Assembly: GCA_030453295.1 (NCBI GenBank)
Contig: JAKDKQ010000002.1
Span: 1-58,297 of the forward strand
Direction of reading: 5' to 3'
DNA length: 58,297 bases
From: Janibacter sp.
GTDB lineage: Bacteria; Actinomycetota; Actinomycetes; Actinomycetales; Dermatophilaceae
Shown here: positions 1 through 58,297 of the stretch, one piece after another
Position numbering within the stretch: position 1 is the first letter of the stretch
How the letters are laid out: each line of letters begins with the position of its first letter
Position numbers and translations under genes: made by a program
Notes under the pieces: model-generated
Seen by the model: only the letters and a program-made list of their open reading frames with translations
Told to the model about the DNA's origin: nothing
The model's database searches: none

Positions 1-52
1 GTACGATCGTCGGTCCCGAGCGGATCAGGCTGACCGGTGCCAACGGCTCCGG

Positions 53-78
53 GAATACCACATGGGATCTCTGACACC
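53..78 (+). repeat. Left copy of a 26-bp imperfect direct repeat (possible island edge)
   Basis: This stretch matches 16601-16626 at 23 of 26 positions. Both copies start GAATACCACATGG and share TCTCTGAC. Both lie in an open frame reading EYHM[G/A]SLTP followed shortly by RDV. At the left edge that frame is open from base 2 and closes around base 121. This is either an attachment-site pair or two remnants of one gene. Confidence 0.4.
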
Positions 79-128
79 AGTACGCGACGTGACGTGCCGC
101 TCGGAAAACGGAGACAGCTGACCAACCA

Positions 129-150
129 AGTGCTGCAAAAGTGCAGTACT
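129..150. promoter_or_regulatory. Inverted repeat, candidate operator of the 200-4984 operon
   Basis: AGTGCTGCA, a 4-bp AAAG spacer, then TGCAGTACT form an inverted repeat matching at 8 of 9 arm positions. It lies 50-70 bp upstream of the first gene. The second gene of the operon encodes an XRE-type HTH protein, so autoregulation at this site is a reasonable inference. Nothing else in the sequence proves binding. Confidence 0.45.
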
Positions 151-189
151 GAGGATTTCAACACGCCGAGAGTGAAAGTAGGCGCGCCA

Positions 190-202
190 TATACTGACCA
201 TG
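190..202 (+). promoter_or_regulatory. -10 element TATACT placed for a leaderless start
   Basis: TATACT at 190-195 ends 4 nt before the ATG at 200. A transcript from this -10 would begin at or next to the start codon, and no Shine-Dalgarno sequence is visible. Leaderless mRNAs are common in actinobacteria. The -35 region is weak. Confidence 0.4.
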
Positions 203-1015
203 CCCTATGCTGATCCTGTGACTGCTGAAGACGATGCCATCGCGAGCCTCCGCGAATCCGGGGTACTTGATGTTCTGACCTGGGCTGCGCCAGCCGCCTT
301 CACTGCTACCGATCAGATTTATGACGAGGACGCAGGGCATGACCAGGGAGTCATCGGCTACCTCAACTTCAAGCATTTGAAGGATCTGATGGACCGCGCG
401 ACCTCGAACGGACGGTTCGTTCTGGGAGACGACGTGGACGGTACGGGGTCAGACGTCCTTGAACGCGGAATCGTTCCCGAGGTGTTCCGCTCTATGCCGT
501 CTCTTGCGCCCGAGGCGATTGCTCGGAGCGACTACCAGCAGTCGCCGGGTTGGGCCGCTGAGGGTTACCGAGTGCTGCTGCAGTCGTTCACGTTCGGCCG
601 CATCGATGACATCAAGTGGGTGCAGCGTAGCGATGCCAAGCGCCGGGTCGCATCTCAGCACTTCATCGGCGAGGACACGCTATTCGACGATGCCGATTTC
701 GGACTGGAGTCCATACCTGGCATCCCCGATGATGACGACTTCGTTGGCGTGACGCTCGTAGCGACTCACGCCTTCAACCCGGCAACGAAGCAGTTCGAGC
801 TCTACATCGGCCAGAGCAAGAACCCTGCGTACCCCGAGGATTCTTGCTGGCACTGGCGTCAGCTGCTGTTGTCGGGCGGCACGCCGATGGGGGGCACGGG
901 CATAGCTGTACCGCCAGCGCTGCCCGGCGACGCCGCATCGACCGACGTGGACGATGTCGTCGTGCGCATCAAGAAGCCGCTGACGGGCGAGGGGGCGGGC
1001 GCAGCGAATGGATAG
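200..1015 (+). CDS. Hypothetical protein, first gene of an XRE-ImmA/nuclease operon
   Basis: This 271-aa acidic protein has no signal peptide and no clear membrane segment. I do not recognise the family. The central part (about residues 190-215, around VTLVATHAF and FELYIGQSK) looks like a folded beta-rich stretch, and the last 30 residues are low complexity. It appears leaderless, with the ATG just after a TATACT -10. Its stop overlaps the next gene by 8 bp, so it is translated with the XRE-ImmA protein and the nuclease-like protein. A role in the same defence or stress module is inferred from that coupling only. Confidence 0.75.
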   Translation: MPYADPVTAEDDAIASLRESGVLDVLTWAAPAAFTATDQIYDEDAGHDQGVIGYLNFKHLKDLMDRATSNGRFVLGDDVDGTGSDVLERGIVPEVFRSMPSLAPEAIARSDYQQSPGWAAEGYRVLLQSFTFGRIDDIKWVQRSDAKRRVASQHFIGEDTLFDDADFGLESIPGIPDDDDFVGVTLVATHAFNPATKQFELYIGQSKNPAYPEDSCWHWRQLLLSGGTPMGGTGIAVPPALPGDAASTDVDDVVVRIKKPLTGEGAGAANG

Positions 1016-2114
1016 CATGCGTCGACCGTCGCAGACGCTTGCCGCCGCGACCTCGTTCTTCAACGGTGAGCGTCTGGCGATGGCGCGACAGCTCGCAGGA
1101 CTGAAGAAGGCGCATCTCGCTGCCTTGATCGAGATGTCACCGGCTTCGGTCACGGCTTGGGAGAGTGGCGCGAAGCAACCCAACCGTGCGACGGTGGCAA
1201 AGCTGGCGCTCGCTCTGAGCGTCGAGCCGCAGTTCTTCGGCGGTGGTGCGCCGCCTCGCGTGAACAAGCCGCACTTTCGGTCGCTCCGCTCCACGCCGCA
1301 GATCGCTCAAGACGAGGCCGAGGCTTATGGGCAGTTCGTGGCCGAGGTGACGGGCATGCTGGAGAACGCGGTTGAGTTTCCTGAGGCGCTGCTACCTGAT
1401 CTTTCTGTCGACCCTGACGAGCGCACGATGACCCCGGAGGATGCGGCAAGGGGAGCCCGTGAGTTCTTGGGTGTCGGCCCCGGCCCGGTCCAGCATGTCG
1501 TCCGCCTCGTCGAGCGCGCGGGCGTGGTTGTCGTCTTCAGCGAACCGGGTATCGCGGCCATTGATGCTTACTCACTGCACACTGCCACGAGGCCAATCAT
1601 CGTCCTGAACCCCGTGAAGGATGACTATTACCGGCAGCGGTTTGACGTCGCCCACGAACTTGGGCACCTGATCATGCATCACGACGCTGAGCCGGGCGGC
1701 AAGGTTGCCGAGGAGCAGGCCAACCGATTCGCATCCGAGTTCCTGATGCCCGCCGAGGAGATTGCGCCGTTCCTGCCGAGTTCTACGGCGGGCCGTGCAT
1801 GGGCACAGCTCGCAGAGCTCAAAGAGCATTGGGGCGTGAGCCTGGCGGCTCTGCTGTACCGGGCTCGTGCGCTCGGCACGATGGGTGACGTCTCCTACCG
1901 GAATGCCATGATTCGGATGTCACAGAACGGCTGGCGCCGCGCCGAACCAGGAAGGGTCGCGTCGCTTGAGATGCCGTCGATGTTGCCGCGAGCACGCGAG
2001 GTCATGAACTCTGCGGGTATCGACGACGACAGGTTCCTCTCGGGATCGGGACTTCCCGCCGGTCTCTATGAGACCGCTGCCTCTCGCGTACCGCTGGTCG
2101 GCGATCGATCGTGA
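1008..2114 (+). CDS. XRE-family HTH regulator fused to an ImmA/IrrE metallopeptidase
   Basis: The protein is 368 aa. Residues about 22-70 form an XRE/Cro helix-turn-helix. Residues about 210-240 carry the zinc peptidase signature VAHELGHLIMHH, followed by EEQANRFASEFLMP, typical of ImmA/IrrE (COG2856). Known relatives cleave a repressor or relieve repression after a stress or phage signal. The ATG at 1008 overlaps the upstream stop, and the GTGA at 2111 couples it to the next gene. It probably controls its own operon, perhaps through the inverted repeat at 129-150. The trigger and cleavage target are unknown. Confidence 0.88.
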   Translation: MDSMRRPSQTLAAATSFFNGERLAMARQLAGLKKAHLAALIEMSPASVTAWESGAKQPNRATVAKLALALSVEPQFFGGGAPPRVNKPHFRSLRSTPQIAQDEAEAYGQFVAEVTGMLENAVEFPEALLPDLSVDPDERTMTPEDAARGAREFLGVGPGPVQHVVRLVERAGVVVVFSEPGIAAIDAYSLHTATRPIIVLNPVKDDYYRQRFDVAHELGHLIMHHDAEPGGKVAEEQANRFASEFLMPAEEIAPFLPSSTAGRAWAQLAELKEHWGVSLAALLYRARALGTMGDVSYRNAMIRMSQNGWRRAEPGRVASLEMPSMLPRAREVMNSAGIDDDRFLSGSGLPAGLYETAASRVPLVGDRS

Positions 2115-2803
2115 GATTTTCGGAGGCCTTCGGCACGGAACTTTCCGATGCCGACGATTGGTTCGACCCGCACCTGACCGTCGACACGAAACTCTTCATC
2201 GACCCGCTGCTCCTCCTCGAAGCGGGCGGTGAGTGGGCGCAAGCGCATAACGAACTGATCGCGCACTTCGTCCACTGCTATGGGTTGGTCGCGAAGGCAA
2301 CTAGCAGCAGCTCGGTGTCAGCGCAGGCTGCGCGGCGACTGCTCACCTTCCCCGAGCCTTTCGAACTTGGGCTCGGATACACCGCCTCAGGGACTCGCGG
2401 TTCTGGCGCTGGTGATGGCTTCGCGACGCGGATGGCCGATGGTATCGCCGTCGCCATCGCGGCCGGCCTCGGGCAACCGGAGCACATCGAGGAGATCGGC
2501 ATTTTGAACGAGGGGATCGGCGCGGATCGGATCTCCGATGCGACCGCCAATGTCATCAAGGGACGTCTGATCGCATACACGCAGATGATTGCGAGTCGTC
2601 ATAACATCCCGCTTGAAAAGCACAAGGTGCGGCATGCTCGAGTCAATCTGGATGGTGCCAGCTGGCATGACGAGGACGCCGACCTTCCCACCAACCCCGA
2701 AACTGGCCATCCGGTGATCTTGGTGCCGGAATTCATCCTCAACGGACTGCCGACGCTGAATGCGGACGAATGGTTCGATTCCCATTTCAACGACGACATT
2801 CGC
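2111..2803 (+). pseudogene. N-terminal part (231 codons) of a PD-(D/E)XK-like protein split by an ISL3 element
   Basis: This is the 5' part of a gene that is in frame with 4235-4984. Removing the IS (2804-4226) and one target copy restores a 480-aa reading frame across NDDIR/LSLNL. The N-terminal domain opens with FSEAFGTELSDADDWFDP and TKLFIDPLLLLEAGG. As the sequence stands, translation runs into the IS and stops at 2827, giving 238 aa without the nuclease-like region. The GTG start at 2111 overlaps the XRE-ImmA stop (GTGA). The full protein was probably the effector of this operon, and the split should inactivate it. Confidence 0.85.
2796..2803. repeat. Left target-site duplication of the ISL3 element (ACATTCGC)
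   Basis: The 8 bp ACATTCGC directly abut the left inverted repeat and recur exactly at 4227-4234. ISL3-family elements characteristically make 8-bp duplications. Confidence 0.95.
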
Positions 2804-4226
2804 GGCTCATCGCATTTGAGGGTGTAGCAGCGGTCTGAAGCCGCCGGCTTCGAGCAGAGATCGGGCGATGTAGTTCGTCAGGTTGCGGAAGCCGAGCGCG
2901 GAGCCGCGGAGGTGTTCGAGGCGGCCGTTGATCGCCTCGGTCGGCCCGTTCGAAGTGCCGGGCCGGTCGAAGTAGGCGAGCACGTCGACGGCCCGTCGTT
3001 TCAGTGTCCGCCCGAGCTTGCCGATCTCGTTGAGCGCTTGCGGGACGCCCGAGCCGATGGTCTCGATCAGCGCCTGCATCAACTGCTTCGCCTTGGCTCT
3101 ATCGGGCTCGCGATAGGCGGTCACGAGCCGCTGATAGAACTCCCACGTGACCTCGACCGCGCCATGCCGCTCGTCGGCGAACAGCGCGTCCAGACGCGCG
3201 CCTTGCCGCTCGGTGAGGAAGCGCATCCCGGTGTGCAGGGTGCGGCGGGTGCCGTAGAGCGGATCGCCCTTGCGGCCTCGGTGGCCGTGGATGTGCTGCT
3301 GCACGCGGCGGCGGCAGTCGTCCAGTGCGTCGCCGGCGAGGCGGACGACGTGGAACGGATCCATGACTGCGACCGCGTCCGGTACCTCTTCCGCGGCGGC
3401 GGTCTTGAAGCCGGCGAAGCCGTCCATCGCCACCACCGTGAGTCGATCGCGCCACGCCGTCGGACGGGCCGCGAGCCAGGTCTTGAACGCCTGCTTCGAA
3501 CGGCCAGGAACCATGTCGAGCAGGCGTGCCGGGCCGGTCTTCTCGCGGATCGGTGTGAGGTCGATGATGACGGTCACGTATTTGTCGCCGTGCCTGGTGT
3601 GCCGCCAGACATGCTCGTCGACGCCGAGCGTCGTCACGCCTTCCAGTCGAGATGGGTCATCGATCAGCAGCCGCCGCCCCTCGGCGAGCACGGCGCTGTT
3701 GGCGGTGTGCCAGGCGACGCCCAGCCCGGCCGCGACACGCGACATGGGGAGGTGGTCGATGACGATTCCTTCCAGCGCCCAGCGCAGCCCGCCGCGGGAG
3801 AGCTTCGCCCGCGCCGGCGCGGCAGCGCTCGTGTCTTCACGCCACGTGCGACCGCAGTGATCGCAATGGAAGCGACGGACTCGCAGCAGCAGCGTCGTCG
3901 GCCGATGCCCGTACGGCTCATGAGCGAGACGCCGCGTGACGGTGTCGCGCGCCACGCCCTCGACGCCGCAACCCCGGCACCACGGGTCAGCCTCCGCGAG
4001 CCGGCATTCCAGCACCGCGCGATCCGGCTCGAGCCGTTGCCCGACGGCCTCCAGGCCGAGCTCGTCGAGGCGGCAGAACGTGGTCAGGTCAGGGGTCGCG
4101 AAGGTAGCGTGGTGCACGTCGAGGTCTTTCGGATGGGCGGCCTAGGAACCTCCATCCTGGAAGACCTCGACCCCTACCCGCCGACGACGCGCTCCAGCCC
4201 GGCTACACCGTCATCTGCGAAGAGCC
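2804..4226 (-). mobile_element. ISL3-family insertion sequence, complete (1423 bp)
   Basis: The left end reads GGCTCATCGCATTTGAGGGT. The right end, read inwards on the minus strand, is GGCTCTTCGCAGATGACGGT. The ends match at 22 of 27 positions and are flanked by identical 8-bp copies of ACATTCGC. One transposase gene fills the element on the minus strand, and its last codons and stop lie inside the left inverted repeat. The exact target duplication shows a simple insertion that has not rearranged since. Confidence 0.96.
2807..4117 (-). CDS. ISL3-family transposase
   Basis: The protein is 436 aa with a GTG start at 4117. The N-terminus has a zinc-binding region (CRGCG, then CDHCGRTW), followed by an HTH region. 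The DDE_Tnp_ISL3 catalytic core follows: first Asp in LGVDEHVW, second Asp region around VAMDGF and VMDPFHVVRLA, and the Glu near GPTEAINGRLEHLRG, followed by the family's GFRN..NYIARSLL tail. No frameshift is seen, so the element may still be active. It disrupts the nuclease-like gene of the 200-4984 operon. Confidence 0.95.
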   Translation of the reverse strand: MHHATFATPDLTTFCRLDELGLEAVGQRLEPDRAVLECRLAEADPWCRGCGVEGVARDTVTRRLAHEPYGHRPTTLLLRVRRFHCDHCGRTWREDTSAAAPARAKLSRGGLRWALEGIVIDHLPMSRVAAGLGVAWHTANSAVLAEGRRLLIDDPSRLEGVTTLGVDEHVWRHTRHGDKYVTVIIDLTPIREKTGPARLLDMVPGRSKQAFKTWLAARPTAWRDRLTVVAMDGFAGFKTAAAEEVPDAVAVMDPFHVVRLAGDALDDCRRRVQQHIHGHRGRKGDPLYGTRRTLHTGMRFLTERQGARLDALFADERHGAVEVTWEFYQRLVTAYREPDRAKAKQLMQALIETIGSGVPQALNEIGKLGRTLKRRAVDVLAYFDRPGTSNGPTEAINGRLEHLRGSALGFRNLTNYIARSLLEAGGFRPLLHPQMR

Positions 4227-4234
4227 ACATTCGC
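4227..4234. repeat. Right target-site duplication of the ISL3 element (ACATTCGC)
   Basis: This is an exact copy of 2796-2803, immediately outside the right inverted repeat. Reading of the split gene resumes after it. Confidence 0.95.
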
Positions 4235-4984
4235 CTGTCGCTGAACCTCACTGTCGGTCAGGCCGTCACCAAGGCGAGCATCGTAACCTTTGCCCGCCAG
4301 CACCCCGATCGAGTCCGGGAGTGGGCGCGAGCGCAGACCAGCCGGGAAGACCTGATCGGTTACGACTTCGGTGCCGACCCTCTCGGAGTTGTCCAGTGGG
4401 ATAGGGAGCCCGTGCGCTACGCGGACGAGCATCCTCTTCCCGCTCGCGTGGTAACCACTCACGATGACCTGGTTGAGCTCGTAGCCGAAGTCATCGAACA
4501 GTTCCGACACTTCATCGAGGACCAGCGAGGCTGGAGCCTCCTATGGAACGACGATGGTTCCGAGAAACCCGAAGAGGCCGCTCAGCTCGTATTCCTGGGC
4601 ATCGCCCAGCAATACCTTCGGCAGTTCGACGTTGAGCTTGACCGCGAAGTCGAACTCGGACGGGGACCAGTAGATTTCAAGGCCTCCTCGCGCACGTCTG
4701 CCCGGCTGCTAATCGAGGTCAAGAAGCTTCACAACGGCAAGTTCTGGAACGGATTGCGCTATCAGCTCCCGAGCTATCTGAAATCCGATAACGCTACAGA
4801 GGGCTGGTTCATTGCCCTCCAATACAGGAGCAACAAGGGCGCCGTCGACCGTCTCCGGGCGCTCCCCGCTGAGGTCTCTTTGGTATCACAATCAGTCGGC
4901 AAACAGATCCGCTACGCGGCGATCGACGCCCGACGCCCTCTCTCGGCCTCTAAGTCGAGCGCACCGAAGATCTCTAGTTCATGA
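4235..4984 (+). pseudogene. C-terminal part (249 aa) of the split PD-(D/E)XK-like protein
   Basis: This continues the 2111 reading frame after the IS. A stretch GPVDFKASSRTSARLLIEVKKL fits a PD-(D/E)XK nuclease core (D, then E-x-K), and a helix with HNGKFWNGLRYQLPSYL follows. The same frame is open through the antisense strand of the IS back to 2912, but there is no sign that this fusion is made. No start codon with a ribosome site lies just upstream, so the domain is probably silent. Nuclease activity is inferred from the motif only. Confidence 0.75.
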
Positions 4985-5042
4985 CTTGATCCGTCAAAGG
5001 AGGGCATGATCATCGTTGTAGATGCTCAGAGCTACAAGCAGA

Positions 5043-6447
5043 TCAGACGCTGGCCAGCACTTCAATGCGAGAGTCGAATCCACGGGCGAAGTGTCTTGGG
5101 CGAACGACGAGTCTCGAAACGAGCGCGTCGATGATGACGCGTTGGCGACTGATCGTGAGCGACTCGATCGCAGGAGCGGCGTCCGGGTATCGCAGGAGGA
5201 CTTGGTCTCGGAGGTGGCGATTGAGCTCAGTCGCACACTCTTGAACAATGAAAGCCGGGCGGGCACGCTGAGTGAGGAACGTCTCACGCGTGATCATTGC
5301 AGCGCCGTATTGCGCTGCAACCTCGCGAAGCTCTGACGTCGCGGTCTGAAGCGCGGCGAGGAGCGACGTTGGACTGCTCAGCCGTGCGTATCGGATCGAG
5401 GCGTTGCGGATCCGCGAGAGTTGCCCAGTAATGGCCTCGTCGAGTTGGTGCATGTCGACCGTCACTTGGCCGCAGGAGGTGGGTTGTGCCTTGCATCGGT
5501 AGATGCGTTGCCCCCGGTGCGTGACGGCGCTAACGAGACGGTTACTGCAAGTACCGCAGCGGGCTATTGCACCCAGAAGCGTCGCTGACGATCGAGTGGC
5601 GTTGCGGCCCGGCGCAATCTGTAGCGCGCGGATCAACGCTGATTCATCTGGACTGACGATCCGGTCCCAAAGGCCTTCGTGCGGCCCGCGCCGATGGTGG
5701 AGCCTGCCACTGTTTAGAACCGATGCCACAGTCGTCGCTCCCCATGTCGTAACTCTGGTTGGTGCGGGGATGCTCGCGACGGTGAGTTCTCGGGCGATCG
5801 CGGTGACAGATAGTCCGGTGAGGTAGTCATCGACAACGCGGCGAATGACCATGCTTTCGCGTTGATCGAGGGACCCGTCATCCCGATACCCGTAGTGGCG
5901 TCCGCCGTGAAGCAGCCCACATTGGGCTCGTTGTTGCTGAGCGCGTGCCACACGGACACCCTTGTGGGCAGACTCGTAGTTGGCGAACGCGACGAGTTGT
6001 CGGGCGAAGAGGCGTCCTTCGTGGAGGTTGAGGTTGAAGGTGCCGCCCTGGACGGATTCGATCCTGATGGGTCGTGTGTCGAGGAGGTCGAGGAGTTGTT
6101 CGAGTTCGCGGGGGTTTCCGGTAGATGCGATCGAGATGCCAGACGATGACCGTGGTCGCTTCTCCGCACTCGAGACTGGTGAGGAGCCGCTGGTAGGCGG
6201 GCCGTGCTCGGTCCTGGTAGGCGGAGACGGCTTCGTCGATGAACTCGATCGTGTCGGTGTATCCGAGCTGGGCGGCCAGGGCGGCGCAGTCAGCGCGTTG
6301 TTGTTCGATGGAGGCGTGCTCGCTGGTGCGGTTGATAGAGATGCGTAGGTAGATCAGGTCGGTCGTGATGTGTATGGGCTCTCTCCGATGGACGCGACGC
6401 GCACGTGCGTCACTCGCCCAGGTGGAGGAGGGCGACCCGTGCTGCAC
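5043..6447 (-). pseudogene. Serine recombinase, frameshifted
   Basis: The N-terminal resolvase domain (LIYLRISINRTS, VIVWHLDRIYR) runs from about 6447 to 6118. The frame then shifts at a CGGAAACCCCCGCG tract. Dropping one A restores RNPRELEQLLDLL, matching RQPRELEDLIDLV in the neighbouring recombinase. The recombinase domain and zinc ribbon (CGTCSNRL ... CKAQPTSCG) continue in the other frame to 5043, giving about 468 codons in all. The start also looks damaged: GGAGAGA is followed by ATA where the family start is expected, and the only upstream start is a GTG at 6447 without a good ribosome site. It was once co-transcribed with 6457-7875. Confidence 0.8.
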
Positions 6448-6456
6448 AAGGCAGCG

Positions 6457-7875
6457 TCAGGGGCGGTAGGTGATTCGGACTCGTGTTCGATCGAAGCTGC
6501 GTCCGGGGTGACCGGGGACGATGGTGAGCTTTTTGACCAGGGTGGTGATCACCGCACGCCGGTCGATGGTGTCAAGGCTGTCCCACCAGGACGCCAGTGT
6601 GTCCGGGCTGCCGATGGGTGCTGCGTAGAGGGCGATGGCACCGCCTGCGGCGACAAGCTGCTGCTCGGCGTCGCGGAGCGACTCTTCCGCCGCGAAAAGC
6701 CCGGCCCGACGCTCACCGCCGGTGATGATGCGGGCTTGGTAGTCCTGGCTCAGTTGCCCGATTCGTGAGTTGATGTCCATGATTCGCCGAAGTGTGGCGG
6801 TCGTCGATTGTTCGCTGGCTGATGTGCGCGGGTGGGCGAGACGATTCAGGACACGTTGGGCGACATGTTCGTCCAGCGGGGTCGCGCTGATACTCAGTCC
6901 TCCGCGTTCTGGACGGGAGGGGTCCTTCTGGCAGGTGTAGCGCAGTGTCGGCGTAACGCCGGATGCGGAGGTGTGGCCGGTGATGGTAAGCCCGGCACCG
7001 CACTTGCTACACCGGGCAATCCCTCCGAGAAGGGAAGGACGTGCGGGGGCGATGCGGCGATGGGCAGGGTCGGCGAGGATCGCCCGGATCTGTTCGGTTT
7101 CCTCCGGGGTGATGACCGGCTCCCAATCGCCGGGGCCGAGGATCTCCCGCCCACCGGCGGGGTCTGCGCGAGTGCCGGGTGCATAGGCGCGCTGCCCCGA
7201 GATCCGTGCCGACGCCAGAACGCTGCGCACCGTGAACGGATGCCACAGCCCGGAGGTCCCCGTCCCAGCGCGTAAAGGCGGGATGTGGGAGCGGTTCAGC
7301 CAGGCGGTGATCGAGCGGATCGACTCGCCGGTGAGGAACCTGTCGGCCATCTGCCGGATCACTGCTGCTTGCTCCGGGATCAGCACGCCGCCGCGTCCGT
7401 ATCCGTACCGTGCGGGTCCGTGCCAGCGGCCTTGCTCTGCGAGGCGTTGGTTGGCGCGTTTGACGCGGTCGGATTTGTGGCCGGACTCGTAGGCTGCGAT
7501 CGCGACGAGTTGCCGGGCCATCAGCCGACCCTCCGTGGTGTTCAGATCGAACCCGCCACCGCGGACCGCTTCGATCCGTACCGGATGCTGCTCGACGAGG
7601 TCGATCAGATCCTCCAACTCCCGGGGTTGTCGGTAGAGGCGATCGACATGCCACACGATGATCCGTGAGACTCCGGCACGAATATGGGCGACCAGGGTGT
7701 CGTAGCCGGGGCGTCGGCCACCGTCGAACGCGGACACGTCGTTGTCGATGAACACCTGTGGGTCGGCGAAACCGAGCCGGTCGGCGAGGCTAAGGCAGTC
7801 CTCTTGCTGACGGTGCACGCCGGCCTGCATGCCAGTGCGGTCCTGCGAGATCCGCACATACACCGCCGCGTCCAT
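6457..7875 (-). CDS. Serine recombinase with zinc-ribbon domain
   Basis: The protein is 472 aa and appears intact. It has an N-terminal resolvase/invertase catalytic domain (AAVYVRIS with the nucleophile Ser in RIS, then IIVWHVDRLYRQPRELEDL). A recombinase domain (RYGYGRGGVLIPEQAAVIRQM), a zinc beta-ribbon (CSKCGAGLTITG ... YTCQKDP) and a C-terminal coiled-coil region follow. The layout matches large serine recombinases that integrate or excise islands and phages. GGAG precedes the ATG with suitable spacing. A second, broken paralogue follows 9 bp downstream, so the pair resembles the two-recombinase arrangements of cassette elements such as SCC. Confidence 0.92.
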   Translation of the reverse strand: MDAAVYVRISQDRTGMQAGVHRQQEDCLSLADRLGFADPQVFIDNDVSAFDGGRRPGYDTLVAHIRAGVSRIIVWHVDRLYRQPRELEDLIDLVEQHPVRIEAVRGGGFDLNTTEGRLMARQLVAIAAYESGHKSDRVKRANQRLAEQGRWHGPARYGYGRGGVLIPEQAAVIRQMADRFLTGESIRSITAWLNRSHIPPLRAGTGTSGLWHPFTVRSVLASARISGQRAYAPGTRADPAGGREILGPGDWEPVITPEETEQIRAILADPAHRRIAPARPSLLGGIARCSKCGAGLTITGHTSASGVTPTLRYTCQKDPSRPERGGLSISATPLDEHVAQRVLNRLAHPRTSASEQSTTATLRRIMDINSRIGQLSQDYQARIITGGERRAGLFAAEESLRDAEQQLVAAGGAIALYAAPIGSPDTLASWWDSLDTIDRRAVITTLVKKLTIVPGHPGRSFDRTRVRITYRP

Positions 7876-8030
7876 GGCCTGCTCCGTTCTGTGCCCGGTT
7901 TCAGATTACGGGGCGAGGCAGAACTAGCTTGCTGAAGGCGGACCGGTGTGGTGTGGCAACCGCCGAACGCGCGCCTCGTCCAGGTCAGGTATGTCGCCGG
8001 TCGAATCAGAGTACGACCCTCAGCCGACGT

Positions 8031-8693
8031 CTATGGCAGCACAATCCACACGTGGTCAAGACGAATGGTGAGGTCGGACGCCCGATCATGGGATGAACTT
8101 AGCCACTCGCTGTTGGTATTGGTTTTCTCTGGAACCAACTCATGACCCGCGCCCATCAACTTGTGCGTGTTCACATATCCGTTCACACGCGGCTGGAGAC
8201 CAGCAGTGGTCGGCTCCTGCACGTAGCCGACCATCATGCCCCAGCTTTCGTTGGCGCCGTAGGTTGAGCTGACGAATCTCGCCATTCCGTCGTAAACGTA
8301 GGCTCGACCGAGACTCGCAGTGTCGGTGAGGCGCTTAGCCTCGAGGAGGACGCCGCCGCCGCGCACAGAGATGCGGAGGTCTGGCCGCGCGGCGCCAGTC
8401 ATTGACTCCGTTCCGTTCAACATCCCGGGCGTGAGAACGATGTTCTCGATGTTCACCTCAAGCGGATAGAAACGACTCTCGCTGCGGCGCGCGTCGATCA
8501 GCCAGCGGAAGAGTTGGCCGCTGCAGTTGACCTCTGCCTTGTCGAAGGTATGCCAGCCGTTGACGGCCCATCTAGCCAGCGCGTCACCTACGAGGTCACC
8601 CACCAGCTCCGGGAGCCGTCGAACGGCACGGTTGTGTATGTGTTCGTTAATTCGGCCGGATACTCGGTCGAAGGCTCGCTCAAGCACGACCAT
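8031..8693 (-). CDS. PD-(D/E)XK-type nuclease, partner of the adjacent DNA methylase
   Basis: I place the start at ATG 8693, which overlaps the methylase stop by 14 bp. The longer ORF start at 8759 would overlap it by 80 bp. The result is 220 aa. Residues about 118-135 read ARPDLRISVRGGGVLLEAKRL, a good PD-(D/E)XK core (Asp, then E-x-K). No membrane segment is seen. Overlap with the methylase gene indicates coupled translation and a restriction role for the pair. Which protein supplies target recognition cannot be told from sequence. Confidence 0.72.
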   Translation of the reverse strand: MVVLERAFDRVSGRINEHIHNRAVRRLPELVGDLVGDALARWAVNGWHTFDKAEVNCSGQLFRWLIDARRSESRFYPLEVNIENIVLTPGMLNGTESMTGAARPDLRISVRGGGVLLEAKRLTDTASLGRAYVYDGMARFVSSTYGANESWGMMVGYVQEPTTAGLQPRVNGYVNTHKLMGAGHELVPEKTNTNSEWLSSSHDRASDLTIRLDHVWIVLP

Positions 8694-11562
8694 CTCGCAC
8701 GTGTGCGTGCTGGCTCCGCAGGAGCGCGTCGAATACATCGGAAGCGTCAGTGCTGGCATCGCTGACCATCCAGTTCGTGCGACGATTCGGCTTGACGATG
8801 TGGACCCGCTCGTTGTCGAGGATCACGGCTTGCGGCTCGACGATCGTCGCTGACGAGAGAGACTCGTCGAGCACCGTCTCCTCCGCACTAAGGAGGTTGT
8901 CGACTGTGAACCGGGATTCGATCAATGGTGTGTCGACAGCTTCGACGTGGGTACATGTCACGCGCGCGAAGCCGTTGGTCGTCTCGCTCAGCTGCACAGT
9001 CCACGTGCCCAGATCGAGGTCGTCCATGTGTCGCTTCAGAGCGCGTGCGTAGTTCTCGAAGGCTGAGTGATCTGGCGCCTCGTAGGCCTTCGAACTGGGT
9101 CCGGCCTGCAGCTCTGACAACCTGATGGTGAGGGCGTCCGTGATCAGCTGTCGTTCGTCGTTCGTCAGCTTGTAGACCTCTTGTTCTACGACGTGATCGA
9201 CGGCCTTACGCCACGAGTCGTCGATGACGCCTTCAACGATGTCGCTGAGCGTCGACACGGCAACGGCACTGAGGCTGGGCAACGGCAGGCTCAGCCATTC
9301 GCGCTGGTGTAGCTGTTCACGCTCGACGCCCCACGAGCTCGCGGTCATGAGATACCAGTACTGCGCGACGGAGGAATTGAGTACGGCCGCGACCGCACGC
9401 AATGCGGATGCGTCCTCATTAGGCCCGGCAAGCGCGAACAGGCCGTCGGTGAAGCTGGTGTCGTACGGGACGAAAGCGGCCATCGGCGTTGTACTGAAGC
9501 CTTTCCGCATGAGCACATGCGGAGCCACGTAGATTGCGTTCGCGCGCGGACGGTGCATTACGGACGCGGTAACTGGCGCCCCGAGAGAGTCTTCCGATGG
9601 AGCGTTCATCGCGAGGAGTGCTTTCGTGGCCAGGTGAGGTAGGCGGTGAAGATGGGTGGCGTCGTTCTCATCGCCGTTCTTCACGATCTGATAGCCCGCA
9701 CCCATGTGCCAGCCGAGGGTTTTGGCCCGCGAATCGAGCGTCTCGAACGTCCGTCGGAGGTGCGCCACGAGGTCTAGGTCTTTCGGGCCTCCCCACAGGA
9801 GGGTCTTCCAGATCGACGGGTCCGCCTGTGCGCGTGAGCGGGCGACCATCTGGATATTCTGCTGAGGGATGGCAATGCCGTCGATGATCTCGGAGATAGG
9901 GGTACGGCGGGGCGACACGTGTAGCAATTGCTCACGCGGCGACTCCGTGTCCGCCCCAAAGATCACGACGGCTGCGGGGCTCGAGGCGCCGAAGAGCTCC
10001 TTGCGGAGCGGCGACAGGTCGATGACCGTTTGGACATCCAGCTCCCGGAAGAACTCCAGACGGAAACGGTCGGCAGAGCTGCCGCGGTTGTGTAGGACGG
10101 TCTTCGCGGGGAGGACCAACCCAGCCACGCCGCCCGGGCGGAGCATCTCTGCTGCCTTCCAGATGAAAGGCACGGCGATCTGTCGGTCGGGTGCCTGACG
10201 TTCTCGGTCCTCTAGGTATTTGCTCGCGGCCGGGGTGAGTGAGCTCTGCCACGGTGGATTGCCTGCGATCACGTCGAACCGACGGTCGCTGAGCGCGTTA
10301 GCCTCGAAGGAGTCGGAGACTACCAGGTTCCTGCCTACGAGGTCAGGCAACCTCACCTCGCGCCAAATCGTTCGTGGGTCAACGTGCTCGAGTAGGGCAA
10401 GGTAGAGACCGAAGGCTGTCACCCCGATGGCGTCGGCGTTTCGGTCGATGCCGAAGATGGATTCGACGAGCAGTGTGCTGAGCTCTTCGTAGTTGGGTGT
10501 GGACCTTGTCTGTGCCTTGCGTTGATGCACGAGTCTGCGGAACGCCTCAGTTAAGAAGATGCCCGAGCCGCACGCAGGGTCCAGCACCGTCGGTGCGACC
10601 GGTCCGGTGAACGAAGGAAGCAACTCATCGAGGACGAGATCCACCACGCGCCGCGGGGTGTAGTACGCGGCATCGTTCTTCTGCTGGGGTGCGAGGAGCT
10701 GCTCGTAGATCGAGCTGATGAGTTCCGGTGGGATGATCGCGAAGTCGTAGCGCCATAGAGGAATCTGCCCCGTCTCGAGGTCAGCACCGTGAAAGAAGTC
10801 GGAAAGAACGCGGAGCGCGTTGTCCGGAAGCGGCCGTGTGAGGACGTCCCGCCGGAAGACATCTCCGTTGAAGTGATCGGACATCGCCGCGAAGAGGGCG
10901 GAGACAGCGTCCCATCCTTCAGTGAGCGCCGCTTCGAGCGACTCAGGCTGTTTGAGTTCGCGCAGATCCTGCGGTTGGAGGATACGGCGGTCTTCGAGGT
11001 AGCGAACAAAGATCGAACGGCCCAGAAGCGGCTCGATCTCGTCTTCGTGCACGCCGGCCGAGAGCAGACTAGAACGCACGGTACGGAGGTTGCGCAGCAG
11101 TAGATTGTCTACCCGATTCTGAGTGTCGAGCTGCTTTCTGCGACGACGCGCCAATCTGCCCGACTCGACGCTGAATCGCGTGAAGTCGGCGAACACCGTG
11201 GCGAGCTCCTGGCCACGGTGTGCCTCTGCCAGCAGCGCTGCATCGGGTCTACCTGGTGTTTGCGCGGTGTTGCAGCTGAGCGCCAGGACCTCCTCCGACG
11301 TCGTCGCGATCAAGATCGGGACCCTGCCGTAGTTCCAGAGTCGTCGGTGCGCGTTCATCGCGTCGTCACGGGTGTCAGCGGCGATGAAAGCTACAACGGG
11401 CACGGCGCCCTTGAAGAACGCTGCCGTGACGCCGCACTTCTCCTGAAGGTCACTCCAGACCATCCCGCGGACGCCCGGTGCGACCGGATCATCGACATAC
11501 CCTTGCGAGTCGCGATAGCCGAGCTTCCCGACGAGGTCATCGAGCATGGATTGCGCTGTCAC
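8680..11562 (-). CDS. N6-adenine DNA methylase, Eco57I/type IIG-like
   Basis: The start is set at GTG 11562, preceded by GGGAGGTGG at ideal spacing. The track start at 11676 has no ribosome site. This gives 960 aa. Residues about 1-320 are an N-terminal domain of unclear activity. The SAM-binding motif DPACGSGIF lies near residue 325, the catalytic NPPW near 435, and the remainder is probably the target-recognition region (SSWGVEREQLHQREWLSLPLPSL). It is followed by an overlapping nuclease gene on the same strand. It would methylate host DNA in a restriction system. Whether the N-terminal domain is itself a nuclease is open. Confidence 0.87.
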   Translation of the reverse strand: MTAQSMLDDLVGKLGYRDSQGYVDDPVAPGVRGMVWSDLQEKCGVTAAFFKGAVPVVAFIAADTRDDAMNAHRRLWNYGRVPILIATTSEEVLALSCNTAQTPGRPDAALLAEAHRGQELATVFADFTRFSVESGRLARRRRKQLDTQNRVDNLLLRNLRTVRSSLLSAGVHEDEIEPLLGRSIFVRYLEDRRILQPQDLRELKQPESLEAALTEGWDAVSALFAAMSDHFNGDVFRRDVLTRPLPDNALRVLSDFFHGADLETGQIPLWRYDFAIIPPELISSIYEQLLAPQQKNDAAYYTPRRVVDLVLDELLPSFTGPVAPTVLDPACGSGIFLTEAFRRLVHQRKAQTRSTPNYEELSTLLVESIFGIDRNADAIGVTAFGLYLALLEHVDPRTIWREVRLPDLVGRNLVVSDSFEANALSDRRFDVIAGNPPWQSSLTPAASKYLEDRERQAPDRQIAVPFIWKAAEMLRPGGVAGLVLPAKTVLHNRGSSADRFRLEFFRELDVQTVIDLSPLRKELFGASSPAAVVIFGADTESPREQLLHVSPRRTPISEIIDGIAIPQQNIQMVARSRAQADPSIWKTLLWGGPKDLDLVAHLRRTFETLDSRAKTLGWHMGAGYQIVKNGDENDATHLHRLPHLATKALLAMNAPSEDSLGAPVTASVMHRPRANAIYVAPHVLMRKGFSTTPMAAFVPYDTSFTDGLFALAGPNEDASALRAVAAVLNSSVAQYWYLMTASSWGVEREQLHQREWLSLPLPSLSAVAVSTLSDIVEGVIDDSWRKAVDHVVEQEVYKLTNDERQLITDALTIRLSELQAGPSSKAYEAPDHSAFENYARALKRHMDDLDLGTWTVQLSETTNGFARVTCTHVEAVDTPLIESRFTVDNLLSAEETVLDESLSSATIVEPQAVILDNERVHIVKPNRRTNWMVSDASTDASDVFDALLRSQHAHVRDGRA

Positions 11563-11668
11563 GACCACCTCCCGTGGGCTCGTATCCCAGCTTAGGGCGG
11601 CCCGGAGACAACGCCTGGTAACCACCCAGGAGTGGCGAATCGGTGTGCGCTGCGCGATCGGCGTCGGC

Positions 11669-11688
11669 ACCGACATGCACCGACATGC
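11669..11688. repeat. Tandem 10-bp direct repeat ACCGACATGC x2 upstream of the methylase gene
   Basis: Two adjacent exact copies of ACCGACATGC lie about 107-127 bp upstream of the methylase start. A 10-bp period places both on the same face of the helix, as in many operators. No matching regulator gene is adjacent. Confidence 0.35.
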
Positions 11689-11828
11689 AGTGACGACGCG
11701 AACACTCAGATGGCTTCAGGTGTCGTGAGTTGATCGACTTAGCCGTCGGCCGCCAGCGCCTCCATGGCGTCCCTGCGGGAGGGCCTACGCGGACAGAGGT
11801 GACTGCAGCCCTCCTCCTGGCACTCTGA

Positions 11829-11993
11829 TCAGTGGTGTTCCTCAAATGGGTCGATGACTGTGTGGACTCCGTGCAGGGGGCAGATGAATGAGATTCGCAT
11901 GCCTAGACCTTCTGCGTCGAGCGGTACTGGCTCGCAGTCGCGCCCGCATTCCGGGCATGTGCGGTACTTCTCGTCGGCGTCTAACTCAGCCAT
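11829..11993 (-). CDS. Small zinc-ribbon protein, 54 aa
   Basis: I choose ATG 11993 (MAELDADEKYRTC) because GAAGAAGGTG sits about 5 nt upstream. The track start at 12017 has no such site. The protein has two cysteine pairs or near pairs: CPECGRDC at residues about 13-20 and CPLHG near 41, with nearby histidines, so it probably binds one zinc. It lies between two restriction-modification genes on the same strand, 266 bp or more from each. The family is not recognised, and a regulatory or anti-self role is speculation. Confidence 0.55.
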   Translation of the reverse strand: MAELDADEKYRTCPECGRDCEPVPLDAEGLGMRISFICPLHGVHTVIDPFEEHH

Positions 11994-12261
11994 CACGTCA
12001 CCTTCTTCAGCCCGCAATCGTGCATGACCGATACGCCTGTCCAGGTCCGTACCTCGGAGTGTCCACCCTCGCGAACTTCGCTCTCACCTGGAGAGAAAGC
12101 GGGAGGCACCATGGATTCGTCAATGCTAGATGGTCAAAGTCGGGGCCAGGTCCCGTGAATCGTGAACAGCCCGCGTATACACGTGACATTGTGGAGGTAT
12201 TCCGCCGACTCCGGTGGGGGCTACTGAGAACCGAAGGCTCAGCGGTGGCCAAGCCGCATCC

Positions 12262-15200
12262 CTACTCCAGCGCTTCGAGTTCGGCGAAGTCGAAGCCGAC
12301 CTGGCCCGCCTGCTCGGCGCGCGCCTGTTTCGCAGCCAGCTTCGCTGTGGGAGTAGCTGTACTTGCATCCTCACCGAGCCCCGCGAGTTTCTCGACCGTC
12401 TCGCCAGCGAAGATGTCGGCCAGCAGCGTTGCCTGTTCTTCTCCGAGTTCGACCAGTAGGCCGGTGATGTTCAGCAGGTCGACAAGATCAGATGTGTACT
12501 CGGGCAGCCAACGATCGGGTTGGGTCTTCATAAGATCCGACACGCGGCGCTCGCCGATGACGGGGCGGGAGCGGTCGGCTCTTCGATATGAGAACCACTT
12601 GTCGAGGATGTTAACGCCATTGATCGCGTACTCGCGTATCGCGGGTGTCACCCGATCGATTACGCCGCTGCCGATGGTCAGCTGCTGCGAGGCTGCATCA
12701 TAACCGAGCGTATTCGGGAAGTCTGCACTCGTCGTCGGGATTGCTGTCACGTTCCTCGGTGTTCGCTCCGCTGGCAGGCGTGGCACCCCGCTAGTCGCTG
12801 CTGGGTGATTCCCCTGTTTCATGCGCTGCCCATAGGTCTGGTACCAGATGGACCGTCTTCCGATGGCGACGGCGCGGTCGAACAGGTCGACGTCGGCCGT
12901 GAACGGTACCCGCACTCCGGGGGTGGTCAGGTCGCCGGCGAAGGTGGTCGTGTAAGCGGGATGTGCAGTTACCGCGACGATATATGCAACGACCTCATCC
13001 GCGTTCGGCTCCCGACTATAGGCAGTAGTTAGCGCCGCGAACACTTCGGCGCGGACGTTCGGAGTGGTCGCCAAACCGTCCGCCCACAGGGGATACACGC
13101 GACCGCCGCGGCCCCCGTAATGGTCCATGTCAGGTGGAACGGCTGACACCGACACCGCCATTGCTCCGGTAGGTGCATCGACACGCGGGGCCGTCAGATA
13201 GACCTGTGAATCGGAAGCGATACCCCATAGCGTCGGATTGGGCCGGTTCAGTACCCGCTTATCGGGAATGATCCATTGCCGGTCGAGCGATCGGAAGGCG
13301 TACCGGACTGGCTGCTCGGCTGTTACGTCGGTGCCGATCGGATTCGCGTGCAGCGGGTATCCCGGCAGCGCCTCCTTCAAGGGTCTATCGACTGTAAGGC
13401 CGGCGCCCTCGCTGAAGAGCTCCCGCTGTCGGACTGTGTTCTTTTCACTCTGAAGAGCCTTGATGCGCTCGTTCAAAGTCCCCGCGTCGGGCGCGATAAC
13501 CCAGGTGCGACCGGGCATCACCCCGGAGCCGTCGTACGCGAACAGGTCACCAAGAAGCGGGTGCCGTGTCCAGCGCGCGTCGCCCACTGCAGTGAACGGC
13601 GCTCGCGGTGCCTCGGAGACGGCACTCCACCCATCGTCGTCGAGAGAGATGCTGGCGAGTTCCGTGAACTTGTCCTCGCGGTCGCCCGGAGTGAGAGTTC
13701 GCACCCTCACGGTGGCCGGTGCCGTGTTCCCTCCAGGGCGGCGAACGGCGATGACGATGCACACTGGGTGGGGGACGGCCTGGAAGATGCGTGTGTTCAC
13801 CGGGGGCATCAAGCCTTCGGGCGAGCAGTCGATGACGAAGATGTCCGTCGCCTGCTCCCGCATCTTCGCGCGCATCTGCTGGAAGCCGTCGCCGTCAAGG
13901 AAACCGGCGACGGTGATGAAGGCCACGATGCCGGGGGACTCTTTCGGTACCGAGTCGAAGACCTTCCAGGTAGCCCACCGCCAGAAGTACACGTAAGAGT
14001 TCCGCAGCTGCTTCACGTGCGGCCCGAGCTTCCACTCCTTGGGAGGGGTGAAGTCATTTAAAGGCACGAATCCGGCGTTGGCGCCGGTCTCGACCCAGCC
14101 GCCCATGCCCTTGGCCTTCTCCTTGTACGGAGGGTTGCCGAGAACAACGAGGATCTGCTCGTCGCGCTTCACACGGTCTGCCTGGCGGCGTGACTCTGCG
14201 ATCGGCTCATAAAACTGTCCGATCGTCGAGTACTCGGCGTTCGGGTCGCTAAGCGTGTCGGCGACATAGGTTCGCAGATGATCGGCGGTAGCGCCCGACC
14301 CGAGCGCGGTGAGCTCAGCGAGCAGCCGCAGCTGGGCGACAGCGTAGGGGCCGAGCTGAATTTCGAAGCCGATGACCTTCTTCAGTCGCTCGGTGAGTGC
14401 GGCTCCCTGCGAGGCAGGGCCGTAGTCGGCTGCGTGGCGCTCCGCGACTAGGCGCAGGGTTTCCAGCAAGAACGCGCCAGTCCCCATCGCGGGGTCGATC
14501 AACGTCACCGCCTCGTCGGCGAGACCAGCGGGCAGGTCCAGCAAAGTTCGTACTGCCTCGTCGGTCAGGTGCGTCATCGACTCGACCACAGGGATGGGTG
14601 TGTAGTAGCTGCCGGTCTGCTTCCGCAGGTCGCTGTCATACGTGGCGAGGAAGTCCTCGTAGAAGTAGAGCCATGCATCGCGGCGGCTGCCCTTCTCGAG
14701 CTTCGGCCAGTCGACGGCGGAGAGCACCCGCTTCGCTGTGTCGAGTACCGCTTTCAGTCCCGACTCGTCCTCCGCGACCGAGCCGAGCACCTGAAGCGCC
14801 CGACCGATCAACGAGTTGGTCGCTCCCAGCTTCTTTCCGATCTGATCGGTATCCTGCTCAATTGAGATGCCTTTTGCTCGGGCAATGAGCAAGCCGAACA
14901 TGACCGCCTGCGCGTACCCGTCCGCGAACTGCGCATCACTCGCGGTTGGGAACAGAAGGTTCCGCCAATCCTCCGCAGTCGAGCGCAACGTTTTCGCGCC
15001 GTCGCTCAGCTCGGCGACCACTTCGGCTCGGAGCAGCCGGCATAGGCGTGCTGACACGCGAGCAAGCTCACCGGCGTTCGCTGGAGCGATCGGGGTCCAG
15101 CTCAGGAATGACCGCAGCGTTCGCTCCAGCCAGTCGCCGGCAACCAGTGCAGCGCCAGCGGTCGCGACATCGCCGTCCAAGAATTCCACCCGGTCGACGA

Positions 15201-15594
15201 GTTCCCCGTTCTGCCACAGGGACCAGGACTGGGAGTCCGTGTAGAGGACGTTCGGGAGGAGGCGCAGGCGCTCGAACTGCGACTTGTCGTGACCTCGGTA
15301 CTTCCGCGGATCGGCACCCTTTCCGAGTGCCTTGATCTCGATGAAGCCTGTGAGCGCGTTGCCGATCGTCACAGCGAAGTCGGGGCGTGAGGAGATGTCA
15401 GCCATCTTCACTTCACCGATGACGTTCACCTCGGTGAAGTCGAGCGCTTTGGCTGCCGAACGAAGAAACGTGTCTAGTGGTGTCCGCAGTTGGTCCTCGG
15501 GATCACCGGTGACGACAGGCTGCGCCAGCTTTTGCTTCAGCTCGACACCCAACGCGCTGACGGCAGCGGCAACGGTGTGTGACATGTGCCTCAC
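12262..15594 (-). CDS. Single-chain restriction-modification enzyme (N-terminal nuclease plus N6-methylase)
   Basis: The protein is 1110 aa. Residues about 60-90 carry SRPDFAVTIGNALTGFIEIKA, a PD-(D/E)XK core. The SAM motif DPAMGTGAFLLE is near residue 365 and NPPYKEKAKG near 483, with a long C-terminal half containing VAFITVAGFLDGDGF and target-recognition-like sequence. No helicase motifs are seen, so this fits type IIG/IIL rather than type ISP. The start is GTG 15594 or ATG 15585; neither has a strong ribosome site. An unknown gene lies 184 bp upstream on the same strand. It would both methylate and cut DNA. Confidence 0.9.
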   Translation of the reverse strand: MRHMSHTVAAAVSALGVELKQKLAQPVVTGDPEDQLRTPLDTFLRSAAKALDFTEVNVIGEVKMADISSRPDFAVTIGNALTGFIEIKALGKGADPRKYRGHDKSQFERLRLLPNVLYTDSQSWSLWQNGELVDRVEFLDGDVATAGAALVAGDWLERTLRSFLSWTPIAPANAGELARVSARLCRLLRAEVVAELSDGAKTLRSTAEDWRNLLFPTASDAQFADGYAQAVMFGLLIARAKGISIEQDTDQIGKKLGATNSLIGRALQVLGSVAEDESGLKAVLDTAKRVLSAVDWPKLEKGSRRDAWLYFYEDFLATYDSDLRKQTGSYYTPIPVVESMTHLTDEAVRTLLDLPAGLADEAVTLIDPAMGTGAFLLETLRLVAERHAADYGPASQGAALTERLKKVIGFEIQLGPYAVAQLRLLAELTALGSGATADHLRTYVADTLSDPNAEYSTIGQFYEPIAESRRQADRVKRDEQILVVLGNPPYKEKAKGMGGWVETGANAGFVPLNDFTPPKEWKLGPHVKQLRNSYVYFWRWATWKVFDSVPKESPGIVAFITVAGFLDGDGFQQMRAKMREQATDIFVIDCSPEGLMPPVNTRIFQAVPHPVCIVIAVRRPGGNTAPATVRVRTLTPGDREDKFTELASISLDDDGWSAVSEAPRAPFTAVGDARWTRHPLLGDLFAYDGSGVMPGRTWVIAPDAGTLNERIKALQSEKNTVRQRELFSEGAGLTVDRPLKEALPGYPLHANPIGTDVTAEQPVRYAFRSLDRQWIIPDKRVLNRPNPTLWGIASDSQVYLTAPRVDAPTGAMAVSVSAVPPDMDHYGGRGGRVYPLWADGLATTPNVRAEVFAALTTAYSREPNADEVVAYIVAVTAHPAYTTTFAGDLTTPGVRVPFTADVDLFDRAVAIGRRSIWYQTYGQRMKQGNHPAATSGVPRLPAERTPRNVTAIPTTSADFPNTLGYDAASQQLTIGSGVIDRVTPAIREYAINGVNILDKWFSYRRADRSRPVIGERRVSDLMKTQPDRWLPEYTSDLVDLLNITGLLVELGEEQATLLADIFAGETVEKLAGLGEDASTATPTAKLAAKQARAEQAGQVGFDFAELEALE

Positions 15595-15778
15595 ACTACT
15601 GGGCGCTCGCTCATCGCCCTCGGAGGGCGCTCCGCGCCCGCATTCATGGGACGCCCGCAGCCGCGGTGCCAGCTGACCCCGATGGCGATCTTACGGTTGC
15701 TGGTTCGCCAACCCGACCTGCAGTAGGGCGAAGGGCGGCGAGGTTGGGCGAGGTTAAGCGTCGCCAGAAGGGCGAGGC

Positions 15779-16396
15779 CTATACCGAGAAGAATGCGGCT
15801 CCGATACGTCCAGACAACTCTTCGGGCAAGCCCTCGTCGGATAGTAGATATTCCGTCATCACCACGATGTGCACCTGGAGGAGTCGGTGGGCTTCGAGGT
15901 CTGAATCCATGGGGTCAGGTGCACCACTCGACATGTGAAAGTCGTCGAGCGTCGGGGCGTACTGGCCCGCGAGGTTGCCGGAGGCGTGAGAGAACTGCGT
16001 CTCTCCGAGCCACATCGAGTAGATGGACCAGGGCTTCACCTCACTCGAATCAACGGCCGCGTTCAGTCTTGTTGACTGCTGATGGATAGCGCCCCTTGTC
16101 TCATCGTCTAGTTCGAACGAGTCCATCTCCGTCGGGTCGAAATCCGCTTCGTGTCCCGCGTCTCGCAGGTAGGCCAGCAGCCGATTCGTGTCGAGCGCGG
16201 CGATGACCTTGCTCTGCGCGAACGCGGCGCGGCACAACCCGACCACCACCTGGTCTGTGCGACTTCGAAACTCCACATCGCTGAGATCCACGCTGAGCAC
16301 GGCATCCGCCGACCGCGCGACTATCTCGGCATTGGCGAATCGAGCCAGACGTTCGCCTTCCGTCTTGCGCTGTTTCTTCGCTCGGCTGCCGCTCAC
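15779..16396 (-). CDS. Hypothetical protein upstream of the single-chain restriction enzyme
   Basis: The protein is 205 aa and acidic, with a GTG start at 16396 and a weak ribosome site. The N-terminus is basic (SRAKKQRKTEGERL) and the remainder appears soluble. I see no known motif. It lies 184 bp upstream of the nuclease-methylase gene on the same strand and could be co-transcribed with it. Its reading frame has the codon bias of its neighbours, which supports it being real. Confidence 0.6.
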   Translation of the reverse strand: MSGSRAKKQRKTEGERLARFANAEIVARSADAVLSVDLSDVEFRSRTDQVVVGLCRAAFAQSKVIAALDTNRLLAYLRDAGHEADFDPTEMDSFELDDETRGAIHQQSTRLNAAVDSSEVKPWSIYSMWLGETQFSHASGNLAGQYAPTLDDFHMSSGAPDPMDSDLEAHRLLQVHIVVMTEYLLSDEGLPEELSGRIGAAFFSV

Positions 16397-16525
16397 ACAA
16401 CGACGCTACCTGGCACCGAACACGCCGCTAGCCGCTGGGGCAGATCGCTTCGCCGCCGCTACCTGGTATCGGGCCAGCTTCGGCGCGTAGGGCGTCAGAG
16501 CTGACAAAGCGCAGCACTGCAGGCC

Positions 16526-16804
16526 TTGGCGAAATTCAAAGCCCATAAGACCCTGATCAAACGGCAATTATTGGAAGGAAAATGTAGGGGGGATTGCAGC
16601 GAATACCACATGGCGTCTCTGACGCCCCTATTCGGCATTGTGCGCGACGTTTACAGCGGGAACGAACGAACGTTTGAGTATAGGAACGGGCGTGCATCAT
16701 TGCTGCTCGTGGCAACCATCAAGAACGAGAAGGACTCTCACGCAGTCATATGCAGACGGTTCCAGCTTCCTGCGACCGACAGCACTGCGGGCAACGACCG
16801 GTGA
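16526..16804 (+). CDS. Possible small protein or gene remnant containing the right repeat
   Basis: This is a 92-aa frame from a TTG start with only a weak ribosome site. It contains SEYHMASLTPLFGIVRDVYSG, which resembles REYHMGSLTPVRDV encoded at the left window edge. The composition is less GC-rich than neighbouring genes. It could be a remnant of a gene interrupted or duplicated at the island boundary. Function is unknown. Confidence 0.3.
   Translation: MAKFKAHKTLIKRQLLEGKCRGDCSEYHMASLTPLFGIVRDVYSGNERTFEYRNGRASLLLVATIKNEKDSHAVICRRFQLPATDSTAGNDR
16601..16626 (+). repeat. Right copy of the 26-bp imperfect direct repeat
   Basis: GAATACCACATGG followed by CGTCTCTGACGCC matches bases 53-78 at 23 of 26 positions. 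Similarity may extend to GCGCGACGT further on after a 13-bp gap. Beyond it, gene content changes from defence genes to an ABC transporter. Confidence 0.4.
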
Positions 16805-16897
16805 CGGTCGCCGCGTACTGTGAGCCGATGACTCGGCTGAGGGGGATCCTGCGAGCTTGTGACCAGCCTGCGTCATGAGTCACGAGAGACACGCGGC

Positions 16898-18451
16898 TCA
16901 GTCGATGTCTCGATGTCGGATCGCTCGTGTGGCGATGGTGGTGAGGGCGGCGGCGATGAGGATGAGCAGGACGGCCTGCCAGGGGTGCGGGTCGCCGTCG
17001 GGGAGTTGGGGAACGAGGGCGAAGGGCGAGGCGTAGAGGGCCTCGTGCGGGATGATGCGGAACTCGACGGCGAACTCGAGCGCCTGGAACGCTCCGATCA
17101 CGATGAACGCGATTGCACTCGCGGCGCGCGGAACGGTGGCCAGCAGGAGCGTGGTGAGTGCGATGAACACCCATGCTGCGGGGGCTCGGAGGGCACCCGA
17201 GATAGCAAGGACGCCGAATGAGCCGGCGTCGCTGCCGAGTTGCGCGACCGCGATGCCCAGCCCGAGGGCGAATAGCAGGCCGAGGCCCGCCAGCGTGCCC
17301 GTGATGGCGTGTGCGAGCAGCCAGCGGGAGCGGGGAACGGGGCGGGAGAGGACGGCTTCGGCGCGGCCGCTGGTGACCTCGCCGCGGAGCCGGAGGGTGG
17401 TCAGGATGCCGAGGATCGCGGCGAATAGCGGGGAGAGGTAGAGGGCGACCTGGATGAGACCGCTGCCGCTTCCCGCGCTGCTTCCGAGCGCGAGGTCGAT
17501 CTGGTCGTCCACGGTCGAGGACACCCCGCCGATTAGGAGTCCGACGACGAGCGCGCCCGCGGCCCAGCCGATCATGGCTCCGCGGCTGGTACGCAGGGCG
17601 AGGGAGGTGGGGCCGCGCAGGGCGGCGCTGGCGTGCGCGGGTCCCACCCGTTCAGGGAGCAGGCCCGCCCCGAGGTCGCGCCGGGAGGCGATCCACAACG
17701 CGACGGCGGCCAGCGCGATGGTGAGGGCGAGCGCGGGCAGCAGCATCACGGCGTTGTTGTCGGCGAAGGGTCGCACGGCCGCGATCCATCCGAACGGGGA
17801 GAGCCAGTACGCGTTCCCGCCGATGGCGTCACCCGCGCCGCGGAGTAGGAAGAATGCCGCCACGAACGCGACGGCGATGCCTGTCGCGCCGCGGGCGGTC
17901 TGCACTATCTGCCCGGTCAGCGCGGCCAAGGCCGCAGCGAGCAGCCCGAACATGGTGATTTGGGCTCCGACCAGCAGGGAGCCGGTCGCTGACGCGCCGA
18001 TGCCGAGGAAGCCGGCACCGACGACGATCCCGGCCCCCAGTGACCCGGCCGTAGTGACGCCGAGCGCGGCGGCCAGCGGCGCGGCTCTGCCAACTGCGGC
18101 GGTGCCGAGCATTTCGCTGGTGCCGCTCTCTTCCGGGGCGCGGGTATTGCGGACCATCGTGAGGACGGAGGCGAGGCTGATGAAGATCGTCGCGATTCCC
18201 AGCATCCGCCACAGCCCGATCCCGCCGACGTCGGTGCTGGAGACGGGGCCGATCATGAACAGTTCGCCCGCACTGGCATTGACGGACGCGGCCAGTGCTT
18301 CTCGGTCGGCCACAGTCGGGTAGGTGGAGACGATGCCCGCGGCGACCACCAGCAGCAGCAATCCGGAGAGTAGATACCAGGCGGAGCCGTGCAGCCGCTC
18401 CCGGCGGAGGGTCAGACCGAGCATCGAGCGAGTTCCTGTCAGCGTGCTCAT
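16898..18451 (-). CDS. ABC exporter permease (ABC-2 type)
   Basis: This 517-aa protein has about 12 hydrophobic segments, the first at residues about 25-45 (WYLLSGLLLLVVAAGIV). It matches the long actinobacterial ABC-2 permeases that pair with a DrrA-like ATPase to export drugs or lipids. Its ATG overlaps the stop of the ATPase gene by 4 bp (ATGA). Substrate cannot be inferred. The operon is divergent from a MarR/GbsR-like regulator, so it is probably induced by the regulator's ligand. Confidence 0.88.
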   Translation of the reverse strand: MSTLTGTRSMLGLTLRRERLHGSAWYLLSGLLLLVVAAGIVSTYPTVADREALAASVNASAGELFMIGPVSSTDVGGIGLWRMLGIATIFISLASVLTMVRNTRAPEESGTSEMLGTAAVGRAAPLAAALGVTTAGSLGAGIVVGAGFLGIGASATGSLLVGAQITMFGLLAAALAALTGQIVQTARGATGIAVAFVAAFFLLRGAGDAIGGNAYWLSPFGWIAAVRPFADNNAVMLLPALALTIALAAVALWIASRRDLGAGLLPERVGPAHASAALRGPTSLALRTSRGAMIGWAAGALVVGLLIGGVSSTVDDQIDLALGSSAGSGSGLIQVALYLSPLFAAILGILTTLRLRGEVTSGRAEAVLSRPVPRSRWLLAHAITGTLAGLGLLFALGLGIAVAQLGSDAGSFGVLAISGALRAPAAWVFIALTTLLLATVPRAASAIAFIVIGAFQALEFAVEFRIIPHEALYASPFALVPQLPDGDPHPWQAVLLILIAAALTTIATRAIRHRDID

Positions 18452-19359
18452 GCTGTTGCTCCCACGCGGTCCTGGGCTGTGCCGGTCTGGTCGTAGTAGT
18501 GCAGGAACAGGTCTTCCAGCGTGGGCGGGGCGACGGTGAGAGTCTCGATCCCGAACGAGGCGAGCCGGGTCATGACCTCATCGAATCGGGTGGTGGTCAA
18601 CTCGATTTGGTGCCCGTCCACGGTCACTTTCTCGATGCCAGTCAGCGTGTCCAGACCCGTCGGTCGTCGGGTTAGGGTGGCGGTGACAACGGTCGTGTCG
18701 TGCCCGCGCAGCTCGGCCATGGTGCCGGTGTCCACGACCTTCCCGGCGCGGACGATGCTGACCCGGTCGCAGAGCTGTTCGACCTCGGAGAGGATGTGGC
18801 TGGACAGCAGCACGGTGCGGCCCTCGTGGCGGGCCTCGCTCACGCACTGCTTGAATACCTCCTCCATCAGCGGGTCCAGACCCGAGGTCGGCTCGTCCAG
18901 GATGAGAAGCTCTGCGGTCACGCTCAGCGCCGAGACCAGGCCGACCTTCTGCCGGTTGCCCTTGGAGTAGGTGCGGGACCGCTTGGTCGGGTCCAGCTCG
19001 AACCGCTCGATCAGCGCGTCCCGACGGGCGCGGTCCTCACCGCCATGCATCCGCGCGAGCAGATCGATGACCTCCCCGCCGGTCAGGTTCGGCCACAGGC
19101 TCACATCACCCGGGACGTACGCCAACCGTCCGCGGATCTCGGGAGCGGCCGTCCACGGGTCGTGACCCAGCACGCGGGCCGTCCCGCTGTCGGCGTGCAG
19201 CATCCCCAGCAGCACCCGGATCGTGGTGGACTTGCCCGCACCGTTCGGCCCGAGCAGCCCATGCACCTCCCCGGCACTGATCGTCAGGTCCAGCCCGTCC
19301 AGTGCTCGCGCGTGCCCGAACGACTTGATGATCTGCCGCAACTCCACAAGGTCTGTCAT
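18448..19359 (-). CDS. ABC exporter ATP-binding protein (DrrA-like)
   Basis: I place the start at ATG 19359 (MTDLVELRQIIKSFG). The upstream extension in the track is antisense to the regulator. The protein is 303 aa. Walker A is LLGPNGAGKST near residue 37, the signature is a variant YSKGNRQKVGL, and Walker B is ELLILDEPTSGLDP. A C-terminal domain of about 80 residues is typical of DrrA-type ATPases. It forms an operon with the permease. The palindromic operator lies 14-26 bp upstream of the start. Confidence 0.93.
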   Translation of the reverse strand: MTDLVELRQIIKSFGHARALDGLDLTISAGEVHGLLGPNGAGKSTTIRVLLGMLHADSGTARVLGHDPWTAAPEIRGRLAYVPGDVSLWPNLTGGEVIDLLARMHGGEDRARRDALIERFELDPTKRSRTYSKGNRQKVGLVSALSVTAELLILDEPTSGLDPLMEEVFKQCVSEARHEGRTVLLSSHILSEVEQLCDRVSIVRAGKVVDTGTMAELRGHDTTVVTATLTRRPTGLDTLTGIEKVTVDGHQIELTTTRFDEVMTRLASFGIETLTVAPPTLEDLFLHYYDQTGTAQDRVGATA

Positions 19360-19372
19360 GGCAGCCACACTA

Positions 19373-19409
19373 CACGAAATTCGTGAAGTACATGAAATAC
19401 CGTTAGGAT
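19373..19409. promoter_or_regulatory. Divergent promoter region with palindromic operator CACGAAATTCGTG
   Basis: CACGAAATTCGTG at 19373-19385 is a perfect palindrome around a central A. A second overlapping half-match, TTCGTG-5bp-CATGAA, follows. TAGGAT at 19404-19409 is a plausible -10 for the regulator gene, with the operator over its -35. The ABC operon starts at 19359 in the other direction, so one site can repress both. Confidence 0.6.
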
Positions 19410-19440
19410 GTCGTGAGGGACGCACCGGCGACAGGAGACC

Positions 19441-19887
19441 ATGATGGAGGAGCGAGACGACAAGTTCGTGGAGCGATTCGCGGACGTGCTCGCCCAATCG
19501 GGATGGCCACGCATGTCGGCCCGCATCTTCGCCACCCTGATGGCGACATCCAGCGGGGCACGCACCGCCGCCGAGCTTTCGACGCGGCTCGGCGTCGGCC
19601 CCTCCGCGATCTCCAACGGCGCGAAGATGCTCCGCTCCCTCAGCTTGGTCGACGTGACCCGCCAGAGCGACCGTCAGATCGTCTACGAGGTCCGCCCCGA
19701 CGCCTGGGTGGAAGCCGTCGCCCATCAAGACGGCGAGCTACTCAATCTCGAAGGCATCCTCACCGATGGGGCCCGCGCGACCGACGACCCACAAGCCTCA
19801 GCGCGGCTCATCGAGACGGCCGATTTCTTCGCCTTCCTCCGTGCCGAACTCCCCAACATCGTCGAACGCTGGCGAGACACCCGCTGA
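19441..19887 (+). CDS. MarR/GbsR-family transcriptional regulator
   Basis: This 148-aa protein has a winged-helix region at residues about 20-85 (SARIFATLMATSSGARTAAELSTRLGVGPSAISNGAKMLRSLSLVDV), typical of the GbsR/MarR group in actinobacteria. It is divergent from the ABC exporter with a palindrome between them, so it probably represses the exporter and itself. ACAGGAGACC precedes the ATG at good spacing. A related but broken regulator lies 19 bp downstream. Confidence 0.88.
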   Translation: MMEERDDKFVERFADVLAQSGWPRMSARIFATLMATSSGARTAAELSTRLGVGPSAISNGAKMLRSLSLVDVTRQSDRQIVYEVRPDAWVEAVAHQDGELLNLEGILTDGARATDDPQASARLIETADFFAFLRAELPNIVERWRDTR

Positions 19888-19906
19888 CCGGGCGGAGCGA
19901 GCCGAC

Positions 19907-20370
19907 ATGCCGCAGTCGCGCGTGAGGATGGAGCCCTCCGAAGAGGTGTTCGATGAGACCGCCGCGCTGATGGCTCTCGGCATTCCCCGCATCCCCGCGA
20001 AGATCGCCATCGCGCTTCTGCTCAGCGACACCGGACGGCTGACGACCATCGACCTCACACAGCGACTCGCCGTCAGCCCCGCGGCCATATCCAGCGGCAT
20101 CAAGTTGCTCAACACAGCGGGAATCGTGCATGTGGGCACGATTCGCGGAGGCCGCCGATACGTCTACCAACTCGTCGCCGACCACCCTGGCTCGCAACAG
20201 CCCTGGACCGGACAGCAGCTCTCGCCCGCCTCACCGCAGCGCTGCGTACGGCAGGCACCCTTGCCGAATCGCCCGCACGACAACAGCAGCTTACCGAGGC
20301 ATACGAGTACGCCCGATTCACCGCTCAGCGAGACGGTACGACCTACGACCAATCGAAAGAGCCCGCTTGA
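19907..20370 (+). pseudogene. Second MarR/GbsR-like regulator, frameshifted
   Basis: The frame from ATG 19907 encodes a winged helix (PRIPAKIAIALLLSDTGRLTTIDLTQRLAVSPAAISSGIKLL), similar to the regulator before it. After RRYVYQLVADHP the coding signal moves to another frame (WLATALDRTAALARLTAAL ... SKEPA) ending at 20370. Loss of one C in the CCACCCTGG run near 20184-20188 explains this. The uncorrected ORF runs on to 20497 with non-protein-like sequence. It is probably inactive, or makes a protein with an altered C-terminus. Confidence 0.65.
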
Positions 20371-20464
20371 AGCGACTCGAACGCTCCTTGCAGCGCCTCA
20401 TCGCTGGAACCCAGCCAGTCGCACCCAGCGATCGTTCCGCCCACCCCAGCATCGTCACTTTGAT

Positions 20465-20779
20465 CTAAGAATGCACGCAGGCTACGGTGAGCCGTAGGAG
20501 GGGTTGATCATGCCTACCGCTCGAGGCCGTTTCCGCGGTGGGGTCCAGGGTGGTGTGTCGGGCCGTTGTCGGGCGCACCGAGTTGTTCTTGCCGCTGCTC
20601 CCGAGCGTGCTCTGCTGCTTCTCGGCTTCTTGACGTTCGCGGATGAGCTTCGCGGCCTCATCTGTCGGCATCGTTTCGATTTCGGTGAGGTACCGCCCGA
20701 CACCCCAGCCGCCTTGTGAGGTTCGAGTCCAGTTGGCGCGAGCGAACGACCTCAGATCATTGTTGCCTTTGATTGGCGT
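20465..20779 (-). pseudogene. Small conserved-looking ORF with ACG in the start position
   Basis: The frame after the membrane-protein stop reads TPIKGNNDLRSFARANWTRTS, then WGVGRYLTEIETMPTDEAAKLIRERQEAEKQQ, which looks like real protein. No ATG, GTG or TTG precedes it in frame, but GGCGAGGAG lies 6 nt before ACG at 20779. A lost ATG (ATG to ACG) or a rare ACG start would give 104 aa. The track start at 20671 cuts the likely conserved part. The function is unknown. It follows 20840-21211 on the same strand. Confidence 0.45.
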
Positions 20780-20839
20780 GGAATACTCCTCGCCGGTCGT
20801 TGGCTCCCGAGCACAGCTCTCCTCGGTCTGCTGGTGCGC

Positions 20840-21211
20840 TTACGCGCCGATGGCCTCGTATCGAGCCGACTTCATGGCTTTGCTTTGTCGGCGTACGCGG
20901 TGCCGCTCGCCGGCCTCGTGGATGCGGACGCGAACTAGGAGGGTGAGGCTGACCGGACCCATAATGAGGAACTTGAGCGCGTTCCAGATGAACAGGATCA
21001 CGAGCAGGTTGAGCCAGCCGGGGCCTACGTCTGCGATGAGGTTGGTGCAGATGCTCGCGGTAAGCAGGTACGGGGCGGCCAGGAGCATCGCCGGGACACC
21101 CCACTTGAGGCCGCGGCGAGTGCGGATCAGGTCGAGCAGGATGTTCGTCGGCATGTAGCGGCGAAGGAAGTAGCGGGTGTGGACGCTTGCCGCCCAGAGC
21201 ACTCGAAGCAT
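20840..21211 (-). CDS. Small membrane protein of conjugative elements
   Basis: This 123-aa protein has two or three hydrophobic segments (WGVPAMLLAAPYLLTASICTNLI, and WLNLLVILFIWNALKFLIMGPVSL) and a basic C-terminus. As I recall, relatives are frequent in Micrococcales elements and are often labelled sulfate permease, a label its size does not support. GAGAGG lies 9 nt before the ATG. It is divergent from the DprA-like gene. The role in transfer is unknown. Confidence 0.75.
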   Translation of the reverse strand: MLRVLWAASVHTRYFLRRYMPTNILLDLIRTRRGLKWGVPAMLLAAPYLLTASICTNLIADVGPGWLNLLVILFIWNALKFLIMGPVSLTLLVRVRIHEAGERHRVRRQSKAMKSARYEAIGA

Positions 21212-21419
21212 GATTTGGGCCTCTCATCAGACGTGTTTCTCCGTCGAGGAGGCAGAATATGATGAGTGGCCCCGAAGGGACTGTCCCGAAGGACCCGCAG
21301 AGATTGGAACGCTGCCTCCTCTCCAGGGTACGACTTCCGGGCGACATTCGTAAGAGGTGCACGCTTCGCGCCTGGCTCCGAGGGCGCACCTGCCTGGTAC
21401 AGACTGATGGGAGCCGGGC

Positions 21420-22415
21420 ATGGTCACGATCACCTCTCTCGCCAAGGACGAGCGGACCGCCAGGGTCGCCCTCGCCGCCACGCTGGAGACAGATGACTCG
21501 GTCACGGGCAGGCTCGTGGCAGCAGTCGGCGCGGTCGAGGCCGTGCGCCTGGCCGCAGGCACCGGTGCGTTCCCGAAGAAGGTCGGTGCGGTTGAGGGCG
21601 AGCTGTGGCGGAAGAAGGTCGGCCCTCGTCTTGATGCGCACACGGTCATGCGGGCACTGTCCGAGACCGACCGGTTGGGGCTCCGCATCATCGCGCCCGG
21701 TCAGAGCGACTGGCCAAGCAGCCTGAACGACCTGGGCGATCGTGCGCCGACCGTCCTGTGGGTGCGCGGGGCCGGTTCGTTCCTCACTGCGCCGCTTCAG
21801 GATCGGGTGACGATCACCGGCGCCCGCGCAGCGACCGGGTACGGAGAGCACGTCGCCGGCGAGCTCGCCTCCGATCTGGCGAGTACCGAACGGATCGTCG
21901 TCGCTGGCGGTGCCTACGGCATCGACAGGGCCGCCCACAGCGCCGTCTTGGCTGTGGGCGGGCAGACGATCGCGGTGCTCACGGGCGGCCTGGACCGTCT
22001 CTACCCGGCAGGCAACCATGAGCTGCTGGATCGCATCGGGGACGTTGGCCTACTCGTCAGCGAGATGGCTCCCGGTGCCACGCCGACCAAGTGGCGCTTT
22101 CTCGCCCGCAATCGCATCCTGGCCGCTATCTCGGGTGCGACGGTGATCGTGGAGGCCGGCTACCGTTCGGGCTCGCTCAACGTTGCCGCCCGCGCCGCCC
22201 AGATCGGCCGCCCGGTCGGCGCGGTTCCCGGTCCTATCACCAGCGCCGCGAGCTCAGGCGCTCACCGACTGCTCCGCGAAGGCATCGCTTCCCTCATCAC
22301 CGATGCCGACGATGTCAATGCCCTCACTCGCCCGCCCGCCGCAGCCGGCGGGCGAGTGTTTGAGCATGACGCCGGGGTCGCCCACTCCGCGCGTCCTTCG
22401 GGACGTTCGTTGTAG
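21420..22415 (+). CDS. DprA/Smf-like DNA-processing protein
   Basis: This 331-aa protein has the Rossmann-like DprA domain: VTITGARAATGYGEHVAGELASDLA, VAGGAYGIDRAAHSAVL, GGLDRLYPAGNHELLDRI and FLARNRILAAISGATVIVEA. Chromosomal DprA loads RecA on incoming single strands. A copy on a conjugative element may do so for the transferred strand. GGGAGC precedes the ATG. The last 30 residues are unusual because they cross a 12-bp GC hairpin at 22325-22358. Confidence 0.88.
   Translation: MVTITSLAKDERTARVALAATLETDDSVTGRLVAAVGAVEAVRLAAGTGAFPKKVGAVEGELWRKKVGPRLDAHTVMRALSETDRLGLRIIAPGQSDWPSSLNDLGDRAPTVLWVRGAGSFLTAPLQDRVTITGARAATGYGEHVAGELASDLASTERIVVAGGAYGIDRAAHSAVLAVGGQTIAVLTGGLDRLYPAGNHELLDRIGDVGLLVSEMAPGATPTKWRFLARNRILAAISGATVIVEAGYRSGSLNVAARAAQIGRPVGAVPGPITSAASSGAHRLLREGIASLITDADDVNALTRPPAAAGGRVFEHDAGVAHSARPSGRSL
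22325..22358. repeat. GC-rich hairpin inside the 3' end of the DprA-like gene
   Basis: CACTCGCCCGCC, a 10-nt loop, then GGCGGGCGAGTG form a perfect 12-bp stem followed by TTTGAG. It could act as a terminator or attenuator even though it lies inside the reading frame. Confidence 0.5.
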
Positions 22416-22484
22416 TTGCGTCAGGTCCGCGGCGCGTGTCCCGATGTCCCGGGTGATGCCCTCGCTCATCCCTACGCTTGGAAC

Positions 22485-23738
22485 ATGACCTTTACCGCAC
22501 TACATCGCGCCCTCGGGGTCGCGCCGAGGCCGTTGACCGATGAACTGCTCGATGCAGCGGTGAGCGCCGGCGTGGTGGAGGCGAACGACTTGGATTGGAA
22601 GTCTGAGCTGCCCCCGGCGAAGGGTCTGCCGCAGACTGATTTCCCCAAAGATGTCGCCGCGATGGCGAACAGCGGCGGAGGAGTCATCGTCTTCGGCGTG
22701 CGGGAGTCGCAGAAGGCCGCGAGGGAGCGGGTCGATGTCGGCGAGTTCGATGAGGCGTATGAGCGGTCGCTACGCAGCGCGGCGATCACCGCCATCTCCC
22801 CGCCCGTGTTCGGGGTGAACGTGCATCGGCTCGGAGATGAGGGCAACCGTGCCGTCGTGGTTGAGATCCCATCGAGCGTGGACGGACCGCATCTGATCTA
22901 CAGGAACGACTTCTTCGGTGCGCCCGTGCGCAACGACTCGGACACCGTGTGGATGAAGGAGCGGCAGATCGAGGCGATGTATCGAGCCCGGTTCGATGAG
23001 CGTCGCCACGCCACCGAGGCGCTGGACAATCTGTTCGCCGAAGCCGCGGGCGGGCGCAATTCGGGTGAGCGCGCCTGGCTGATCGCCGTCGCCCATCCCC
23101 GTGTTCCCCGATTCCGGGATCGGCTGACTCGGGACGAGGCCCGTGATGTGCTGTCCAAGACCGAGGGACTCGCCCTGACCTACGCGGGACGAGGCGGGGT
23201 TCATCCGCTGGAGAGCGTCGACAGGCACAACCCTCGACCGGGCCTGCGGCGCTGGGTCGCGGTCAACACTGCGACCGGCGACCGGTCAACGTGGAGAGAA
23301 TCATGGCTGAGCATTCACCACGATGGTTCAGTCACCCTCACGGCCGCGGTGGGCGGGCATCGCATGAGCAGCGACGGCTACTTCGAGGGCTCGCAGGTTC
23401 AGTCGGCCGGCCTCGAATGCGGCATCGCGGACTTCATGGGACTCCTCCGCGCCACCGCCGAGGCGACCGACAACGACGAGTATGACCTGCGTATCGGGAT
23501 CGAGTGGACCGGCGAGCAACCGCTGACCATCCTGACCACCGACAACTTCGGTCAGACCTTCGACGGCATCTCCACGCCGCTGCACCACTACACCCCGGTC
23601 GAGGCCACCGTGAATGCGGTCGAGCCCGCCTTGGACTACTACTGGCACGTCCACGACCTTGCCCAGGACTGCGTGAACCAGGGCGGCGTCTCGAACGTGC
23701 AGATGATCCAGCCCCCGGAGCGGACCGACCAGCAGTAA
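22485..23738 (+). CDS. AlbA_2 (Schlafen-type) domain protein
   Basis: I place the start at ATG 22485 (MTFTALHRAL). The result is 417 aa. Residues about 35-150 match the AlbA_2/Schlafen domain: DLDWKSELPP, then FPKDVAAMANSGGGVIVFGV, and VVVEIPSSVDGPHLI ... RNDSDTVWM. The C-terminal 250 residues are not recognised. Schlafen-type proteins in bacteria are often regulators or defence-related. It is convergent with the relaxase gene, with only 4 bp between the stops. Confidence 0.82.
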   Translation: MTFTALHRALGVAPRPLTDELLDAAVSAGVVEANDLDWKSELPPAKGLPQTDFPKDVAAMANSGGGVIVFGVRESQKAARERVDVGEFDEAYERSLRSAAITAISPPVFGVNVHRLGDEGNRAVVVEIPSSVDGPHLIYRNDFFGAPVRNDSDTVWMKERQIEAMYRARFDERRHATEALDNLFAEAAGGRNSGERAWLIAVAHPRVPRFRDRLTRDEARDVLSKTEGLALTYAGRGGVHPLESVDRHNPRPGLRRWVAVNTATGDRSTWRESWLSIHHDGSVTLTAAVGGHRMSSDGYFEGSQVQSAGLECGIADFMGLLRATAEATDNDEYDLRIGIEWTGEQPLTILTTDNFGQTFDGISTPLHHYTPVEATVNAVEPALDYYWHVHDLAQDCVNQGGVSNVQMIQPPERTDQQ

Positions 23739-23742
23739 GCCG

Positions 23743-26700
23743 TTACAGCGACGGCCCAACGCGCTGAGTCCCTGTGCGCCGAGCGCCTTCCTGCTCTGTC
23801 TGCTCAGACTGGGCGAGGTTCTGTGCCCGGTCGAGCGCGGCGCGGGCGCGGGCGGCGTCGACCTTCTGAGCATCGGCCTCCGCGGCTGCGCCAAGCGGGA
23901 GCGGGTCGGCGATCCCGTAGCGATCCCGATACGCCGCGATGGTGCGTGCGGCATGTCGCCACATTTGCGCTGCTCGTCCCTGCTTCGGCTGCTTCCCGAG
24001 CACCACGATCCACTCGTGGCCCTCGCTGACTGCGGCATCAAGGATCGCGTCTGCGCGGGCTTCGATGAGATCGCGTCGCTCGGTGAGCGCCTGCCGGAAC
24101 TCGGCGCTCATGGTTCCGGTGGCCTCGGGGATGAGACCAGCGATCAGGCGTGGGGTCTTGCGGGCGCGCCCGGAGCCGGCGGGCCGCTCGGTTGCCTTGG
24201 CGACGCGGTAGTGGAGGACGGCGGCGATGTCGTCCGCATCGGTGAACCGTCGTGCTCGCACGAGGCGCGGTAGCAGCGTCTCGACCTCGTGGTGGTTCGC
24301 ATCGGCCCGGCGCAGCTCGGCGGTCAGCGCGCCGAATGTCGGAGAACTGATCGTGGCCTTTGCCTCCTCGTCAGTGAGGCCGGAGGCTTGGACGAGGTTC
24401 GCCCAGCGGTCGCGTTGCGCGGCGGCGGCGATCGTCTCGTACTCGGCAGCGAGCTGGGCGATCGACCCCCACGCCGCTTGCTCGGCGGTGATCGTCTCGC
24501 GGGCGGAGAGCTCGGCACCGACGTGCTGCAGAACCCCGAACAGCACTGACCTGGCCGTGGCCTCGATGTTGTCGCCAGGATGCGGACCGTCGTGGGAGTC
24601 GTCGGGCTTGTCGATGGCGACGTAGGCGAGGTTCGCGTCCCGGCCGCGGGTGAGGGCGACATACAGGTTCTCCCTCGTCATCGCCGCGTCGACCAGGACG
24701 TGTGATAGGTCGACCGTGATGCCCTGTGCCCGGTAGGAGGTGACGGCGTAGCCGAGGTCGAGGTGTTCGGCCACATAGTCGGCCGGGAGGATGACGGAGC
24801 CGCCCCACTTTTGGCTTGCGCGGCGGAGGGTGATGGAGCCGTCGTCGCGGACTTCGGTGACCGTCCATCGATCGCCGTTGCGGACCCAGCCGCGGCCGGC
24901 GCGCAGGCGGCGGTCGTTGTGCCGGGTGATGACCGAATCCCCGGCCGCCGCCCTCGTGCCGTCGTGCAGCTCGACCTCACGCAGCGCGTTCACGGTGCCG
25001 TCGAGGATCAAGTCTGTGCGGGCGCGCTGGTTGAGCGCGAGGACGGACTCGTTCGAGTCAGTGACCAGCACGGTCGCGCGTCCGGCGAGCCGGTCGGCGC
25101 GCCATGCGGTGTAGGCGGCGTCGATCATCGTCTCAGTCTCCCCACCGCGGATTCGGCCGTGCTTCATGTAGGTGTCGATGACCTCGGTGCGCCCGTGGCG
25201 CAGACCGAGCGAGGCGGTCTTCTCCCACAGGTTCGTGAACCGGTGGACATCGACCAGCTGAGGGGCGTCCTCCCGGTCGTGCACGAGCAGCGACAACGTC
25301 CCGCCGGCATCGACCGACTGGAGCTGCGCGTAGTCGCCCACCAAGAGGACCTTCGCCGCGGCCGTGGCCGCGAGGCTCGTAACCCGGTCGAGGGAGAGTG
25401 TGCCGGCGAGGGAGGCTTCGTCCACGATGACGAGCTGGCCCATGCGGAACGTCTCGCCGGTGCGCTCGTGCGTGTCCCACCACTTCGCGGTGTTCTCGGT
25501 CTGGATGCCGAGGTCATCGGCGAGGACCTGCGCCGCGACAGCGGAGGGCGCGAGCCCGACCACCGAGCCGGGGCCGTGCTCTGCCTCCCACGCCCGGCGA
25601 AGCGCATTCATCGCGGTCGTCTTGCCCGCCCCGGCCGGCCCCACGAGGACATCGACGACGCGGCCGGAGACGGCGACCATCGCCAGCGCAGCGGCCTGAT
25701 CGTCACCGAGCCTCTGTCCCTTCCGGTCGGGCCTCACTGTAATCCGCTCGACCGTCGCCAGCGGCACGGTCGGTCCGGTGGTGGTGCGGGCGCGCTCGAG
25801 GAGGCGGTCTTCGGCGGCCAACAGCACGTCGGAGGAGAACACGGTCGAGTGCTTCGGACGGAACACGCTGGTTCCGTCCGGTCGCTGGAACACCGCAGGA
25901 CTCGATGCGAGCTCGGGCGGCGTCAGCCGCAGCGACGCGGCCTCGGCGGCATCCACGACCAGGCCGACGACAGCCTCCCGATCCTCGGTGGTAGCGAACC
26001 GGTAGCGCATCGTCTGCCGGGCCGCCTCGGCGGTCAGGTTCCACCGCCGCCAGGTGGAGCGCTTCTCACCGACCGTCTCGACCACGCTTCCCCCGAGCGA
26101 GGCGATCACATCCAACGGCACATCGTCCGCGCGGAGCAGTAGCGGCTCCTCGTTCGCGGTCACCCTACGCGCCCACGAGGTCGCATCCGATCCGAGGATG
26201 CGACCGGCGCGCTGCCGCCACTCGGCGGTGAGATCGGCGAGCGAGTGCATTTCCTTCTCCGGTCGCGTGGTGAGGGTTGCCTGGGCGCGGAGCTTCATGA
26301 TCGTCGCCGGGGCCGGTCGCCGACCGTGTTTGGTGACGTACTGCTCGATGAGGCGGTCTGTCTCGGCGTCGATGTGCCGCGACCTCGTGGAGAACTCGGC
26401 CAGCAGCTCCTCCGGGACGCCTACGATCGCCCATGCCGGGTTGCGGTCGCGGCCCATGTCGCGGGCCTCCCACTCGACGCCGAACATGCGGGTCAGGTGG
26501 TCGGCGAACACCGCCTCGTGCAGCTCCGACAAGGCGACGGTCGCCGCGTGCATGGGTCGCCCGTCCAGGGAGCGCCACTTGCCGTCGAGGACGGTCTGCA
26601 CCTTGTTCGAGATGACGACGTGCGTGTGCAAGTGCGGGTCGCCCGCCCGGGAGTCGTAGTGGTCATACCCGGTTGCGATCAGCCCGTGGACGTCGACCTG

Positions 26701-27300
26701 TGCAACCGCGCCGTCGCGGCCGGTTGCGCCCGTGCGGGTGGCTGCAACCTCCCGCTCCATGTACGCAACCATCTCCGCAACCGCCGCGTGATGCGCCTGC
26801 CCGATCAGAGATTGCGTCCCCGCGTCCGCGACGGCCCACAGCACGGACGCAGACTTGGGGATGGAAAACGTGAAGTCGTATCCCGCAACCGCCCGCCGCG
26901 TGCCGCGCTCATCCTCCTCGGCCTCGATTGTGGCGACCGCCTCCGCGCGCGAAACCGGGCCCAGAGCAGGATCGAGGTCCGCGATGCGCTCAGCGACCCG
27001 CTCCGGGACAGGCTGGTACGCGGGGTAGGCGCGGCCCAGCGGCGTGCCGGTGATCGGGTCGCGGCCCATGCCGACGAGGAGCTGGAGCTGGGCTTCGGAG
27101 ACCTGATCGCCCTCCGTGATCTGGCCGCCGCCGAGGCCGGCGACACCGGCGCCGAGCCACCTGCCGGGCGGGGTGCCCTCGGCGTTGTAGTACCTCGTCA
27201 ACGGCGTCGAGAGCGACCTGTCGCCGTCACCTGCGGCGACCGTGCGCAGCAGGTACTTGTAGCCATCGCCCGCCGACATGACGCGCATCGAAACCGTCAC
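23743..27300 (-). CDS. MobF-family conjugative relaxase-helicase (TraA/TrwC-like)
   Basis: The protein is 1185 aa with a GTG start at 27300 after AGGGGCG. The relaxase domain has N-terminal tyrosines (GYKYLL, residues about 13-18) and the metal-binding histidines in DPHLHTHVVISNKV near residue 220. The SF1 helicase half has Walker A VGPAGAGKTTAM near 553, Walker B LVIVDEASL, and further motifs DYAQLQSVDAGG and YAVTSYRAQGITVDLSHV. It nicks the transfer origin, stays on the strand and unwinds it. The 274-bp upstream region with a hairpin is the best oriT candidate. Its strand is opposite to the transfer operon. Confidence 0.95.
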   Translation of the reverse strand: MTVSMRVMSAGDGYKYLLRTVAAGDGDRSLSTPLTRYYNAEGTPPGRWLGAGVAGLGGGQITEGDQVSEAQLQLLVGMGRDPITGTPLGRAYPAYQPVPERVAERIADLDPALGPVSRAEAVATIEAEEDERGTRRAVAGYDFTFSIPKSASVLWAVADAGTQSLIGQAHHAAVAEMVAYMEREVAATRTGATGRDGAVAQVDVHGLIATGYDHYDSRAGDPHLHTHVVISNKVQTVLDGKWRSLDGRPMHAATVALSELHEAVFADHLTRMFGVEWEARDMGRDRNPAWAIVGVPEELLAEFSTRSRHIDAETDRLIEQYVTKHGRRPAPATIMKLRAQATLTTRPEKEMHSLADLTAEWRQRAGRILGSDATSWARRVTANEEPLLLRADDVPLDVIASLGGSVVETVGEKRSTWRRWNLTAEAARQTMRYRFATTEDREAVVGLVVDAAEAASLRLTPPELASSPAVFQRPDGTSVFRPKHSTVFSSDVLLAAEDRLLERARTTTGPTVPLATVERITVRPDRKGQRLGDDQAAALAMVAVSGRVVDVLVGPAGAGKTTAMNALRRAWEAEHGPGSVVGLAPSAVAAQVLADDLGIQTENTAKWWDTHERTGETFRMGQLVIVDEASLAGTLSLDRVTSLAATAAAKVLLVGDYAQLQSVDAGGTLSLLVHDREDAPQLVDVHRFTNLWEKTASLGLRHGRTEVIDTYMKHGRIRGGETETMIDAAYTAWRADRLAGRATVLVTDSNESVLALNQRARTDLILDGTVNALREVELHDGTRAAAGDSVITRHNDRRLRAGRGWVRNGDRWTVTEVRDDGSITLRRASQKWGGSVILPADYVAEHLDLGYAVTSYRAQGITVDLSHVLVDAAMTRENLYVALTRGRDANLAYVAIDKPDDSHDGPHPGDNIEATARSVLFGVLQHVGAELSARETITAEQAAWGSIAQLAAEYETIAAAAQRDRWANLVQASGLTDEEAKATISSPTFGALTAELRRADANHHEVETLLPRLVRARRFTDADDIAAVLHYRVAKATERPAGSGRARKTPRLIAGLIPEATGTMSAEFRQALTERRDLIEARADAILDAAVSEGHEWIVVLGKQPKQGRAAQMWRHAARTIAAYRDRYGIADPLPLGAAAEADAQKVDAARARAALDRAQNLAQSEQTEQEGARRTGTQRVGPSL

Positions 27301-27574
27301 CGCCCCTGCCTCCGCTCGCTCGTCGGAGAGGTGAGCGACCGCCCGCCCGAAGGGCGGGCGACCTCGATCTGCAAGAGGCGTGGTGGCTCATGAGCGGTGG
27401 TGCGGAGTGCCGATCAAGAGGCAGGTCAGCGGCGGTATAGGCGCGGATGGAGCCGTGTCGCGACGGCATGAACCAGTCGGGTCTGGGACACGGCCGTGCA
27501 CCTGAAAGGTGACCAGTTCCGGCGAGATATCACACGTCTCGGTCGGGATGAACCGCCGACCTGTCAGGACGCTC
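27301..27574. other. Noncoding region between relaxase and methylase, candidate oriT
   Basis: This spacer lies directly upstream of the MobF relaxase start. It holds a 9-bp perfect hairpin (27340-27360) and no credible gene. Transfer origins are usually next to the relaxase gene, so this is the natural place. I cannot see a nick-site consensus that I would vouch for. Confidence 0.35.
27340..27360. repeat. Perfect hairpin CGCCCGCCC-GAA-GGGCGGGCG
   Basis: A 9-bp GC stem with a 3-nt loop lies 40 bp upstream of the relaxase start codon. It may be a relaxase recognition hairpin or a transcription attenuator. Confidence 0.6.
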
Positions 27575-28702
27575 ATGCCCGACCCTACGACAACTCTTGG
27601 TCATGGTGACCGACGTCGACGAGTCGGGTCACTATTTTCGGGCTACGGCGGCCTCGACCTTGCCGTAGAAGAAGTCTTCGACGGCGAGACGGCGTGGTTT
27701 TCCGAGTTCAGCCCGGCACCGACACGTGTGTTCGCCCACCATTGGCCGGGCGTGCCGAATCTGGGCGACATCACTACGATTGACTGGAACGCGGTCGAGC
27801 CCGTTGATGTGATCTGCGGCGGGTTCCCGTGCCAAGACGTGTCCACGGTCGGCAAGCGAGCCGGCCTCGCCCCCGGCACTCGGTCAGGCCTATGGGCGCA
27901 CATGGCTGAGGCGATCGACGTGCTGCAACCAGAGTGGGTCGTCGCTGAAAACGTGCGCGGACTGCTCTCAGCTACCGCGACCCGCCCAGCCGCAGAAGGA
28001 GATAGCACCGATGGACTCAACCCCGACACCGCTACGCTGGACGGCACCGTTCGCGGTGTGGAACCCGACCCGTGGCATCTGGGAGACCAGTCAGCTCGAC
28101 CTCTACGGGCACTTGGCGCCGTACTCGGCGATCTGGCCGACCTCGGGTACAACGCGCGCTGGCTCGGCCTACCCGCTTCCGACATCGGAGCACCCCACAC
28201 CCGCTTTCGCATCTTCATCCTTGCCCACCGCGCTGTTTCGGACCCCACTGGCGTCCGACGCCGCCCGCGGCGGGGAGACTCTAGACCGAGTACGAGCACG
28301 ACGCGGCACGATCGCCCTGTCCCATCAGCTCATCGACTTGGCGCTGAACGGTCCGCCGGATTCACGCCAGCAACAGGAACCGGAGCTGCTGTGGCCGCTG
28401 ATCGAGCAGTTCTTCGACGCTGGGGACGCTACGCCTTGGGAATTCGACGATGGGAACACCTCACCGGGCGCGGAGCCCCCGCACCCGCCCTCCTGAACGA
28501 TGACGGACAGTACCGTCCCGCGCCCCGCTTCGTGGAATGGCTGATGGGCTTGCCCGACGGATGGGTGACAGACCCCGAGCTCGAACTCACGCTGGCGGAA
28601 CAGCTCACCGCCCTCGGCAACGGCGTCGTGCCGCACCAGGCTGTCCACGCGCTCGGCGCCCTACACCGCGCCCATGTCGTCGAGGGCGGACTGGCACCCT
28701 GA
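27575..28702 (+). CDS. C5 cytosine DNA methyltransferase
   Basis: I choose ATG 27575 because CAGGAC lies at good spacing. The track start GTG 27509 and ATG 27548 are alternatives. The result is 375 aa. Motif I is VGSLFSGYGGLDLA, motif IV is VICGGFPCQDVS with the catalytic Cys, the ENV motif is VVAENVRGLL, motif VIII is ASDIGAPHTRFRIFILA, and motifs IX-X end in LTALGNGVVPHQA. No restriction partner is adjacent, so it is probably an orphan that protects the element from host restriction. A second reading frame is embedded within it at 28011-28496. Confidence 0.92.
   Translation: MPDPTTTLGHGDRRRRVGSLFSGYGGLDLAVEEVFDGETAWFSEFSPAPTRVFAHHWPGVPNLGDITTIDWNAVEPVDVICGGFPCQDVSTVGKRAGLAPGTRSGLWAHMAEAIDVLQPEWVVAENVRGLLSATATRPAAEGDSTDGLNPDTATLDGTVRGVEPDPWHLGDQSARPLRALGAVLGDLADLGYNARWLGLPASDIGAPHTRFRIFILAHRAVSDPTGVRRRPRRGDSRPSTSTTRHDRPVPSAHRLGAERSAGFTPATGTGAAVAADRAVLRRWGRYALGIRRWEHLTGRGAPAPALLNDDGQYRPAPRFVEWLMGLPDGWVTDPELELTLAEQLTALGNGVVPHQAVHALGALHRAHVVEGGLAP
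28011..28496 (+). CDS. Overlapping ORF embedded in the cytosine methylase gene
   Basis: A 161-aa frame lies entirely inside the methylase gene, in a different frame. AAGGAGAT sits 8 nt before its ATG, a much better ribosome site than the host gene has. The product contains NPTRGIWETSQLDLYGHL, WPTSGTTRAGSAYPLP, and RTPLASDAARGGETL then GTIALSHQLIDLALNGP. Over about 28250-28490 the third codon positions of this frame are GC-rich, as in genuine local genes, while those of the methylase frame are not. I recall similar sequences near methylases in actinophages but cannot verify that here. Function is unknown. Confidence 0.6.
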   Translation: MDSTPTPLRWTAPFAVWNPTRGIWETSQLDLYGHLAPYSAIWPTSGTTRAGSAYPLPTSEHPTPAFASSSLPTALFRTPLASDAARGGETLDRVRARRGTIALSHQLIDLALNGPPDSRQQQEPELLWPLIEQFFDAGDATPWEFDDGNTSPGAEPPHPPS

Positions 28703-28818
28703 CCGCGGCAGCCATTCGCACTCCATGGCAACTCGCATTCAGTGATGGTAGAGGTGGCCCTATTTCGCGCCCGGGGCCCTTTCGGTGTGTTCCATCGGGG
28801 CCCGGCCGTAAGGAGATC

Positions 28819-28856
28819 GCGAGGGTTCATCCGAACCGCGTATGTGTTCCGTTAGG
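28819..28856 (+). promoter_or_regulatory. Promoter/KdpE-site candidate of kdp operon 1
   Basis: GCGAGGGTTC at 28819 and CGTATGTGTTCCGTTAGG at 28839 recur with the same 20-bp offset upstream of kdp operon 2 (33716 and 33736). Conservation in otherwise unlike spacers suggests a shared operator and promoter. CGTTAGG could be part of a -10. Confidence 0.55.
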
Positions 28857-28957
28857 CCGCTCGTTCTGGGGTTTCGCTGGGTGTTGTATCGGGGATTGCG
28901 CCCCGTCACGGCGTACGGTCGCCGCCTGGTGGCCGGTCTGAGGAACGGAGCTCACTC

Positions 28958-29041
28958 GTGCTCGACATTGTGTACATCGCCGGTGTGATCGGCCTATTCG
29001 TCCTGATTGGCCTTCTGGGCAAGGCGGTGGAGAAGCTGTGA
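28958..29041 (+). CDS. 27-aa membrane peptide preceding kdpF (operon 1)
   Basis: GTG 28958 follows GAGGAACGGAG. The product [27 protein letters not shown] is a single transmembrane helix with a charged end. Its stop overlaps the kdpF start (GTGA). A 27-aa counterpart occupies the same position in operon 2. It is too short for the ORF track. It probably sits in the membrane with KdpF and the pump. Confidence 0.65.
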
Positions 29042-29127
29042 TCGTCTTTCAGTTGATCGCCGCCGTTTTGGGGGTCGCGGCGATCGTGTATCTCGTGTTC
29101 GCTTTGGTGAAGCCGGAGCGGTTCTGA
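29038..29127 (+). CDS. kdpF: KdpF, small subunit of the potassium pump (operon 1)
   Basis: The 29-aa product is [29 protein letters not shown]: one transmembrane helix ending in the KdpF hallmark KPERF. KdpF stabilises the KdpABC complex. The GTG start overlaps the preceding peptide, and the TGATG overlap couples it to kdpA. Confidence 0.92.
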
Positions 29128-30800
29128 TGGTGTGGCTGTTCGCGATTCTCGCGTTGGGGACTGTTGCGCTGATCCTCGCGGTGTTGTATCGGCCGCTGGG
29201 TGACTACATGGCGTGGGTGTATACCTCGCGTAAGGACTGGAAGTTCGAGCGGGGCTTGTACCGGGTGATCGGTGTGGACCCGAAGACGGAGCAGACCTGG
29301 CAGGCATATCTGCGTGGCGTGCTCGCGTTCTCCGCGGTCGGGTTGCTGATGGTCTATGGGCTGCAACGACTCCAGCAGTGGTTGCCGTACTCGCTCGGTC
29401 TGCCCGCGCCGAGCGAGCCTCTGTCGTTCAACACGGCGGCGTCGTTCGTCGGCAACACGAACTGGCAGTCGTATGCTCCGGAGACCACCCTCGGGTACAC
29501 AGTCCAATTCGCTGGGCTGGCCGTGCAGAACTTTGTCTCCGCTGCGGTCGGCATCGCGGTGGCGATCGCGCTGGTCCGTGGCTTCGCTTACCGCCGCTCC
29601 GGGACGATCGGGAATTTCTGGGTCGACCTGGTCCGTGGCACGCTGCGTATCCTACTGCCGGTCGCGGTTATCGGTGCGATCGTACTGTTGGCCGGTGGCG
29701 TCATTCAGAACTTCAACGGTTTCACCGAGGTCACCACACTCACCGGCGGTTCGCAGACGATTCCGGGAGGTCCCACCGCCTCGCAGGAGGTCATCAAGTT
29801 ACTGGGCACCAACGGCGGCGGGTTCTTCAACGCGAACTCTTCGCACCCATTTGAGAACCCTGCCCCGTGGACGAACATCGTGGAGATCCTCCTGATGCTG
29901 ATGATTCCGTTCTCGCTGCCGCGCACCTTCGGGCGGATCGTCGGTGACAACCGTCAGGGCTACGCGATCCTCGCGGTCATGGGTGCGCTGTTTGTGGCAT
30001 CCTTCTCGATCCTCACTGCGTTGGAATCCGCCGGGATGGGCACCGCACCGCAGCTTGCCGGTGGCGCGTTGGAGGGCAAGGAGCAGCGGTTCGGGATCAT
30101 CGGCTCCACCCTGTTCGCCACGACGAGCACCGGGACGTCCACCGGTGCAGTGAACTCGATGCACGATTCGTACACGGCGCTGGGCGGGATGATCCCGATG
30201 CTGAACATGATGCTCGGCGAGGTCGCTCCCGGGGGTGTCGGGTCGGGCTTGTACGGCATCCTGGTGATCGCCGTGATCGCGGTGTTCATCGCCGGCCTGC
30301 TGATCGGGCGTACTCCGGAGTATCTGGGCAAGAAGATCGGCCCACGCGAGATCAAGCTCGCCAGTCTCTACATCCTGGTGATGCCAACCCTCGTCCTCAC
30401 CGGTGTCGCGTTGAGCTTCGCGATCCCCGGTGTGCGCGAGGAAGTGGAGAACACGTCGATCCTGAATCCTGGCCCGCACGGCTTGTCCGAGGTGTTGTAC
30501 GCGTTCACATCCGCGGCCAACAATAACGGGTCGGGCTTCGCCGGCCTGACGGCGGACACCCCATGGTTGAACACCACGTTGGGGCTGGCGATTCTGCTGG
30601 GCCGTTTCGTCCCGATCGTATTCGTCCTGGCGCTGGCCGGCTCCCTCGCCGCACAGGACAAGGTGCCGTCCACGGCCGGCACACTACCCACCCACCGGCC
30701 GCTGTTCGTCGGCTTGCTCACCACCGTGACCGTCATGGTCACGGCCCTGACCTTCTTTCCCGTTCTCACGCTGGGTCCCCTGGCGGAAGGGTTGTTGTAA
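29127..30800 (+). CDS. kdpA: KdpA, potassium-binding channel subunit (operon 1)
   Basis: The start is ATG 29127, inside the TGATG overlap with kdpF; the track start at 29007 is not genuine. The protein is 557 aa with about ten transmembrane helices. The four selectivity-filter loops are visible: [39 protein letters not shown] and [12 protein letters not shown]. KdpA selects K+ and passes it to KdpB. All key loop glycines are present, so the subunit should work. It is part of kdpFABC under potassium-limitation control. Confidence 0.96.
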
Positions 30801-30803
30801 ACC

Positions 30804-32954
30804 ATGTCCACACTCACCTCACCCGACCGCATGGCCTCAACGGGCAGCGCGATCCCGCGTAGCGCGTTCTCCTGGGCGCAACTGCGCGCGGCACTTCCGG
30901 GCGCGTTCCGCAAACTCGACCCCCGTCAGCAATGGCGCAACCCGGTCATGTTCCTCGTCTGGGTCGGCGCCGCACTGACCACCGCGCTGGCGATCTCCCA
31001 ACCGTTCCTAGGCGGTCCCACCGAGTCCGGGGGTACGGCAGTGCCGCTCTCGTTTACCTGGGCGATCGCGATCTGGTTGTGGCTCACCGTGCTGTTCGCC
31101 AACTTGTCCGAGGCGGTCGCGGAGGGCCGCGGCAAAGCGCAGGCCGAGACACTCCGCAAGACTCGCACCAGCACCACCGCCCACCGCGTCTCCGGCTACG
31201 ACCCGGCCGCCGACGTCGCCGCGGAGCGCACGGACCTGCTGGACGTGTCCTCGGCCGATCTGCAACTCGACGACACGGTGGTGGTGGTCGCCGGTGAGTT
31301 GATCCCCGGTGATGGAGATATTGTGTGGGGGATCGCCTCGGTGGACGAGTCCGCGATCACCGGTGAGTCAGCACCCGTCATCCGTGAGTCCGGTGGTGAC
31401 CGCTCTGCGGTCACCGGCGGCACCCGGGTGCTGTCGGATCGGATCGTCGTGCGGATCACCTCCAAGCCCGGCGAAACGTTCGTGGATCGGATGATCGCGC
31501 TGGTCGAGGGCGCTCAGAGGCAGAAGACGCCCAACGAAGTGGCCCTGTCGATCCTTCTCGCCTCGCTGTCGATCATTTTCGTCGTCGTCGCGCTCACTCT
31601 GAACCCGATCGCGTCCCATGCTGCTGAGCCGGTGAGCATCCCGGTGCTCATTGCATTGTTGGTGTGCCTGATTCCCACCACGATCGGCGCTCTGCTGTCA
31701 GCGATTGGCATCGCCGGGATGGACCGCCTTGTGCAGCGCAACGTGCTGGCGATGTCGGGCCGAGCGGTCGAGGCCGCCGGGGATGTGACGACGTTGCTGC
31801 TGGATAAGACCGGTACGATCACCTATGGCAACCGCCGGGCGAGCGAGTTCCTGCGTCTGTCCGGTGTGCAGGAGCAGGAACTGATCCGTACGGCAGCGCT
31901 TTCCTCGCTGGCCGACCCGACGCCGGAGGGTACCTCCATCGTCGACCTTGCCCGGGCGCAAGGCGTCGAGGTTGGCGAGGTCGCGCCGGGCGAGATCGTG
32001 CCGTTCACTGCACAAACCCGCATGTCGGGGCTGGATCAGCCCGATGGCACTCAGATTCGCAAAGGGGCCGGTTCTGCCGTCATCGGATGGTTGGAGCAAG
32101 ACGGCACTCGGCTGCCGAGCAGTCTGGTCGCGGAGCTGGAGGAGTGCACCGATCAGGTCGCACAGTCTGGCGGCACTCCGCTGGTCGTCGCGGTCAAGTC
32201 ACCCGCCTCTGCGGGGCAGGTTCTGGGCGTCGTCCACTTGAAGGATGTCGTCAAAGAGGGACTGCGCGAACGGTTCGCGCAGATGCGTGCGATGGGCATC
32301 CGCACCGTCATGATCACGGGAGACAACCCGCTGACCGCGAAAGCGATCGCCGCCGAGGCCGGTGTGGACGACTATCTCGCCGAAGCCACCCCGGAGGACA
32401 AGCTCGCCCTCATCCGGCGGGAACAAGACGGCGGCAACCTCGTCGCCATGACCGGTGACGGCACCAACGACGCCCCCGCTTTGGCGCAAGCCGACGTCGG
32501 GGTGGCGATGAACACCGGCACCTCGGCGGCGAAAGAAGCCGGCAACATGGTCGACCTCGACTCCGACCCGACCAAACTCATTGATATCGTCCGCATCGGC
32601 AAGCAACTGCTGATCACCCGCGGGGCGCTGACCACGTTCTCCATCGCCAACGACATCGCCAAGTACTTCGCGATCATCCCGGCGATGTTCATGGGAGTGT
32701 TCCCCGGCCTCGGGGTGCTGAACATCATGGGGCTGCACTCACCGGCTTCCGCGGTGCTGTCAGCGATCATATTCAACGCCATCATCATCGTCATCCTCAT
32801 CCCGCTCGCCCTGCGCGGTGTGAAGTATCGGCCGATGAACGCGTCGAAGACCCTCGGCCGCAATCTCGCCGTCTACGGCCTGGGCGGCATCATCGCCCCG
32901 TTCATCGGCATCTGGCTCATCGATCTTCTCGTGCGCCTCGTCCCCGGATTCTGA
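30804..32954 (+). CDS. kdpB: KdpB, P-type ATPase subunit (operon 1)
   Basis: The protein is 716 aa. It has the phosphorylation motif [10 protein letters not shown], the actuator motif ITGESAPV, the hinge [12 protein letters not shown], the membrane motif [20 protein letters not shown], and [11 protein letters not shown] with the Asp and Lys known to couple ATP use to ion movement. This is the canonical form. It starts 3 bp after kdpA. It hydrolyses ATP to drive high-affinity K+ uptake. Confidence 0.97.
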
Positions 32955-32976
32955 CCGGTATAGGAAGAACAAGACA

Positions 32977-33588
32977 ATGAACACATCCACACGCTCCACC
33001 GGACGCACCACCTGGGTCGCGGTACGGGCCATGGCCCTCTTCACCGTGCTCCTCGGCATCGTCTACACCCTCACCATCACCGGCATCGCCCAGCTCGCAT
33101 TCCCGGCGCAAGCAAACGGGTCCATCGTCCGTGACGGGGATAGCCAAGTGGGATCGGCACTCATCGGGCAGTCCTTCGCCGACGATGACGGAGTCCCGCT
33201 GCCGGACTACTTCCAACCCCGGCCCTCAGCCGCCGGCGATGGGTATGACGCTGGCGCGTCCTCCGGCTCCAACTACGGTCCGGAGAACCCGGACTTGATC
33301 GCCGCAATCGAAGGTCGCCGAGCACAAGTCGCCGAGTTCAACGACGTGCCGGAGGATCAGATTCCGCCGGATGCGGTGACCGCCTCCTCGTCCGGCCTGG
33401 ACCCGCACATCAGCCCGGAGTACGCCACGATCCAGGTGGCACGCGTCGCAACGGCCCGTGATCTGCCCATCGAGACGGTACGCGACCTACTCGCGGCGCA
33501 CACCCAAGGTCGCGACCTCGGCTACCTCGGAGAACCGCGCGTGAACGTGCTGGAACTCAACCTGGCATTAGACGAACTGGAACGCTGA
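32977..33588 (+). CDS. kdpC: KdpC subunit (operon 1)
   Basis: The 203-aa protein has one N-terminal transmembrane helix (residues about 15-38) and a periplasm-side-type soluble domain with SAAGDGYDAGASSGSN, NPDLI, SSSGLDPHISPEYA and HTQGRDLGYLGEPRVNVLELN. KdpC is essential for KdpFABC assembly. AGGAAG precedes the ATG. The gene ends operon 1, and no kdpDE follows here. Confidence 0.96.
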   Translation: MNTSTRSTGRTTWVAVRAMALFTVLLGIVYTLTITGIAQLAFPAQANGSIVRDGDSQVGSALIGQSFADDDGVPLPDYFQPRPSAAGDGYDAGASSGSNYGPENPDLIAAIEGRRAQVAEFNDVPEDQIPPDAVTASSSGLDPHISPEYATIQVARVATARDLPIETVRDLLAAHTQGRDLGYLGEPRVNVLELNLALDELER

Positions 33589-33715
33589 GCAGGCTGGGCG
33601 CGGACTTCCTCACCTCCGGAAGGGTCGTTGCCGGCAAATACCGGATCACTGCGTCCAGGATCCAGCGAATGCATGGTCGTGGAGATGGGCCGGACACGGG
33701 CACCGTTTGGATAGT

Positions 33716-33753
33716 GCGAGGGTTCGGCGGGTTCCCGTATGGATTCCGTTAGG
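33716..33753 (+). promoter_or_regulatory. Promoter/KdpE-site candidate of kdp operon 2
   Basis: GCGAGGGTTC at 33716 and CGTATGGATTCCGTTAGG at 33736 repeat the operon 1 arrangement with identical 20-bp offset. The spacer between kdpC1 and the next leader gene contains no other clear signal. Confidence 0.55.
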
Positions 33754-33838
33754 AGCATGGATTGAACCCCTGGTGACGGTGTTGGATCGGCAGTGCGGTC
33801 CCCGCAGGAGGGGCGGTTCAACGGGAGAGGAGTTGCCG

Positions 33839-33922
33839 GTGCTGGATGTGGCCCACGTGCGTGGCGGCGTTGCACGGTTCGTCGCGGTTGGTGGGCTCGG
33901 TGGGGCGCTGGCAAGGCCGTGA
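33839..33922 (+). CDS. 27-aa peptide preceding kdpF (operon 2), diverged
   Basis: GTG 33839 follows GAGAGGAG. The 27-aa product MLDVAHVRGGVARFVAVGGL-GGALARP has the same length as its operon 1 counterpart, the same first residues and the same GTGA overlap with kdpF. The hydrophobic core has gained Arg, His and Gly residues, so it may no longer insert as a helix. It is either decaying or has changed its role. Confidence 0.5.
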   Translation: MLDVAHVRGGVARFVAVGGLGGALARP

Positions 33923-34008
33923 TCGTCGTGGAATGTGCCGCCGCGGTGCTCGCCGTCGCAGCGGTCGGGTACCTTGTGGTCGCTTTGGTTCATCCTGAGC
34001 GGTTCTGA
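33919..34008 (+). CDS. kdpF: KdpF (operon 2)
   Basis: The 29-aa product is MIVVECAAAVLAVAAVGYLV-VALVHPERF, one transmembrane helix with the HPERF end. It overlaps the preceding peptide and kdpA2 exactly as in operon 1. Confidence 0.9.
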   Translation: MIVVECAAAVLAVAAVGYLVVALVHPERF

Positions 34009-35681
34009 TGGGGTGGCTTCTGGCGGTCGCGACCGGTGCGACGATGGCAGTTCTGCTGGGTGTGTTGTATCGCCCGCTGGGCGATTACATGGCCTGGGTG
34101 TTCACGACGTCGAAGGATTGGACGATCGAGCGGTGGTTGTTCCGCTTGGTGGGGGTGAACTCGAAAAGCGAGCAATCCTGGCAGGCGTACCTGCGCGCCG
34201 TCCTGACGTTCTCTGCCGTGGGGTTGGTCGGTCTCTATTTTCTGCAACGCACTCAGCACCTGCTGCCGTACTCGCTGGGGCTGCCGCCGGTGCCGGAGGA
34301 CTTGGCGTTCAATACGGCGGCGTCGTTCGTGGGAAACACGAACTGGCAGTCATACTCCCCGGAGCACACGGTCGGTTACCTCGTGCAAATGGCCGGTCTA
34401 TCGGTACAGAACTTCGTCTCGGCCGCCGTGGGACTGGCCGTCGCGATCGCGCTGGTGCGAGGTTTCGCGTCACGGCGCACCGGCACCCTCGGAAACTTCT
34501 GGGTCGATCTGGTGCGCGGCACCTTGCGGATACTCCTGCCCCTGTCGGTGCTGGCGGCGGTCATCCTGCTCGCCGGCGGTGTGGTCCAGAACTTCAATGG
34601 GTTCACCGAGGTGACCACCGTGACCGGTGGCACGCAGTCGATCCCTGGCGGTCCCGTCGCCTCTCAGGAGGCGATCAAGATGCTGGGAACCAATGGCGGC
34701 GGATTCTTCAACGCGAACTCCGCGCACCCCTTCGAGAACCCGGCGCCGTGGACGAACCTGGTCCAGATCTTCCTGCTTCTGGTCATCCCCTTCGCGTTGC
34801 CGCGCACATTTGGCCGCATGGTCGACGACCACCGGATGGGTTACGCCATCGTCGCGACGATGGCGGTGTTCTTCGTGGCCGTGTTCACACTCCTGACGAT
34901 CTTCGAACTCTCCGGTAATGGGACAGCTCCCCAGCTGGCCGGTGGTGCGATGGAAGGAAAGGAGCAACGATTCGGGGTCGTGGGATCGACGCTGTTCGCG
35001 TCGGCGACCACCGGAACCTCCGGTGGTGCCGCGAACTCGATGCATGGCTCCTACACCGCCTTGGGCGGGATGATCGCCGTCCTGAACATGCTGCTCGGAG
35101 AAGTCTCTCCCGGAGGGGTCGGCGCGGGACTGTATACGATCCTCGTGATGGCCGTCATCGCCGTGTTCCTCACCGGCCTGCTCCTGGGCCGCGCACCTGT
35201 GTTTCTCGGCAAACGGATCGGTGTACGCGAACTCAAGCTGACCAGCCTGTTCATTCTCGTGATGCCCACCCTTGCCTTAGTCGGCATGGCGGTTAGCCTC
35301 GCCATCCCCGCAGTGCACGATGAGATCGTCGGCACGGCCATGGGCAACCCGGGTTCCCACGGGCTCTCTGAGGTGATGTACGCATTCGTCTCGGCCGCGA
35401 TCAACAATGGTTCCGCCTTCGCCGGGTTCAACGCGAATACCCCTTGGCTGAACACGACGCTGGGCGTCATCATCCTGCTTGGCCGGTTTGTGCCGATCGC
35501 TCTGGTGCTGGCATTGGCCGGCTCATTTGCTTCCCAGGACCGGGCGGCATCCCAGGCTGCCGAATTGCCGCTTCACCGTCCGCAGTTCGTGGGCCTGCTG
35601 GTCGGGGTCATCGTCTTCGTCTCGGTTCCAACCTTCTTCCCCATCTTGACACTTGGCCCACTGGCGGAAGGGTTGGGATGA
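34008..35681 (+). CDS. kdpA: KdpA, potassium-binding channel subunit (operon 2)
   Basis: This 557-aa protein is the same length as KdpA1 and is clearly related along its full length. The filter loops are [40 protein letters not shown] and AAINNGSAFAGF. The third and fourth loops differ slightly from KdpA1 ([20 protein letters not shown]). The filter glycines remain, so K+ transport is likely, perhaps with different affinity. Its stop overlaps kdpB2 (ATGA). Confidence 0.95.
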   Translation: MGWLLAVATGATMAVLLGVLYRPLGDYMAWVFTTSKDWTIERWLFRLVGVNSKSEQSWQAYLRAVLTFSAVGLVGLYFLQRTQHLLPYSLGLPPVPEDLAFNTAASFVGNTNWQSYSPEHTVGYLVQMAGLSVQNFVSAAVGLAVAIALVRGFASRRTGTLGNFWVDLVRGTLRILLPLSVLAAVILLAGGVVQNFNGFTEVTTVTGGTQSIPGGPVASQEAIKMLGTNGGGFFNANSAHPFENPAPWTNLVQIFLLLVIPFALPRTFGRMVDDHRMGYAIVATMAVFFVAVFTLLTIFELSGNGTAPQLAGGAMEGKEQRFGVVGSTLFASATTGTSGGAANSMHGSYTALGGMIAVLNMLLGEVSPGGVGAGLYTILVMAVIAVFLTGLLLGRAPVFLGKRIGVRELKLTSLFILVMPTLALVGMAVSLAIPAVHDEIVGTAMGNPGSHGLSEVMYAFVSAAINNGSAFAGFNANTPWLNTTLGVIILLGRFVPIALVLALAGSFASQDRAASQAAELPLHRPQFVGLLVGVIVFVSVPTFFPILTLGPLAEGLG

Positions 35682-37825
35682 CGATCATACGGCGGTTCAA
35701 GCGGGGGGCCGGTCAACGGCGGCTCCAATCGTTCTTGCGGACCTTCGGGTTGCCGCTTCGCGGCGCGATCCGCAAACTCGACCCCCGAGTGCAGCGGCGG
35801 AACCCGGTGCTGTTCGTTGTGTGGTGTGGTGCCGCTCTCACCACGGTTGTCGCGTTCGCGGAACCCTTCATCGGCGGCCCGGCTCTCTCCGGCGGCACTG
35901 TGCTGCCCCCGGGTTTCAGTTGGGCGATCGCCGTCTGGCTTTGGCTGACACTCCTCGCCGCGAATATCGCCGAAGCGCTGGCGGAAGGGCGCGGTCGAAG
36001 CCACACCACGTCCCTTCGGTTGATGCGGGAGAGCACCACCGCGCATCGTGTGCGCCGCTACGACGAAACGAACGACCCTGGTGCACACAGTACTGACGTT
36101 CGAGATGTGAATTCGGCCGAGCTGCAACCCGGCGACATGGTGGTGCTGACGGTCGGGGGTGTGGTCCCCGCCGACGGTGAAGTGGTCTGGGGTATCGCCT
36201 CAGTGGATGAGTCGGCCATCACCGGTGAGTCGGCCCCGGTGATCCGCGAATCCGGCGGTGACCGCTCCGCGGTGACCGGTGGAACCAGGGTCCTTTCGGA
36301 TCGGATCGTGGTTCGCGTCACGGCGCCGATCGGTGACACGGTCGTGGATCGGATGATCGACCTCGCCGAAGGGGCCCGCCGGCAGAAGGCTCCCAATGAA
36401 CTGGCGTTAAGTGCACTGCTCGCGTCGTTCTCAATCTCGTTCGTGCTCATCGCCCTCACGGTCAATACCATTGCTTCGCCGGTCGCCGGCCCGGTGTCGG
36501 TTCCGGTGCTGGTCGCCTTGGTGGCCTGCCTGGTACCCACCGAGATCGCCGCGTTGCTGTCGGTGACCGGGATCGCAGGAATGTACCGGCTGCTGCAACG
36601 CAACGTGCTCCTGGATTCAGGGCACGCTCTGGAAACGGCGGGGGATATCACCACGGTGCTGCTGGACAAGACCGGAACGATCACCCAAGGCGACCGCCGC
36701 GCAACCCGATTCGTGCCGGTCGCCGGGACCAGCGAGGACGAGCTGCTTCGTGCTGCCGCACTGTCCTCACTCAGCGATCCGACACCGGAGGGCACGTCCA
36801 CGATCGAGCTGACCCGTCGCCACGGCATCGTCCTCGACGCGGATGCGAGCCGCGCAGGCCGTAGCGTGCCTTTCAGCGCCTTGACGCGGATGTCCGGGCG
36901 AGACCTGGACGACGACGGCACCAGTGTCCGCAAGGGCGCGGAGTCCGCGATCCTCGGCTGGCTCAAGCACACCGGCACCCAACAGTCGCGTCCTGTCGTG
37001 GACGAGCTCAGGTCTGTGACCGCAGCGATCGCCCGATCCGGCGGCACCCCACTGGTTGTGGCCAGTAAGCCAGCGAACGGGCCGGGCCGGGTTCTCGGGG
37101 TGATCCACTTGAAGGATGTGGTCAAAGACACTGTGCCGGCCCGCGTGAATCAGTTGCGGTTGCTAGGGATCAGGACCGTCATGGTTACCGGCGATAATCC
37201 ATTGACTGCGGCGGCAATCGCGAAAGAGGTAGGGGTTGACGATTTTCTGGGAGACGCCACTCCGAAGGACAAGCTGGACCTGATCAAACGGGAACAGGCG
37301 GCCGGGCATTTCGTGGCGATGAGCGGCGACGGCACCAACGACGCCCCCGCGCTCGCGCAAGCCGATGTGGGGGTTGCGATGAACACAGGCACCGCGGCGG
37401 CGAAGGAGGCGGCGAACATGATCGTCCTCGATGACGACCCGACCAAGCTTGTGGAGATCATCGAGGTCGGTCGGCGACAGATGGCCACCCGCGGCGCTTT
37501 GACGACGTTCAACATCGCCAACGATCTCGTCAGATACGTCGCACTGTTCCCCGCCCTGTTCGTCGGCGTCTTCCCGGGCCTGGGGGCGCTGAACATCCTG
37601 GGGCTGCACTCGCCCGCCTCGGCCATCTTGTCGACCGTCATCTTCAGTGTCGTCGTGATCGCCATCCTGATCCCGCTCGCCCTCATCGGCGTCCCCTACC
37701 GCCTGACCAACCTCGCCCAAGCGTTGAACCGGAACCTGCTCTTATACGGGCTCGGCGGGATCCTCGTACCCGTTGTGGGGATCAAGGCCATCGATCTCAT
37801 CGTCGCGCTGATCCCTGGTTACTGA
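35678..37825 (+). CDS. kdpB: KdpB, P-type ATPase subunit (operon 2), with altered membrane motifs
   Basis: The start is ATG 35678, overlapping the kdpA2 stop; the track start at 35444 is not real. The protein is 715 aa. Catalytic motifs are intact: [30 protein letters not shown]. The membrane region differs from KdpB1: VPTEIAALLSVTGIAGMYR replaces [19 protein letters not shown], and NDLVRYVALFP replaces [11 protein letters not shown], so the coupling Lys is Arg. It should hydrolyse ATP, but coupling to ion transport may differ. Confidence 0.95.
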   Translation: MTIIRRFKRGAGQRRLQSFLRTFGLPLRGAIRKLDPRVQRRNPVLFVVWCGAALTTVVAFAEPFIGGPALSGGTVLPPGFSWAIAVWLWLTLLAANIAEALAEGRGRSHTTSLRLMRESTTAHRVRRYDETNDPGAHSTDVRDVNSAELQPGDMVVLTVGGVVPADGEVVWGIASVDESAITGESAPVIRESGGDRSAVTGGTRVLSDRIVVRVTAPIGDTVVDRMIDLAEGARRQKAPNELALSALLASFSISFVLIALTVNTIASPVAGPVSVPVLVALVACLVPTEIAALLSVTGIAGMYRLLQRNVLLDSGHALETAGDITTVLLDKTGTITQGDRRATRFVPVAGTSEDELLRAAALSSLSDPTPEGTSTIELTRRHGIVLDADASRAGRSVPFSALTRMSGRDLDDDGTSVRKGAESAILGWLKHTGTQQSRPVVDELRSVTAAIARSGGTPLVVASKPANGPGRVLGVIHLKDVVKDTVPARVNQLRLLGIRTVMVTGDNPLTAAAIAKEVGVDDFLGDATPKDKLDLIKREQAAGHFVAMSGDGTNDAPALAQADVGVAMNTGTAAAKEAANMIVLDDDPTKLVEIIEVGRRQMATRGALTTFNIANDLVRYVALFPALFVGVFPGLGALNILGLHSPASAILSTVIFSVVVIAILIPLALIGVPYRLTNLAQALNRNLLLYGLGGILVPVVGIKAIDLIVALIPGY

Positions 37826-37839
37826 AAGGACTCCCCGAA

Positions 37840-38454
37840 ATGAAGGTCTCTCGTCGCAGTGCGGGCCGGTCGGTGTGGACGGCCGTTCGCATCATGGTCA
37901 TCCTCACGGTGGTCCTTGGTGTGTTGTACCCGCTGGCGATCACCGGTGTCGGCCAGTTGGTGTTCCCATGGCAGGCGAACGGTTCCCAGCTGACCGACGC
38001 GAGCGGCCAGGTCGTGGGCTCGGCACTGATCGGGCAGACGTTCACAGATGCGGATGGGAACCCGCTGCCGGAGTATTTCCAACCCCGCCCCTCCGCCGCC
38101 GGCGACGGCTACGACGCCAGCGCATCCTCCGGCTCCAACCTCGGCCCCGAAAACCCGGATCTGATCGCTGCGATCGCTGCGCGCCGGACGCAGGTCGCCG
38201 AATTCAACGGTGTCCCCGAGGCCGAGGTTCCCGTCGACGCGGTGACCGCCTCGGGCTCCGGGCTGGATCCGCACATCAGCCCGGAATATGCCGCTATCCA
38301 GGTCGCACGCATCGCGCAGGCTCGCGACCTGCCCGCCACGACGGTGCGCGAGCTGGTTGCCGCACACACCCAGGGTCGCGACCTCGGTTTTGTCGGGGAG
38401 CCGCGGGTGAACGTGTTAGAGCTTAATCTGGCATTGGATGAGTGGGAGGGCTGA
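37840..38454 (+). CDS. kdpC: KdpC subunit (operon 2)
   Basis: This 204-aa protein has one N-terminal transmembrane helix and the KdpC core SAAGDGYDASASSGSN, NPDLIAAIAARR, SGSGLDPHISPEYAAIQ and HTQGRDLGFVGEPRVNVLELN. It is closely related to KdpC1. AAAGGA precedes the ATG. Only 2 bp separate it from kdpD, so operon 2 carries the sensor genes. Confidence 0.95.
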   Translation: MKVSRRSAGRSVWTAVRIMVILTVVLGVLYPLAITGVGQLVFPWQANGSQLTDASGQVVGSALIGQTFTDADGNPLPEYFQPRPSAAGDGYDASASSGSNLGPENPDLIAAIAARRTQVAEFNGVPEAEVPVDAVTASGSGLDPHISPEYAAIQVARIAQARDLPATTVRELVAAHTQGRDLGFVGEPRVNVLELNLALDEWEG

Positions 38455-38456
38455 AC

Positions 38457-40979
38457 ATGACTGCACGGGGGCGGCTTCGGGTGCTGCTGGGCGCTGCGCC
38501 CGGTGTGGGGAAGACCTACACCATGCTGGAGGAAGGCAAACGACTACTCGGCGAAGGCAAGGACGTGGTGGTCGCTGTCGTGGAGACCCACGGCCGCGCG
38601 GCGACATCGGCGATGACCGAAGGACTAGAAGTCCTCCCGCGTCGTGCTCTCCAGCACCGGGACGTGGAACTGACCGAGATGGACCTGGACGCCACCCTGG
38701 CTCGCACGCCCGAGGTCGCCCTCGTCGATGAACTCGCCCACACCAACGCTCCCGGCTCTGAGCACGATAAGCGCTGGCAAGACGTTCAGGTGCTCCTGGA
38801 CGCGGGCATCGACGTGATCTCCACGGTCAACATTCAGCACATCGAGTCTCTGAACGATGTGGTGGAGCAGATCACCGGTGTGCCGCAGCGCGAGACGGTA
38901 CCGGACGATTTCCTTCGCGCGGCCGATCAGATCGAAGTTGTCGACCTGGCGCCCCAGGCGTTACAAGACCGGCTCTCCGGCGGACTCGTCTACCCGGCGG
39001 AGCGGATCGACGCGGCGCTGTCGAACTACTTCCGACTCGGCAACCTGACCGCGCTGCGCGAGCTCGCTCTGCTGTGGCTGGCCGATGAGGTCGACCAGGC
39101 GCTCAAGACCTACCGCGCCGAGCACGGCATCGACAGCAAGTGGGAAGCCCGGGAACGGGTGGTGGTGACTCTCACCGGCGGTCCGGAAGGCGAGACCCTA
39201 TTGCGTCGCGGAGCGCGGATCGCCGCGCGATCCGCGGGCGGAGACTTGCTCGCCGTGCACATCACCAGTCAAGACGGGCTGCGCGTCGCCGACCCGGAGT
39301 CACTGGCCCGGCAGCGCGCCCTCGTGGAAAAGCTCGGCGGCACGTATCACCAGGTCGTCGGTGACGATATCCCCATCGCGCTTGTCGAGTTCGCCAAATC
39401 CGTCAACGCCACACAGCTCGTCATCGGCGTCAGCCGCCGCAGCCGGCTCGCCGCCGCCCTCACCGGGCCTGGCATCGGCGCGACCGTCGTGCGCGAAGCC
39501 GGCAACATCGACGTGCACATCGTCAATCACGACGCCGCCGGCGGGAAACTCTCCCTCCCCAAGATCGGTGGAGCCTTGACGTGGAAGCGCCGCATCACCG
39601 GATTCGCACTCGCTCTCATCGGTGGCCCCCTCCTGACCTGGCTGCTGTCTGCCTTTCGTACCGAGGACTCCATCACCAGCGATGTCCTGAGCTATCAACT
39701 GCTGGTGGTGGTCGTCGCGCTCGTGGGGGGGATCTGGCCGGCACTATTTGCTGCTGTGATGTCCGGGCTCACCCTCGACTTCTTCTTCATCGCACCGCTG
39801 TACACAGTCACCGTCACCAAGCCAACCCATCTGGTCGCGCTCGCGCTCTACATCATCATCGCGATCTTGGTGAGCCTCGTCGTCGACCGGGCCGCCCGAC
39901 TGACCAGGGCCGCACGGCGCGCCGCAGCCGAGTCGGAACTTCTCGCCACCGTCGCCGGCAGCGTTCTGCGTGGGCAAGGAGCCATTCAAGCGCTGATCGA
40001 TCGCGCCCGAGAAGCATTCGGTCTCGCTGGCGTCCGACTCCGGAAAGGGGAAACTGTCCTCGCCACGGCAGGGGAACCGCTGCCCGACGACCGACACACC
40101 ACTGTACCCATCGGTGATCGCGCGATCCTGGAACTGCACGGCAACGACTTGGAAGCCTCCGAACAACGGCTCCTGGCCGTCCTCGTCGCGCAACTCGACG
40201 CCGCACTCGAACACAGCGACCTCGCCGAGACCGCCAGCGAAGTGGGTCCGCTCGCGGCCAACGATCGGGTTCGAACTGCTCTGCTCTCAGCGCTGAGCCA
40301 CGACCTGCGGCGTCCACTGGCCGCCGCGACTGCCGCCGTCAGTGGCCTCCGAGCCACCCGCAGCATGCTCAACGACAACGACCGGGACGAGCTCCTTGCC
40401 ACCGCCGATGAAAGCCTGACCACTCTCGCCACCCTGATCACTGACCTTCTGGATGTCAGCCGTCTCCAGGCCGGTGTCCTGGCCGTCTCGGTCAGCCCCG
40501 TCGATCCCGCCGACACCATCGTGCCCGCACTCGACGAGCTCGACCTTGGACCCGACCAAGTGCAGCTCGATCTTGACCCCACTATCCCGCCGGTCATGGC
40601 CGATCCCGCACTGCTGCAACGAGTGCTCGTCAACCTGCTCGTCAACGCCACCCGCTACACCCCACCTGGCGGCTACGTCCGCATCGCCACCAGCGCTTTC
40701 GCCGGACAGGTGGAAATCCGAATCATCGACCGCGGCCCCGGCATCCCCGCCGAGCGTCGAGATGACGTGTTCGTCCCCTTCCAACGTGTCGGCGACACCG
40801 ACAACACTGCGGGCCTTGGCCTCGGGCTGGCCCTCTCGAAAGGCTTCGTGGAAGGGATGGGTGGCACCCTCACCCCTGAAGACACCCCCGGCGGCGGGCT
40901 GACCATGGTCGTCACACTTCCCACACCCGAAACGCGGCAGCAACCTGCGGAAGCGACGACGGGAGGGACGCCATCATGA
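38457..40979 (+). CDS. kdpD: KdpD sensor histidine kinase
   Basis: The start is ATG 38457 after GGGAGGG; the track start is 15 bp earlier. The protein is 840 aa. The N-terminal KdpD domain has GAAPGVGKTYTM (Walker A-like) and VDELAHTNAPGS, then a USP-like domain (residues about 230-350). DUF4118 membrane segments lie at about 380-485, followed by a GAF-like region, HisKA with LSHDLRRPLAA near 612, and HATPase (NLLVNATRY, DRGPGIP, GLGLGLAL). It senses potassium or turgor and phosphorylates KdpE. It probably serves both kdp operons. Confidence 0.96.
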   Translation: MTARGRLRVLLGAAPGVGKTYTMLEEGKRLLGEGKDVVVAVVETHGRAATSAMTEGLEVLPRRALQHRDVELTEMDLDATLARTPEVALVDELAHTNAPGSEHDKRWQDVQVLLDAGIDVISTVNIQHIESLNDVVEQITGVPQRETVPDDFLRAADQIEVVDLAPQALQDRLSGGLVYPAERIDAALSNYFRLGNLTALRELALLWLADEVDQALKTYRAEHGIDSKWEARERVVVTLTGGPEGETLLRRGARIAARSAGGDLLAVHITSQDGLRVADPESLARQRALVEKLGGTYHQVVGDDIPIALVEFAKSVNATQLVIGVSRRSRLAAALTGPGIGATVVREAGNIDVHIVNHDAAGGKLSLPKIGGALTWKRRITGFALALIGGPLLTWLLSAFRTEDSITSDVLSYQLLVVVVALVGGIWPALFAAVMSGLTLDFFFIAPLYTVTVTKPTHLVALALYIIIAILVSLVVDRAARLTRAARRAAAESELLATVAGSVLRGQGAIQALIDRAREAFGLAGVRLRKGETVLATAGEPLPDDRHTTVPIGDRAILELHGNDLEASEQRLLAVLVAQLDAALEHSDLAETASEVGPLAANDRVRTALLSALSHDLRRPLAAATAAVSGLRATRSMLNDNDRDELLATADESLTTLATLITDLLDVSRLQAGVLAVSVSPVDPADTIVPALDELDLGPDQVQLDLDPTIPPVMADPALLQRVLVNLLVNATRYTPPGGYVRIATSAFAGQVEIRIIDRGPGIPAERRDDVFVPFQRVGDTDNTAGLGLGLALSKGFVEGMGGTLTPEDTPGGGLTMVVTLPTPETRQQPAEATTGGTPS

Positions 40980-41683
40980 AGATTCTCATCGCCGACGATG
41001 ATCCGCAAATCCTGCGCGCACTCCGAATCACGTTGACTGCGAAAGGCTATGAGATCATCACCGCCATCAACGGTGCGGAGGCCATCGCTGTCGCTATCGA
41101 CCGCCACCCCGATATCTACATGCTCGACCTTGGAATGCCCCAACTCGACGGCATCGAAGTCATCGCGGGCATCCGTGGCTGGTCCACCGCCCCGATCCTC
41201 GTCGTCTCCGGTCGTACCGGTGCGGCTGACAAAGTCGAAGCGCTCGACGCTGGGGCGGACGACTACGTGACCAAGCCCTTCTCCATCGAAGAACTCCTCG
41301 CCCGCATCCGCGCGCTCACCCGACGAGTACCCCAACACGAATCGGACCCGACTGTGACGCTCGGTGATGTCACCATTGACTTGTCGTCCCGGAACGTCGT
41401 GAAGACCAGCGGTGGCCAGACGCAGCAAATCCGTCTCACCCCCACGGAGTGGCAGGTACTCGAAGTCCTCATCCGCAATCCCGGCAAACTCGTCACCCGG
41501 CAGACTCTTCTCACCGAGATCTGGGGGTCCGAGCACATCACCGACACTGGCTACCTGCGCCTGTATGTCTCTCAGTTGCGCAAGAAACTCGAACCGAACC
41601 CGGGCAAGCCGCGGTATCTGATTACCGAGGCCGGGATGGGGCATCGTCTGCTGACCGACCAAGACAACGACCACGCCCCCTGA
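40976..41683 (+). CDS. kdpE: KdpE response regulator
   Basis: This 235-aa OmpR/PhoB-type regulator has a receiver domain with acidic pocket DDD (7-9), phospho-acceptor Asp51 in YMLDLGMP and Lys in YVTKPF. The winged-helix DNA-binding domain contains LTPTEWQVLEVL and YLRLYVSQLRKKLE. ATGA overlaps kdpD. The repeated motif upstream of both kdp operons and the AraC gene is its most likely target. Confidence 0.95.
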   Translation: MKILIADDDPQILRALRITLTAKGYEIITAINGAEAIAVAIDRHPDIYMLDLGMPQLDGIEVIAGIRGWSTAPILVVSGRTGAADKVEALDAGADDYVTKPFSIEELLARIRALTRRVPQHESDPTVTLGDVTIDLSSRNVVKTSGGQTQQIRLTPTEWQVLEVLIRNPGKLVTRQTLLTEIWGSEHITDTGYLRLYVSQLRKKLEPNPGKPRYLITEAGMGHRLLTDQDNDHAP

Positions 41684-41774
41684 CCCCGGTAAGGGCCGCA
41701 AACGCGCCCGGCCACTGAACGGGGTCGCCCCCGGCTCGAGGGTGTCCTGAAAGCGTTAGGGAACGGCCGCTTTT

Positions 41775-41792
41775 CGCATGTGTACCGTTAGG
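41775..41792 (+). promoter_or_regulatory. Third copy of the kdp promoter motif, upstream of the AraC gene
   Basis: CGCATGTGTACCGTTAGG resembles CGTATGTGTTCCGTTAGG (kdp1) and CGTATGGATTCCGTTAGG (kdp2). The upstream GCGAGGGTTC block is not conserved here. The motif suggests that the AraC gene shares control with kdp. A weaker match, GGTATGGGTTCCGTAACG, overlaps the AraC start. Confidence 0.45.
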
Positions 41793-41831
41793 AGCCTCGT
41801 TCTCCCGCGCACGGTGTCGTTAACTCCCGGT

Positions 41832-42797
41832 ATGGGTTCCGTAACGCAAGGCACCCCGCGCACTACCGCGGACACGGCAGCGTCTCCTCAACCTCCAGTG
41901 TTCTCACCGGTTGTCGCTCGGACGACCACCTCGCATGCCGCTACGGAACCGCGGGCATACGACTGCGTGCGCATCAGCTTCGTGCGCTCCGGATCGGCAA
42001 TCCTTTTTAGCGAGTTCGGCCTACGTCCTGCGAGTATCGGGGACGTGGTTGCCCTGGCGCCGTGTACCTTGTGTGGCTGGGAACCGGAGGGTTTCGTCAC
42101 CGTCACGACCCTGTACCTTGATCGAGACTTCCTCGTCGATCAGGTGTTCTGGCAACACGCATCAGTGTTCACCGACCGCCTCCAGGCCAAACATTTCTTG
42201 GAGACCCGTTATGCCGAACCCGCTCAGATTGTTCGTCTCGGAACAGATCGTGTCGGGCTCCTGATGCCCTGGCTGGACGAGCTTGTGGCTCTGAGCCTGG
42301 ATAATCCTGCTCCGGAGCGGTTCTACAAGGCGCAGGCCTTGCTGTTTGCGGTGCTGGATGTGGTGGTGCCATATATCGACGTGACGGAGCGACGTATCAC
42401 TTCCAGTCAGCGAGCGTCTATGTTTCCGGGACTCCCGCGTCACCGTGTCTTCGATCCCATTAGAGCTGAAGTACGCCACGCCGCGAGCCTGCTGCGACAC
42501 AAATCGGAGCGTCGGTGGACACTCGGCGCGCTGGCAAAGGCCGTCCACTTGTCCCCATCGCACCTTGGACGACTGTTCGTCCCCGCGTTCGGCAAGACGC
42601 CGATTGCCTACCTCACCATGCTACGGGCGGAGCAAATGGCCCACCTGCTGCGCACCACGGACGAACCGATCGCGACTGTTGCACGAAAGGTCGGCTGGAC
42701 GGACCCTGCCTACGCCGGGCGCTTGTTCCGGCGGAGCATCGGAATCACGCCTCGCGAGTACCGGTCCCTGAGTCAGCGGGTGGCTGCGGCGGACTGA
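41832..42797 (+). CDS. AraC-family transcriptional regulator
   Basis: I place the start at ATG 41832 because the track start at 41778 falls inside the promoter motif. The result is 321 aa. Residues about 25-190 form an AraC sensor-like domain (YDCVRISFVRSGSAILFSEFG). The C-terminal double HTH has RRWTLGALAKAVHLSPSHLGRLF, AFGKTPIAYLTMLRAEQMAHLL and VARKVGWTDPAYAGRLFRRSIGITPREYR. No convincing ribosome site is seen, so the mRNA may be leaderless or weakly translated. It lies between kdpE and the transfer operon and could control either. Confidence 0.85.
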   Translation: MGSVTQGTPRTTADTAASPQPPVFSPVVARTTTSHAATEPRAYDCVRISFVRSGSAILFSEFGLRPASIGDVVALAPCTLCGWEPEGFVTVTTLYLDRDFLVDQVFWQHASVFTDRLQAKHFLETRYAEPAQIVRLGTDRVGLLMPWLDELVALSLDNPAPERFYKAQALLFAVLDVVVPYIDVTERRITSSQRASMFPGLPRHRVFDPIRAEVRHAASLLRHKSERRWTLGALAKAVHLSPSHLGRLFVPAFGKTPIAYLTMLRAEQMAHLLRTTDEPIATVARKVGWTDPAYAGRLFRRSIGITPREYRSLSQRVAAAD

Positions 42798-42986
42798 CCC
42801 GGAGGATCCGCGCACAGATCCGGAGGATTTCGCGCAGTTCCAGCCCGGTCGCGTGCAACGACCGCATCAACGAGTAGACCAGATGGGACTCGTCGGGTTC
42901 ATTGCGGAGCCTGGTGGTCGCAGTCTCATTTCTCGCCCGTCTCGTATCCCCGATCCGCCCGGCGCACCTCATGGTCGCAAGGGTCA

Positions 42987-43004
42987 GCCGCCCTGTTGGG
43001 CGGC
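42987..43004. repeat. Hairpin GCCGCCC-TGTT-GGGCGGC just upstream of the ArdC-like gene
   Basis: A perfect 7-bp stem with a TGTT loop ends 6 nt before the GGAAGGAGG ribosome site of the first transfer-operon gene. It may affect translation, terminate read-through, or form structure on the entering single strand. Confidence 0.55.
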
Positions 43005-43022
43005 CGGGGAAGGAGGCTGGTG

Positions 43023-44111
43023 ATGGCGACGGATGAAAGTGCGCAAGTAACGCGGGACGCGAAGCTTGACGCGCTGCATGAACGCCTTGCAATTGCGGTG
43101 GGTCAGCTCGCGTCCGGGGAAGACTGGCGGCGTGCAATGAAGTTCGCCGCCCGGTTCCGGTCACGGAGTTTCGGGAACACCCTGTTGGTGTGGGCGCAGC
43201 ACCTTGACGCTTTCGAGCAGGGCCGTGTGCAAGCGCCGGAGCCGTCCTATGTTGCGGGGTACAAGCAATGGCAGACCCTCGGCAGGCAGGTGGAGAAGGG
43301 GCAGCCGGGGTACATGATCTTCGCCCCGGTGACGGGCCGGTTCGCGTCCTCGACCCCGCAGGACAATGCCTCATGGCGGAGGCTGGGCCGGTTCGAGAAG
43401 CCGACGCCGGGTGAGGCGGTGCGCTCCCGCATGGTCGGCGCGAAACCCGCCTACGTGTGGGATGTCTCCCAGACCGCCGGCGATCCGATTCCGGAGCGTC
43501 CGTCGCCGGTGCTACTGGAAGGCGAAGCCCCCGAAGGCTTGTGGGCTGGGCTTGCGGCTTTGGTGGAGGCGGAGGGGTTCGCGGTGCTGCGGGTCAAGCA
43601 CGAGGGCATGATCCGCGGTGCGAACGGCCTGACCGACTACACGAACCGGACGGTCGCGGTGCGGACGAACATGGACGATTCCGCGCAGGTGAAGACCCTC
43701 GCGCACGAACTCGCGCACGTGAAGCTGCACGGTCCCGACAACCCGGACGCCACGGGCCATCGCGGGGTGGGTGAGGTGGAAGCGGAGTCGGTGGCGCTGA
43801 TGATCGGTGCCGCGCACGGGATGGACACCACCGGCTACACGATCCCTTACGTCTCCGGCTGGGCGGGCACCGTCAAGGACAAGGACCCGGCGGAGGTGGT
43901 GCAGGCCACAGGCGAGCGGGTCCGCAAGACCGCGGGGGCGATCCTTGATGCCCTCCCCACAGCGCAGATCGGCGACGGTGACCCGCCCGGCCTCACCCGC
44001 GACCCCGCGCGCGCCGAACGTACCCCGAGAGCAGAGCGCACCACGGCAACGCCGGCGGTGGAGCCGCCGCGGTCGTCTCGCACGGCGGAGGCCGCGGTCA
44101 GGAGCCTGTGA
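43023..44111 (+). CDS. ArdC-like antirestriction protein (ssDNA-binding domain plus metallopeptidase)
   Basis: The start is ATG 43023 after GGAAGGAGG, giving 362 aa. Residues about 10-130 form the ArdC N-terminal ssDNA-binding domain (SFGNTLLVWAQ, YKQWQTLGRQVEKGQPGYMIFAPV). The C-terminal part has the zinc peptidase motif TLAHELAHVKLH near 235 and EVEAESVALMI. Related ArdC proteins protect incoming plasmid DNA from host restriction. It is first in the transfer operon and shares one base with the next gene. That position suits early expression in a recipient. Confidence 0.88.
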   Translation: MATDESAQVTRDAKLDALHERLAIAVGQLASGEDWRRAMKFAARFRSRSFGNTLLVWAQHLDAFEQGRVQAPEPSYVAGYKQWQTLGRQVEKGQPGYMIFAPVTGRFASSTPQDNASWRRLGRFEKPTPGEAVRSRMVGAKPAYVWDVSQTAGDPIPERPSPVLLEGEAPEGLWAGLAALVEAEGFAVLRVKHEGMIRGANGLTDYTNRTVAVRTNMDDSAQVKTLAHELAHVKLHGPDNPDATGHRGVGEVEAESVALMIGAAHGMDTTGYTIPYVSGWAGTVKDKDPAEVVQATGERVRKTAGAILDALPTAQIGDGDPPGLTRDPARAERTPRAERTTATPAVEPPRSSRTAEAAVRSL

Positions 44112-45037
44112 TGAAGGCCGCTGAGCTGTTTGTCCAGGTCGCCGACGTTCCGCTGGCTGCGGCCGCCGTGCAATTCGCGCAGGCCGGGGTGCCGGTGTTC
44201 CCGTGCGTGCCGGGCGGGAAGCGGCCGCTGGTCGAGCACGGATTCCACGACGCGAGCAGCGACCCGGCGCAGGTCGGGGCGTGGTGGCGGCGTTGGCCGG
44301 CCGCGAATATCGGCGTGCCGACCGGCCGAGCGTCCGGGTTCGTGGTGGTGGATGTGGATGTGCACGGTCCCGTCGATGGGCGGGCCGGCTTCGTCCGCGC
44401 GACTGCGGCGGGGTTGACCGGCGGGTGGAAGATACTAGTACGCACGCCCACGGGCGGGATGCACGCTTATTATCCGGCGATGCCGGGGACCGAACAGCGG
44501 TCGTGGCAGGCGGGGCGTGCCGGGGTCGATTTCCGTGGTGACGGCGGCTACATCATCGTCCCGCCCTCGGCCCGGACGATCGAGGGCACCACGGCCCTCT
44601 ACCGGGTCGAGGAGGTCGGGACCGGTCACGCGCGAACACTGGATGCCGCACGGCTGCGGGACTTCCTGGACCCCCGCCCCGAGCCTCGCCCCCGGCCCGA
44701 CACTTGGCAGCCGGTGGGGCGGGACGATGCCGTGCGGTTGGCGCGCTGGCTGGGCAGGCAGGATACCGACCGCAATCTCAAATTGTTCTGGGCGTCCTGC
44801 CGTCTCGCTGAGGGCGGCGTCCCGCTAGACGATGCTCTGGATGCGGTGCTGGCGGCGGCGAAGTCGGACTTCGGGCCGCGAGAGATTGCCGCGACGATTC
44901 GGTCCGCGTACCGCACCGTCCTCCCCGAGTCTGCCCGACGCGAGTCGCCGCCGAGGCGGGGCGAATCGCCGGCCGAGAGGTGGTTCGGCCACCACGCCCA
45001 CGCCACTCGCTCGTCACCGAGGGGACGGGAGCTGTGA
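44111..45037 (+). CDS. Bifunctional DNA primase/polymerase (prim-pol domain)
   Basis: The start is ATG 44111 with AGGAG upstream. The protein is 308 aa. The N-terminal prim-pol domain (residues about 10-190) has GVPVFPCVPGGKRPL, ANIGVPTGRASGFVVVDVDVH with the metal-binding DVD, and GVDFRGDGGYIIVPPS. A short helical C-terminal region follows. It probably primes synthesis on the transferred strand. It overlaps both neighbours by one base. Confidence 0.9.
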   Translation: MKAAELFVQVADVPLAAAAVQFAQAGVPVFPCVPGGKRPLVEHGFHDASSDPAQVGAWWRRWPAANIGVPTGRASGFVVVDVDVHGPVDGRAGFVRATAAGLTGGWKILVRTPTGGMHAYYPAMPGTEQRSWQAGRAGVDFRGDGGYIIVPPSARTIEGTTALYRVEEVGTGHARTLDAARLRDFLDPRPEPRPRPDTWQPVGRDDAVRLARWLGRQDTDRNLKLFWASCRLAEGGVPLDDALDAVLAAAKSDFGPREIAATIRSAYRTVLPESARRESPPRRGESPAERWFGHHAHATRSSPRGREL

Positions 45038-45678
45038 TGTTGCCGGGAACGAGAACGCGCGGTGGTCGGGTGGCGGTAGCGACAGCGGTGGCGGGGACGG
45101 TGTTCATCGCTGCGGGAGCGTTCTGGCTCTCCTTCACGGCCCTGGCTGATCTTGCCCGCCGTTCCGGGGTGGATGCGGGGCAGGCGTGGGCGTGGCCGTT
45201 GATCGTGGACGGCATCATCGTCGTCTCAACCGTCGCCGTCGTCGCGCTCGCAGGGCAACGCTCCGCCTGGTATCCGTGGGCGCTGCTGGCTGCCGGTGCG
45301 GTGGTGTCGGTGACCGCGAACGCGATCCACGCCGTCGTGGTCGCCGACGCAGACGTACCGAGCGTTCTGGCGGCGTCGGTGGCGGCGGTGCCGCCGCTGG
45401 TGCTGCTAGCGATCACCCACCTCACCGTCATCCTCACCCGACCCCTCCCCACAGCCGAGCCGTTGCACGAGTCAGGCGAGGAGACGGCGACGGTTGCTCC
45501 GTTGCAGTTGCCGTTGCCGGTGCCGGTGTGGCGTGAGGTGGCGGTGTCGCTACGGGAGGAGGAGGGCTGGTCGAACAAGCAGATCGCCCGCCACCTCGGT
45601 GTGCACCCATCCACGGTTGGACGCTGGTTCGCCCGTCCCGCCATGCCCGGCCACGACAACACGGAGGAGACGACATGA
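45037..45678 (+). CDS. DUF2637-type membrane protein with C-terminal HTH
   Basis: The start is ATG 45037 after GGGAG. The protein is 213 aa. Four hydrophobic helices lie at residues about 15-140 (VAVATAVAGTVFIAAGAFWLSF, WAWPLIVDGIIVVSTVAVVAL and two more), the DUF2637 layout of actinomycete plasmids. The C-terminal part has WSNKQIARHLGVHPSTVGRWF, an HTH. A membrane-anchored regulator or spread/transfer protein is likely. Confidence 0.82.
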   Translation: MLPGTRTRGGRVAVATAVAGTVFIAAGAFWLSFTALADLARRSGVDAGQAWAWPLIVDGIIVVSTVAVVALAGQRSAWYPWALLAAGAVVSVTANAIHAVVVADADVPSVLAASVAAVPPLVLLAITHLTVILTRPLPTAEPLHESGEETATVAPLQLPLPVPVWREVAVSLREEEGWSNKQIARHLGVHPSTVGRWFARPAMPGHDNTEETT

Positions 45679-46124
45679 ACGAGCACGAGCAGCGCACCGC
45701 GCGGCTCGGAGAGCACCCCGCACTCCGCCGGGAGATCTCTGAGGTGCCCGAGGAGGCACGCCGTACTGGGGACGGGGACGTGTCTGAACTGGCCCGCCAC
45801 GGCGACCCCTCCGCGGCGAAGACGAAGCCCGATGCGGCACAGGCGGGGAGGCGTCGTGCGGGGGTGGAGTGGGTGCGGCCGTCCGATCTGCTGGCCTCGC
45901 GGATGGGCAGGGTCGTGGGGCAAGGCATCGACTTCCAAGCCGAGCTCGCCCGCCGCGCGAGACGTGTGCCCGCTCAGGCATATCGGGGCACTCGCCCGGT
46001 CGCCCGGTCGGGTGGGCGGGTTGTGAGCGAGCGGGCACGGAAACTGCCGCCGGTGACCGCGTTCGGCCGCGGGGCTGGGGAGCAGCACTCGTGGGTGTCG
46101 CGCTCCGGGATCGGGTTGGGGTGA
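45675..46124 (+). CDS. Hypothetical transfer-operon protein
   Basis: This 149-aa protein overlaps the DUF2637 gene by ATGA. It is basic and rich in Arg. The central stretch VRPSDLLASRMGRVVGQGIDFQAELARRARR looks structured, while both ends look disordered. I do not recognise the family. The coupling and codon use support it being a real gene. Confidence 0.7.
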   Translation: MNEHEQRTARLGEHPALRREISEVPEEARRTGDGDVSELARHGDPSAAKTKPDAAQAGRRRAGVEWVRPSDLLASRMGRVVGQGIDFQAELARRARRVPAQAYRGTRPVARSGGRVVSERARKLPPVTAFGRGAGEQHSWVSRSGIGLG

Positions 46125-46206
46125 CATAGGCCATGCGTGTCCCTCCTCAACCGGCGAGCACGACCGCTGGGGGACGCGCGCGCACCTGCTGTTCAGGAGG
46201 TGCCGG

Positions 46207-47076
46207 ATGACATACGCAAGCAGCCGTAACGAGGAGCGGCATCGTTTTGAGGACTCGGAGGCGCTACGTGCACTCCTCAACAGACTTCATGACGCAGGCA
46301 CGGACGCGTGGCGGAACGACCCGGAGGCTGCCGCGCTGATGCGGCACGCGGCCGACAAGTACGCTGCCCTGGCACGCAAGCATGGCCTGGACCCGTGGGA
46401 GGCCGCATCGGCGGCGTTCGACGCAATGCGGGGAGCCGCCACCCGTCGGGCGGATGACCCGTGGGCGGTGGTGACCCGTGCGGTGCAAGTGACCTGCATC
46501 GGCGAGGAGCGCGGCAACGGCCTGCTGTGCTCGGTGCACCAGGCCCGCCGGCCGAGGTATTCGGTGTTCCATGATGCGGAGCGGTTCAGCGACCGAGAGA
46601 ACCCGCTGCCCGACTACCACCCCGCCTTCCACGTCGACCCTTTCACCGACGACGAGGAGGACGTGCCCGCTGAGGACGAAGACGTGCGGCTGGCGCGGAC
46701 GATGAACGTCGACTCGGCGATGGAGAACACGACCGCGTTCCTTACTCGGCTGGGATGGGATCCGGCGACCGCACGCGCCTCGGTCGACTACATCACTGGC
46801 AGGCTTGCCGAATCCGTGTCGCGAGCGTCGGCCTTCGAGGTACTCCGCCGCGACCAGCAAGCCCGCGCGCTCCTGGACCTGCCCGGCACCTCCTGGACGA
46901 CCCTGCTGCGAGTCGTGCTCGGCAACCCCGACCCCGCCCTCACACGCACGAACGCCGGTCGTGGCCTGCTGGTGCGGCTGCTCATCGGCGAGCCGTTGCG
47001 GGCCCTGTGGCGTGATGAGGACCTCGTGCTGACCGCTGGCCTTGCCGCCCCCGATAGGCGGGGTGAGCGTCTGTGA
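46207..47076 (+). CDS. Hypothetical replication/transfer-associated protein
   Basis: This 289-aa soluble protein follows TTCAGGAGGTGCCGG, a strong ribosome site. It is mostly helical. Recognisable stretches are GLDPWEAASAAFDAMRGAATRRADDPWAVVTRAVQVTCI, FLTRLGWDPATARASVDYITGRLAES and LLRVVLGNPDPALTRTNAGRGLLVRLL. I believe relatives occur in the same place in other Micrococcales elements, but I cannot check. It could be a replication initiator or DNA-binding protein. Its stop overlaps the ParB-like gene. Confidence 0.75.
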   Translation: MTYASSRNEERHRFEDSEALRALLNRLHDAGTDAWRNDPEAAALMRHAADKYAALARKHGLDPWEAASAAFDAMRGAATRRADDPWAVVTRAVQVTCIGEERGNGLLCSVHQARRPRYSVFHDAERFSDRENPLPDYHPAFHVDPFTDDEEDVPAEDEDVRLARTMNVDSAMENTTAFLTRLGWDPATARASVDYITGRLAESVSRASAFEVLRRDQQARALLDLPGTSWTTLLRVVLGNPDPALTRTNAGRGLLVRLLIGEPLRALWRDEDLVLTAGLAAPDRRGERL

Positions 47077-48161
47077 GCACTCCGCAGGATGGGCACATCG
47101 AGTTGGAGCGGGCGGTGAACTCCATCGGTGTCGGCCGCCGGCACCGGCAGGACTACGGCGACCTGACCGCAATGGTCGAGTCGATCCGCCGCAACGGCCT
47201 GCTGCAACCGATCACGATCACCCTCGACGGCAACCTCATCTGCGGAGCGAGACGGCTGGCGGCGATCAAGCTGCTCGGGTGGAAAAGCGTCAAAGTGTGG
47301 GTGCGGTCCGGGGTTTCGGATCGGCTCGGACAGCTCCTCGCGGAGCAGGACGACAACCTGTTGCACAAGCCGTTGACCCAGTTCGAGGCCGCCGGCCTCT
47401 ACCGCGAACTCAAGACCCTACTCGCCGAAGATGCCGCACACCGCCAGGAGGCAACCCGGTTCCAGGCCGCCGATGATGCGGGAGAAGACGGTCCCGTTAA
47501 GTTAACGGCACCGTGGGACACCACCCCGGGTGAGGCGGCGGTGCAGGCCGCGCAGATGGTCACCGGCCGGGACTCCCACACCACGCTGGAGCGTATCGGT
47601 CGACTCGAACACCTTGCCGCCGACCAAACCCAACCCGAGTCCGTCCGTACTCGCGCGGCGGAGGAGGTCGAGCGGATCAAGGCTGGTGGGAAGGTGTACC
47701 CCTCGCACTTGCGTGTCAATGCCGAGCTCTCCCTCGCCGAGCTCGACCAGATCGTCGCCGACCCCACCCAACCGGCCGAACTGCGCGACCAAGCGCGCGC
47801 TGAGGCCGCTCAGGTGCGTGACGCGGAGCGTGAGGCGCGGGCGGTGGAACTGGAGGAGCTGGCGCAGGCTGCGCTCGCCCGTGTGAGGGCCGCGAAGAAG
47901 ACCGGCCGGAAACCCCAGCGCCGCCCGCTGACCGCGGTCGAGGATGAGGGTGAGCCGGTGCCGTTCCCGCTGACCGTGTTCGTCGCAATCTGGGACGACA
48001 TGGGCGGATGGTGGCAACACCACAACCCGGGGGAGGTCGGCCCGGCGTTGACCGAGGAGCAATGGTCGCGGTTCGAGCAGACCGTCGCCGGCACGATCGT
48101 GTTCGCTGATACCGCGCGTGCTGCCCGCCGAGCGCAGGAGCGCAGCGAGCACATCGCCTGA
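47073..48161 (+). CDS. ParB/Srx-domain (KorB-like) protein
   Basis: The protein is 362 aa with a GTG start coupled by GTGA. Residues about 12-105 form a ParB N-terminal domain (AMVESIRRNGLLQPITITLDGNLICGARRLAAIKLLGW, AEQDDNLLHKPLTQFEAA). Residues 150-230 are helical and repeat-like, and 240-280 are likely coiled coil. No ParA lies nearby in the window, so a regulator or transfer accessory role is more likely than partition. ParB-like domains bind CTP or act as nucleases. Confidence 0.85.
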   Translation: MSTPQDGHIELERAVNSIGVGRRHRQDYGDLTAMVESIRRNGLLQPITITLDGNLICGARRLAAIKLLGWKSVKVWVRSGVSDRLGQLLAEQDDNLLHKPLTQFEAAGLYRELKTLLAEDAAHRQEATRFQAADDAGEDGPVKLTAPWDTTPGEAAVQAAQMVTGRDSHTTLERIGRLEHLAADQTQPESVRTRAAEEVERIKAGGKVYPSHLRVNAELSLAELDQIVADPTQPAELRDQARAEAAQVRDAEREARAVELEELAQAALARVRAAKKTGRKPQRRPLTAVEDEGEPVPFPLTVFVAIWDDMGGWWQHHNPGEVGPALTEEQWSRFEQTVAGTIVFADTARAARRAQERSEHIA

Positions 48162-48237
48162 CCCGGCGCCGCTTCCTGGGGCGGTGTGTGCACCTTCCAG
48201 GCGACCACCAACCTGTCGCCTCTTAGGAGGATCCCGC

Positions 48238-48936
48238 ATGGACCCCGCCACCCTCGCTGATCGTCGTCGCCGCCGTCTGCTGATCGCCACGATCGCGGGC
48301 GGGCTCGTGCTGCTCCTGCTGGTCGGTGTCGGCATTTACGGGCTGCTGCGCGGTCCCGCACCCGACACCGACACCACTCCCGCCGACTCGCCGAGGTCTA
48401 CTGTGACCTCCCCGCCTGCCGGAACAGCGGGGGAGGGGCCAGTGGCGGTGCCGCAGCAGGGTGGGCCGGAGGCGTTCGCCCGCGCGGTCGCCGGTGCACT
48501 GTTTGTGTGGGACACCACCACCGGTGACGGCCCGATGGACTACGCGCAGATGCTCGCGGATGTCGCCGCAGATGAGGAGGCGGACGCGCTGGCGGGGGAT
48601 GTGCGGGCGTATCTGCCGAGTGTGGAGGCGTGGGGGCAGCTCCGTCAGTATCAGACCCGCCAATGGCTCATCGTCGACACCGCGGTCATCCCGGAGGCAT
48701 GGGATACTGCGGTCGCGCAGGCCGCTCCGGGCCAGATTCCCGCAGGCACCGTCGCGTACACGATCGACGGCACCCGGCACCGGGACGGCACCTTGGGCAC
48801 CGAACCTGTGGAGGCGTCCCGGCCGGTGTCGTTCACGGTGTTCATCGTTTGCACCCCGGCGGTCACCAACCGTGGCGTCACCGGCACGACCTGTGAGCTG
48901 CTGCGATTATCCCAACTCGACAACCCCCTCCGTTGA
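48238..48936 (+). CDS. VirB8/TcpC-like membrane-anchored transfer protein
   Basis: The start is ATG 48238 after TTAGGAGGATCCCGC; the upstream track extension is not coding. The protein is 232 aa. It has a basic N-terminus, one transmembrane helix (IATIAGGLVLLLLVGVGIYGLL, residues about 15-38) and a Pro/Thr-rich linker. A soluble C-terminal domain of about 150 residues follows, as in VirB8/TcpC scaffold proteins. Homology is inferred from layout and position, not from a motif. Confidence 0.72.
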   Translation: MDPATLADRRRRRLLIATIAGGLVLLLLVGVGIYGLLRGPAPDTDTTPADSPRSTVTSPPAGTAGEGPVAVPQQGGPEAFARAVAGALFVWDTTTGDGPMDYAQMLADVAADEEADALAGDVRAYLPSVEAWGQLRQYQTRQWLIVDTAVIPEAWDTAVAQAAPGQIPAGTVAYTIDGTRHRDGTLGTEPVEASRPVSFTVFIVCTPAVTNRGVTGTTCELLRLSQLDNPLR

Positions 48937-48942
48937 GAGCAG

Positions 48943-50124
48943 GTGGTTGTTGTGTGGAAGAAGCTCGCCGCTCTCGCGGTCGCCCTGCTGTTCTTTGCCC
49001 CCTCGGTCGTGCTTGTCGGGGTGGCGGCCGTGGTCAATCCTGTGATGACCGCATGCGCACCGGGCTCCCTCGCCGTGGGGCCGATCCCGGAGTCGCTGAC
49101 CGCGACGACCCGCAACGGGCAGACGGTCACGCTGAACCGGACCCAGCTCACCCACGCCGCGACGATCATCACGGTCGGCGGGCAAACCAGCGGTGTCGGC
49201 CGTCCCGGCGTGGTGATCGCGCTCATGGCCGCCCTCACGGAGTCCACGCTGCGGATGCTCGCCAACACCGGCACTTACCCGGAGTCCGGCGACTTCCCGA
49301 ACGATGGCAACGGGTCCGATCACGACTCCTTGGGCCTGTTCCAGATGCGTCCCGCCGCTGGGTGGGGCACCGTCGCCGAGCTGATGGACTCGACCTATCA
49401 GGCCAGAGCGTTCTACGGCGGCGAGACCGGCCCGAACCACCCCTCCCCGCGGGGGCTGCTGGACATTCCCGGCTGGCAGCAGATGGACCCCGGCGAAGCC
49501 GCCCAGGCCGTCGAGGTATCCGCCTACCCGGACCGCTACCAGAACTACCAGCCGGTCGCCGAGGCGATCCTCACCACCCTAACCCGCCCTGCCCCCACCG
49601 GCGGAGGAGAGGGCGGGGCACCGATCGTGCCGGAGACCACGCGCATCGTGTTCCCGCTCCCCCAAGGGACGTGGGTGGACACCGACAGTTTCGGATGGCG
49701 CACCGACCCGTTCACCGGAGAACGCGCGTTCCACTCCGGCTCCGACCTCGCCGCCGCGGACGGCACCCCCATCCTCGCCATCGCAGACGGGGTGGTCGTG
49801 CACGCCGGCTACAGCGGCGGCTTCGGCGGGCTCGTCATCATCGAGCACACCGTCCGGGATGAGCGGGTCGCGTCCTACTACGGGCATATGTGGGAGACCG
49901 GCATCCAGGTCACCGAAGGGCAGACCGTGACCGCGGGGCAGCACATCGGAGATGTGGGCTCGTCCGGCCGCTCCACCGGACCTCACCTGCACCTGGAAAT
50001 CCACCCCGGCGGGCAAGGACAACCCGCCGTCGACGGCACCGCCTGGCTCACCGACCACGGAGCCGAAGGCGTCACCGGCGGCGACACGACCCTCGCGACT
50101 TGCACCACGAGAGGTGGCGCGTGA
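48943..50124 (+). CDS. Cell-wall hydrolase: transglycosylase-like plus M23 endopeptidase
   Basis: The start is GTG 48943 or GTG 48952; the latter has AGGTGG at better spacing. The protein is 393 aa. It has an N-terminal signal-type helix (LAALAVALLFFAPSVVLVGVAAVV). A transglycosylase-like domain follows (ALTESTLRML with Glu near 98, SLGLFQMRPAAGWG), then a C-terminal M23 domain (HSGSDLAAADGTPI near 263, GPHLHLEIH near 347). It would open peptidoglycan locally for the transfer channel, like VirB1. Confidence 0.9.
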   Translation: MVVVWKKLAALAVALLFFAPSVVLVGVAAVVNPVMTACAPGSLAVGPIPESLTATTRNGQTVTLNRTQLTHAATIITVGGQTSGVGRPGVVIALMAALTESTLRMLANTGTYPESGDFPNDGNGSDHDSLGLFQMRPAAGWGTVAELMDSTYQARAFYGGETGPNHPSPRGLLDIPGWQQMDPGEAAQAVEVSAYPDRYQNYQPVAEAILTTLTRPAPTGGGEGGAPIVPETTRIVFPLPQGTWVDTDSFGWRTDPFTGERAFHSGSDLAAADGTPILAIADGVVVHAGYSGGFGGLVIIEHTVRDERVASYYGHMWETGIQVTEGQTVTAGQHIGDVGSSGRSTGPHLHLEIHPGGQGQPAVDGTAWLTDHGAEGVTGGDTTLATCTTRGGA

Positions 50125-50390
50125 TGGACGTGTTTCCCGACTTCGGTGGTGTCGGCGGAGCCGCAGACCTGCGCTCCATCGTTGGAGCGCTGCTCATGTT
50201 CGTGCTCATCATCGCCGTGCTCATGCTGATCGTCTGCGCGATCATGTGGGCGATCGCCTCCTCCAGCGGCAACTACCAGGCCGCCACCAAAGCCCGCACC
50301 GGCCTGCTCGTCGCCCTCGGCGCCGCCGTGCTGGCCGGTGCCGGGGTAGCCTGGGTGAACTTCCTCCTCGGCGTCGGCGAACAACTCTGA
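50124..50390 (+). CDS. DUF6112-like small membrane protein (first copy)
   Basis: The start is ATG 50124 in a TGATG overlap with the wall hydrolase; the track start is far upstream and not real. The 88-aa protein has two transmembrane helices (IVGALLMFVLIIAVLMLIVCAIMWAI and LLVALGAAVLAGAGVAWVNFLL). Layout and size resemble VirB2/TrbC pilins without a long signal. It is clearly paralogous to 50886-51155. Confidence 0.82.
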   Translation: MDVFPDFGGVGGAADLRSIVGALLMFVLIIAVLMLIVCAIMWAIASSSGNYQAATKARTGLLVALGAAVLAGAGVAWVNFLLGVGEQL

Positions 50391-50404
50391 CTATCCGCGC
50401 CGGG

Positions 50405-50800
50405 TCAGGGGAGGATGCCGGCGCGGCGCAGGTAGTCGTCGAGGTTCGCCGTCAGCGGGAGCTGGTCGAGCTCTGCTGCGGTGGCCCAGCGGGCGTCGTC
50501 CGCATCGTCGCCCGGTGCCAGTTCGCCGCCGGTGACAGCGGCGGCGAAGTCGTGTACCTCGAACACCCGCCCGTCGCCGGTCGGGATCATCACGCACCAC
50601 AGCTCGCGCCCCACCGACACCCGCAGCCCAGTCTCCTCGAACGCCTCCCGTGCCGCCGCCTCAGCCAGGGTTTCGCCGGGCTCAACGCTGCCGCCGGGGA
50701 TCGACCAGCGGCCTTTCTCCGGCTCGGTGCCGCGCAAAACGAGCAACACACGTCCCGCGTCATCGGTGATAACAGCGCTGGCGGCCAGAATAACTCCCAC
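50405..50800 (-). CDS. Nudix hydrolase
   Basis: This 131-aa protein has the complete Nudix box GGSVEPGETLAEAAAREAFEETGLRV (G-x5-E-x7-REUxEExGU). It hydrolyses a nucleoside diphosphate linked to another group; the substrate cannot be told. It is the only minus-strand gene in the transfer block and separates two paralogous small membrane genes. It is therefore probably a later insertion carrying its own promoter. Confidence 0.92.
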   Translation of the reverse strand: MGVILAASAVITDDAGRVLLVLRGTEPEKGRWSIPGGSVEPGETLAEAAAREAFEETGLRVSVGRELWCVMIPTGDGRVFEVHDFAAAVTGGELAPGDDADDARWATAAELDQLPLTANLDDYLRRAGILP

Positions 50801-50885
50801 CAGCCCAGGCTATCCGCCTGTCGCCGGGGCGCTGGGTGCACCTGACAGCCGAGAACACGTCTCGCGAACAGTCAGGAGCATCCCC

Positions 50886-51155
50886 GTGATCGACATCGAC
50901 CCCAACTCGTCCGGCCTTCCCGGTATCGAGCAGCTGCGCATCATCGTCGGCGCCGTGATGACCGTCGGTCTGATCCTCTCCGTCCTTGCGCTCATCATCT
51001 CGGCGATTGTGTGGGGTTTCGGCGCGAACAGCAGCAACCCGCACCTCGCCAGCCGCGGCAAGGTCGGTGTCCTCGTCTCGTGCGGTGCGGCGATCATCTG
51101 CGGTGCCGCGGTGACGCTCATCAATTTCTTCTGGGGCGTCGGGCAGGCCGTCTGA
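50886..51155 (+). CDS. DUF6112-like small membrane protein (second copy)
   Basis: The start is GTG 50886 after CAGGAG; the track start at 50481 is antisense to the Nudix gene. The 89-aa protein has two transmembrane helices (IIVGAVMTVGLILSVLALIISAIVWGF and VLVSCGAAIICGAAVTLINFFWGV). It aligns end to end with the first copy (LR-IVGA, A..GA.V..NF..GVG). It is probably a pilin-like or channel component. Confidence 0.82.
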   Translation: MIDIDPNSSGLPGIEQLRIIVGAVMTVGLILSVLALIISAIVWGFGANSSNPHLASRGKVGVLVSCGAAIICGAAVTLINFFWGVGQAV

Positions 51156-51199
51156 TGATCACCCCAGCAACGCACCTCCCGTGGGGGTGGCTGCGGTGA
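51155..51199 (+). CDS. 14-aa ORF bridging DUF6112 and TrbL genes
   Basis: ATG 51155 overlaps the previous stop (TGATG). The product MITPATHLPWGWLR ends at 51199, overlapping a GTG at 51196 (GTGA). It may only carry ribosomes to the TrbL start, or be the displaced N-terminus of TrbL. Confidence 0.35.
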   Translation: MITPATHLPWGWLR

Positions 51200-52635
51200 G
51201 CGTGTGCGATGTCCCGGTTATCTCCGCCGTCTGCGACGCCGTGGGCGAGGGCACGGCGTCGTTGATCGCGGCCCCGTTCGACTGGCTCGGCCAGGCGATG
51301 GCCGGGGCGGCGGCGTGGCTGTTCGAGGCGGTCTGGACCGTGATCGACACCACCACCCTGGTCGATGTCACCAGCGCCGAGTATGTCGGGGTCTACAACG
51401 TGCTGTTCGGCGTCGCGATCTTCGTGATGCTCGTGTTCTTCTGCCTCCAACTCATTACCGGCCTCATCCACCGCGACCCCACCGCCTTGTCCCGCGCCGC
51501 CCTGGGACTTGCCAAGAGCGTCCTCGGATCGTTCCTCGTCATCACGCTCACTGCGCTGTTGCTGGAGGTGACCGATCAGCTCGCGGTCGGGATCGTGCAG
51601 GCCACCGGCAACACGATGGAAGGAATGGGAACCCAGATCGGGCTCCTCGCCACTGGACTTGCCGGCATCAACATCGCTGCCCCCGGTGTCGGCGCGATCC
51701 TGACTATCTTCCTCGCCGGCCTCGCCATCTCCGCAGCGGCGATCGTGTGGTTCTCCCTGCTGATCCGGAAGGCGCTGCTGCTCGTCGCGATCGTGTTCGG
51801 CCCCATCGCCCTGGCCGGGGCGACGTGGGATGCGACCAAGGGATGGTTCGGCAAGTGGGCGGCGTTCGTGATCGCGCTGATTTTCTCCAAGCTCGTTCTC
51901 GTCGTGATCTTCCTCGTCGCGATCGGGCAAGTCTCCGCTCCCATCGAAGCGGACCTCGCCTCCATCAGCGACCCGATCGCCGGGGTGGTGCTGATGTTCA
52001 TCGCCGCGTTCGCGCCGTACATCACCTACAAGTTCCTGTCCTTCGTCGGCTTCGACATGTACCACGCCATGTCCAGCGAGCAGGAGGCGAAGTCGGCGCT
52101 GAACCGCCCGGTTCCGGTGCCGTCCGCTCCCAAGGGTGACAGTGCGAGGAAGGTGCTCGACGGTGGCGGTGATACCGGCGGCGGAGGAAGCGGAGGGGGC
52201 GGGTCGCCGCCGCCGCCTTCGGGGGCTCCGGCGGCATCGGGCGGTGCCGGCGCGACCGGGACCGCCGGGGGCGCTGCCGCGTCATCCGGCGGAGCAGGAG
52301 CAGGAGCGGGAGCGGGTGCCAGCGCGGGTGCTGGTGCGGCCGCGGGGCCTGTCGGGGCGGCGGTGGTCGTCGGCGGTGCGGTGGTCAAGGATGCCGCGAC
52401 CGCTGGACCGAAGGCCGGTGCCGCTGTCGGCGGTGCCGCGGAGAGCCATGCCGGGGCTGCGGCCGAACAGAGCGCTCCGCCGCCGGTGCCGCCCGCGCAA
52501 GGTACGCCGTCGTCACGTCCGGCACCCTCGACGCCGTCCGCTACGCCCTCGTCGGTGCCGCGGTCGCAGGTGGCTGCGTCGTCGCGGAGATCGGACCCGC
52601 CGCCTCCGTCCTCGAAGCCGTCCGGGAAGGAATGA
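51196..52635 (+). CDS. TrbL/VirB6-like conjugal transfer membrane protein
   Basis: I choose GTG 51196 (VSVCDVPVISAVC), coupled to the 14-aa ORF; the track uses GTG 51181. The protein is 479 aa. Six or seven hydrophobic segments lie between residues 30 and 280, including YNVLFGVAIFVMLVFFCLQLITGLI and FGPIALAGATWDATKGWFGKWAAFVIALIF, as in TrbL/VirB6 channel proteins. The last 180 residues are low-complexity Gly/Ala/Pro/Ser, probably unfolded and cytoplasmic. Confidence 0.85.
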   Translation: MSVCDVPVISAVCDAVGEGTASLIAAPFDWLGQAMAGAAAWLFEAVWTVIDTTTLVDVTSAEYVGVYNVLFGVAIFVMLVFFCLQLITGLIHRDPTALSRAALGLAKSVLGSFLVITLTALLLEVTDQLAVGIVQATGNTMEGMGTQIGLLATGLAGINIAAPGVGAILTIFLAGLAISAAAIVWFSLLIRKALLLVAIVFGPIALAGATWDATKGWFGKWAAFVIALIFSKLVLVVIFLVAIGQVSAPIEADLASISDPIAGVVLMFIAAFAPYITYKFLSFVGFDMYHAMSSEQEAKSALNRPVPVPSAPKGDSARKVLDGGGDTGGGGSGGGGSPPPPSGAPAASGGAGATGTAGGAAASSGGAGAGAGAGASAGAGAAAGPVGAAVVVGGAVVKDAATAGPKAGAAVGGAAESHAGAAAEQSAPPPVPPAQGTPSSRPAPSTPSATPSSVPRSQVAASSRRSDPPPPSSKPSGKE

Positions 52636-52639
52636 GCCA

Positions 52640-54100
52640 ATGGCCGCCACCACGCACACCGAGTACCCGCTGTCGCCGGTGCAGTTCTCCCGCCTCACCC
52701 GCCGCGGGATCATGCTCGGCCTGTCGTTGCCGCAACTGATCGCCCTAGGCATCGCGATCCTCACCGTCGTCGCCTCCCTCTACACGAGCGGCGGCATGGG
52801 TCTGGCCTGGACGTCCCCGGTCTGGGCCGGCGCCACCCTCCTCGCGGTGATCCCGGCAGGGGGCAGGAAGCTGATCGAGTGGGTGCCGATCCTCACCCGC
52901 TGGACCGCCCGCACCTACCTGGGCCAGCTCATCTACCGGCGCCGGGTCATCTGCCCGCGCCCGGCCGGCACCCTCGCCCTGCCAGGGGATGCGGCGCCGC
53001 TCAGGGAATGGGAGGACCCGGAGACGGGTGCGGCGATGATCCACGACCCCCACGCGCAGACGCTCTCCGTCATCCTCGGCGTCTCCCACCCCGCGTTCGT
53101 GCTCCTCGATCCGGGTGAGCAGCAACGCCGCGTCGCAGGCTGGGGTCGCGTGCTCGCCGCCGCCTGCCGGTCGGGCCGGATCGCGCGGATTCAGGTGTCT
53201 GAGCGGACGTTGCCGGATTCGGGGACGGGGTTGGCGGAGTGGTGGCGTACCCACGGCACCGACGACGGCTCCTGGGCCGCGACCACCTACGCCGAACTCA
53301 TTGACCGCGCCGGCCCTGCCGGTGAGCGTCACGCGACCACGATCAGCCTCGCCCTGGACATGAAGAACAGCGCCCGGCAGATCAGAACCTCCGGCGGCGG
53401 GATACGCGGCGCGGCAGCGGTGCTGCGGCAGGAGATGACAACCCTGACCACGGCGCTCCGGGCGGCGGACCTGACCAGCACCGGGTGGCTCACCCCCGGC
53501 GACGTCGCCGTCCTCCTACGCTCCGCCTACGACCCCGCTACCGCACCCGCCTTGGAACGCCACGGCGACCTCGGCCGTGATCTTGCCACGGCCGGGCCGG
53601 TGGCGGTCACCGAGACCTGGGACCGGCTGCGCTCGGACAGTGCGCATCATGCGGTGCTGTGGATCACCGAGTGGCCCCGCTCCCAGGTGTACCCAGGGTT
53701 TCTCGCCCCGCTCATGCTGTCCAGCGGCATCCTGCGGACCCTCGCCCTGCATTACATCCCGGTGCGCGCCGACCAGGCGGCCAGGGATCTGCGGAAGAAG
53801 AAGACCGAACTCATTTCCGACGCGGCCCAGCGGCGCAAGATTGGGCAGGTCGAGGACGCCGCCTCCAGCGCGGAGCTCGATGACGTGCTGCAACAGGAGG
53901 CGGACCTGACCGCCGGGCACGGCGTCCTGCGCGTCTCCGGCCTCGTCAGCGTCTCCGCACCGACCGTGGACGAGCTGGACGCCGCGGTGGCTGCGGTCGA
54001 GCAGGCCGCCATCCAAGCCTCCTGTGAAACCCGCCGCCTCGTCGGCCAGCAAGCCCAGGCATTCACCGCCGCCGCACTGCCGCTGTGCCGCCCGGTCTAG
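52640..54100 (+). CDS. SCO6880-family T4SS protein
   Basis: The start is ATG 52640; the track start at 52136 lies inside TrbL. The protein is 486 aa. Two N-terminal helices (GLSLPQLIALGIAILTVVASLYTSGGMG and WAGATLLAVIPAGGRKLIEW) resemble PrgI/VirB3. A long soluble part follows with WGRVLAAACRSGRIARIQVSERTLPDSG and DMKNSARQIRTSGGG. This matches the SCO6880 family found next to VirB4 ATPases in actinobacterial transfer loci. Confidence 0.82.
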   Translation: MAATTHTEYPLSPVQFSRLTRRGIMLGLSLPQLIALGIAILTVVASLYTSGGMGLAWTSPVWAGATLLAVIPAGGRKLIEWVPILTRWTARTYLGQLIYRRRVICPRPAGTLALPGDAAPLREWEDPETGAAMIHDPHAQTLSVILGVSHPAFVLLDPGEQQRRVAGWGRVLAAACRSGRIARIQVSERTLPDSGTGLAEWWRTHGTDDGSWAATTYAELIDRAGPAGERHATTISLALDMKNSARQIRTSGGGIRGAAAVLRQEMTTLTTALRAADLTSTGWLTPGDVAVLLRSAYDPATAPALERHGDLGRDLATAGPVAVTETWDRLRSDSAHHAVLWITEWPRSQVYPGFLAPLMLSSGILRTLALHYIPVRADQAARDLRKKKTELISDAAQRRKIGQVEDAASSAELDDVLQQEADLTAGHGVLRVSGLVSVSAPTVDELDAAVAAVEQAAIQASCETRRLVGQQAQAFTAAALPLCRPV

Positions 54101-54152
54101 AGCCACCGGCGCACCTTCCCGCTACCACCCATCCTGTGAGGAGTTCCCGATC

Positions 54153-55310
54153 ATGCCGACCTTCGACAACCCGGTGGAGGATGCGATGGAGGCATCCGCC
54201 GCGCTCCGCGGCCTCGCACACGCCACCCGCACCTTTGACAATCCCGCCGAGACCTACCCGGTGCTCGGGGAACTGCTGGCCGGGGTGCGGTCGCTGCGGC
54301 AGGTGCTCGACCAGCTTTCCGCCGCCCATATTGAAGCCCGGTCCCGCGCCCACACCGACGCGGGCAGCCAGCCCTCCGGGGCGACCGCGGCGCTGGCGGC
54401 TGCGGATGAGCTGCACCAGGCCGGCACCCTGCTGGACACGGTCCATGAGCGGGTGGATGCGGCGATGTCGCAGTCCGGGCGGATCGCCTGGCAGCGCGCA
54501 CCCGACCCCTTCGACGCCCCCGACGCGACGCGCGCCACCGCGCAGGCGGGTGAGCTGAAGTTGACGGTGTGGCCGGATGTCCCGCTGGGCGAGCACCAGC
54601 GCTACGCCTACCGCATCGAGAACCCTGCCACCGGGCAGTCGGTCGAGGGACGGGACTTGTTCACGGGTGTCGGTGCGCCTGTCTCACCGAAGCGGGCGCT
54701 GCGCGAGCTTGCGGTGTTCCTCTCCGCCGCAGGCGACGCACGCCAGTTCGCGATCGACCATCCGGGCCAGCACACCGACAACGACGCGGCGTTCCCCGAC
54801 TGGGTGGCCGATGCCGCCCGTCAGCACCCCGACGCCTTCACCGAGCTGATCGACCACCACCCCAACCTCCCCGAGAAGCCGGGCGGCAGGCGATGGGTCA
54901 GCGTCGTGTTCCTCCAAGGCGAGGAAGCCGACCAGGTGCTGGACATCATCGAACGTGAGGGCACGGACGCGGCGATCGAGCACCTGACCGGGTACGACCT
55001 CGGGGAGGAGACGACCCAGGCTGCGCTCGAGAATGGCTACGTCTACGACCAGCCCCCGACCGGCGCCCTCGACCGCACCGCTACCAGGGATGTCTACACC
55101 CTCACCTACAGTCCCTTCCTCGGCCACGTCTCGCTGCTACGCACCCACGACGCCATACCCGACCCGGCGCTGCTGGACATCGACACCCCCGCCCCGGCTC
55201 GTCGGACGGTCGAACGGGCACCGGTGCGGGCGGGGCGTGCGGAGGCGATGGACTGGTTCGCCCGCCGGCCGGGCACATCCGCATCGTCGGGGCGGGGGTT
55301 GGCGCTGTGA
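54153..55310 (+). CDS. Hypothetical transfer-operon protein, two-domain
   Basis: The start is ATG 54153 after TGTGAGGAG. The protein is 385 aa. The N-terminal 120 residues are helical (TYPVLGELLAGVRSLRQVLDQLSAAH). The middle part (LTVWPDVPLGEHQRYAYRIENPATGQSVEGRDLFTGVGAPVSPKRALRELAVFL) looks like a small beta domain. The C-terminal half is acidic and soluble. The stop overlaps the VirB4 gene. Coupling suggests a cytoplasmic partner of the secretion ATPase. Family not recognised. Confidence 0.75.
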   Translation: MPTFDNPVEDAMEASAALRGLAHATRTFDNPAETYPVLGELLAGVRSLRQVLDQLSAAHIEARSRAHTDAGSQPSGATAALAAADELHQAGTLLDTVHERVDAAMSQSGRIAWQRAPDPFDAPDATRATAQAGELKLTVWPDVPLGEHQRYAYRIENPATGQSVEGRDLFTGVGAPVSPKRALRELAVFLSAAGDARQFAIDHPGQHTDNDAAFPDWVADAARQHPDAFTELIDHHPNLPEKPGGRRWVSVVFLQGEEADQVLDIIEREGTDAAIEHLTGYDLGEETTQAALENGYVYDQPPTGALDRTATRDVYTLTYSPFLGHVSLLRTHDAIPDPALLDIDTPAPARRTVERAPVRAGRAEAMDWFARRPGTSASSGRGLAL

Positions 55311-56854
55311 CCGGCACGGAGGAGGGTCGTCTGCACACGGCGGTGCTGGTCGGCCCGGAAGGTGAGCGCCGCCGGCACCGCAAGGCCCGCCAGAAAGCTG
55401 CCACCCGGATCGAGACCACCGCCCGCGACACACAGAAAGCGGAGGCGAAAGCGAGGTGGGAGGCGGAGCAAGCCGAACGGCGAAACACGACCTACCTGCC
55501 TGCCGCCGGCGAACCCGGCCCCGGCGCGCTGCGGACACCGGGGCGGTTGCGGCTCCCGAAGCACCAGGACACCTCCGCGACCCTCGCCGGGCAGTACCCG
55601 TTCCTGGCCGAAGGAGGACTCGGAAGCGAAGGCGTGTTCGTCGGCCAGGACCTCTACTCCGGCGGGAGCTTCGTCTACGACCCGTGGGTGCTCTACCAGC
55701 ACGGGGTCATCACCGCCCCGAACGTGGTGCTGGCAGGGATCGTCGGGTCCGGCAAGTCCTCCCTGGCGAAGTCCCTCTACACCCGCTCGCTCCCGTTCGG
55801 GCGGCGCGTCTACGTCCCCGGCGACCCCAAGGGCGAACACACCGCCGTCGCCGAAGCGGTCGGCGGGAAAGCGATCGTTCTGGGACATGGTCTGTCGAAT
55901 CGGCTCAACCCGCTCGATGAGGGCCACCGGCCCTCCACCGTCAGCGATGCGGAGTGGGCGATGCAGGTCGCCTCTCGCCGCCGCGACCTTATCGGCGCTC
56001 TGGCGGAGACGGTGCTGGATCGGGTGTTGTCGCCGTTGGAGCACACCGCGATCGACCTCGCCCTCCGCGATGCTGTGAGGAGCGCGGAGGTGCCGATCCT
56101 GCCGATGGTCGTCGACCGCATCCTGGCCCCCAACCCCGCCGATGACGAAGACGGCCGATTGGCTGAGGACGGCCGCCTGGTCGGCCACGCGCTGCGCCGC
56201 CTCGTCGCCGGCGACCTCCAGGGACTCTTCGACGGTCCCTCGACGGTAAGGTTTGACCCGTCCCTGCCGATGGTGTCGCTGGACCTGTCCCGCGTCGCCG
56301 AGAACAGCACCTTGATCTCCGTGCTGATGACGTGCTCGTCCGCGTGGATGGAGTCGGCGCTGTCGGACCCGAACGGCGGGCAGCGGTGGGTGATCTACGA
56401 CGAAGCCTGGCGGCTGATGGCCTACCCCAGCCTCTTGCGGCGGATGGACGCGCAGTGGCGGCTCGCCCGCTATTTCGGGATCGCGAACATGCTGATCTTC
56501 CACAAGCTCTCCGACCTCGACAACGTCGGCGATCAAGGTTCCGCGATGAGGGCTCTCGCATCGAGTCTGCTGGCGAACGCGGAGACCAGGATCGTCTACC
56601 GGCAGGAAGCCGACCAGCTCGGCTCCACCGCCACCGCCCTCGGCCTCACCGGCACCGAACAGAAGCTCCTCCCGGGTCTGGGCACCGGGCAAGGACTCTG
56701 GCGGATCAAGGACCGCTCCTTCGTCGTGCAGCACCAGCTCCACCCTGCGGAGCTCGCCGCGTTCGACACCACCACCCGCATGACCACAGATTCTCGCGAG
56801 TTCAGGAATCTCGACGGTTCATCGGAAATCTCGAACGATCGGCAGGAATCCTGA
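55307..56854 (+). CDS. VirB4/TraC-type conjugation ATPase
   Basis: The protein is 515 aa with GTG 55307 in a GTGA overlap. A charged helical N-terminus (residues 20-65) is followed by the ATPase core: Walker A GIVGSGKSSLAKSL near 144, Walker B WVIYDEAWRL near 361, and HKLSDLDNVGDQGSAMRALA. It lacks the long N-terminal domain of classic VirB4; the SCO6880-like protein may supply that part. It powers the type IV channel. Confidence 0.9.
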   Translation: MTGTEEGRLHTAVLVGPEGERRRHRKARQKAATRIETTARDTQKAEAKARWEAEQAERRNTTYLPAAGEPGPGALRTPGRLRLPKHQDTSATLAGQYPFLAEGGLGSEGVFVGQDLYSGGSFVYDPWVLYQHGVITAPNVVLAGIVGSGKSSLAKSLYTRSLPFGRRVYVPGDPKGEHTAVAEAVGGKAIVLGHGLSNRLNPLDEGHRPSTVSDAEWAMQVASRRRDLIGALAETVLDRVLSPLEHTAIDLALRDAVRSAEVPILPMVVDRILAPNPADDEDGRLAEDGRLVGHALRRLVAGDLQGLFDGPSTVRFDPSLPMVSLDLSRVAENSTLISVLMTCSSAWMESALSDPNGGQRWVIYDEAWRLMAYPSLLRRMDAQWRLARYFGIANMLIFHKLSDLDNVGDQGSAMRALASSLLANAETRIVYRQEADQLGSTATALGLTGTEQKLLPGLGTGQGLWRIKDRSFVVQHQLHPAELAAFDTTTRMTTDSREFRNLDGSSEISNDRQES

Positions 56855-57393
56855 TGACTCGCCCCCGCTACAAGCGCACCACCGGCGAACCCGAGCACCG
56901 AGACGACCCCGTGCCGGTCGTGCTGCCGCACGTCGTCATGGAGGTTACCTCTGACGGAAGGATGACCGTCACTGTCGACGGGGCACCGTATGAGCCGGAG
57001 CCGTTCGCTCCCGCGTGGCGGCGGGAGGACTTCGCCCGCGTCCTTGACCAGCTCACCGAGCAGCGCCGGTCGCCGGTGCGGGTCGAGGTTCGTGAGGCGG
57101 ACGGGAGCGTGTTCACCGACATCATCACCCCCAGCACACGCCGCCCCCGACCAGCACCCACTATGGAACCGCCCGCACGACAAGCGATGCCGGAGCTGGT
57201 CACGTTGCACGGGGAGGGGTTCGTGCCTGGCGAGGATGTCGCTGTCGCCGTCGTCATCGCACACGGTGACGCGGCCCCGGACGGGACCATGCGTGCCCTG
57301 CTCACCGCCGAACAAGCCGCGTCGAGCCCGACCCGTGAGGTCATCCTGCTCGGCCGCGTCTCCGGCACCCTCACCATCGGGCACCCCGAATGA
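56854..57393 (+). CDS. Hypothetical transfer-operon protein
   Basis: The start is ATG 56854 in a TGATG overlap with virB4; the track start at 56332 is not real. The protein is 179 aa and soluble. The N-terminal part (VMEVTSDGRMTVTVDGAPYEPEPFAPAWRREDFARVLDQLTEQRRSPVRVEVREADG) looks like a compact domain, followed by a Pro-rich linker and a second domain near GEGFVPGEDVAVAVVIAH. It sits between VirB4 and the T4CP. Family not recognised. Confidence 0.75.
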   Translation: MTRPRYKRTTGEPEHRDDPVPVVLPHVVMEVTSDGRMTVTVDGAPYEPEPFAPAWRREDFARVLDQLTEQRRSPVRVEVREADGSVFTDIITPSTRRPRPAPTMEPPARQAMPELVTLHGEGFVPGEDVAVAVVIAHGDAAPDGTMRALLTAEQAASSPTREVILLGRVSGTLTIGHPE

Positions 57394-58297
57394 GCACCCC
57401 ACGCCCTGCCGGGTCGCTCGGCGACGAGCTCAGCAACCTCGGCATTGCCCTCCTCATCGGCGCCGCACTCCTGGCCGGCATCCTCCGCGGCGCCGGATCG
57501 GTCGCAGCGTGGATCACCGGCACCGCGCAGCCCGCCGGCGGGATCGAAGCAGGCCTGAGCGTGCTGCTGAACCCTGGCGACCCGGCGCGCGCCCTCGACG
57601 CGCCAGGGCTGAACGTCGTCGCGTACTGGACCGCCGCCGCCGTCCTCATCCTCACCGCTTCGACGGCGGGTTGGTGGTTGTGGCGGGTGCTGCGCGACCA
57701 CGGCCGGCAAGTGAAGACCGACCCATACCGGATCGCGGGGATCGCCACCCGCACCGACGTCTCCAAAGCCGCCTCCGAGACGGCGCTGCTGCGCCGCGCC
57801 AGGCACCTGCGCGCCTCACTCGACAAGCCCCGCCCGACCGATGTCGGCTACCGGATCGGTACCTCACGCGGGCACGGTGTGTGGGCATCAGTCGAAGATT
57901 CGATCCTCCTCTTAGGCCCGCCGCGTTCGGGGAAAGGGGCAGGAGTGGTTATCAACATGATCCTCGACGCTCCCGGCGCAGTCGTCACCACGAGCACCCG
58001 GCCGGACAACCTCACAGCCACCCTTCGCGCCCGGCAGAAGATCGGCCCGGTCGCGGTGTTCGACCCGCAACACCTCGCCGAAGGCGTCCCGGCGGGGCTG
58101 CGCTGGTCACCGATCCGGGGGTGCGAGGACCCGCTGACCGCGATGATCCGCGCCACTGGGCTCGCCGCCGGCACCGGCCTATCCGCCGGCGGCGTCGAGG
58201 GCGGCGGGTTCTGGGAAGGCAAGACCCGCACCGCGCTCCAATCGCTCCTGCACGCCGCCGCGCTCGATCACCGACCGCCCGGCGAACTGTTCCGCTG
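57390..58297 (+). CDS. Type IV coupling protein (TraG/VirD4-like), 5' part
   Basis: The start is ATG 57390 in an ATGA overlap; the gene runs off the window, so only 302 codons are visible and the ORF track omits it. Two N-terminal transmembrane helices (LGIALLIGAALLAGIL, and VAYWTAAAVLILTASTAGWWLW) precede Walker A LLGPPRSGKGAGVVINMI near residue 175. SPIRGCEDPLTAMIRATG follows. The coupling protein brings the relaxase-bound strand to the channel. The rest of the protein lies beyond base 58297. Confidence 0.9.
   Translation, partial: MSTPRPAGSLGDELSNLGIALLIGAALLAGILRGAGSVAAWITGTAQPAGGIEAGLSVLLNPGDPARALDAPGLNVVAYWTAAAVLILTASTAGWWLWRVLRDHGRQVKTDPYRIAGIATRTDVSKAASETALLRRARHLRASLDKPRPTDVGYRIGTSRGHGVWASVEDSILLLGPPRSGKGAGVVINMILDAPGAVVTTSTRPDNLTATLRARQKIGPVAVFDPQHLAEGVPAGLRWSPIRGCEDPLTAMIRATGLAAGTGLSAGGVEGGGFWEGKTRTALQSLLHAAALDHRPPGELFR

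Follow-up and report, generated by a model that had tools for sequence, protein, structure and literature searches.

A probable two-part C5-cytosine methylase in overlapping frames: a conserved gene nested over the motif VIII codons of a methylase, beside a conjugative relaxase

The C5-cytosine DNA methylase gene found in a 58,297-nucleotide stretch of Janibacter sp. DNA (the window, whose first letter is position 1 for all coordinates given here) is dual-coding. A second gene, termed beta, lies in the +1 frame within the methylase frame, termed alpha; selection acts on both frames, beta has a start signal of its own, the methylase motifs are divided between the frames in recurrent ways, and the pair is linked to a relaxase gene. 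The best explanation, to which a probability of about 0.7 can be given, is that these overlapping genes make one alpha/beta C5-methylase, in which nested beta provides the recognition region in trans, beside a conjugative relaxase. Only rarely has selection been shown on both frames of long overlapping genes in bacteria, and the case made for such genes often rests on the length of an open reading frame.

Alpha spans 27509..28702 on the + strand and is identified by PF00145 (E=1.5e-32) and TIGR00675, with HhaI/HaeIII relatives in the PDB; its true start may be a later ATG, at 27551 or 27575. The catalytic motifs I-VIII by which the PF00145 class is recognized (SAM-binding, PCQ, ENV and VIII) are all present on the + strand, with motif I near 27626, PCQ at 27827-27835, ENV at 27947-27955 and motif VIII, DIGAPHTRFRIFILA, at 28181-28225, inside the overlap with beta. 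A motif IX-like segment, RFVEWLMGLP (28526-28555, +), and motif X, ALGNGVVP (28610-28633, +), lie downstream of the overlap; of the two motifs named in the initial claim, motif VIII is thus kept across the overlap and the final one comes after it. The region between motifs VIII and IX serves target recognition in C5-methylases. Unlike the usual single-chain C5-methyltransferase, alpha has no conserved VIII-IX target-recognition region in the same chain (protein identity 0.41).

Beta is a nested gene of 161 codons at 28011..28496 (+), which is +1 relative to alpha and runs from the ATG at 28011 to a TGA stop at 28494-28496; the sequence-only reading that pointed to this frame had its coordinates exactly. 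A Shine-Dalgarno sequence, AAGGAG (27996..28001, +), stands within alpha 9 nt 5' of the ATG, and in most loci of window-type relatives AAGGAG or close variants occur 5-11 nt ahead of the beta ATG or GTG, where the rest of the alpha spacer is variable. Beta of the actinophage loci starts with a GTG inside motif VI of alpha (GAGAACGTGAGAGGACTGCTCAGTGCC), where the ENVRGLLSA codons are GAG AAC GTG AGA GGA CTG CTC AGT GCC. The Arg codon of motif VI is AGA or AGG (AGR) in 45/50 actinophage loci with the GTG start there, compared with 59/913 of the other alpha Arg codons and 7/61 where beta starts elsewhere, a bias expected if the codon doubles as the Shine-Dalgarno sequence of beta. Judging from these codons, the codon choice in a catalytic motif looks to be set by the ribosome-binding site of beta.

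The phage "DNA methyltransferase" family phrog_1008 matches both proteins, with beta residues 10-89 aligned to profile positions 69-148 (E=9e-12) and residues 296-392, at the alpha C-terminus, to positions 222-324 (E=3e-30). This family is divided in the window between alpha and beta, and the finding of its middle on beta and its end on alpha is expected if one ancestral C-terminal half was split between frames. Beta had no match in Pfam or NCBIfam, to HNH and other nucleases included. A PDB sequence search with a beta profile returned only antibody chains at chance level, and a structure model of beta built from 3 sequences was useless (pLDDT 43). A deeper model of a beta of the split type (L063) reached pLDDT 72, with a confident N-terminal strand domain and a module region below 50; it had no fold match in the PDB, and its significant matches in BFVD were almost exclusively phage methylases.

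When the synonymous codons of alpha were reshuffled, a +1 open reading frame of at least 161 codons arose in 24% of trials, and the span 28011-28493 was stop-free in 8% of reshuffles. The length of beta is not significant and was dropped as evidence for it (P 0.24); since the open frame by itself proves nothing, the case for beta rests on relatives. The length alone would allow the +1 frame to be no gene but a side effect of the methylase reading in GC-rich DNA. In 28226-28345, however, the beta protein is conserved and that of alpha is not; contradicted by the comparative data, this explanation has next to no probability.

For the codon-phase test, 28 distinct alphas of the window type were aligned by codon, and the mismatch rate at each codon position was obtained. 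Ahead of the overlap the usual pattern is seen, with alpha position 3 having the highest mismatch (0.31-0.45). In the dual-coded core (28046..28225, +), where alpha reads LGDLADLGYNARW...GAPHTRFRIFILA through motif VIII and beta reads VWNPTRGIWETSQLDLYGHLAPYSAIWPTSGTTRAGSAYPLP, all three alpha codon positions are slow across the 28 relatives and both frames are constrained; the core is found in the same register in distant phages. The module LFRTPLASDAARGGETLDRVRARRGTIALSHQLIDLA of beta follows (28226..28345, +), with mismatches of about 0.5/0.2/0.09 at alpha positions 1/2/3, of which position 1 is the beta wobble and position 3 the beta second position, and with a protein identity of 0.80 for beta and 0.41 for alpha. 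Since the beta wobble varies here and alpha position 3 is slow, protein-level constraint in this stretch is on beta only, and alpha is an unconstrained, stop-free linker. Codon phase and synonymous reshuffles mark 28346..28405 (+) as a linker that is variable in both frames. In the beta tail, LIEQFFDAGDATPW...PPS over alpha WGRYALGIRRWEHLTGRGAPAP (28406..28493, +), the tail and the stop position recur in relatives, and in 28406-28465 the excess identity over synonymous reshuffles is the same for the +1 and +2 frames, so an independent constraint on the tail is not demonstrated. After about 28466, alpha position 3 mismatch rises to 0.5-0.68 and constraint is on alpha alone.

The dual region as a whole has 0 stops in 1680 codons of the +1 frame across relatives (null 15.6, minimum 8 in 40 trials), and its +1 identity is 0.70 against a null of 0.41 from synonymous reshuffles, compared with 0.57 against 0.44 in the upstream control region and 0.32 against 0.34 downstream; kinship among the sequences inflates such selection figures, for which the controls within the gene and the third frame serve as safeguards. 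Beta is open in relatives and its start is conserved, and the pattern of variation in 28226-28345 is that of the beta frame and not that of the methylase. The sequence-only proposal of two proteins from the same DNA is in this way strongly supported. Its picture of the two frames as constrained in different parts fits the beta-only 28226-28345 and the alpha-only stretch after about 28466, and fails for 28046-28225, which is constrained in both. The GC-rich third positions that it ascribed to the embedded frame and denied to the methylase hold in part: over 28226-28405 the GC fraction is 0.75 at beta position 3, and alpha position 3 has 0.57 and 0.40.

Through the beta-only stretch, alpha is stop-free in 43/44 distinct loci, where 20 were expected and 29 was the maximum in 300 trials with beta codons reshuffled synonymously. 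As the alpha frame is kept open beyond expectation, translation of alpha apparently runs on through codons whose amino acids are immaterial. The open frame also speaks against programmed frameshifting, by which a single polypeptide would shift +1 from alpha into the beta module and back to IX-X, in keeping with a conserved VIII-IX module in +1 and IX/X in frame 0. Two shifts would be required, beta has its own Shine-Dalgarno sequence and start ahead of motif VIII, and the conserved beta part opposite motif VIII could not join such a product, all of which makes this route highly improbable.

Homologues of beta were gathered from bacterial genomes (57 loci), 11 places in relatives and the organism's own genome, plasmids, phages and viral contigs, at least 198 of the last having a beta homologue among the matches listed and 80 being kept. 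Nearly all of these loci have motif VIII in the -1 frame directly over the beta N-terminal domain, the consensus of which is WNP..WET.Q..PYS.TWPTSGMTRNG.AY.LP. Because this first set was chosen by beta, with the ascertainment bias that this brings, loci were picked again by alpha motifs I-VI alone. At 58% identity or more, beta is present in 23/24 of them, the exception (L269) being broken, and 22/23 of the carriers have it in the +1 register, with a frame break in L259; beta was found in 0/6 of the more distant ordinary methylases picked by the alpha N-terminus alone. Actinophages, Methylorubrum and a Microcystis phage share the register, and the alpha/beta arrangement was found in hundreds of bacterial and phage loci.

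These counts bear on the possibility that beta is an out-of-frame mobile insertion in the methylase like the ShiLan HNH element, whose formal pattern is the same, the host frame being free of stops but without meaning where another frame codes (PMC11855218). Since beta is near-universal in the clade (23/24) and extends over conserved motif VIII, it is not to be taken for an insertion; with insertion-free alleles with intact flanks absent among the close relatives and the lack of a nuclease match in Pfam and NCBIfam also against it, the probability of this origin is close to nil.

The frame breaks seen before motif VIII in several copies count against the two-chain enzyme. One is in the second alpha/beta copy of the same genome (L009, G000:C433:7418-8314), where a break between motifs VI and VIII shifts both frames together, and similar breaks are found in L012/L014, L041, L056, L270 and L271; decay, phase variation or an error in assembly may lie behind them. 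Several genera share a set of near-identical copies (L001, L042, L043, L045 and L062) that has no continuous methylase N-terminus, motif I being out of frame before PDAPNLGDITT, with the rest of alpha and beta intact.

The methylase motifs are partitioned between the frames in three different ways. In type A, that of the window, alpha holds I-VIII, IX and X and beta holds the WPTSG domain and one LFRTP-type module, an arrangement that is clean in 33/52 distinct window-like loci; PTP-type modules are in the beta frame of 37/41 bacterial type-A loci and in the alpha frame of none of those. In type B, alpha has I-VIII, and IX and X lie in beta together with the WPTSG domain and PTP modules, as in Arthrobacter phages TaylorSipht and Chocolat, mycobacteriophages Ovechkin and Phanphagia, and the Leucobacter/Tessaracoccus loci L063-L065. 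In type C, alpha keeps X along with I-VIII, and motif IX is in beta beside the WPTSG domain and PTP modules; among the matches listed, this accounts for 40/68 loci with a recognised beta core, nearly all viral and including Microcystis phage Mwe-JY08 (L158). Position 3 is constrained over the overlap in type C too: in 44 diverse loci its mismatch is 0.5-0.66 around PCQ and 0.19 over ALGYDAEWHCI, in the overlap. In Methylorubrum extorquens AM1 (L156) the register is the same, and beta has, by inspection, a motif-IX-like segment.

As the beta frame of related loci carries motif IX or IX and X, a partner of the methylase, one of two roles offered by the sequence-only reading, is the best-supported function of beta, while for the other, an anti-restriction factor on its own, no evidence was found; anti-restriction is plausible only for the complete methylase next to the relaxase. 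The same motifs in the split and EcoHK31I-like relatives, together with the lack of a conserved VIII-IX region in window-type alpha itself, argue against beta being a real nested protein of another kind, such as a regulator, a stabiliser or a separate anti-restriction factor that overlaps the methylase. Such a protein would suit the absence of motifs IX and X from the window beta and the phage alphas that can hold PTP modules of their own yet keep beta, and the relaxase neighbour would fit a separate anti-restriction role; on balance it is unlikely.

Many phage loci have alpha with its own PTP modules alongside beta, so beta might do more than recognition. The window beta module is only weakly similar to these alpha-frame modules (E 0.03-0.06), and the term recognition module for it therefore rests mainly on position. 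Since phage modules occur in both frames and the WPTSG domain is constant, this domain may be the essential part of beta and the module the variable part. Between the WPTSG domain and IX, the related phages Ovechkin (L003) and Phanphagia (L006) differ in the number and kind of their PTP-type modules (many against two), possibly a reshuffled recognition array.

Natural two-polypeptide C5-methyltransferases exist, and a split between VIII and the target recognition domain (TRD) complements best (PMC3404938, PMC5944983). That beta, by position, contributes the VIII-IX region and that two-chain enzymes are known make a joint enzyme of alpha and beta, with trans-acting recognition, the favoured reading. 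In such an enzyme, alpha would provide catalytic motifs I-VIII, read through the beta module as a linker and then supply IX and X. Beta would be translated in +1 from its own ribosome-binding site inside alpha, to give the conserved domain WNP..WET.Q..PYS.TWPTSG opposite motif VIII and one LFRTP-type module, which in sequence order would take the target-recognition place between VIII and IX. Most likely, beta binds alpha in a complex and supplies DNA target recognition in trans, and the pair, with the MobF relaxase, probably methylates element or host DNA so that transfer survives restriction.

The relaxase in question is a TraA-type MobF relaxase/helicase (23743..27300, -) that lies divergently and directly upstream of alpha/beta, and a TraA homologue adjoins the pair in 46/66 bacterial loci; the alpha/beta pair is cargo of a conjugative element. 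Alpha DNA is identical in Propionicimonas, Sediminivirga, Microbacterium, Leucobacter, Leifsonia and an actinobacterial MAG (L027-L032), which argues for a very recent spread. PADLOC, run on alpha and other proteins of the window, gave defence-like genes at 1008-2827, 8680-15594 and 21420-22415 (RmrA-like and PDC-M36A-like, two type IIG restriction-methylase-like, and ShosA/DprA-like). Beside them, at 5043-7875, are two genes judged by eye to be large serine recombinase-like, and kdp-like genes occur from about 28960 onward; the recombinase-like and kdp-like genes are the probable boundaries of the element.

Taken more broadly, there are even odds that these loci form a widespread, unnamed class of C5-methylases, with an exchangeable recognition module in trans, a gene written over motif VIII codons, and motifs IX/X moved between frames in at least three ways. 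If true, overlapping frames and not domain fusion would set the architecture of the enzyme, and the window would stand for a third way of dividing the enzyme, with just its middle outsourced. Mobile elements of actinobacteria and phages of other phyla share a single conserved register, the gene contains its own control for chance, and the parts where one protein or both are important can be told from codon phase. With Pfam and NCBIfam giving no beta match, the findings suggest that hundreds of methylase loci have a partner subunit which annotation misses or misassigns, and a missed beta could account for possible failures of such a methylase when it is expressed from the annotated frame alone. 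The pairs would be natural split methylases, of the kind engineered for targeted methylation. In the literature covered, largely open-access papers and without the original study of EcoHK31I, no account was found of conserved dual coding, of motif traffic between frames or of the window partition.

Two-chain C5-methylases are already known. The ShiLan HNH element in phage methylases (PMC11855218) likewise has a coding frame hidden in a stop-free methylase frame, but is a homing endonuclease insertion, in contrast to window beta, a conserved partner over motif VIII with no HNH match. The tandem "DNA methylase" pairs of actinophages (phrog_1008; Ryadel 7/8, Priya 82/83, TaylorSipht 40/41), recorded as overlapping genes by some annotators already, have the same beta domain in +1 over motif VIII; their beta holds IX, X and recognition-like repeats, whereas window beta does not. 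The small subunit of M.EcoHK31I likewise comes from an out-of-frame gene inside that of the large one. M.AquI (CYCGRG) is split in the variable region, with the distal part and IX-X in the small subunit (PMC3404938), and is like the split type B loci L002, L003, L005, L006 and L063 in content; the window, where alpha keeps IX-X and beta overlaps it deeply in +1 across motif VIII, is not of this type. M.EcoHK31I (YGGCCR) is a two-polypeptide C5-methyltransferase with I-VIII and X in the larger subunit, where the predicted TRD was also placed, and IX in the smaller (PMC3404938). Its motif partition is that of type C (L158 and about 40 viral contigs among the matches listed), with beta nested in +1, a likeness of published motif layout, and E. 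coli genomes searched with L158 DNA yielded no relatives of this layout. The window differs from M.EcoHK31I and its type in that motif IX stays in alpha and beta is only the middle part.
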